From assembly GCA_002796835.1 (NCBI GenBank), contig LUGL01000045.1:1-35141 (forward strand): a stretch of 35,141 nt of DNA, given 5' to 3'. This stretch comes from Elainella saxicola E1. Lineage in GTDB: Bacteria; Cyanobacteriota; Cyanobacteriia; Elainellales; Elainellaceae. How positions within the stretch are numbered: the first letter of the stretch is position 1; every line of letters starts with the position of its first letter. The notes below the pieces were generated by a model that was given only the letters and a program-made list of their open reading frames with translations, searched no databases and was not told the DNA's origin. Below, piece by piece: positions 1-35,141 of the stretch. The position numbers were made by a program, and so were the translations under genes.

Positions 1-96
1 CATGAATCAACTCTATCCAAAATTGAAGGAGCATATTGCTATTCTGTTAAAATAGAATTTGTTTGCTGGGTTAAAAAGGGCAAGTGACTGGCAATC

Positions 97-660
97 ATGA
101 CGATCGCACCGCTCAAACTTACCTTTGAGGAATATCTGTCTTATAGCGACGGGACCGATCATCGCTACGAATTGGAAGATGGAGAACTCATTCTGATGAA
201 TCCACCGATCGGCCTCCATGCGCTGATTATCCGGTTCCTCAGTCAGGCTTTAGAAGCTGAAATTCAGCGGTTACAACTGCCCTGGGCTGCCTTACAACTG
301 CTGGGAGTTCGGACTGCTCCTCGTCGCTCTCGTCTGCCTGATCTCTGCATCGTACCACTGGATATTATGCGGGAATATTTGCAGGTGTCTGCTGTCATTG
401 AAACAGGCGCGCTGCTAGCGATCGAACTGGTTAGCCCTGATTCGATTAAACGAGACTATCGCTTCAAACGAGCTGAATACGCTGCTTTTGGCATTCCTGA
501 ATACTGGATTGTTGACCCAGCCCAACAGAAGATAACCCTACTAGTGCTGGTTGAAGGGCTGTACGAAGAAACCCTGTATACCGGTGATCAACTCATCTCA
601 TCTCTAACCTTTCCAGAACTCAAACTAACAGTCAATCAGATTTTGCAGCAAGGTCTTTAA
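97..660 (+). CDS. Uma2 family (DUF820) putative endonuclease
   Basis: A 187-residue protein of the Uma2/DUF820 family, a PD-(D/E)XK nuclease-like fold greatly expanded in cyanobacteria; the biological role is unknown. The family pattern is visible in order: an N-terminal YELEDGEL segment (about residues 24-31), LPDLCIVP (80-87) with the first acidic residue D82, IELVSPDS (109-116) with E110, and the closing FKRAEY...GIPEYWIVDP block (123-141). The length is normal for the family, so the gene looks intact. The ATG at 97 is chosen because the typical family opening (LTFEEYL) follows within a few residues. The neighbours give no functional context: a decayed-looking stretch and a tRNA gene follow. 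Confidence 0.9.
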   Translation: MTIAPLKLTFEEYLSYSDGTDHRYELEDGELILMNPPIGLHALIIRFLSQALEAEIQRLQLPWAALQLLGVRTAPRRSRLPDLCIVPLDIMREYLQVSAVIETGALLAIELVSPDSIKRDYRFKRAEYAAFGIPEYWIVDPAQQKITLLVLVEGLYEETLYTGDQLISSLTFPELKLTVNQILQQGL

Positions 661-1238
661 ACCGCTTTGTCATTAGCCCGTTCGAAATAATAAGGTGACT
701 ACACCCTTTGTCAGTAGTAGCTGTACGACAACGTCAAAGGATTGAGCAACTCTTCGGAAGTATCCTTTTCCAGCGTATGGTGCAATAGAAATGCCAAAAG
801 ACATGGCAATGTTCCTTACGATCAGCTTGTTTTTACAGTAGCATTTTGCAATTTCTGATCAGCAGCTTGGAAAGAGATAGATCAATTGCTGCAAACGATA
901 GGGCTAGAACTCCACCCCAACAAGGAGATAACGCAACGAATTTCGCTGGGGAAGCTCACGAATTCCTACCAGCTTTTGTTGCAGCTGAATATTAGCGGAG
1001 GGTGGATGGTTGGCCGCTAAGACCCGTCGGAAGGAACCGCCTCGGACATTGAATTGAATGGAGAAATTTCGATCGCCGATTGTGGATAGCTTGGTTCAAG
1101 AGTTGGTGAATAAAAGGATGCTTCAACCAACAGGCTTCACATTTCCGAATGCAGAGGGGGGCATTTATCTACAGCCATTCGCTCGATGAGTATTTCTCAA
1201 CTATTTTGAGGATCGGATTTCAGAATCAGTGAATTAAA
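661..1238. other. Gene-poor stretch, possibly decayed coding sequence
   Basis: No intact gene is recognised in this 578-base stretch between the Uma2 gene and tRNA-Thr. Two short plus-strand open pieces look protein-like. One is open from about 871 to a stop at 1018-1020 (contains LELHPNKEITQRISLGKL). The other runs 1058-1189 (43 codons, begins MEKFRSPIVDSL and contains FTFPNAEGGIYLQPFAR). They are separated by stops and a frame change, which would fit a pseudogene, but I could not recognise a parent family. Confidence 0.3.
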
Positions 1239-1310
1239 AGCCGGTGATGAGATTTGAACTCACGGCCGCTCGATTACGAATCGAGTGCTCTACCACTGAG
1301 CTACACCGGC
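1239..1310 (-). tRNA. tRNA-Thr (anticodon CGU)
   Basis: The reverse complement folds as a full cloverleaf of 72 nt without encoded CCA. It has a 7-bp acceptor stem GCCGGTG/CACCGGC, a D arm GCTC-AGTGGTA-GAGC, an anticodon stem CTCGA/TCGAG around loop TTCGTAA, and a T arm GTGAG-TTCAAAT-CTCAT. Loop positions 34-36 read CGT, which decodes ACG threonine. The discriminator base is T, and the 3' CCA is not encoded (TTTTAATTC follows), as is common in cyanobacteria. The gene lies 44 bases downstream of the tenA stop on the same strand. Confidence 0.96.
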
Positions 1311-1354
1311 GAAAGGCTTTACTAGTATAGCAACAGAACGTCAAAACGACCAGT

Positions 1355-1990
1355 TTAGCCATTGACATTCGGGTAAACAAACGCTGCCTGGAAAAAATCG
1401 AGTTCGCACTGCATCGCGTAACGGTAGGTCGATCGCACCAGTGGACTGATCTGTACATAGCGATCGGCCAACTCAGCCAATTGCTGGGCGAGCGGTTCAA
1501 ACTCGTCGCTGCTGTAAGTGCGAATCCAGTCCTGATAAAGATGATCGGGAATGCCGTTTTGGGCGAGCTGTTGCCCCAGGAAAGCATATAGACGCATACA
1601 GGGCAGCATTGCAACTGTAGTTACACCCACCTCCTGGCTCCAGGCCGTTGCCAACAGGAAGTCGGTATAGCGGCGGGTGGCAGCGCCAGGTTCTACGGTT
1701 TGTAAGTCAACCTGCCACTGCTTGGCGTAACTCTGATGCAGTTTAAGTTCCTGCAAAACGCCGCCTGCAAGATCGTGAAAAATATTAAATCCTTGCCAGT
1801 CCGGGACTTTTGCCGCTGCGACACTATAGGCCCGGGCAAAAGCTTCGAGAAAGAAAGCATCTTGTCCGACGTAATAGGCAAACTGGTCTTTGGCCAAACT
1901 GCCATTACCAATTCCCTGGACAAACGGATGTTGTAGGCAGGCCATTGCGAGATCCTGATTGGCTTGCCAAAGTTGGGTTGCGATCGACAT
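1355..1990 (-). CDS. tenA: TenA family aminopyrimidine aminohydrolase (thiaminase II)
   Basis: A 211-residue TenA/thiaminase II-like protein. Enzymes of this family hydrolyse the aminomethyl group of thiamin pyrimidine breakdown products and so salvage HMP for thiamin synthesis in the cytoplasm. Family active-site positions are present: D44 in YYVGQDAFFL, the catalytic Cys C131 in AMLPCMRLYA, and E196 near the C terminus in QCELDFFQAAF. This puts it in the cysteine-containing (TenA_C) branch. The frame is open 22 codons further upstream, but that extension is hydrophobic and unlike the family. The ATG at 1990 (MSIATQLW) gives the normal length and N terminus. The gene lies 88 bases downstream of prk on the same strand. 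No thi genes are adjacent. Confidence 0.9.
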   Translation of the reverse strand: MSIATQLWQANQDLAMACLQHPFVQGIGNGSLAKDQFAYYVGQDAFFLEAFARAYSVAAAKVPDWQGFNIFHDLAGGVLQELKLHQSYAKQWQVDLQTVEPGAATRRYTDFLLATAWSQEVGVTTVAMLPCMRLYAFLGQQLAQNGIPDHLYQDWIRTYSSDEFEPLAQQLAELADRYVQISPLVRSTYRYAMQCELDFFQAAFVYPNVNG

Positions 1991-2078
1991 GCAATGAAAA
2001 TTAGAAGTGAAAAAGGTGAACCAAACAAAGAGGGGCATTGCTAGGCAACACCCCACTGAGATCAGGTTGATTGACGAT

Positions 2079-3092
2079 TTAGTTTCTTACTGCTTTAGCA
2101 GCCATCTTCGCTTCACCGCCCACGAGGCGCTCATAGGTGGAACGCATCTTCAGACCGACCAACACCTGGAATAAGCCTGTCCCGTTGGTGGAACCCGGAT
2201 ACTCTTTATGTTTCAGCAACAGTTCAGTCATTTCTCCATAGAATTTGGTGGAGGTGTTGCTGAGGTGGCTTTCAATGTAGATCATTTCTTCGAGGCGATC
2301 GAACTGGCCATCCACTTCCAGCATCGACACGTTGTTGCCATAGTAGGAATCCGGACCATAGGCCATGCGGATACCGGGATAGGAGCAGGTTAGCTTGCGT
2401 CCGCAAGGAATCCAGTCGATCGTCGAACCTTCATCGAACAGGTAAACTGGCTCAAACCCTTCCACCCCTTCTTTCTGGACCAGTCGCACCCGCAGCACTT
2501 TCCGCTCGGTGTCATTGGGGATCAGCTTGGTCGGCAGCACCTGAATCACTGCATCAGCATATTGCTTTTGCGGATCAATGTAGGCATCAAAGTCGGGACG
2601 ACGAGAGTTAATGGCCGCCAACACGTCTTCATAGGTATGGCCACGCTCTGCCATGTCGCGCTGAATTTTCCAGGCAATCTTCACCTCATCATCGATATCG
2701 AGGTAAACGCTGAAGTCCAGCAGCGCCCGAACCCGCTCGTCATACATCGGGTGCAACCCTTCAATCACCACGATCGGGGTAGGAACAATCCGTTCTGGCG
2801 GATCGATCATGCCCGTCTCATGGTTATAGATCGGCTTCATAATCTCCTGACCGTCTTTCAGAGCTTTGATTTGCTCAGCCATCAGGTCGAAGTTGTTGGC
2901 TTTGGGGTTGAGTGCAGTAACACCCACTTCCTTGCGCTGCTTGCGATCCAGACTGTGGTAATCATCCAAGCAAATCACAGTCATCATATCTTCACCGAAT
3001 AAATCGATCAGGCGGCGAAGAAAAGTTGATTTACCGCATCCGGAGTCTCCGGCGACGCCAATTAAAACCACACGGTCTGGCTTACTGGTCAT
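2079..3092 (-). CDS. prk: Phosphoribulokinase
   Basis: Phosphoribulokinase, 337 residues, phosphorylates ribulose 5-phosphate with ATP to ribulose 1,5-bisphosphate in the Calvin-Benson cycle. The P-loop GDSGCGKST lies at residues 15-23. The regulatory N-terminal cysteines are C19 (inside the P-loop) and C41 (VICLDDYH), and a second C-terminal pair sits in PCGRKLTC. This four-cysteine arrangement is that of plant and cyanobacterial enzymes, which are redox-controlled through thioredoxin and CP12/GAPDH binding. Length and ends match the cyanobacterial family, so the ATG at 3092 is secure. The gene is divergent from petH across a 708-base spacer rich in inverted repeats. Confidence 0.97.
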   Translation of the reverse strand: MTSKPDRVVLIGVAGDSGCGKSTFLRRLIDLFGEDMMTVICLDDYHSLDRKQRKEVGVTALNPKANNFDLMAEQIKALKDGQEIMKPIYNHETGMIDPPERIVPTPIVVIEGLHPMYDERVRALLDFSVYLDIDDEVKIAWKIQRDMAERGHTYEDVLAAINSRRPDFDAYIDPQKQYADAVIQVLPTKLIPNDTERKVLRVRLVQKEGVEGFEPVYLFDEGSTIDWIPCGRKLTCSYPGIRMAYGPDSYYGNNVSMLEVDGQFDRLEEMIYIESHLSNTSTKFYGEMTELLLKHKEYPGSTNGTGLFQVLVGLKMRSTYERLVGGEAKMAAKAVRN

Positions 3093-3299
3093 AGGGTTCC
3101 TCTATGGTCTAAAACAACTGCATCAATTAAAGTTTTCAGAAAAACGGGTTCCGCCGTTCGGAGTTGCTTCCCTTTGCCGACGCTACACCTGCCCAGAAGA
3201 ACTAGCGCAAGCTGCCAGCGAAACTTCCAACAACCCAGCACAACAGGATCCAAGCAACCTAGAGATTCGGGCTGCCAGTAATCCAGTCCGAGTCACGCA

Positions 3300-3321
3300 C
3301 TAGTCCAAAAATTTGGAGTAG
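3300..3321. promoter_or_regulatory. Inverted repeat 1 in the prk-petH spacer
   Basis: TCCAAA-AA-TTTGGA is a perfect dyad at 3304-3317. The flanks CTA and TAG (3300-3302 and 3319-3321) also pair, with one mismatch between. It directly abuts the next dyad. A regulator site or cruciform is inferred, not shown. Confidence 0.5.
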
Positions 3322-3335
3322 GTATTTAATACTAC
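3322..3335. promoter_or_regulatory. GTA-N8-TAC dyad (NtcA-type consensus)
   Basis: The sequence GTATTTAATACTAC matches GTA-N8-TAC exactly, the published consensus for the nitrogen regulator NtcA, and reads the same pattern on both strands. It lies 230 bases from prk and 466 bases from petH. petH is an NtcA target in some cyanobacteria. No TAN3T box is found at the usual 22-23 base distance on either strand, which weakens the call. The AT-rich spacer matches the known preference. Confidence 0.4.
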
Positions 3336-3337
3336 CC

Positions 3338-3355
3338 GGTAGAAGGCATTCTACC
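3338..3355. promoter_or_regulatory. Inverted repeat 3 in the prk-petH spacer
   Basis: GGTAGAA-GGCA-TTCTACC is a perfect 7-bp inverted repeat with a 4-base loop, two bases after the GTA-N8-TAC dyad. No T-run follows on either strand, so it is not a terminator. It could be a protein-binding dyad or an RNA hairpin in a long leader. Confidence 0.5.
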
Positions 3356-3752
3356 AAAACGTGATCCCCACTACAAGGTTGAATTGGACAAGATTTTGAA
3401 CGATCCCCTCCTTAATGCTAAAGGGATTAGTGTCTGAAGGAAAGGGAATTGGAATATAAAAGTGGGAACCAGGAACGCAAAATTTCAGTCTGGGGCGATC
3501 GCCGATGCTCCTAGATCCCCCTTTTTACTGATGCTCAAACAGGCTGAAACTCTGAAATTAATATGAAAATGGGTCGATTTTGACAGTCTTTTCACGCGAG
3601 TCGCCAGTATGGTGATGCAGGGGAAGCGGTTAGAACCTGATCAATCTGACCAGCTTGGTGTGTTTGAGGAAGACTTTGGCAATGCTACGCTAGTACTCGT
3701 TAGTCTAATTGGCGGACTTTCAGTTCGCTAGTTTAGATTTTCTTGTGAAAAT

Positions 3753-3766
3753 GGCGCATTCGCGCC
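3753..3766 (+). promoter_or_regulatory. Hairpin in the petH 5' leader
   Basis: GGCGC-ATTC-GCGCC forms a perfect 5-bp GC-only stem with a 4-base loop, ending 34 bases before the petH ATG. In Synechocystis PCC 6803 the structure of the petH leader is known to influence which of two start codons is used. Whether this hairpin has that role here is inference. Confidence 0.45.
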
Positions 3767-3782
3767 GATTAGAAAGGGTTAG

Positions 3783-5021
<1,239 letters not shown>

Positions 5022-5054
5022 AGCGCCAAAGCAAGCAGCCTCATAAAATCAACG

Positions 5055-5085
5055 AGCCGGAAGATGCAAATTCTCCCGGCTTTTT
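5055..5085 (+). terminator. Rho-independent terminator of petH
   Basis: The stem AGCCGG/CCGGCT (5055-5060 with 5076-5081) continues after one mismatch as AGA/TCT around loop TGCAAAT. It is followed directly by TTTTT, 34 bases after the petH stop. Confidence 0.85.
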
Positions 5086-5117
5086 GCTAGCTGCTTCTAG
5101 AAAATTCAAAGCGAACC

Positions 5118-5465
5118 CTATTCGAGCAATGCTTCAATTTTTTGGCGGTAGACGACAAGCGCAAATTCTCGCTGATGATCCTTTAGCGCATACAGAATCA
5201 CATTAGAAATTTCCGGCGACACCACAACCCGCACTTCAATGCTGGTCGAAGCATAGTTTTCGATCGAAGTTTCCACTGCCTCGGTTTCAGGTTGGCTGCC
5301 AAATCTGCGAACGCGCTTAGCCACACCATCCACTTCGGTCACTGAATAGCCGTACACATTCAGGCTCTTCAGCAACTTTTCCAGACTGCCACGCAAAATC
5401 GCCTCGGTTTGAATCGTTACGAGAACAGCAGGTTGAGTCAGCGAATAATCTTCAAAATCAAGCAT
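5118..5465 (-). CDS. Small PII/SbtB-like protein
   Basis: A 115-residue protein with the order of elements expected for a PII-like (ferredoxin-like) fold. It has a first strand PAVLVTIQTEAI (12-23), a helix RGSLEKLLKSLN (25-36), the segment YGYSVTEVDGVAKR (38-51) resembling the PII/SbtB stretch before the T-loop, a polar loop (about 55-74), strand SIEVRVVVSP (75-84), a helix, and a final strand FALVVYRQKIEAL. It lacks the C-terminal CGPEGC loop of SbtB and the classical PII Tyr51 context. Its ATG overlaps the stop of the SLH gene by one base (TAATG), suggesting translational coupling. The function is unknown; a nucleotide-sensing trimer is inference from similarity of pattern only. Confidence 0.7.
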   Translation of the reverse strand: MLDFEDYSLTQPAVLVTIQTEAILRGSLEKLLKSLNVYGYSVTEVDGVAKRVRRFGSQPETEAVETSIENYASTSIEVRVVVSPEISNVILYALKDHQREFALVVYRQKIEALLE

Positions 5466-6553
5466 TACGGGCGTACGATGTAGTTTGATTGGATCGGCTC
5501 AAGCTTGCCAGATGCAGTCAGGGCCTGATACAGCATAGCAGCAACTTCAGCTCGTGTTGCAGGCTGCTGGGGGTTGAAAACTTTAGTATCTGGATAGCTG
5601 ACCACCAGACCTGATTGAGTAGCTGTACCGATCGCCGGTCTTGCCCAGGTTGGAATTTGCTCTTGATCTTGAAAAACTGCGAGCGCTGGATCGGGATTAG
5701 CAGATTTGGCAAATCCAAAGCCATTCACCAGTGACAATAACACCTGCATTCGTGAGATTGGCTGATCAGGCTGGAAAGTGTTGTCTAAATATCCTTTAAT
5801 AAAGCCAGATTGTACTGAGTCGTCAATGGCTCTCGAACCCCAATAGTCAGACGAGACATCGCTAAAGTTGATCTGGTTCTGCTGGTTGTCTGGTAAAACA
5901 TTGCTCACCAGTGCCGCATATTGAGCCCGGTTGAGGGGTTGATCTGGCTCGAATTTTCCGTTGGCGACTCCGGTAATAATGCCTCGTTTAGACAATTCAG
6001 CAATGAAAGGATAGGCCCAGTAGTCATTGGGCACATCTGTGAAAGTGGGAGCCGCATTGGCCGCAACAGATGGCACCACGATCGATGGAGAAACAGATGG
6101 CTCAGGAACTGACGCTGCTTCAGGGGAGGCCGGAGTTGTTGGGGAGGTTGGCGCCACCACTGTCGGAGCTACCACTGCCGGAACCAATACTGCAACGCCC
6201 CCTACCACTGGACCCAGGGTTGAAGTATTCGCTTGAGGCTGAGGAACAGCTGGAACCAATGCTACAGATTCTTCAGGACTGGGGTTGACCTCGCCCTCAG
6301 CACTGGGAATGGGTTGCGCTGAATCTGTAGATAAATTCGCAGATGACTTCCCAAAGAGAGTCGTAGATTCCTTGTTGTCGCCTGTCAAGGTGGAGAATTT
6401 TTGACCCAGCCAGTTTTCTGTTTTTCGTCCAATTCCCCACCAGAGAATGACACCAATCACCGAGAAAGCGACGATGAGCGCGATCAACTCATCAAAACTC
6501 AATGGATCACGACGATCGGAACCAGGAGAGGGGGGCTGCGGCTGGTCAGTCAT
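5465..6553 (-). CDS. Membrane-anchored SLH-domain protein
   Basis: A 362-residue protein with a short polar N terminus, one transmembrane helix at about 22-42 (ELIALIVAFSVIGVILWW), a long low-complexity Ala/Pro/Val/Ser linker (about 60-168), and three S-layer homology domains at about 170-220, 229-278 and 293-345. Each SLH has the usual pattern FxDV...YWA...I..L...GI..G...G.F.P..P..R. SLH modules bind secondary cell-wall polymers, so the C-terminal half should face the peptidoglycan or outer envelope with the helix in the inner membrane. It is not a cyanobacterial SLH-porin: there is no beta-barrel C terminus. Its stop overlaps the start of the PII-like gene. Confidence 0.88.
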   Translation of the reverse strand: MTDQPQPPSPGSDRRDPLSFDELIALIVAFSVIGVILWWGIGRKTENWLGQKFSTLTGDNKESTTLFGKSSANLSTDSAQPIPSAEGEVNPSPEESVALVPAVPQPQANTSTLGPVVGGVAVLVPAVVAPTVVAPTSPTTPASPEAASVPEPSVSPSIVVPSVAANAAPTFTDVPNDYWAYPFIAELSKRGIITGVANGKFEPDQPLNRAQYAALVSNVLPDNQQNQINFSDVSSDYWGSRAIDDSVQSGFIKGYLDNTFQPDQPISRMQVLLSLVNGFGFAKSANPDPALAVFQDQEQIPTWARPAIGTATQSGLVVSYPDTKVFNPQQPATRAEVAAMLYQALTASGKLEPIQSNYIVRP

Positions 6554-6585
6554 GGTAATGCACCTGTAAATTCTCTGTCTACAGG

Positions 6586-7923
6586 TTATCTTACGGGAAT
6601 TACAGCCGTTGGCAACCCTTCTAGGCTTAATCTTTGTTGCAATTGATCGGCCTCCTGGCGATCGCGGAAAATGCCGACCTGCATGACAACTTGTCCATTA
6701 ATAGTGGTGAGAAAAGCGTTGGGTGCAACCGATCGGACTTTATCCTGGGTCTCAGCACTATCGGCAACCACGACAACTTGATAGGTTTCTGCCTGGGCGA
6801 CGGTGGTAGACGAAGCAGTGGCAGATGGAGCAGTCGGGCGATCGGACGAACGAGACGTAGAACTTGTGGTTGGGGCAGCAGCTGCTTGACGCTGGTTGGC
6901 ATTGCTGGTCGAGGCAGTGGTTGGATTGCTGGTCGGATTACTACTAGTTGGATTGCTGGTCGGATTGCTGGATGTTCCAGCAGGCGTGCGGCGGAGAGAA
7001 GGCGGAAGCAACCTGGCATTGCTGGAATTTGCGGTTGTTTCAGTGACTGGGGTCGCAGTTCCCGTTGCTGGGGCGGAACTTCCAGAAATTGGAGGCACTG
7101 GAGGAACCGGAGCGGTGGCGATATCAGCATTTTCAGGGGGCGGTGGCGGCAAAATGATGCTGGGTCCTCCAGAATTGCTGGCCTGGGGTCTGGGTAAAGC
7201 AGGCTGAGGATTGGGGCGGGGCGGAACTTCTATATTGCTGGGAGTTGGCGGCAGTGAGGGCACTGGAATCACCTCTGGAAGCCCTGGCGTTTGAGCGGGA
7301 GTAGAGCTGGGCGGCTGCAAGATAGTGGTGGACGGTCTGACTGTCGAGCCATTTTGATTAGTCGCCAAAAGGGTTGCGATCGGCTGATCGGAAGTTAAGT
7401 AAATATGTCCGACTGGACGTCCGTTGAATGCTCGTCTGGTCAATCGCCAGCCTGGGTTCAGCACAATGCGGCTAAAGCCGGTCGGCAAACCATTAGTGCG
7501 GCCAATTTCGACATAGGTGTTGCGCTGTGAATTAGAAGCTGCGACCAAAACCAGATCGCCATCCTGCTGGAGCACCCGCAGGCTATATTGCAACCCCTGA
7601 TCTTCTCCGGCTGTACGAACCGAGAAGCCATTGCTGTCCACAATGCGATTGCAGATGCCGGTAAAGTCAAAATTCAGCAGCAGAGGTTCTACATCCGAAG
7701 GATTAGTCCCTGTCTCGCTCCAGCAGGGACGTTTGTCGTTGAGTTGCTCTAAAATTAGCAATTTGTAACCAATTTCCCCACCCGGTGCTGCCAATACAAT
7801 GAAGCGGGTTTGGTCAATTTCTTGCTGATCAAACTGGGCGGCCTGCACCGCAGAACTCAAGCTGCCTGCACTGAAGCCAAAAAGCGCCGAAATTGCCAAA
7901 CGCTGCCAAAACGCCATGCTCAT
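6586..7923 (-). CDS. DUF3747 protein with C-terminal SPOR domain
   Basis: A 445-residue exported protein. Residues 1-28 are a signal peptide ending in VQAA. Residues about 30-185 match the cyanobacterial DUF3747 pattern (FDQQEIDQTRFIVLAAP, RPCWSETG, LLLNFDFTGICNRI). Residues about 195-375 are Pro/Ser/Thr-rich with a repeated SNPT motif, and 378-445 form a SPOR-like domain (TYQVVVVAD...VGIFRDRQEADQLQQRL...TAVIPVR). SPOR domains bind denuded peptidoglycan, so an envelope role is likely; the specific function is unknown. The gene is 32 bases upstream of the SLH gene on the same strand, so the three genes down to 5118 may form one envelope-related operon. GC-rich repeat tracts lie in the linker. 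Confidence 0.85.
   Translation of the reverse strand: MSMAFWQRLAISALFGFSAGSLSSAVQAAQFDQQEIDQTRFIVLAAPGGEIGYKLLILEQLNDKRPCWSETGTNPSDVEPLLLNFDFTGICNRIVDSNGFSVRTAGEDQGLQYSLRVLQQDGDLVLVAASNSQRNTYVEIGRTNGLPTGFSRIVLNPGWRLTRRAFNGRPVGHIYLTSDQPIATLLATNQNGSTVRPSTTILQPPSSTPAQTPGLPEVIPVPSLPPTPSNIEVPPRPNPQPALPRPQASNSGGPSIILPPPPPENADIATAPVPPVPPISGSSAPATGTATPVTETTANSSNARLLPPSLRRTPAGTSSNPTSNPTSSNPTSNPTTASTSNANQRQAAAAPTTSSTSRSSDRPTAPSATASSTTVAQAETYQVVVVADSAETQDKVRSVAPNAFLTTINGQVVMQVGIFRDRQEADQLQQRLSLEGLPTAVIPVR
6923..6966. repeat. Short direct repeat coding SNPT units
   Basis: A 17-base unit (GGATTGCTGGTCGGATT) occurs at 6923-6939 and 6950-6966 with related copies around it. On the minus strand it encodes Ser-Asn-Pro-Thr repeats in the linker of the DUF3747/SPOR protein, a likely site of slippage. 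Confidence 0.7.
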
Positions 7924-8363
7924 GGTTGCTACCTAGGGGAAAGTGTGAGTCACGTAATACAGGAGATTCCGTTACGGTTGTGGAGTTGTTGAGTGCGATC
8001 GGAGAGCCTTGCTTAAGGCCGCTACTAAGTCAGGGTGGCAGATCGATCATTCTGCCAGTTTTATTTGTACAAAACAAAGTTTGATTGATTACAAAATAAA
8101 CAAGTCGGCCTCATTATGCCCTGTCTGCCGATGCTTCTGCCCCTGTTAATTTTTTGCTGTTCCAGTTTAACGAGTGTTCTTACTTTTTTGAGACTGTCAA
8201 CCGGCAGATGAGAGTTCCGTAGTAATTTGATTTCTTCCGCTATGTCTTGTAGCAGATTTTAGCGGCGATGACAATTAATGAATGCACTGAAAAACGAATT
8301 CTTCTTAATATGTTTTGTAGGTTTCAGCCACCCGATCGGGTCGATCAAAATACTGGCGGTGCT
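7924..8363. other. Intergenic stretch without a recognised gene
   Basis: A 440-base spacer upstream of the DUF3747/SPOR gene. It presumably contains that gene's promoter, but no convincing box was found. A perfect 12-bp palindrome ACCCGATCGGGT lies at 8330-8341. A 31-codon plus-strand ORF from 8116 (MPCLPMLLPLL) is hydrophobic but has no ribosome binding site. Confidence 0.5.
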
Positions 8364-8549
8364 TTAGTTGCGATTGGCCAAAATCTTTGAAGCAAGTTCG
8401 ATGCAGGTCAGGTAGTTGAGCAGCCTCAGGATTTCTGAAAGATTACGATTTTTTGCCTCAACTTCAATGGACTCCCATACATTGCGCTCAAAGGCTAAAA
8501 GCTCTAAATGAGTCATTTGGAGCAGTTGCTCAATTAGTTCAGGCGACAT
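8364..8549 (-). CDS. Possible small protein, unrecognised
   Basis: A 61-residue ORF beginning MSPELIEQLLQMTHLELL and ending in KILANRN. Composition is protein-like: Leu/Glu-rich and probably helical throughout (two amphipathic helices), with no signal or membrane segment. I do not recognise a family. No Shine-Dalgarno sequence is visible upstream of the ATG, and neighbouring genes give no support. It could be a genuine small protein or chance. Confidence 0.35.
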   Translation of the reverse strand: MSPELIEQLLQMTHLELLAFERNVWESIEVEAKNRNLSEILRLLNYLTCIELASKILANRN

Positions 8550-8600
8550 TTAGTAAGTACGGAGTTCAAAAAGACTACGCCTTCCATCCTGCTTCTAAGT

Positions 8601-8695
8601 ATTCCTTCGGTATGTCTACCAAAAGGAATAGAACTTTATCAAGATTTGATGAAGGGCCTGCGAGACAGGCTTGAAAAACAGTCGATAAATCTTGA
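8601..8695. repeat. Two consecutive nested inverted repeats
   Basis: First hairpin: ATTCCTT (8601-8607) pairs with AAGGAAT (8623-8629), enclosing GGTA-TGTC-TACC (8609-8620). Second: TCAAGATTT (8639-8647) pairs with AAATCTTGA (8687-8695), enclosing GCCTG-CGAGA-CAGGC (8656-8670). All arms are perfect complements. The pair could be a structured RNA or remnants of a small mobile element; no T-run follows. Confidence 0.5.
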
Positions 8696-8767
8696 AATTC
8701 TTTTAAGAAGGAAGATCAAATCAAACAGAATTTCTGGTTGGGTAGACATCTTGTTCGCCTAGACAGT

Positions 8768-8920
8768 TCAAGCAACCAACACCACAGGGTTTAATCCACA
8801 ATCCTTAAGAAGAGCCGCCTTATCCTCTGTCTTCGCTGGCTCCTCATCTGCATCTTGAGCAGCATAGAATGCAAAGCAATGGGCTACTAGGCTCTCTCCC
8901 TGTTCATTCAAAATAGGCAT
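8768..8920 (-). CDS. Possible 50-residue protein, unrecognised
   Basis: A minus-strand ORF starting MPILNEQGESLVAHCF and ending LNPVVLVA, with a charged centre (DADEEPAKTEDKAA). The composition looks coding, with acidic and lysine residues rather than the Arg/Ser/Leu bias of antisense shadows. Its ATG is only 4 bases from the divergent TAXI gene start, and only a weak AGG lies upstream. An 18-base gap separates it from another tiny ORF (8639-8749, 36 codons). It may be a remnant. Confidence 0.3.
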   Translation of the reverse strand: MPILNEQGESLVAHCFAFYAAQDADEEPAKTEDKAALLKDCGLNPVVLVA

Positions 8921-8924
8921 AGCA

Positions 8925-10250
8925 ATGCAACCTAAAGTTATTTTTCCGTTGGCCTTGTTAGGGCTCTTGGCAGCTCTCGGCCTGACAGTTCAGTGGACAA
9001 GGATGCAAAATCGCCCTTATGAATTGACGATCGCAACAGGGAGTCGAGACGGTGAATATTACGCCTTTGCAGCAGCGCTAGCAGCGATCGTCGGCCAACA
9101 CAATCCCAAAATTAGAATTTCAGTGCTTGAAACTGCAGGGTCACCCGAAAATATGGCTTTGATCGGCCAGCATCAGGTGCAATTGGCGATCGTGCAAAGC
9201 GATACACCACCCTCCCCACCTGCCAGAGCCGTCGCCTATCTGTTTCCAGAAGTCTTTCATCTGGTAGCGCGATCGAATAGCGGCATTCAATCGGTGGCGC
9301 AGTTACGGGGAAAACGGGTGGCAATTATGCCCGAAGGCAGCGGTTCCTATAAATTGTTTTGGAATCTGAGCGATCATTACAATCTAGCGAAAACTGACTT
9401 TACTCCCCTCGCTATGCCCCCTGAGCAAGCCTATGCAGCTTTGCAGCAAGGTCAGGTGGATGCGCTGTTTCGAGTATTAGCGCTGGGCAACAAACAAATG
9501 GGAGCCTTGTTAAAAGAAACCCGATCGCAACTGGTGCCGATCGATCAAATCGAGTCGCTGCAATTGACATTCCCCTACCTGGAAGCGACGGAAATTCCCA
9601 AGGGAACCTATGACGGCGGTTTGCCCATTCCTGCTGCCGATGTGCCTGTCGTGGGGGTGCGTGCTGTTTTGATTTCCCATGAGCAGGTAGACCCAGAGGT
9701 CGTGCAGGAAATTACCCGCACCTTGTTTGAATTTCGCAGTGAGATGGTGCAACGTTATCCCCGTGCTGCCATGATTCGCTTACCCGACGCCAACCAGAAT
9801 TTGGGGTTAGCGCTGCATGAGGGAGCCAGAGCCTACTATGACCGAGAACGACCTGTGTTTTTGGTGGAATATGCCGATTCGATCGCCCTATTTCTTTCTA
9901 TTACGGGGATTTGCGCCTCTGGACTTTGGCAATTGCATATCTGGTTGGAAGGACGGCAGAAAAATCGGGCGGATATGTATAATCAGGAACTGCTGGAATT
10001 GATTCACCAGATGGAAACCAGTCAGGATTTACAAGAGCTAGAGAACATTCGGCAGCAATTGTTCAACATTTTGCGGAAGGTTGTCACCGATTTAGACAAA
10101 GACCGGATTTCCTCAGAATCCTTCCAATCCTTTACCTTTCCCTGGGAGGTGGCAATTACCTCCTTGCGCCATCGAGAAATGATTGTGATGCAGGCTACCC
10201 AAGCTGGCCAAGTTGAACGATCGACCCAACCGCCTTCCCAGTTGACCTGA
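8925..10250 (+). CDS. TAXI family solute-binding protein with second membrane helix and coiled-coil tail
   Basis: A 441-residue protein. A membrane helix at about 5-22 leads into a periplasmic-binding domain of the TAXI (TRAP-associated extracytoplasmic immunogenic) family: LTIATGSRDGEYYAFAAALA (34-53), ETAGSPENM (69-77), QVQLAIVQSD (84-93), LRGKRVAIMPEGSGSY (127-142). A second helix at about 317-340 is followed by a polar, probably coiled-coil cytoplasmic tail (341-441, QELLELIHQMETSQDLQELE). Classic TAXI proteins are free or lipid-anchored binding subunits of TRAP transporters; no TRAP permease gene is nearby. The topology suggests ligand sensing across the membrane or an anchored binding protein, which is inference. 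The ATG at 8925 opens the hydrophobic leader. Confidence 0.88.
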   Translation: MQPKVIFPLALLGLLAALGLTVQWTRMQNRPYELTIATGSRDGEYYAFAAALAAIVGQHNPKIRISVLETAGSPENMALIGQHQVQLAIVQSDTPPSPPARAVAYLFPEVFHLVARSNSGIQSVAQLRGKRVAIMPEGSGSYKLFWNLSDHYNLAKTDFTPLAMPPEQAYAALQQGQVDALFRVLALGNKQMGALLKETRSQLVPIDQIESLQLTFPYLEATEIPKGTYDGGLPIPAADVPVVGVRAVLISHEQVDPEVVQEITRTLFEFRSEMVQRYPRAAMIRLPDANQNLGLALHEGARAYYDRERPVFLVEYADSIALFLSITGICASGLWQLHIWLEGRQKNRADMYNQELLELIHQMETSQDLQELENIRQQLFNILRKVVTDLDKDRISSESFQSFTFPWEVAITSLRHREMIVMQATQAGQVERSTQPPSQLT

Positions 10251-10447
10251 CTTACTGAATCGCCATTGCGCCAATTTTTCAGCTTGACTGGCAGCTACAA
10301 CGTGAGTCAAATCGCAGCGGGATACTGATGACGGCACTGTGTCATTTATTCTCCATCTGGTTGTCACGTTGAGTTCAACCAGAGTCGCTAGCTTTAAACA
10401 ATAAGGATGCAATTGGCCTCCAATTCAAGACCATCGGGTAAGCAGTC

Positions 10448-10744
10448 ATGCTGGAACTATTAACGATCGGATTGTTGATTTTAGCGATTGTTTCACTGTT
10501 GAATCTCTGGCCCCAGCCACAAGCTCAAGCCCGTGGTCGCCAGCAAACTGCTACGGTGCCAAAATTGTGGGACACTTCTGCTTCATCTAAACAGTTGCAT
10601 AATAAATTACTGCGCTTGCTGCGGGGCGATCGCAAAGCCGCGAATCGGTTACTCGAACATGTCCGCCACATGCATCCAGGCCGATCAGAACGGTGGTATT
10701 ACGAAAAAGTTATTTATGACCTCCAGCGCGATCGGCGAGCTTGA
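10448..10744 (+). CDS. Small membrane-anchored conserved hypothetical protein
   Basis: A 98-residue protein with an N-terminal membrane helix (about 2-20, LELLTIGLLILAIVSLLNL), a polar linker, and a basic C-terminal half (LHNKLLRLLRGDRKAANRLLEHVRHMHPGRSERWYYEKVIYDLQRDRRA). The terminal segment, with its run of Arg/His and WYYEKVIYDL, resembles conserved short proteins found in cyanobacterial genomes; the function is unknown. It follows the TAXI gene by 197 bases on the same strand and is convergent with clpC, separated from it by a strong stem-loop. Confidence 0.75.
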   Translation: MLELLTIGLLILAIVSLLNLWPQPQAQARGRQQTATVPKLWDTSASSKQLHNKLLRLLRGDRKAANRLLEHVRHMHPGRSERWYYEKVIYDLQRDRRA

Positions 10745-10785
10745 AAAGTCTGGGAAAAACTCACTCCTCACCTAATGACTTGATC

Positions 10786-10822
10786 AAAAAAAGAGTCCCT
10801 AACTCCACTGGAGCGAGGGACT
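10786..10822 (-). terminator. Terminator of clpC
   Basis: AGTCCCT/AGGGACT (10794-10800 with 10816-10822) plus an inner CTCC/GGAG stem form a strong hairpin. Read on the minus strand it is followed by seven T (10786-10792), 40 bases after the clpC stop. The hairpin lies 50 bases after the plus-strand small gene and may also help stop transcription from that side. Confidence 0.9.
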
Positions 10823-10861
10823 TGTTGCTAGTTGTTAGCTTTTGCTAGTTTCTGGTTTTGA

Positions 10862-13351
10862 CTAGCTGACTTCAGCGAAAGATGGGGCTTGCTGTTTGTG
10901 AATCTGGATTTGTCCGTCTTCATCGACATCTGCAAGTGCTGTATCACCTGCTTTGACAGCACCCATCAGCATCGCCTCTGCCAGGTTATCTTCGAGCAAA
11001 CGCGCGATCGCCCGACGTAAGGGTCTGGCCCCATAGCTTGGATCAAAGCCTTCGGTGACAAGCCGCTCTTTAAATGCATCAGTCACTTCTAGGCCGATTT
11101 CCTGCTCGCTCAAGCGCTGGGTCACTTCGCGAATCATCAGGTCGGCAATCTGCACCACTTCCTGACGCTGCAACTGGCGGAAGACAATGATCTCATCAAT
11201 CCGGTTGAGCAATTCAGGCCGGAAGAACTGCTTCATTTCATCCATAACGTGCGATCGGATCCGGTCATACTGACCATTGGCGATGTCACCAAACTCGAAG
11301 CCAATGCCGCCACCGCCTTTTTCGATCGCCCGTGAGCCAATATTCGAGGTCATAATCAACAGCGTATTTTTAAAGCTGACCGTACGACCTTTCGCATCCG
11401 TTAAGCGTCCATCTTCTAGCAATTGCAACAGCATGTTGAAGACATCGGGATGGGCTTTCTCGATTTCATCCAGCAAAATCACCGTGTAGGGTTTGCGACG
11501 CACAGCTTCGGTCAACTGGCCCCCTTCGTCATATCCGACATAGCCAGGAGGCGAGCCGATCAGTTTAGAAACCGTATGGGCTTCCATGTACTCCGACATA
11601 TCTAACCGAATCATCGCTTCTTCAGAGCCGAATACAGCCGCCGCTAATGCCTTAGCTAACTCCGTCTTACCTACCCCTGTGGGGCCTGAGAAGATTAAGC
11701 TGGCGATCGGACGATCGGGGCTGCTCAATCCCACCCGAGAACGGCGAATGGCCCGCGCCACAGCAAACACAGCATCTTCCTGTCCAATCACGCGATTATG
11801 CAGCATATCTTCCAGATGCAGCAGTAGGACTGACTCTGATTCGGTTAGCTTGCTCACGGGCACACCGGTCCAGGAAGCCACAATTTGGGCAATATCTTCT
11901 GAGGTGACGGAGGAGAGTGCAGGCTGCGAATTTCGGATTGCGGTGGGTTGAGCAGGATCGGTAGAGGCGGAATCAGTTTGAATCTGGGCCTCTAGCTCGA
12001 TTTCTCGATCACGCAATTTGCCTGCGGTATCAAAATCTTGAGCAGCAACTGCGGCCTGTTTAGCGGCTGCAACCTGACGCAATTCCTGTTTCAACGCTTT
12101 AACGGGCGACTGTTTGCTATGCCGGAACCGCACCATGGAACCGGCCTCGTCGATCAGGTCAATCGCTTTATCAGGCAGGAATCGATCGGTAATGTAGCGA
12201 TCGGAAAGCTGAGCAGCGGCTGTTAAGGCTTCATCGGTGATCGTCAACTGGTGGTGCTGCTCATAGCGACTACGCAGGCCACGCAAAATGTCGATCGTTT
12301 CTTCGACCGTGGGCTCACCGACTGTGACAGGCTGGAAGCGTCGCTCTAGTGCCGCATCTCGTTCGATGTGCTGACGATATTCGTCTAATGTCGTTGCGCC
12401 GATGACTTGAAACTCACCCCGCGCCAGGGCAGGCTTCAGCATATTGGCAGCATCAACGCCACCTTCAACGCCTCCAGCTCCAATCAGCGTGTGAATCTCA
12501 TCAATCACCAAAATGATGTTTTGAGATTGCCGCACCTCTTCGATGATTTGGCTGAGCCGTTCTTCAAAATCACCACGCAGACGGGTGCCCGACAGCAGCG
12601 CGCCCATATCGAGGCTAATCACCTGTTTGTCTAATAGGGTCTCCGGCACATCCTGATCGACAATCCGCTGGGCCAGTCCTTCCGCGATCGCCGTTTTGCC
12701 CACGCCCGGTTCACCCACTAGCACGGGATTGTTCTTCGTCCGGCGACCGAGAATCTGCACCACTCGCTCCAGTTCACGCTCTCGTCCCACCATCGGATCC
12801 AATTCACCGGCTGCGGCAAGCTGAGTCCAGTCGCGCCCAAATTGTTCTAAAGCGCGATTGTTGCGACGAGCATTGTTACGGGGATTGCTGACCGATCGAT
12901 TCGCTGACACCGGAGACCGTTCGCTGGTTTGGCGGAGGACCTGTTGCCGCAACTCAATGGGGTCAATGCCTAGCCGTTCCAGCACCTTCACTGCCACATT
13001 TTCGCGTTCTTGAATCAGGCTTAGCAGAATATGTTCCGGGGCAATATAGGGCTGATCAAGCTGACGGGCTTGCTCAAAAGCCTTCTCTAAAATGCGGCGC
13101 GTTTTTGGCGTGAAAGGCAACTCTGCGGGCAGTGAACCTGTGCCATGCCCAATAATTTGTTCAACTTCGAGACGGGCAGCAGCGATCGTCACCCCCCGAT
13201 CGGCTAACACAGAAGCGGCAATGCTGCCTTGAGTTTGAATCAGTCCCAGCAAAATTTGTTCAGTGCCTACATAAGCATGGCGTAGGCGTCGGGCTTCTTC
13301 TTGCGCCGCCATCACAACGGCGATCGATTTTTCAGTGAAATACTCAAACAT
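10862..13351 (-). CDS. clpC: ClpC-type AAA+ chaperone, Clp protease ATP-binding subunit
   Basis: An 829-residue HSP100 of the ClpC class, which unfolds proteins and feeds them to ClpP. The N-terminal double Clp-N repeat (1-145) has [10 protein letters not shown] and [12 protein letters not shown]. Then come AAA-1 with Walker A GEPGVGKT (213-220), a short middle domain with a UVR motif ([18 protein letters not shown]), and AAA-2 with Walker A GPTGVGKT (556-563). The ClpP-contact loop GGGIGFEFG is present. It differs clearly from the highly conserved main cyanobacterial ClpC (for example [20 protein letters not shown] and a basic, Asn/Arg-rich insert at 150-166), so it is probably a second paralogue. 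The terminator and a separate upstream small ORF flank it. Assignment to ClpC rather than ClpB rests on the UVR motif and short middle domain. Confidence 0.93.
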
Positions 13352-13574
13352 GGTTGGGTTCCATTAAATGGGTTAGAGGCTGAATGGGTTCACGCAGTTG
13401 GATCAATGGGCGAGGGGAGACGCTAATTTTCACCCTAGACAGTTTCACGCCGATCGAACAGCCGCTATGGGAGTAGTCCTGTGAATCCTCAGCAGAATCA
13501 TGAAAAACTTGACGTTAAAGACTGAACCAGAATGCACATTGTTTTCTGTATGCAGTCTTCTGCGCACCCAGTGT

Positions 13575-13751
13575 TTATTCAAAAGTACTTAACCAGGAGC
13601 CATGTCTAAACAGCCAGCGGAGGGGCAACATAGACCGATCGCCGATCCAAAGCAGCAATGTTTCCAGTCGATGCACTAGGGGATACGAAAATCGCATCGC
13701 GCCACTTGCTCCGACAGTCCTGGGAATGAACAGCGTTGATAGAACGGTCAT
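13575..13751 (-). CDS. Small cationic protein with very strong ribosome binding site, unrecognised
   Basis: A 58-residue ORF (MTVLSTLFIPRTVGASG...) ending WLFRHGSWLSTFE. It is Arg- and Leu-rich with a hydrophobic LLLWIG stretch, and I do not recognise a family. Support for translation is unusual: AAGGAGGTGA, a 10-base match to the 16S rRNA anti-Shine-Dalgarno, lies at 13754-13763, immediately upstream of the ATG at 13751. A GTG two codons earlier (13757) overlaps that element and is less likely. A perfect 16-bp palindrome adjoins it upstream. It lies 223 bases upstream of clpC on the same strand. It may be a real small gene, a leader peptide, or a leftover 5' end of a lost gene. Confidence 0.5.
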   Translation of the reverse strand: MTVLSTLFIPRTVGASGAMRFSYPLVHRLETLLLWIGDRSMLPLRWLFRHGSWLSTFE

Positions 13752-13753
13752 TG

Positions 13754-13763
13754 TCACCTCCTT
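13754..13763 (-). promoter_or_regulatory. Extended Shine-Dalgarno sequence
   Basis: The minus strand reads AAGGAGGTGA followed by CA and ATG. GGAGG ends 5 bases before the ATG at 13751. Such a full-length match is rare in this window, where most genes have weak sites. Confidence 0.7.
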
Positions 13764-13779
13764 GTAAACAATTGTTTAC
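13764..13779. promoter_or_regulatory. 16-bp perfect palindrome, possible operator
   Basis: GTAAACAATTGTTTAC is a perfect dyad abutting the strong Shine-Dalgarno element. Next to it TTACTGT occurs twice (13776-13782 and 13786-13792). Its position between promoter and start of the small ORF fits a repressor operator (for example of a TetR- or MarR-type dimer), but no regulator gene is adjacent. Confidence 0.5.
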
Positions 13780-13848
13780 TGTTCTTACTGTAGCGAACGC
13801 TCGAATTTGCAGGAGGGGAGGAAAACCGTCGTATGAGGTGAGGTTGCT

Positions 13849-13881
13849 GGATAGGGTGCGGAGTGCGGTCCTCCGCTATCC
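13849..13881 (-). terminator. Stem-loop downstream of malQ
   Basis: GGATA...GCGGAG (13849-13853, 13858-13863) pairs with CTCCGC-TATCC (13871-13881), leaving a 4-base bulge and a 7-base loop. It starts 27 bases after the malQ stop on the minus strand. No T-run follows, so its role as a terminator is uncertain. Confidence 0.45.
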
Positions 13882-13890
13882 CCAACTCTA

Positions 13891-13916
13891 CTATTACCGA
13901 CTTTCTATTACCGACT
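13891..13916. repeat. 12-base direct duplication over the malQ stop
   Basis: CTATTACCGACT occurs at 13891-13902 and 13905-13916, separated by two bases. The second copy contains the malQ stop codon (13908-13910) and the last codons. It looks like a small tandem duplication by slippage. Confidence 0.8.
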
Positions 13917-15407
13917 ATAAAGCTGCGTCAGCCGCATTAATCGATCGCTCAATTCAGGCGTCAGCAGTTCAGATTGGGTGAAGCGCCAGCGCCATTGACC
14001 GTCGTTATAGCGAGGATCGTTCATGCGGGCGCGTCCGTCGAGGCCCAGCACATCTTGCAGCGGCAGAATCGCCAGATCGGCAACCGAAGCCAGGGCCATC
14101 TGGATGAACTCCCAGTTGATATTCTGAATTTGATTGGAACTGGAATATCCCAAATATTCTGCCACATGCTGTTTTTCAGCATCATTCGCCGTATTCCACC
14201 AGCCGATCGCCGTATCGTTGTCATGCGTACCGGGATAAACAACGCAATTAGAAATGTAGTGGTGCGGCAAGTAGGGATTGGCGGCCCCGCCACCGAAGGC
14301 AAATTGCAGAATTCGCATGCCAGGGAAGTTAAACCGATCGCGCAGCAGCTCGACTTCGGGGGTAATGATGCCCAAATCTTCAGCCATCACGGGGAGACTG
14401 CCCAGCTTCTGTTTCAGCACCTCAAAAAACTTGGCATCTGGACCTTTGATCCATTCGCCATTCATCGCAGTTGTTTCGCCACCGGGCACTTGCCAGTAGG
14501 CTTCAAATCCCCGGAAGTGATCGACGCGGACGATGTCTACATAAAGCAGGGTGGCCTTGAACCGATTCACCCACCAGGCAAAGTCGGTTTGCTCTAACTT
14601 ATCCCAGTCGTAAACCGGATTGCCCCAGAGCTGCCCGGTGGCGCTGAAATAATCGGGGGGCACGCCTGCCATAAAGGCCGGATCGTAGGTTTCCGGATCC
14701 AGCTTGAACATATCCGGCGCAGACCAAACATCCGAGCTGTTGTGGCAAACATAGATAGAAATGTCGCCGACAATTTGGATGCCTTTGTCGTTGGCATAGC
14801 GGCGCAACTTGGCCCATTGCTGAAAGAAAGTGAACTGCAAAAACTGGTGAAAGCGAATCCGATCGCCCAACTGTTCGGCAGCCTGCTTCAAGGCGGCAGG
14901 TTCTCGTTTGGCTAAAGCCGGATCCCATTGGTTCCAGGGCAGATTGCCGTTGGCTTCAAACAGCGAAATGAACAGGACATAATCTTCCAGCCACCAGGAC
15001 TGTTCCTGGCAAAACTGCTCATAGGTGGCATCGGGTTGAAAGCGATCGAACGCCTGCTGGAGATACTTAAACTTGTGCGGAATCACCTGAGCAAAATCAA
15101 CTTTGGCGTAGGCCGGATCAGCCGATTCGGGTAAGGACGTCAAGTCTTCAGCGTTCAGCAAACCGGCTTCCACCAACTGATCGAGATCGATCATCAAGGG
15201 GTTGCCCGCAAAGGTACTGAAGTTCATGATGTAGGGGGAATGCTCCAGACCCGTGGGTCCCAAGGGCAGAATTTGCCAGAGTTTTTGGCCGCTTTGTTCG
15301 AGAAAATTGATGAAATCGTAGGCCGATCGTCCCAAATCGCCAATGCCAAAACGGCTCGGTAAACAGGTCGGATGGAGTAGAATACCACTTGCACGTTGAA
15401 AAGCCAC
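13908..15407 (-). CDS. malQ: 4-alpha-glucanotransferase (amylomaltase)
   Basis: A GH77 amylomaltase of 499 residues, transferring alpha-1,4-glucan segments between maltooligosaccharides and releasing glucose; it acts in cytoplasmic glycogen/maltose turnover. Family motifs are all present: RASGILLHPTCLPSRFGIGDLG at the N terminus, VRVDHFRGFEAYW with the nucleophile Asp, MAEDLGIITPEV with the acid/base Glu, and GTHDNDTAIGWW with the third acidic residue. The frame is open to an ATG at 15476. The GTG at 15407 is preferred because GAGGAA lies 7 bases upstream, while the ATG has no such site, and because family members begin at this RASG segment. It is divergent from the trehalose synthase-maltokinase gene, which fits shared glucan metabolism. 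Confidence 0.93.
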   Translation of the reverse strand: MAFQRASGILLHPTCLPSRFGIGDLGRSAYDFINFLEQSGQKLWQILPLGPTGLEHSPYIMNFSTFAGNPLMIDLDQLVEAGLLNAEDLTSLPESADPAYAKVDFAQVIPHKFKYLQQAFDRFQPDATYEQFCQEQSWWLEDYVLFISLFEANGNLPWNQWDPALAKREPAALKQAAEQLGDRIRFHQFLQFTFFQQWAKLRRYANDKGIQIVGDISIYVCHNSSDVWSAPDMFKLDPETYDPAFMAGVPPDYFSATGQLWGNPVYDWDKLEQTDFAWWVNRFKATLLYVDIVRVDHFRGFEAYWQVPGGETTAMNGEWIKGPDAKFFEVLKQKLGSLPVMAEDLGIITPEVELLRDRFNFPGMRILQFAFGGGAANPYLPHHYISNCVVYPGTHDNDTAIGWWNTANDAEKQHVAEYLGYSSSNQIQNINWEFIQMALASVADLAILPLQDVLGLDGRARMNDPRYNDGQWRWRFTQSELLTPELSDRLMRLTQLYSR

Positions 15408-15949
15408 GGCTGATTCCTCGTCAATTTTCCTATACCACGCTACAAATCGTTTTCTCGTCTGTAAACCCCTCTTCATAAGGATTATAAGAATGCCGTTTAG
15501 TTACTTTGCGAAGATCCGATAAAGGCTTGATTTTTCTAGGGAATTTCTCGGAAATCTGTCTTTAGAATGAGGCAGCAGGGCTGACATTGAATAGCCATTT
15601 GTTCCCTGAATCTGTCTTTTCAAGTGCTGCGAGGCAGATTTAGAGCAACGGGTTCTGGCGATCGAAAGTCCGCTGACCTTCAGGAATTCGCTCGATCGCT
15701 TTGCAAAAATTCATCGCTTTTTGGGCTTCTCTGGTGCAGGGGAAGCGGGTTGGAAGGCAAAATTCCAACTTTTAAGGGTTCAGACAGATTTCGACTTAAA
15801 TTTACGGCTTCTAGGTAGGAGAGACTGATCTCAGTTTCAATTTCTCTCGCTGGTGGAGATGAGAATTGGGTGGGGATCTGCAAAAGTGATAAATAACGCA
15901 GCGCACAAATCAACATGCGGCAAATCATTTGACTTAAGGGAACTGGACT
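15408..15949. other. Divergent malQ-treS spacer
   Basis: A 542-base spacer between two divergent sugar genes (473 bases if malQ starts at 15476), presumably holding both promoters. One small inverted repeat, TTGGAA...TTCCAA (15750-15755 with 15763-15768), is visible. No convincing gene or regulatory box was recognised. Confidence 0.5.
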
Positions 15950-18900
15950 GTGGAGTATACTCAACCATCAACTTTGAACAACGACCCCCTCTGGTTTAAG
16001 GATGCGATCATCTACGAAGTGCCCGTCAAAGCGTTTGCAGATAGCGACGGAGATGGCATTGGCGATTTTCGGGGTTTAACTGAAAAGCTCGACTATATTC
16101 AAGAGTTGGGCGTTACTGCCATCTGGCTGCTGCCCTTTTTTCCGTCGCCGCTGCGAGATGATGGATATGACATCTCTGACTACAATACGGTCAACTCGAT
16201 CTACGGCAACCTGGATGACTTCAAGACTTTTCTGGATGCGGCTCACCAACGGGGTTTGCGCGTCATTATTGAACTGATTGTCAACCACACCTCCGATCAG
16301 CATCCCTGGTTTCAACGCGCCCGCAAGGCTCCTCCTGGCAGCAGTGAGCGCAACTTCTATGTTTGGAGTGATTCCCCTGAGCAATATCGGGGGGTACGGA
16401 TTATTTTTAAGGATTTTGAGACCTCTAACTGGACCTGGGATCCGATCGCCAAAGCCTACTACTGGCACCGCTTCTATTCCCATCAGCCGGACCTCAACTA
16501 TGAGCATCCGGAACTGCAAAAAGCCATTTTTGATGTCGTCGATTTTTGGCTAGACATGGGGGTTGACGGTTTGCGCATGGATGCCGTGCCCTATCTGTAT
16601 GAAGAAGAAGGCACGATTTGTGAGAACTTGCCGCGCACCCATGCCTTCCTGAAAGCGCTGCGGGCTCATGTGGACAGTAAGTTTCCCAACCGGATGCTGT
16701 TGGCAGAAGCCAATCAATGGCCCGAAGATGCCGCCGCTTACTATGGTGAGGGCGATGAATGCCATATGAACTTCCATTTCCCGCTGATGCCGCGTTTATT
16801 TATGGCGCTGCGGATGGAAGACAGTTTTCCAATCATCGATATTTTGCAGCAAACCCCCCATATTCCAAACAACTGCCAATGGGCGCTGTTTTTGCGCAAC
16901 CACGATGAGCTGACGCTGGAAATGGTGAGTGATGAAGACCGAGACTATATGTATCGCGTCTATGCCGAAGATCCGCAGGCTCGGATTAACTTAGGCATTC
17001 GTCGCCGCCTCGCCCCGCTGCTGAGCAATAACCGCCGCCGCATTGAGTTGATGAACAGCCTGTTGCTCTCCCTGCCTGGGACACCCGTCCTGTATTACGG
17101 CGATGAGATTGGCATGGGTGACAACATCTATTTGGGCGATCGCAATGGTGTTCGTACCCCGATGCAGTGGAGTGGCGATCGCAATGCCGGATTTAGTCGT
17201 GCGAATCCCCAAAGATTATTTCTGCCAACCATTGTTGACCCGGAATACCACTACGAAACTGTGAACGTGGAAGCCCAGCGGGCCAATCCCAATTCCCTCT
17301 GGTGGTGGATGAAGCGGCTGATGGCCATTCGCAGTCGTTATCAGGCGTTTGGACGCGGTACCTTCGAGTTTCTGCACCCCGAAAACCGGAAAGTCTTGGC
17401 CTTTACCCGCACCTATCAGGGGGAGCATATTCTGGTCGTTGCCAACCTCTCACGCTTTGCTCAGGCCGTTGAGATCGATCTGGCTCCGTTTCAGGGCATG
17501 GTGCCGGTCGAGATTTTTGGCCGATCGGAATTTCCGCGCATTGGCGATACGCCCTATTTCCTCAGTTTGGGACCGCATGCCTTCTATTGGTTTACGCTGC
17601 AATTCCAGCCAGCCGATGCCCAGTTACCTTCGTCTCCTGCGGAACTGCCGACGCTGAAAGTAAACGGAAACTGGCGCGACATCTATACCCGGGCTGAGGC
17701 GCGCAAAGGGTTTGAAGAAATTCTGCCTGCCTATTTGCAAAGCTGCAATTGGTTCACGAAAGGATCTGTGCTGCAGTCCGTGCGATTGGTTGATGCGGTG
17801 CCGCTCTGTTTACCGGCTGAATGTCCGGTGAGCAAAACTTCCTCGAATGTCGCAGGCTATGACCTTGTGCTGGTGCAGGTTGAATATACTGAAGGCATCC
17901 CGGAAACGTTTGTGCTGCCATTAGGCTATGTGCCAGAAACAATCGAAGATGCAGCCGCGATCGCCATTCTCCAGGGTTCTCAGGGCACAGGCACGCTAAT
18001 TGATGCGCTCTATCAGCGGGAGTTTTTGGAAATTCCGTTGCAGGCGATCGTGCACAAAACGCGCTATGCAGGCAGTGCCGGTGAAATTGTAGCCAGCATC
18101 ACCGATCAATTCCCGCAGATGTGGCATAGCGATCAGTCCAATGCCCAACCGATCGAACCGCATTTGCAGCGAGGTCAGCATACTAATGCCCTGATTACTT
18201 ACGGAGCTTCCGCAGAAGGGGGATCGACCCATAATCGCTATGTCTTCAAGCTCTATCGGCATGCAGAGGAATGTATTAACTCGGATTGGGAAGTGAATCG
18301 CTTCTTGACGCAAGCGGTCGATCGACCTCCTGGCATGTCGGACTATTTGTTTGCTCCGGCCTTAGGCGTCTTGGAGTATCAGCGCAAAGGGACAACGCCG
18401 ATGACGATCGGATTTTTGCAATCCTACATTCCAGAGGCGAGAGACGCTTGGTCCTATGCTCTGGATAGTTTGCGCGACTGTTTTGAACGGGTGATGGTTG
18501 AGCAGCCCGATCTCGAGGCCATGATTTTGCCTTCGACCGTGTTGTCAAAATCCCTGGTGACTGAAATTCCCGTTTTAGTGTTGGAGCTGATGGGTGGTCA
18601 AATTAAAGCGGCTGAATTGTTAGGAGAACGCACTGCTGAACTGCATCTAGCCCTTGCCTCCGATCCCACCAATCCCGATTTTGCCCCAGAAGAGTTCACT
18701 GCTTTCTATCAGCGATCGATCTACCAATACATGCGCAACCAGGCGGGACGGGTTCTCCTTCAGTTACGGAAGCAGTCTAAATCCTTGCCGAATGACATGC
18801 AGCCTGCGGCCCGTGCAATTTTGAGCCACTGGGAAGACTTGCTGGGACGCTTCAAGATTGTGCTGAACCAGCAAATTACCGCCATGCGGATCCGCTGTCA

Positions 18901-19372
18901 CGGCAACTATCATCTGGAGGAAGTGCTATATACCGGCAAGGATTTCGTCATCCTCGATTTTGAAGGAGAACCGAATCGGCCTCTCAGCGAACGCCGGATG
19001 AAACGATCGCCCCTGCGCGACATTGCCAGCATGATCCAGTCTTTCTATTACGCTTCCCAGGTTGCCCTGCGAAACGAGATCGAGACGGGGATGATTCGAC
19101 CTGAAAATCGCGCCTTGATGCAGCAATGGGCTCACTTTTTCCATGCCTGGGGCAGTATTGCATTCCTGAAGCATTATTTGCTGACTGCTGGAGACGCAGC
19201 CTTCCTGCCCAAAACGCATTATGAGCTACAGGTGTTGCTGGATGCCTACCTGCTGGAAAAAGCGGTGTACGAGTTGGGATATGAGATGAATAATCGTCCT
19301 GATATGCTCGATATTCCCTTACAGCGAGTGATCGAGTTATTGGAGCCGCCAGCCATTAGTGAATGGCGCTAA
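15950..19372 (+). CDS. treS: Trehalose synthase-maltokinase fusion (TreS-Pep2 type)
   Basis: A 1140-residue fusion. Residues 1-555 are a GH13 trehalose synthase, which interconverts maltose and trehalose: DPLWFKDAIIYEVPVKAF, GLRMDAV with nucleophile D211, LLAEANQW with E253, RNHDE with D319. Residues about 575-1140 match maltokinase (ATP + maltose to maltose 1-phosphate), ending with the RCHG..H catalytic loop, DFEGEP (D1003 metal ligand) and PLSERRMKRSPLRDIASM. The loop reads HGNYHLEE instead of the usual HGDYHLGQ; the catalytic Asp position is N986 (codon AAC). The kinase may therefore be weak or inactive. The start is GTG 15950, with AAGGG about 10 bases upstream. GlgE is not in the window. 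Confidence 0.93.
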   Translation: MEYTQPSTLNNDPLWFKDAIIYEVPVKAFADSDGDGIGDFRGLTEKLDYIQELGVTAIWLLPFFPSPLRDDGYDISDYNTVNSIYGNLDDFKTFLDAAHQRGLRVIIELIVNHTSDQHPWFQRARKAPPGSSERNFYVWSDSPEQYRGVRIIFKDFETSNWTWDPIAKAYYWHRFYSHQPDLNYEHPELQKAIFDVVDFWLDMGVDGLRMDAVPYLYEEEGTICENLPRTHAFLKALRAHVDSKFPNRMLLAEANQWPEDAAAYYGEGDECHMNFHFPLMPRLFMALRMEDSFPIIDILQQTPHIPNNCQWALFLRNHDELTLEMVSDEDRDYMYRVYAEDPQARINLGIRRRLAPLLSNNRRRIELMNSLLLSLPGTPVLYYGDEIGMGDNIYLGDRNGVRTPMQWSGDRNAGFSRANPQRLFLPTIVDPEYHYETVNVEAQRANPNSLWWWMKRLMAIRSRYQAFGRGTFEFLHPENRKVLAFTRTYQGEHILVVANLSRFAQAVEIDLAPFQGMVPVEIFGRSEFPRIGDTPYFLSLGPHAFYWFTLQFQPADAQLPSSPAELPTLKVNGNWRDIYTRAEARKGFEEILPAYLQSCNWFTKGSVLQSVRLVDAVPLCLPAECPVSKTSSNVAGYDLVLVQVEYTEGIPETFVLPLGYVPETIEDAAAIAILQGSQGTGTLIDALYQREFLEIPLQAIVHKTRYAGSAGEIVASITDQFPQMWHSDQSNAQPIEPHLQRGQHTNALITYGASAEGGSTHNRYVFKLYRHAEECINSDWEVNRFLTQAVDRPPGMSDYLFAPALGVLEYQRKGTTPMTIGFLQSYIPEARDAWSYALDSLRDCFERVMVEQPDLEAMILPSTVLSKSLVTEIPVLVLELMGGQIKAAELLGERTAELHLALASDPTNPDFAPEEFTAFYQRSIYQYMRNQAGRVLLQLRKQSKSLPNDMQPAARAILSHWEDLLGRFKIVLNQQITAMRIRCHGNYHLEEVLYTGKDFVILDFEGEPNRPLSERRMKRSPLRDIASMIQSFYYASQVALRNEIETGMIRPENRALMQQWAHFFHAWGSIAFLKHYLLTAGDAAFLPKTHYELQVLLDAYLLEKAVYELGYEMNNRPDMLDIPLQRVIELLEPPAISEWR

Positions 19373-19397
19373 GTGGCTCAATAGTAACATCAGTTGT

Positions 19398-19445
19398 ATG
19401 GCTCTGCTCAGTGATTAAAACAATAGCAGAGCCATTCTGATTCAG
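19398..19445. terminator. 11-bp inverted repeat between convergent treS and HNH genes
   Basis: ATGGCTCTGCT (19398-19408) pairs perfectly with AGCAGAGCCAT (19435-19445), with a 26-base loop. It lies 25 bases after the treS stop and 38 bases after the HNH gene stop on the other strand. There is no long T-run. It probably acts as a bidirectional terminator or mRNA 3' stabiliser. Confidence 0.6.
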
Positions 19446-19483
19446 GTGCACTGGCTTGCCTGTCGCTAAATCGCTTCAACCCA

Positions 19484-20011
19484 TCACGCCTCTTCCTGTT
19501 GCGCCTTCCAGAACTGTTCGGCAAAAGCAACAGCAGGATGAGCCGGCGCTTTTGGTTTGCTTTTGGGAATCATGCCAATTTCATGGGTTAAGCGATCGCC
19601 CTTAAGAGAATTGCAGCGTTCACAAGCCGCCACTACGTTATCCCACACATGTTGACCGCCTTTCGATCGAGGAATCACATGGTCGATCGTCAAGTTTTTG
19701 GTGCTACCGCAGTATTGGCAGGTGTGATTGTCGCGCCGCAACACTTCCCGGCGGTTCACGGGTGGCACTTTCCACAAGCGTTCGGGATTGCTCACCGTTA
19801 ACCGGATATGCTCAGGCACTTCAAACACAAACGAGGGAGAACGAACCTGCCATTTATGGGTATTGCCGATCTCCAGTGACTCTGCCTGTCCGTTCAGCAG
19901 CAGGACGATCGCTCGCTTAATGTTGATACGGGCTAAGGGCAGATAGTTTTTCGAGAAAACAACGACTGAGTTTTGCAGAACAGCTGGTTGTCGGTAGGGT
20001 TGAACTTGCAT
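19484..20011 (-). CDS. HNH endonuclease family protein
   Basis: A 175-residue protein with an HNH/beta-beta-alpha-metal nuclease domain at about 86-140: CxxC at C98/C101 (CQYC), catalytic DH at 110-111 (IDHVIPRSKGG), N125, and a second CxxC C130/C133 (CERCNSLKGDR). The N-terminal part (VVVFSKNYLPLARINIKRAIVLLLNGQAESLE) is the extension found in a group of HNH proteins widespread in cyanobacteria, of unknown physiological role. The frame is open 13 codons further up, but the ATG at 20011 has AGGAG 7 bases upstream and begins the conserved part. A strong stem-loop with a T-run lies 150 bases upstream. Confidence 0.9.
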   Translation of the reverse strand: MQVQPYRQPAVLQNSVVVFSKNYLPLARINIKRAIVLLLNGQAESLEIGNTHKWQVRSPSFVFEVPEHIRLTVSNPERLWKVPPVNRREVLRRDNHTCQYCGSTKNLTIDHVIPRSKGGQHVWDNVVAACERCNSLKGDRLTHEIGMIPKSKPKAPAHPAVAFAEQFWKAQQEEA

Positions 20012-20716
20012 GGAAGAACTCCTGTAAGCGGGAGGAATGCAACAAAGCAAAGCGGCAACAGAACGTTACGATCGGCAATCTAGAACGAAATTTCTGAGTT
20101 GGGATATCTGAAGTTAAACCTCCTGGCACAGAAGCTGTCTTGATTGTCCTTCTTTATCCTAAAAAAATCCCCCAACTCTGTTCAGGAAGAGCGGGGGAAG
20201 AATCGGGCAGCGTTGGTCCTCATCGGGACGGGCCTGAATCGATCGCTCTGTAACCAGAGAAAAATTCTGCACCAACCATATTGCTTCCCTGCAGCCATCG
20301 GTCGAAGGGCACTGCTTGCGAGGGAATTGCGAACCGTCAAAACGTCTGAACTGACAGCAGTTCGTTGAGAGGCCACTCGTTTATCATCCTCATATTGATC
20401 ATCCTCACAAAGGACAGAAGGGCTACACAGTTGATTGAAGCCAGGATGAAGTGGGCTAAAACTTGCAGTGAGGGAAAACATGATTGGATGCCAACTGATG
20501 AAGTTGCAAAAGCCGGATCTCAGAAATTGGGCAGCAGAAAATTAACTTAATACTACAAGATGTATTATATTTTGTCCAGTATTTTTAGCCTGGGACAGCA
20601 ACCCTGTACACTATAGCTACAAACAAGCTCTCCCGGATTACGGAAGAAAATGGCGCAAGTTTTGAGATCGGGATGATCCTCAATCGAGCAGACGGCGCTA
20701 GATTTACTTCAGCATT
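20012..20716. other. Long spacer between HNH and histidine kinase genes
   Basis: A 705-base spacer with no recognised gene. It contains a strong minus-strand terminator (20161-20198), a minus-strand TATAAT (20564-20569) without a good -35, and a direct repeat ATCATCCTCA at 20383-20392 and 20398-20407. A 99-codon minus-strand ORF (20182-20481) ends inside the terminator hairpin and has an unconvincing composition. A short noncoding transcript is possible. Confidence 0.5.
20161..20198 (-). terminator. Strong minus-strand terminator upstream of the HNH gene
   Basis: TCCCCC (20168-20173) pairs with GGGGGA (20193-20198), with an inner CTCT/AGAG stem (20176-20179 with 20188-20191). On the minus strand it is followed by seven T (20161-20167). 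No gene is recognised directly upstream on that strand: the kinase gene is minus-strand and ends at 20717, over 500 bases away. It may end a small RNA or the kinase mRNA, or act as an attenuator in the HNH leader. Confidence 0.85.
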
Positions 20717-23700
20717 CTAGCCAGAGCAGATATCATCAATCGCATTGCACTCAGCCACATCGATTCGAGTTAGATCGATCAGGACATCAAAGCGAAATTC
20801 ATGCACGAGTATCTGCAAGGCTTCCCGCAGATCAGACGCTTCATCTGGCACAGCTTGAATCCATTCCAGGCAGCATTCGCTATCTAGCTGGGCTGCGGCT
20901 TGCTGAAGGTTTTCCTTCCAGGATGCAGACATGATGTTCAAATCCTCTGATAATAGCGGTCTGAAGGGCAAGATTAGAGAAGAATAACCTGCCTTTGATT
21001 CTTCCAAACCGCTTGATTGCAGGGAAGCGGCCGGCGGCAGATGCGCAATCCCTAATTGTTCAGCAATAACGGTCAATAATTCCTCCGCTTTGAACGGTTT
21101 GGGAATGTAGCCATTGCAGCCCGCCTTGAAACTGATCAATCGTTCTTCTTCAAACGCACTGGCTGTCAGGGCAATGATAATCGTAGGTTGAGATTGGGCG
21201 GAATCAAGGGTCTGTCGTTGCTGTTCATGCTGACGAATTTGTTGCGTTGCTTCATAACCATCCATCATCGGCATCCGCATATCCATCAAAATCAGGTGGG
21301 GGGACCATGCTTCCCACTGTTCGATCGCATCCAGGCCATGGATTGCCTCTCGCACCTCAAACCCAACCCTGCTAAGGAGCTGCACCACAAGCTGTCGATT
21401 GGTCAGTTGGTCCTCCACCACCAAAATTCGCAGGGGGGATTGATCGGGCACAAGGGGGACGATCGGCAGATGAACCCGGCTTGGAATCAACGCTTCAGAC
21501 TGGATCGGACAAACTGGGATCTGAAAGCTGAAGGTAGACCCTTGACCGGGGGTGCTTTGCACCTGAATTACGCCCCCCATTAACTCAATAAAGCGCCGAC
21601 TGATGGCAAGTCCTAAACCTGTGCCTTCTTGAGACTGCCTGCCCACTTCGGTTTGTACAAAGGGATCGAATAGATGCTCCAGTTCCGAGGCTGCGATGCC
21701 CGGTCCAGTGTCTTGAACTTCGAAGCACAGCAACAGCGTCGGAGGTTTGGTGAATTGGGGAAAAAAAGCTTGATCCAGCGTATCGAGGGATTGCAATGTC
21801 CGATCGGGTTTCTGGTTTGTCGATCGTACGGGTTGAGAGATGGGAGCCAGGTATACCCTTAATAAAACCTGCCCTTTAGAGGTGAATTTAACGGCATTCC
21901 CTAGCAGGTTGATCAATACCTGACGCAGTTTGTTTTCATCCGTTTGAATATACTTCGGGACATCGCTAGCTCGATCGAAAATCAGGTAAATTCCTTTGTT
22001 CGCTGCCTTGATATGCAGCATTTGCTTGAGATTAGAAAGCATCTGATAAAGATTGAAGCTTTCAATATTCAGCTCGATCTTGCCTGCATCAATTTTAGAC
22101 ATTTCCAAAATATCGTTAATCAATGCTAGAAGGTGTTCGCCGCTGTGCAGAATGATCTTCAGGTATTCTTGCTGCTCTACTGTAAAAGCTCGGTCTTGAC
22201 TCAACAGTTGGGCAAAGCCCAGAATCGAGTTGAGAGGGGTGCGCAACTCATGACTCATATTGGCCAAAAACTGGCTTTTTGCCAAATTAGCAGCTTCTGC
22301 GGCATCTTTGGCCTGCCGTAATGCTGCCTCTGTTTGCTTTAAATCCGTAATATCAGAAACAACGCCAATCACCCCTTGCAGTTGGCCTGCTGCATCCATA
22401 AAGGGGCTAATCGTGGTGCGATACCATAATGTTTTGCCCGATGCATGTCTGAGGGCTTGGCTGGGAATTACCTGAGGCTGAAGGGTTTCCAGCACTTGGC
22501 GATTTGTTTGCCAGAATTCTTCGATTTGATCGGCATCATCATTAAATTCCAGGTCGGTTTTACCAATCATTTCCTCGACTGAAACGCCATAAATATCTGC
22601 GCTGGCTTGGTTCGCGGTCACAAATCGCTGCATTGGATCTTTCACAAAAATGGCGCTGCTCACTGCATCAATGACTTGGCGCAAAAAAGCTTGCTGAGTG
22701 TTCAGTTCAGCCTCAGCCTGTTTTCTTTCTTGAATATCTTCGATAACGCTAAGTAAATATTGCTGTTGATAGAGTTCATCCTGGACCAGCGAGCTTGAAA
22801 CATGAGCCCATCTCACCTGGCCATCTTTTCTGATATAGCGCTTTTCGAGTGAAAATGCTGAAATTTTTCCGCTGACTAATTTTTGCAGCAAATCTTGATT
22901 GTGCTGCCAATCTTCAGGATGGGTCAGGTCTTGAAGCGTATGTTGCAATAATTCGGTTTCGGTATATCCCAATAACTGACAAAACCACTGATTAGCTTGG
23001 AGATATTGACCCGTCAGACAGGATTGGGTAATGCCGACAGCAGCCTGCTCAAAAACGGCTCGGAACCGGGCTTCACTGGCATGGAGTGCATCGATCGCCT
23101 GTTTATTTTCCGTGATGTCGATCGCCAATCCATCCCATAACGTATCCCCATTGGCTTGAGATTCAGGATGGGCAAAAACGCGAATCCACTTCAGTCCTAG
23201 AGGAGAGACTACCCGAAATTCCATCTGCCAGGGCTGTAAAATTGGGTCAGCACTCAAGACTTTCTGTTTGAGCGCAATCATATCATCTGGATGAATTAAA
23301 GATTGCAGTACGTTAATATCTTGCTGAATTTCTTCAGGGGTGAGACCGAGAATTTCTTGGCAACGAGGACTAATGTAATTAATGTAATCAATCCCCTCTG
23401 CTGATAGAACATAGCGATAGACCACTCCTGGTACATGTTCTGCCAGCCGCTGAAACTGAACTTCACTCTGACGGCGTTGGGTCAAATCGCGCACCATCAG
23501 CAAGACTTCATCTTTGCTGCAAGCTACAATCCGCACCTCTTCATGAATGACTTTGCCTGCTCTGATAAACTGATCTTCGACAATTTGCAATTCACCCGTC
23601 GCCAGTGCTCGATCGATCGCTTCTAATCGAACTTGCACGGCTTCTAAAGGCAATGCTTCGGCAATGTGCTGCTGGATATAAGAAAAACTGCAGTTCTGAG

Positions 23701-25084
23701 AATCAGCTGGAACGACACAATCCAAACAACTGCCATCTCGTTTAACTCGCAGCAAAACATCTGGAATGGCATTGAGAATTGCGCGATTGCGGGCTTCATC
23801 GTCACGCAGCTTCTGTTCAACGTTTAGGCGCTCAGTAATATCTCGTCCGATCGCTTGAAATTCAATTAAATCGCCCTCCTCGTTGCAAATCGCGACGTAA
23901 GTCCATTCCAGCCAGCACAAGGTGCCATTCCGAGCCACTCGATGTTGATAAGTAATATGGTCTTGATTGGTTGCCAATTGGATCAGACGCGCTAAGGAAA
24001 CCGGCTGATTGGCGGCAGCTGGGCAATCAAAAAAATGGTGGGCTAAAATTTCTGGCAGCGACTGGTTGAAATATTGACAGTAGGCCTGGTTAGCAAATGT
24101 AACGATGCCATCGGCCCGAAAGCAGCAGATTAAATCGGGCAAGTGATTCAAAATGCCACGATAGCGCTGTTTACTCTCTGCTAATTCTTGCGCTAGCTGC
24201 TGACGTTCCCAGATCTCTTGCTGTAATTTGTGAGTTTGAGTCTCTAAAGTTTCTTGCAATGCTGCAATTCTGCCTCGCAACAGCACCGGATCTGTCTCTC
24301 GCATTAAATCAGCCTGTGGCACATCTCGATCTAGTTCTTCCAAAGTGGCTGGAACGATTAACCGCTGCATCCGTAAATCTTGAATTTGCTGTTGTGCCTG
24401 CCAGCATGACTCCTGGGTATGGGTGATGTTAGAAGGAAAATTGACGACATCCAAGGCTGTGGTGGTCCTAAAACAGCAATCGCTTGCTGCAAGTTGAATC
24501 AGGTCTTGCTGTGTAATCATGCCGATCGGAGCGATCCTGGATCCATTCGTTCCAACGATTACAACATAACCAGCCTGCTTTTCCACCATTAAGTTAGCCA
24601 GTTGGCTGAGTGGGATATGAGCCGGTGCGTGCACCCCTGAATTGCTGATTAACCCATGAATGCAGGTTTGCATGAAAATATCTTCTGGATGTATTGCCGC
24701 CTGAATTCTTTCCGGTGTGATCACACCTACCAATTCTGATGTCCCATTCAATTCTGCTGCATGACTCAGAACAGGTAAATGCTGGATTTGATGCTGCTGC
24801 AAAATTTTGAGAAGAGCCAGAATTTCTACCTGTTCTACCTGCCGATAGGTCGCAATGAGGGGAGTCAGCAGCTTGGCAAGGGGAGTTGCGGTCAGATCGA
24901 TGCCGCTAGCGATCGCCCGTACAAAGTCTCGTTCTGTCAGCAGACCAACCAGGCAGCTATCTTCAGTAACGAGCACGTAACTCATGCCAGTATAGCTTAT
25001 GGCATGGATGGCTGTTTGGGCAGATTCGGTCGCAGGAAACACTAAGGAATGAAACTGGACCACCTGCATCAGGGGTAGTTGCAT
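20717..25084 (-). CDS. CBS-PAS hybrid sensor histidine kinase with receiver domain
   Basis: A 1455-residue soluble hybrid kinase with no membrane segment. Residues 1-215 hold three recognisable CBS motifs (for example SYVLVTEDSCLVGLLTERDF), which in other proteins bind adenine nucleotides. A coiled coil (about 255-300) is followed by five PAS domains with PAC-like ends (RDITER, RDLTQR, IDITEN, EDIQER, SDITDL). Then come HisKA with NMSHELRTPLNS (phospho-acceptor H945), HATPase with DTGPGIA and GTGLGLAIS, and a receiver domain with phospho-acceptor D1265 (ILMDMRMPMMDG). The roughly 115-residue tail after the receiver is helical; its only His is not in an HPt context. The signal is unknown; cytosolic energy or redox sensing is inference. 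No partner response regulator is adjacent. Confidence 0.93.
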   Translation of the reverse strand: MQLPLMQVVQFHSLVFPATESAQTAIHAISYTGMSYVLVTEDSCLVGLLTERDFVRAIASGIDLTATPLAKLLTPLIATYRQVEQVEILALLKILQQHQIQHLPVLSHAAELNGTSELVGVITPERIQAAIHPEDIFMQTCIHGLISNSGVHAPAHIPLSQLANLMVEKQAGYVVIVGTNGSRIAPIGMITQQDLIQLAASDCCFRTTTALDVVNFPSNITHTQESCWQAQQQIQDLRMQRLIVPATLEELDRDVPQADLMRETDPVLLRGRIAALQETLETQTHKLQQEIWERQQLAQELAESKQRYRGILNHLPDLICCFRADGIVTFANQAYCQYFNQSLPEILAHHFFDCPAAANQPVSLARLIQLATNQDHITYQHRVARNGTLCWLEWTYVAICNEEGDLIEFQAIGRDITERLNVEQKLRDDEARNRAILNAIPDVLLRVKRDGSCLDCVVPADSQNCSFSYIQQHIAEALPLEAVQVRLEAIDRALATGELQIVEDQFIRAGKVIHEEVRIVACSKDEVLLMVRDLTQRRQSEVQFQRLAEHVPGVVYRYVLSAEGIDYINYISPRCQEILGLTPEEIQQDINVLQSLIHPDDMIALKQKVLSADPILQPWQMEFRVVSPLGLKWIRVFAHPESQANGDTLWDGLAIDITENKQAIDALHASEARFRAVFEQAAVGITQSCLTGQYLQANQWFCQLLGYTETELLQHTLQDLTHPEDWQHNQDLLQKLVSGKISAFSLEKRYIRKDGQVRWAHVSSSLVQDELYQQQYLLSVIEDIQERKQAEAELNTQQAFLRQVIDAVSSAIFVKDPMQRFVTANQASADIYGVSVEEMIGKTDLEFNDDADQIEEFWQTNRQVLETLQPQVIPSQALRHASGKTLWYRTTISPFMDAAGQLQGVIGVVSDITDLKQTEAALRQAKDAAEAANLAKSQFLANMSHELRTPLNSILGFAQLLSQDRAFTVEQQEYLKIILHSGEHLLALINDILEMSKIDAGKIELNIESFNLYQMLSNLKQMLHIKAANKGIYLIFDRASDVPKYIQTDENKLRQVLINLLGNAVKFTSKGQVLLRVYLAPISQPVRSTNQKPDRTLQSLDTLDQAFFPQFTKPPTLLLCFEVQDTGPGIAASELEHLFDPFVQTEVGRQSQEGTGLGLAISRRFIELMGGVIQVQSTPGQGSTFSFQIPVCPIQSEALIPSRVHLPIVPLVPDQSPLRILVVEDQLTNRQLVVQLLSRVGFEVREAIHGLDAIEQWEAWSPHLILMDMRMPMMDGYEATQQIRQHEQQRQTLDSAQSQPTIIIALTASAFEEERLISFKAGCNGYIPKPFKAEELLTVIAEQLGIAHLPPAASLQSSGLEESKAGYSSLILPFRPLLSEDLNIMSASWKENLQQAAAQLDSECCLEWIQAVPDEASDLREALQILVHEFRFDVLIDLTRIDVAECNAIDDICSG

Positions 25085-25199
25085 AGACAGGACGAACAGG
25101 GAATCTCGTCTATATTAACCTGCTACGTCAATGCATCTTGAATCTCTAGACGATAAATTACAGCAAATTTCACTCAATCATCATTCAAGAGTTATAGTC

Positions 25200-26948
25200 C
25201 TACGTTCTGGAATCCCAACCCTCCTCGCGCTGCAATTCGGCTAACTCCCTGATGGTTTCGATCGTATCAATCTCTTGGGCTGGCTTATCACGTCGGACGC
25301 GCAGAATCCGGACCCCTTCGAGTTTATAGCCTCCCTTGTGGTGAGATGAAGCTTGGATCGCGTCAAATATCACTTCTAACACAATCTGGGGTTCCACTAG
25401 GTGAACCTGGCCATTGGCAAATTCTTCAATGGTATGTTGCTGGACCCAGTCTGATAGAGTTTCAAAATTGGGTAAAGATAGACTGGCAGAGACTTTACCG
25501 ATATTGAGTAAAGACGCATCAGATTCACTGGCACGAACAGCAATCGCAAATAATGAGAACAGGGATGGATGGGTGAGCGGATCGATTTCTGCTGCTGTCA
25601 CTACTACATCTAGCGTTGCGATCGGATGTTTCACCTTAAACCAGTCCTTGCTGCGTCGTCCAGGTCGATAAAGTGACTGAAGCATCTTTACCATGAAGCC
25701 TTCCTGCCCCTCAGCTCGGGCTTGCCGAAATTGTTGCCCCAGGGCCTCTAGATCAAAAAACTGATGCGCAGAGGCTAACTGCACCAGAGAAGATTCGATC
25801 GGCAAGGCTTCCAGGAGGGCACGTCGTTGGCCATAGGGCTGGTTGATCAAAACAGTGCCATCCTTATACAGAATGTCATAGACGATAAAGGCAACCGGTA
25901 CCATGGCCACCAAATCCTCGGTTTTGGACGAATTCCCTAACCGTTGCTGCAGAAGCGTAAAAGGCAGAATTTTACCATCCCGATAAGGCACGATCTCGCC
26001 ATCCAGAATCAATCCTGCCGATTCACCGCTAACCAGGGCCCGTGGTGCAAGGGCCGCCAAAGGCATCAACAGGTCAGGAAAATTGGCCGTAATTTCTTCA
26101 AGGGTGCGCGAAAATAGGGCAACCCGAATGCCTGCAACCACCGTCTCGTTAAAGGGATCATCACTGGCTCGATCGGCAGGTGCAATATGGGCTTGAGCCC
26201 GCATCCCGTCATACTTAGTTTCGATGGCATATCCCTGAGCCAGCGATCGCAGCAGCCGAGTTGCATCTGACGCCGTACTGGCTAACATAAATTTGATCGG
26301 CTGGAAGACTTGCATGTGGGCCTGATCGAGCTGATCGTGGCGGGCGAGAACAGCCGTTTTGCCCAAATCCCCTGAAAGCATGTGAACCCATTGAATCCGC
26401 TGGGTGGGCTGTCCAGAAATTTGAGCTACTGCCACTTCCAGAATTTCCTCTTCAAGATCAATCTGCAAATCGCCTTGCAGTAAGTTGATCAAATATTTCA
26501 CTTCCAGGGGGGTGGCCCGGTCCAGCAGTTTAACGACCCAATTCAGCCGCCGTTTTCCCTTCGCTTTGCTGAGCTGCTCGATCGCAATCGCAACATCATC
26601 CAGGGTAAGCACCGATTCGGTTTGACGGATGAGCAGGCGGGCACCAACGGTCGCTAAGTCCCCATAGTCAAAGCGCTGCATGGCTAAGAGAGCAGGTTCG
26701 ACCCCTGTAACGATCGAGAGGGCAGAGATCAGCGTCACTTCGCCAATTGGCACTGAGGACCGATCGCGACGGGAAAAGGCGTGTCCTGTAAAGTAGTGAA
26801 TGGCATGCAACAGATGATCATCGCGTAACTGGAAAAGATACTGGCGCAAAACTGTTGCTTTTTCAGCCCGCGTATTCGCCGCATTTACCCTTTCCGCAAC
26901 CGCTGCGAATTCAAGAAATGCCCCTGCCTGGGCTGCAATTTCTAGCAT
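25200..26948 (-). CDS. ATP-dependent DNA ligase
   Basis: A 582-residue ATP-dependent DNA ligase with the order of archaeal/bacterial LigB-like enzymes. An N-terminal helical DNA-binding domain (about 1-210) leads to the adenylation domain with the nucleotide-accepting Lys K245 in ETKYDGMRAQ, then LILDGEIVPY, EGFMVK, RRSKDWFKVK, and a C-terminal OB-fold (VVVTAAEIDPLTHPSLFSLFAIAV...GKVSASLS). It would be additional to the NAD-dependent LigA expected for replication, so a repair role is likely. The frame is open 45 codons further to 27083, but that part is not family-like; the ATG at 26948 opens the usual N-terminal helix. It is followed by the histidine kinase gene after a 115-base gap. No helicase or exonuclease partner is adjacent. 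Confidence 0.92.
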   Translation of the reverse strand: MLEIAAQAGAFLEFAAVAERVNAANTRAEKATVLRQYLFQLRDDHLLHAIHYFTGHAFSRRDRSSVPIGEVTLISALSIVTGVEPALLAMQRFDYGDLATVGARLLIRQTESVLTLDDVAIAIEQLSKAKGKRRLNWVVKLLDRATPLEVKYLINLLQGDLQIDLEEEILEVAVAQISGQPTQRIQWVHMLSGDLGKTAVLARHDQLDQAHMQVFQPIKFMLASTASDATRLLRSLAQGYAIETKYDGMRAQAHIAPADRASDDPFNETVVAGIRVALFSRTLEEITANFPDLLMPLAALAPRALVSGESAGLILDGEIVPYRDGKILPFTLLQQRLGNSSKTEDLVAMVPVAFIVYDILYKDGTVLINQPYGQRRALLEALPIESSLVQLASAHQFFDLEALGQQFRQARAEGQEGFMVKMLQSLYRPGRRSKDWFKVKHPIATLDVVVTAAEIDPLTHPSLFSLFAIAVRASESDASLLNIGKVSASLSLPNFETLSDWVQQHTIEEFANGQVHLVEPQIVLEVIFDAIQASSHHKGGYKLEGVRILRVRRDKPAQEIDTIETIRELAELQREEGWDSRT

Positions 26949-27213
26949 TGTAGATTCTAGTTTCACCCTGCCTCGATCGATTAAACACTCTAGCCTTGCT
27001 AACAACCGCACCCATTGGTTAGTAGTATTCCCACTCTTAAGGTCATCCAGCGGATGAGCCAGCGGGGCAAATTGGGGAAACAATATAGCAGATTGATTTT
27101 ATTCCAGTCTAGGCGAAACGTTCACGAATCCTCTTGGTTCTGCGACCGATTCTGCGTAAAATTAAAAACTGTAAAGCTTTATGAACGGATTGCCGGAATC
27201 ACTTTTTTAGATT

Positions 27214-27711
27214 ATGCGTTTTCTTCGGCATTGTTTGGTGTGTTTGCTGGCCTTCTGCCTGCTGTTTGCGAACGCTCCGGTGGCACATGCCGCCAGCTCA
27301 GCAGCGATTCGCGCGTTTGATGATGTCAATGTTGAGACCCAGGACTATTCCGGTCAGGATTTGGCGCGGGCTGAATTTGGCGATGCCAAGCTGATCCGGG
27401 CCAACTTTAGCGGGGCTAACTTACAGGGAGCCGTGTTCAACGGAGCCAATCTGCGCCAAGCCAACTGGCATGGGGTTGATTTCAGCAACGGCATTGCTTA
27501 TTTAAGCGATCTGTCAGGGGCCGACTTAAGCGACGCCATCCTCACCTCGGCCATGCTGCTCAAGACCAACTTTCGAGAGACGAACATTACCGGGGCCGAC
27601 TTTAGTGATGCCATGCTCGATCGGGTGCAGGTGGTTCGGCTATGTCAGACTGCAGATGGGGTCAATTCCGTCACCGGCGTGCCTACCCGCGAATCATTAG
27701 GCTGTCGCTAG
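27214..27711 (+). CDS. Exported pentapeptide-repeat protein
   Basis: A 165-residue protein with a signal peptide (1-26, hydrophobic core VCLLAFCLLFAN, cleavage after AHA) and about 18 pentapeptide units of the A(D/N)LXX pattern at residues 45-135 (for example LIRANFSGANLQGAVFNGAN). These predict a right-handed beta-helix. The tail LCQTADGVNSVTGVPTRESLGC carries two Cys that probably form a disulphide. The same tail with its Cys pair is typical of thylakoid-lumen pentapeptide proteins of cyanobacteria and plants, so a lumenal or periplasmic site is likely; the function is unknown. It is convergent with the TIGR02588 gene, 10 bases away. Confidence 0.9.
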   Translation: MRFLRHCLVCLLAFCLLFANAPVAHAASSAAIRAFDDVNVETQDYSGQDLARAEFGDAKLIRANFSGANLQGAVFNGANLRQANWHGVDFSNGIAYLSDLSGADLSDAILTSAMLLKTNFRETNITGADFSDAMLDRVQVVRLCQTADGVNSVTGVPTRESLGCR

Positions 27712-27721
27712 AAGCCTATCG

Positions 27722-28129
27722 CTAGGGCAGCTTGTAGCTCGCTACCCGCAGCTTTAAGTCTGCTTTGCGAGGATCAAAACTGAACAGAAATGCACCTTCT
27801 TCCTCTTCAAAGCTGGAGAGGAAGTCGATTTGCTGCTCCCCTGATTCGATCGTTCGATCGCCCTGCTTCAGTTCGCCCACTACTTGGACAGCCTCTGCGG
27901 TTTTTCCACCAATGTTTTTGAGGCTAAACGGCACATAGAACTGGCCTTGTTCAGCACGAATGGGTTGAGTTTGCTGAATTGTGAGAATCGGGGGCTGATC
28001 GGTTTGCGTCACCCACAGGTACAAAATCAGTCCAATTAATGTGGCAACAACCAGGGTGGCGATCGCAAACGCGATTTTGTCAGCGGAGAGAGTGCGCTTT
28101 TTAGAGGGATGGGCAAATGTTCTTTTCAT
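27722..28129 (-). CDS. TIGR02588 family protein
   Basis: A 135-residue protein with a basic N terminus (MKRTFAHPSKKR), one membrane helix at about 17-40, and a soluble beta-rich domain (LTIQQTQPIRAEQGQFYVPFSLKNIGGKTAEAVQVVGEL) likely outside the cytoplasm. It matches the small TIGR02588 family, of unknown function, which is regularly found next to TIGR02587 genes. The frame is open to 28369, but the ATG at 28129 overlaps the upstream gene's stop by four bases (ATGA), the usual sign of coupled translation. The longer start would run through the neighbour. Confidence 0.85.
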   Translation of the reverse strand: MKRTFAHPSKKRTLSADKIAFAIATLVVATLIGLILYLWVTQTDQPPILTIQQTQPIRAEQGQFYVPFSLKNIGGKTAEAVQVVGELKQGDRTIESGEQQIDFLSSFEEEEGAFLFSFDPRKADLKLRVASYKLP

Positions 28130-29025
28130 ACGGCTAACCGTCCTGCTGCGCCTCCGATCGTTGAAGGCAATCCTAAAATCAGCGTTTCCTCTAACCAAAC
28201 AGGCCATGGATCTGTGGGGCTGAGCCGGTGAAAGAACCAGAGCATCAGCGCTGCGGCCCCCAACGAGAGCAAATAGGCCATCACGGTTTCCACTAACGGA
28301 TGCTGAAAAGCACCTTGCTGCTGTAATCGCCGATCCTGGGTTGTAAACCCTGCCACGAACACAATGCAATAGGAAATGACGATTGAGGCTACCAGGATGG
28401 CGAGCAACCAGGGCGGAGAAGTGGCAGCCGAAAGCATTTCTACTTCATCGGTTGGGGCGATGTTAGAGGCGACAAAAATCGTGCCGACCAGCGTTGCGCC
28501 AATATCAGCCAGGGTTGCATTGTAACGAGGTGGCATAGACTGGGGGCTATTTTTCGCGGCCTTGGTGTCTGAATTCTCGTTGGTCTCAGCCTGTCGATCG
28601 CCCGAAAGAATTGAGCGAGCCAGCGCCACCCCGACCGCAAAGGGTAAACCTTCCAGCACCACCTTACCGACCGCTTCGTCCAAGGGCGTTTGCAGCGTGA
28701 CTTCTTGCAGGAGAATCAAAATCAGCGTGGCGCAAAGGGTGCCGATCGCCAGCGCTTCTATGCTATCCATCAAGGCTTGCATGGGTCGATCGGGATTGAC
28801 CTGACGAAAGCCATCAGTGCGGTTCAGCAAAAACACAATTACAAAGGTGATTGCCAGCACGATCAGCATCAACGGCGGTTCTGTGTAAGAGCCAATCCAC
28901 CAAACTTCCATGGTGTAAAGCAGTGGAATGCCAAACAGAAATCCCCCAGCCGCACCATGTAGCCAGTCCTGCAATTCTTTGGTCCATTGGGGGTCGATAG
29001 CGACCCGAAGTTTTCGCATTAACAT
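28126..29025 (-). CDS. TIGR02587 family (DUF2391) integral membrane protein
   Basis: A 299-residue polytopic membrane protein with about seven hydrophobic segments: AAGGFLFGIPLLYTMEVWWIG, LMLIVLAITFVIVFLLN, LAIGTLCATLILILLQEV, LPFAVGVALARSIL, DIGATLVGTIFVASNIA, WLLAILVASIVISYCIVFVAG and MAYLLSLGAAALMLWFFH. A polar loop lies at about 145-175. It matches the TIGR02587/DUF2391 family of unknown function. Its stop overlaps the TIGR02588 start by four bases, so the two probably act together as a membrane complex, which is inference. An ATG two codons downstream is an alternative start. Confidence 0.88.
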   Translation of the reverse strand: MLMRKLRVAIDPQWTKELQDWLHGAAGGFLFGIPLLYTMEVWWIGSYTEPPLMLIVLAITFVIVFLLNRTDGFRQVNPDRPMQALMDSIEALAIGTLCATLILILLQEVTLQTPLDEAVGKVVLEGLPFAVGVALARSILSGDRQAETNENSDTKAAKNSPQSMPPRYNATLADIGATLVGTIFVASNIAPTDEVEMLSAATSPPWLLAILVASIVISYCIVFVAGFTTQDRRLQQQGAFQHPLVETVMAYLLSLGAAALMLWFFHRLSPTDPWPVWLEETLILGLPSTIGGAAGRLAV

Positions 29026-29278
29026 GGATTATCCTGCAACGTTCACCCTTAGTCTCCAGCATGCAATATCAAACCTTTTCCGAAAGAGCGGCTGCATCCA
29101 GCTGCATTCGTCAAATGGATGTTTGATAAGTCGTAAAAGTCAGCTTAGTCTGCTCTTCGGCATAATGAAGTGAAATTAATATGGCAGTTGCTCAATCAAC
29201 CTGCCACTATCCCAGGAAGGATCTGCTTTAATGAGGGGTGCGAGTCAGCGCATGTTGAAAAACCGTTGATCGCTCTGA

Positions 29279-32080
29279 ATGAAAAAGCGGCGTTATTTCG
29301 GGCTGATGGTTTTGGTGCTGATGCTGTGTCTCTCTTGGCCTTCGGGTGCAGCACAAGTTCCCGCTGGCAATGTGGCCCAGACAGATGTTCTATCTGTTAC
29401 CGCCAATGCCCCTTCTGGTCCTGTAACAGTAGAAAATTTGGTGCAGCAGGGGCAGACCTTTTATCAAACTGGAAAATTTGCCGAAGCTATTGCGGTCCTT
29501 CAACAGGCCATTCAACTTTACCAACAGCAGGGGGATTCCTTACAGCAAGCCTTGACTTTAACGAATCTGGCACTGGTGTATCAGCAGCAGGGAAACTGGG
29601 CCGCAGCTAATCAATCGATCGCTACAAGTTTGCAATTCCTGGATTCCCTTCCCGATCACCCGGATCGATCGCAGGTCTTGGCTCAGACCCTCAACCTTCA
29701 AGGCAGCCTACAATTAGCTCAAGGTCAGTCAGAATCAGCCTTACAAAGTTGGGAACAGGCGGCAGCAATTTATCAAGAGGGGGGCGATCGCAAAGGAGAA
29801 TTCCAAAGTCGCTTAAACCAGGCCCAGGCCCTGCAAGCCATCGGACTGAATCGACGGGCGATCGCCTTACTCACCGATTTGAGCCAAACCGTCGGTGAAA
29901 CCGATGATCCGCTGCTGCAAGTGACCATTTGGCGGAGTTTGGGCGATGTTTTGCAGACCGCTGGGAACTTATCCGAGGCCCGTCAGGCTCTCACAACAGC
30001 GCAACAGACCGCTAGCGAGAATGCGAATGCGGCCAATCCTGCGTTGCAAGCGGCTCAAGCAGCGATTCAGCTCAGTCTAGCTAACCTGATACGTCGAGAA
30101 GCTACGACTCAACTCAGTTTGAATGGTCTATCCCCAGCCCAAGCGCTCTCAGCCTTAAACTCAGCCTCTCAGCCGCAATCCCTGGCAGAAGCTGCTTTGC
30201 AACAACGACAAAGTGATATCGCTCAGCAGTTTGTTCAAACCCTGGAACAGGCCTTGCCGCTCTATCAGGCTGCGATCGACCATTCGGTTACTGCCACAAA
30301 CCGGATGCAGGCGGCCTTAAATCAATTGAGTGCATTGATTGAACTGCAGCGCTGGACTCGCGTTCTTTCCCAAATTACGATCCTGCAATCTGAGCTTGAG
30401 CAACTGTCCGTCGAGCAGATGACCATTCAACAGCAAATTCAGTTTGCGCTGGAACTTCGACAGGTGCAAGCTGCAGGACAGTTAACGGCTGAGCAGGCTG
30501 CGATCGTACCTCAATTGCTCAATGCTGCTATCCAATCTGCGGTTGCATTACAAGACATCCGGACTCAATCGTTTGCTTTGGGGAGCCTAGCAGAATGGTA
30601 TGTCCAGAACCAGAATGATGCCCTGGCGATCCGTCCGTTGGAACAGGCATTAATGCTGGCTCAGTCTGTAAATGCAGCCGATCTTTCCTACCGCTGGCAA
30701 TGGCAGATGGGACGCTTGTTGAAGCAGCAGGGGAATCGAACAGGGGCGATCGCCGCCTATCGGGAAGCCGTCAAAAGCCTGCAGACATTACGGAGTGATC
30801 TGGTCGCAATTAACCGAGAAGTCCAATTTTCCTTTCAAACCCAGGTTGAGCCAGTTTATCGAGAATTTGTTGAACTCTTGTTGGCAGCTCCAGAGGCAAC
30901 TCCGACAGACAATTCAGGAAATGCGGAGGGTGATCTGATGGGGTATGCGGCGGGATATACTGCCGTGCAGCTCGTCCAGGCCCGTGAAATTATTGAAGGA
31001 TTGCAAATTGCCGAACTGGATAATTTCTTTCGGGAGGCTTGTTTAGAGACACGTTTTGAGATCGATCGCGTGGTCGATCAAGAAGATTTATCGGCTGCCA
31101 TTTTCTATACGATCGTTTTGCCTGATCGATTAGAGGTGATTCTAAAGTTGCCGCATCAGGAATTGTTGCATTACAGAACATTGCTCGATCAAGCAGGTTT
31201 AGAAAAAACGGTTGATGAGCTGCTGGCCGAAGTGAAGCGGCCCTATTCGTCGCAAAAATTCCAGACCTTGTCGCAGCAGGTTTACCAATGGTTAATTCGT
31301 CCAGCCGAAGCTCAATTGGCCGATCATCACATCAAAACTCTGGTGTTTGTATTAGATAGTGCCCTACGAAATGTTCCCTTATCGGCACTCTTTGATGGGC
31401 AGCAGTTTTTGGTTGAAAAATATAGCATTGCCCTAGCGCCGGGATTACAAATCACGAATCCCAAACCGCTGTATGGCCGAAAAATCAACGTTCTGCTGGC
31501 TGGACTGAGCGAAGCCCGCGCCAATTTCTCGCCGTTAACCCACGTGTTGCAAGAGGTCGAGGAGATTGAAGCCGATCTGCCCAGTAAAGTCTTGCTGAAT
31601 CAGACGTTTACCCAATCCAATTTCCGCCAGCAACTTGACCGGACTGCTTTTTCGATCGTCCATATTGCAACTCATGGTCAATTCAGTTCCAACCTGGCTG
31701 ACACCTTTATTTTGGCCTGGGATCGGCCCATTCCGGTGAATGAGTTAAGTCAGATGCTGCAAGCAGAGGAAACGCGAGCAGAACCGATCGAACTGCTGGT
31801 CTTAAGCGCTTGTCGTACCGCAACGGGCGATCGTCGAGCAGCATTAGGCATGGCAGGCGTAGCGGTCCGGGCAGGGGCAAGAAGTACGATCGCTTCTTTG
31901 TGGAATCTCGATGACGATTCAGGAGCGGTGCTGATGGATCAGTTTTATCAGCATCTAGTGAAATCTCCGGTCGCCAAGGCAGAAGCGTTACGCCAAGCCC
32001 AGATTGCGCTCTTACAAAATCCGCAGTATCAAGCGCCTCGCTTTTGGGCTCCTTATATTTTGCTGGGTAATTGGTTGTGA
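29279..32080 (+). CDS. Exported TPR protein with CHAT domain
   Basis: A 933-residue protein with a signal peptide (1-25, FGLMVLVLMLCLSWPSGAA), then TPR repeats from about 50 (GQTFYQTGKFAEAIAVLQQAIQLYQQQG, LTLTNLALVYQQQGNWAAA) through about 510, and a C-terminal CHAT domain at about 640-933. CHAT is a caspase-like peptidase fold; the catalytic dyad is present as H799 in VHIATHGQF and C845 in LSACRTATGDR, with the usual GMAGVAVRAGARSTIASLW downstream. TPR-CHAT proteins are abundant in cyanobacteria; some CHAT proteases act in defence with gasdermins or Cas partners, but no such partner is adjacent here and the signal peptide points outside the cytoplasm. The ATG at 29279 opens the signal peptide, although the ribosome binding site is weak. 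Confidence 0.92.
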   Translation: MKKRRYFGLMVLVLMLCLSWPSGAAQVPAGNVAQTDVLSVTANAPSGPVTVENLVQQGQTFYQTGKFAEAIAVLQQAIQLYQQQGDSLQQALTLTNLALVYQQQGNWAAANQSIATSLQFLDSLPDHPDRSQVLAQTLNLQGSLQLAQGQSESALQSWEQAAAIYQEGGDRKGEFQSRLNQAQALQAIGLNRRAIALLTDLSQTVGETDDPLLQVTIWRSLGDVLQTAGNLSEARQALTTAQQTASENANAANPALQAAQAAIQLSLANLIRREATTQLSLNGLSPAQALSALNSASQPQSLAEAALQQRQSDIAQQFVQTLEQALPLYQAAIDHSVTATNRMQAALNQLSALIELQRWTRVLSQITILQSELEQLSVEQMTIQQQIQFALELRQVQAAGQLTAEQAAIVPQLLNAAIQSAVALQDIRTQSFALGSLAEWYVQNQNDALAIRPLEQALMLAQSVNAADLSYRWQWQMGRLLKQQGNRTGAIAAYREAVKSLQTLRSDLVAINREVQFSFQTQVEPVYREFVELLLAAPEATPTDNSGNAEGDLMGYAAGYTAVQLVQAREIIEGLQIAELDNFFREACLETRFEIDRVVDQEDLSAAIFYTIVLPDRLEVILKLPHQELLHYRTLLDQAGLEKTVDELLAEVKRPYSSQKFQTLSQQVYQWLIRPAEAQLADHHIKTLVFVLDSALRNVPLSALFDGQQFLVEKYSIALAPGLQITNPKPLYGRKINVLLAGLSEARANFSPLTHVLQEVEEIEADLPSKVLLNQTFTQSNFRQQLDRTAFSIVHIATHGQFSSNLADTFILAWDRPIPVNELSQMLQAEETRAEPIELLVLSACRTATGDRRAALGMAGVAVRAGARSTIASLWNLDDDSGAVLMDQFYQHLVKSPVAKAEALRQAQIALLQNPQYQAPRFWAPYILLGNWL

Positions 32081-32108
32081 GAGCGATGGGAAACGAGAAT
32101 AGGATACT

Positions 32109-32137
32109 TTGCTCAGGGTAACTAACTTGCTCAGGGT
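32109..32137. repeat. Short tandem duplication after the CHAT gene
   Basis: TTGCTCAGGGT occurs at 32109-32119 and 32127-32137, period 18 bases, with similar flanks. It lies in the gap between the CHAT gene and the next ORF and is probably a slippage duplication. Confidence 0.7.
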
Positions 32138-32203
32138 GACAATTTTGGCGATGATTGGCATAGCACAATTTCAGCCGCAATCTCACGAATTCCCACAATC
32201 AAA

Positions 32204-32566
32204 ATGGACATCCGTCAGTTTCGTAAACTTCACCAGACCGTAGCGCCGATCGTTCTTCTGCCGCTATTAGTTACCGTTTGTACTGGCGTGACTTACCGAA
32301 TTGCCAAAAGCTGGTTTGGTTTATCGAGGGATCAAGTCCACTGGTTAATGACGCTCCATGAAGGGGAATATCTGGGACAGACGTTAGAACCGTTCTATGT
32401 TTTACTGAATGGCTTGGGGGTGCTTTGGATGCTGATAACAGGCGGCATTATGGTTGGACAGAACATCAGCAAGTCAAAATGGTTTCGCCAATTCCGTCAG
32501 CCCTCCTCAGAACCTGCCTCTGCTTCATCAAAGCCCTCGTCAGAAACACACCCTTCCCAAGAGTGA
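32204..32566 (+). CDS. Small PepSY-associated-type membrane protein
   Basis: A 120-residue protein with two membrane helices, about 16-33 (APIVLLPLLVTVCTGVTY) and 62-86 (PFYVLLNGLGVLWMLITGGIMVGQN). Between them lies WFGLSRDQVHWLMTLHEGEYLG, containing a conserved-looking LHEGEYLG. The opening RQFRKLH and the helix-loop-helix arrangement resemble PepSY-associated TM proteins common in cyanobacteria; the function is unknown. The C terminus is a Ser/Pro-rich tail. It follows the CHAT gene by 123 bases on the same strand. Confidence 0.8.
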   Translation: MDIRQFRKLHQTVAPIVLLPLLVTVCTGVTYRIAKSWFGLSRDQVHWLMTLHEGEYLGQTLEPFYVLLNGLGVLWMLITGGIMVGQNISKSKWFRQFRQPSSEPASASSKPSSETHPSQE

Positions 32567-33056
32567 GATTGACAGATGCTGTGCGAAAACTTAAATTGAG
32601 AAATATCTGAAAAGTTTATTGAAATGTCCAAGTTGCTTACTGGCGGCCCTCATCGTTAAATTTTATTCTACATTTTATTGTTAATAAACAGAATTTTGTA
32701 GCTTTCGGCACAACAAAGAGTTTCTGTTTGTGTGAAAAATGCGCTTAATGAAGTTCAAGTCTTGAACTACTCCAATTCTTCAGGCGTTACTAATTCGTAG
32801 GTTCAGGAAGCAGTGCCTAACAAGCGAGATATTGCATCTATTGAAATCTCTTGGCTTTGGAAGCAGTGGCAATGTCTCTCGATTTAGTAGCGTCAGTTTT
32901 TTAGATTGTATTTTTAACGTACTGCCTTAAATCTAATTTATTTTTAAAATAATATGTTTAAATTTGATACTTGATAATTAGATTTTGGTATATCTGATGT
33001 CTATTTCCAGGATCTGGTTTGAGTACCATCAAACAGTCAGAACCTAAGGAAAAATT
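32567..33056. promoter_or_regulatory. glnN upstream region
   Basis: A 490-base spacer without a recognised gene, becoming very AT-rich from about 32890. GTA-N9-TAC lies at 32908-32922 and TAAAAT (a TAN3T box) at 32945-32950, exactly 22 bases later. That is the layout of an NtcA-activated promoter except for one extra base in the dyad. This would give a leader of roughly 100 bases. glnN is NtcA-dependent in Synechocystis, so the assignment is plausible but unproven. Confidence 0.4.
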
Positions 33057-35141
33057 ATGAGTGGAAATGAAGCCCGCGTTCAAGCAGTACATCAGATCAC
33101 AAATCGAACCCTGATACCGCCCAAACCTCCAGAGCGTTTAGAGGAAATCTGGGCAGAGAATGTTTTTAACCTGACTAAGATGCAGGCGAGTCTTCCCAAA
33201 GCGGTCTTCAAGTCAATCAAAAATACAATTGTCACCGGGGAAAAGCTAGATCCTTCCATTGCTGATGCTGTAGCAACTGCGATGCGAGATTGGGCAACGG
33301 CTAAAGGAGCTCTCTATTATGCCCATGTGTTTTATCCAATGACTAATTTGACTGCTGAAAAGCACGATGGCTTCATCTCTGTGCAGGGAGATGGCAACGT
33401 AATTTCAGAATTTTCTGGCAAAGTCTTGGTGCAGGGAGAACCAGATGGATCTTCATTTCCGAATGGCGGCATTCGAGACACCTTTGAAGCGCGAGGCTAT
33501 ACGGGCTGGGATGTGACCAGTCCTGCCTACATCATGGAAACCGACAATGGGTCAACCTTATGCATTCCGACGGTCTTTGTCTCCTGGACTGGAGAAGCGC
33601 TTGATAAAAAAGTGCCGCTGTTGCGCTCCATCTCGGCTATGGATAAAGCGGCTAACAAGGTTCTGAAACTTCTAGGCCACACAAATGTAGCGCATGTCAA
33701 CTCAAGTTGTGGTGCTGAACAAGAGTATTTTCTTGTCGATGCCAACTTTGTCAGTCAACGTCCCGATCTAATGCTGGCAGGGCGAACTCTGTTTGGCAAA
33801 CCGCCTGCCAAAGGCCAAGAATTTGACGATCATTACTTTGGTGCCATTCCAGAGCGGGTTCAAGTTTTCATGCAGGATGTGGAAGAAACGCTCTATAAGC
33901 TCGGCATTCCTGCCAAAACCAGACACAACGAGGTGGCTCCTGGTCAATTTGAAATCGCTCCCTTTTTTGAAGCAGCAAACGTGGCCAGCGATCATCAGCA
34001 GCTTTTAATGACGGTTCTGAAGCATACAGCCAAAAAACATGGGTTTACTTGCTTGCTGCATGAAAAACCGTTTGCAGGAATTAATGGTTCTGGAAAACAT
34101 GTCAACTGGTCAGTTGGCAATTCCACTCAGGGAAATCTGTTAGACCCAGGGGATTCACCGCATGATAATGCGCAATTTCTCGTTTTTTGCGGTGCGGTCA
34201 TTCGAGGTGTTCACAAATATGGTCCGCTAATGCGTGCTGTAATTGCGACTGCCAGCAATGATCATAGACTGGGGGCAAATGAAGCGCCACCTGCAATCAT
34301 GTCTGTTTATTTAGGATCGCAATTAGAAGAAGTCTTTGAGCAAATTAAAACTGGAACGGTTACAGAGTCCAAACAAAAAGGAGTGATGGATTTAGGCGTG
34401 GATGTGCTGCCCCACCTTACTAAAGATGCGGGCGATCGCAATCGAACCTCGCCTTTTGCATTTACGGGTAACCGCTTTGAATTTCGGGCTGTCGGATCAA
34501 GCCAATCTGTTTCAGGTCCGTTAATTGCTCTCAACACAATGCTGGCCGATTCTCTAGATTGGATCGGCAATCGCCTGGAAACTGAATTATCAAAGGGTGT
34601 GGAACTCAATACTGCGATCATTACTGTGCTAAAAGAAGTGATGCAAGAGCATGGGGTCGTTGTTTTTGGAGGGAACGGATATTCTGAAGAATGGCACAAA
34701 ATAGCGGTTGAAGAGCGTGGTTTGGCTAACTTGCGGACTACAGCCGATGCTTTGCCGACGCTCAAAGCAGAATATGTTGAGGACTTGTTCAAAAAAACGG
34801 GAGTTCTGACTCCTGTTGAGCTAGAAAGTCGTTTTGAAGTGTATGCAGAGCAGTACATTCTTTCGATTGAAGTAGAAGCCAAACTGGTGGTAAGTATGGC
34901 CAAAACCATCATATATCCAGCAGCGGTGGAGTACTTGTCAAAACTGTCATCGACGATCGCAAGTTTGACAGGGCTAGGAATCAACTTCGAAAAGGAGAGT
35001 GCTCAGAAGGTGGCGGACTTGACAAACTCGATGGTAGCAGCAACAGGTGAATTGAGTACAGCCTTAGGAAAACATGATTTTGCAACCACAGAAGAGAAGA
35101 TGCAGCATTGTGCAACAACGATTCGGCCTCTAATGGATAAA
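33057..35141 (+). CDS. glnN: Glutamine synthetase type III (partial, 3' end outside window)
   Basis: The frame is open from ATG 33057 to the window edge, 695 codons with no stop. It is GSIII, which makes glutamine from glutamate, ammonium and ATP. GSIII-type sequence is seen throughout: [32 protein letters not shown] (metal-binding Glu), [60 protein letters not shown] (phosphate/glutamate-binding Arg). Family members have about 720-730 residues, so only some 25-35 residues are missing. AAGGA lies 7 bases before the start. In cyanobacteria GSIII is induced by nitrogen starvation through NtcA; a near-consensus site lies upstream. No frameshift was seen in the visible part. Confidence 0.96.

Follow-up and report, generated by a model that had tools for sequence, protein, structure and literature searches.

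PII proteins are sensors whose docking partners are transporters and enzymes, and the canonical members (GlnB/GlnK) carry the motifs TGxxGDGKI in the B-loop and YRGxEY in the T-loop. SLH domains, in turn, bind cell-wall polymers. The SbtB literature describes insertion of the SbtB T-loop into SbtA, in the manner of GlnK and AmtB (PMC8352866; likewise PMC10991534), and a C-terminal CGPxGC R-loop that is conserved in some SbtB proteins only (PMC8352866). Within open-licence papers, we found none that links PII-like proteins with SLH/S-layer homology domains, none on TTHA0516, and none on PII-like proteins with a T-loop and an unassigned function that are encoded in an operon with a membrane protein.

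The window, i.e. the whole stretch of DNA analysed here, comprises 35,141 nucleotides of the 8.7 Mb genome of the cyanobacterium Elainella saxicola E1. An earlier note on it had pointed to a gene pair for an SLH membrane protein and a PII/SbtB-like protein and had proposed the two as a new kind of PII system. The features concerned are the following:

5118..5465, minus strand: PII-like protein (PIIL), 115 aa, with a conserved N-terminal MLDFE extension and a variable T-loop (~residues 48-74)
5463..5467, minus strand: stop/start overlap TAATG of the SLH gene and the PIIL gene, one base
5465..6553, minus strand: membrane-anchored SLH protein, 362 aa, with a 22-aa N-terminal tail, a helix (residues 23-41), a low-confidence linker and three SLH domains from ~residue 170
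6586..7923, minus strand: DUF3747 protein, first gene of a likely operon, with 32 bases between it and the SLH gene downstream

The gene pair and its products

Minus-strand genes in the window run in the order DUF3747, SLH, PIIL, and the one-base coupling was confirmed, as both reading frames lie at these coordinates with a single base in common. The C-terminus of the DUF3747 protein gives a weak SPOR-like match (18.5 bits against a cut-off of 21). On the other side, petH is convergent with PIIL, with prk on its far side. In the wider surroundings, an NMT1_3 (TAXI-like) gene (8925-10250) is divergent from DUF3747 here and in genomes G109, G125 and G180, and malQ and a treS-like gene of the alpha-amylase family (13908-19372) are found near the pair, within 15 kb.

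The reading of the upstream partner as a membrane protein with three SLH domains was borne out. Pfam detects the three domains that define SLH proteins (E 4e-36), a single hydrophobic helix is present, and the best PDB match of the predicted SLH fold is 3pyw (E 8.6e-9). The likeness to the SLH domains of Sap (3pyw, 6bt4) thus lies in the three repeats and the fold, whereas in the window protein the repeats follow a membrane helix and a linker that is of low confidence in the predicted structure, and binding to polymers is predicted. As for the roughly 20 residues said to be exposed to the cytoplasm, their number stands, with 22 residues N-terminal to the helix, while the side of the membrane is not settled by the flanking charges: these amount to -3 before and +2 after the helix, which taken alone speaks against an N-in orientation, and the fetched SLH relatives do not agree on one orientation. 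We nevertheless prefer N-in, for the sole reason that SLH domains bind cell-wall polymers, and the tail would then lie on the cytoplasmic side. Matches to the SLH protein at 1e-15 occur in 298 of the 388 class genomes; many of them concern the SLH part alone, in other SLH proteins, and near-full-length matches are present in several other families. The helix recurs in 34 of 35 fetched SLH relatives, a subset of all matches. In the exception, G193, the SLH gene (L084) is frame-shifted and its N-terminal part including the helix lies in another frame; a stretch resembling the start of a TAXI protein is found on the opposite strand of the same locus.

For PIIL, the predicted structure has the βαββαβ order of the ferredoxin-like PII superfamily fold with a long loop after β2, of which residues 53-69 are of low confidence (mean pLDDT 76.5, pTM 0.65). 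Foldseek retrieved SbtB 6mm2 as its best match (E 3.9e-8), and a second structural comparison gave Z scores of 12.6 to TTHA0516 (2cz4) and 3dfe, 12.5 to SbtB and CPII, 9.9 to PstA and 9.6 to canonical PII, with 2cz4 as the top match, tied with others (rmsd 2.7, 87 aligned residues). At the sequence level, the window protein by itself matches the Pfam P-II profile under its cut-off (E 1.4e-4; 22.6 bits, cut-off 25) and SbtB slr1513 at E 0.003, whereas all 18 PIIL orthologs match the P-II profile at E ≤ 0.1 (best 4.2e-10) and a PIIL profile finds TTHA0516 as its best match among PDB sequences (E 2.7e-7); an NCBIfam search returned nothing at E ≤ 1. With no confident match to another fold, we regard the PII-like fold of the modelled protein as settled, as the earlier note had it. 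CPII of Thiomonas and 3dfe of Anabaena variabilis resemble PIIL in fold at 16% and 22% identity in the structural alignments, and we know of no link of either to SLH proteins.

Family membership and the T-loop of PIIL

Five proteins of the host genome match P-II: GlnB, two of SbtB type, one TTHA0516-like protein (C112) and PIIL. In a tree of 45 rows, the PIIL sequences form one clade (18 rows, support 95/90) beside the C112-type proteins, by which we denote cyanobacterial TTHA0516-like proteins; C112 itself matches TTHA0516 at 1.7e-11. A split supported at 99/97 parts PIIL from the host GlnB and SbtB-type proteins (two SbtB-type rows, with long branches), and a divergent copy from G267 joins the PIIL clade (88/97); given their long branches, the exact places of GlnB, the SbtB-type rows and the G267 copy are unsure. 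Left out of this tree were L040 and L041 (copies of L046 and L050), L039 (a PIIL fragment from G118) and L035 (the same gene as L073), and one alignment row (L015) is without a start codon owing to the chosen coordinates. Tree and fold together thus make the TTHA0516-like proteins the closest relatives of PIIL, TTHA0516 itself being absent from the tree.

The likeness to SbtB lies in the fold and in a small protein being encoded beside a membrane protein. Identity with SbtB was rejected by the tree and by the genomic context: the two Sbt_1 genes over cut-off in the host genome (L105 on contig C199, L106 on contig C172) lie outside the window and are each adjoined by their own PII-like gene, other than PIIL. 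PIIL also differs from SbtB in having no cysteine, and its C-terminus (IEALLE) is devoid of the CGPxGC R-loop. The canonical TGxxGDGKI and YRGxEY motifs are present in host GlnB (L104) and absent from the PIIL sequences. Hence, of the earlier assignment to the PII/SbtB proteins, the PII part holds and the SbtB part does not.

Even from its nearest relatives PIIL has diverged. While the rigid T-loop motif GxG[SRG]HG is conserved in all 23 fetched C112-type proteins (a subset of all matches), which lack the MLDFE start, PIIL does not carry this motif, and its T-loop stretch varies between 21 and 45 residues across 17 of the 18 sequences, those measurable by pattern. Mean pairwise identity across the T-loop is 12% in PIIL (57 columns, gaps as mismatches), a value that is low in part because length variation counts as mismatch, against 67% in the C112-type proteins (19 columns). 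The PIIL core is 62-67% identical and the first six residues 85%. A GxGR-like remnant of the T-loop persists in 13 of the 18 sequences and in none of the five from the genus of the window. From this decay it follows that the contact with a target has either moved to another surface or is not made by the T-loop route. Besides, MLDFE at the start of PIIL resembles the L-x-F-D-E before the helix in the tail of the window SLH protein, which may be chance. As to the relatives, the host C112 gene (L042:1188-1487) belongs to a TTHA0516-like family with a rigid T-loop that is spread over several cyanobacterial families; C112-type genes adjoin an FtsH-like gene in L043 (Pfam-tested) and, by sequence look, in L044, L048 and L053, and to our knowledge no partner of these proteins has been described.

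Distribution, linkage and possible partners

PIIL occurs in 18 of the 36 genomes of the family (worst E 1.3e-47), in addition to the divergent copy in G267 (1.7e-24). A single-sequence search matched 72 of the 388 class genomes at 1e-3, and those matches from other families that were placed in the tree, the weaker ones not among them, all fell outside the PIIL clade. In a midpoint-rooted petH tree of 35 of the 36 genomes (G039 is without a petH match), the carriers lie inside one group of 20 genomes, whose support (83/95) is below the tool's star; the two non-carriers in that group, G291 and G279, are incomplete genomes (68% and 72%).

The pair is not confined to one genome, as the co-occurrence check suggested by the earlier note made clear: PIIL directly follows the SLH gene in 13 of the 18 ortholog carriers, across seven genera, and chance adjacency in a single genome was rejected on this count. 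The junction is a one-base overlap in eight of the 13 linked genomes (window included), for which reason joint translation of the two genes is probable, and a gap of 9, 29, 48, 67 or 123 bases in the other five. DUF3747 precedes SLH on the same strand in 9 of the 13 (again with the window), counting G261, where only the gene end is present at a contig end, and G220, where the gene (L058:711-2217) is split into two overlapping ORFs. With spacings from a one-base overlap up to 151 bases, DUF3747, SLH and PIIL would form an operon. In the remaining five carriers (G193, G186, G166, G207 and G233), different genes flank PIIL, and the SLH ortholog is found at a separate locus. The first-branching PIIL group (G207, G166, G233) is unlinked to SLH, so that the gene may predate the operon, and the pairing may have arisen within the clade.

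It is quite possible, if somewhat short of probable, that the adjacency is old synteny and that PIIL acts elsewhere, being merely co-transcribed with its neighbours; this overlaps in part with the explanation we prefer below, so that the likelihoods do not add up to one. Other neighbours hold their order too: prk lies within 1.5 kb of petH at 15 of 16 petH loci (of 18; G166 and G233 were left out), and treS and malQ stand beside SLH-PIIL in G089 and G200, within 15 kb of it in the window, and beside PIIL without SLH in G193. As PIIL of G193 has kept treS/malQ, a rearrangement probably parted the pair there. The five PIIL genes away from SLH fit with old synteny as well, yet the immediate neighbour on the other side, petH, is next to PIIL at 2 of the 16 loci, compared to 13 of 18 for SLH, and the one-base overlap suggests joint translation.

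A dedicated pair, in which PIIL, depending on a ligand, binds the short cytoplasmic SLH tail and thereby adjusts envelope anchoring, is narrower than our preferred explanation and compatible with it; we consider it unlikely, albeit worth weighing. In its favour, beside the kept order and the frequent overlap, all 18 PIIL genomes have an SLH ortholog, although a contig end truncates it in G152 and it is frame-shifted in G193. Against the pair, 5 of 18 genomes have the two genes at separate loci, the T-loop has decayed, and G267 has a divergent PIIL where the SLH search gives no match past 1e-40 (best 1.4e-40).

Two comparisons bear on this pairing. The first concerns the SLH tail in 34 intact orthologs of the 35 fetched, 16 with and 18 without PIIL in the genome. 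The strict motif L-x-F-[DE]-[DE] before the helix was found in 16/16 and 11/18, respectively (Fisher 0.008, uncorrected for relatedness), F-[DE]-[DE] in 16/16 and 14/18 (Fisher 0.11), and the looser aromatic-[DE]-[DE] in 16/16 and 17/18 (Fisher 1.0). That the tail motif is peculiar to PIIL-bearing genomes was rejected, the loosest form being nearly as common without PIIL, and we do not count the hint from the strict form because all carriers belong to a single clade, compared with a much broader set of non-carriers. The second comparison concerns evolutionary distances. Given petH, PIIL and SLH distances correlate at 0.56 (16 genomes, without G193 and G152 with their damaged SLH genes) or 0.59 (15 genomes, also without G233, whose malQ is split), but the malQ controls correlate too, PIIL-malQ at 0.49 and SLH-malQ at 0.48 (15 genomes). 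When the third gene is controlled for along with petH, the three pairs give 0.46, 0.30 and 0.27 in the same order, and of 1000 permutations none, none and two were as high. With malQ as the one control gene (ClpC was set aside as a second marker on account of paralogs), these sequence-derived distances slightly favour the PIIL-SLH pair by a small excess, which is not proof of contact. Taken together, tail motif and coevolution weakly leave room for a PIIL-SLH pair without demonstrating it.

The claim of the earlier note that PIIL has the SLH protein as its partner is therefore not supported: no PII-like gene was found at any of 18 SLH loci of PIIL-less genomes (mostly 1.5 kb on each side; positive controls 3/3), the tail motif is shared with such genomes, 5 of 18 pairs are apart, and the T-loop is not conserved. 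The strict tail motif and the excess over the malQ controls lean weakly towards it. Fold and coupling had been read correctly, but a new PII-SLH system is more than the evidence supports.

Finally, that PIIL regulates the NMT1_3 protein as SbtB regulates a transporter is very unlikely. The divergent position of the NMT1_3 gene upstream of DUF3747 in the window, G109, G125 and G180 speaks for it, but these are 4 of 18 PIIL loci (several others stop at contig ends short of that place), we identified no permease gene next to the NMT1_3 gene, and the Sbt_1 genes have partners of their own.

A PII relative in a probable envelope operon

The explanation we prefer, and hold to be probable on the sequence comparisons above, is that PIIL is a lineage-specific, diverged TTHA0516-like PII relative that has come to be encoded at the end of an envelope operon, DUF3747-SLH-PIIL, in one cyanobacterial group. 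By its modelled fold, PIIL would be a cytoplasmic trimer with an intersubunit ligand site, and may thus sense a ligand, while the SLH protein would be a single-helix tether from the inner membrane to cell-wall polymer. With the T-loop decayed and MLDFE and the β3-α2-β4 half kept, PIIL is expected to act via these conserved surfaces rather than by inserting the T-loop like GlnK or SbtB. The SLH tail is one candidate among possible direct targets. In a bolder version, which we put forward tentatively and consider improbable, PIIL senses a ligand in the cytoplasm and uses its N-terminal peptide, not the T-loop, to act on the SLH tether, such that wall attachment follows the metabolic state; if true, PIIL-SLH would be a PII system whose target is neither a transporter nor an enzyme.

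If the adjacency is old synteny only, PIIL still marks a PII clade for which we found no description in open-licence papers. Either way, a PII relative in an envelope operon whose docking loop has decayed while another surface is conserved offers a concrete setting in which to ask if PII-type sensing extends to the envelope.
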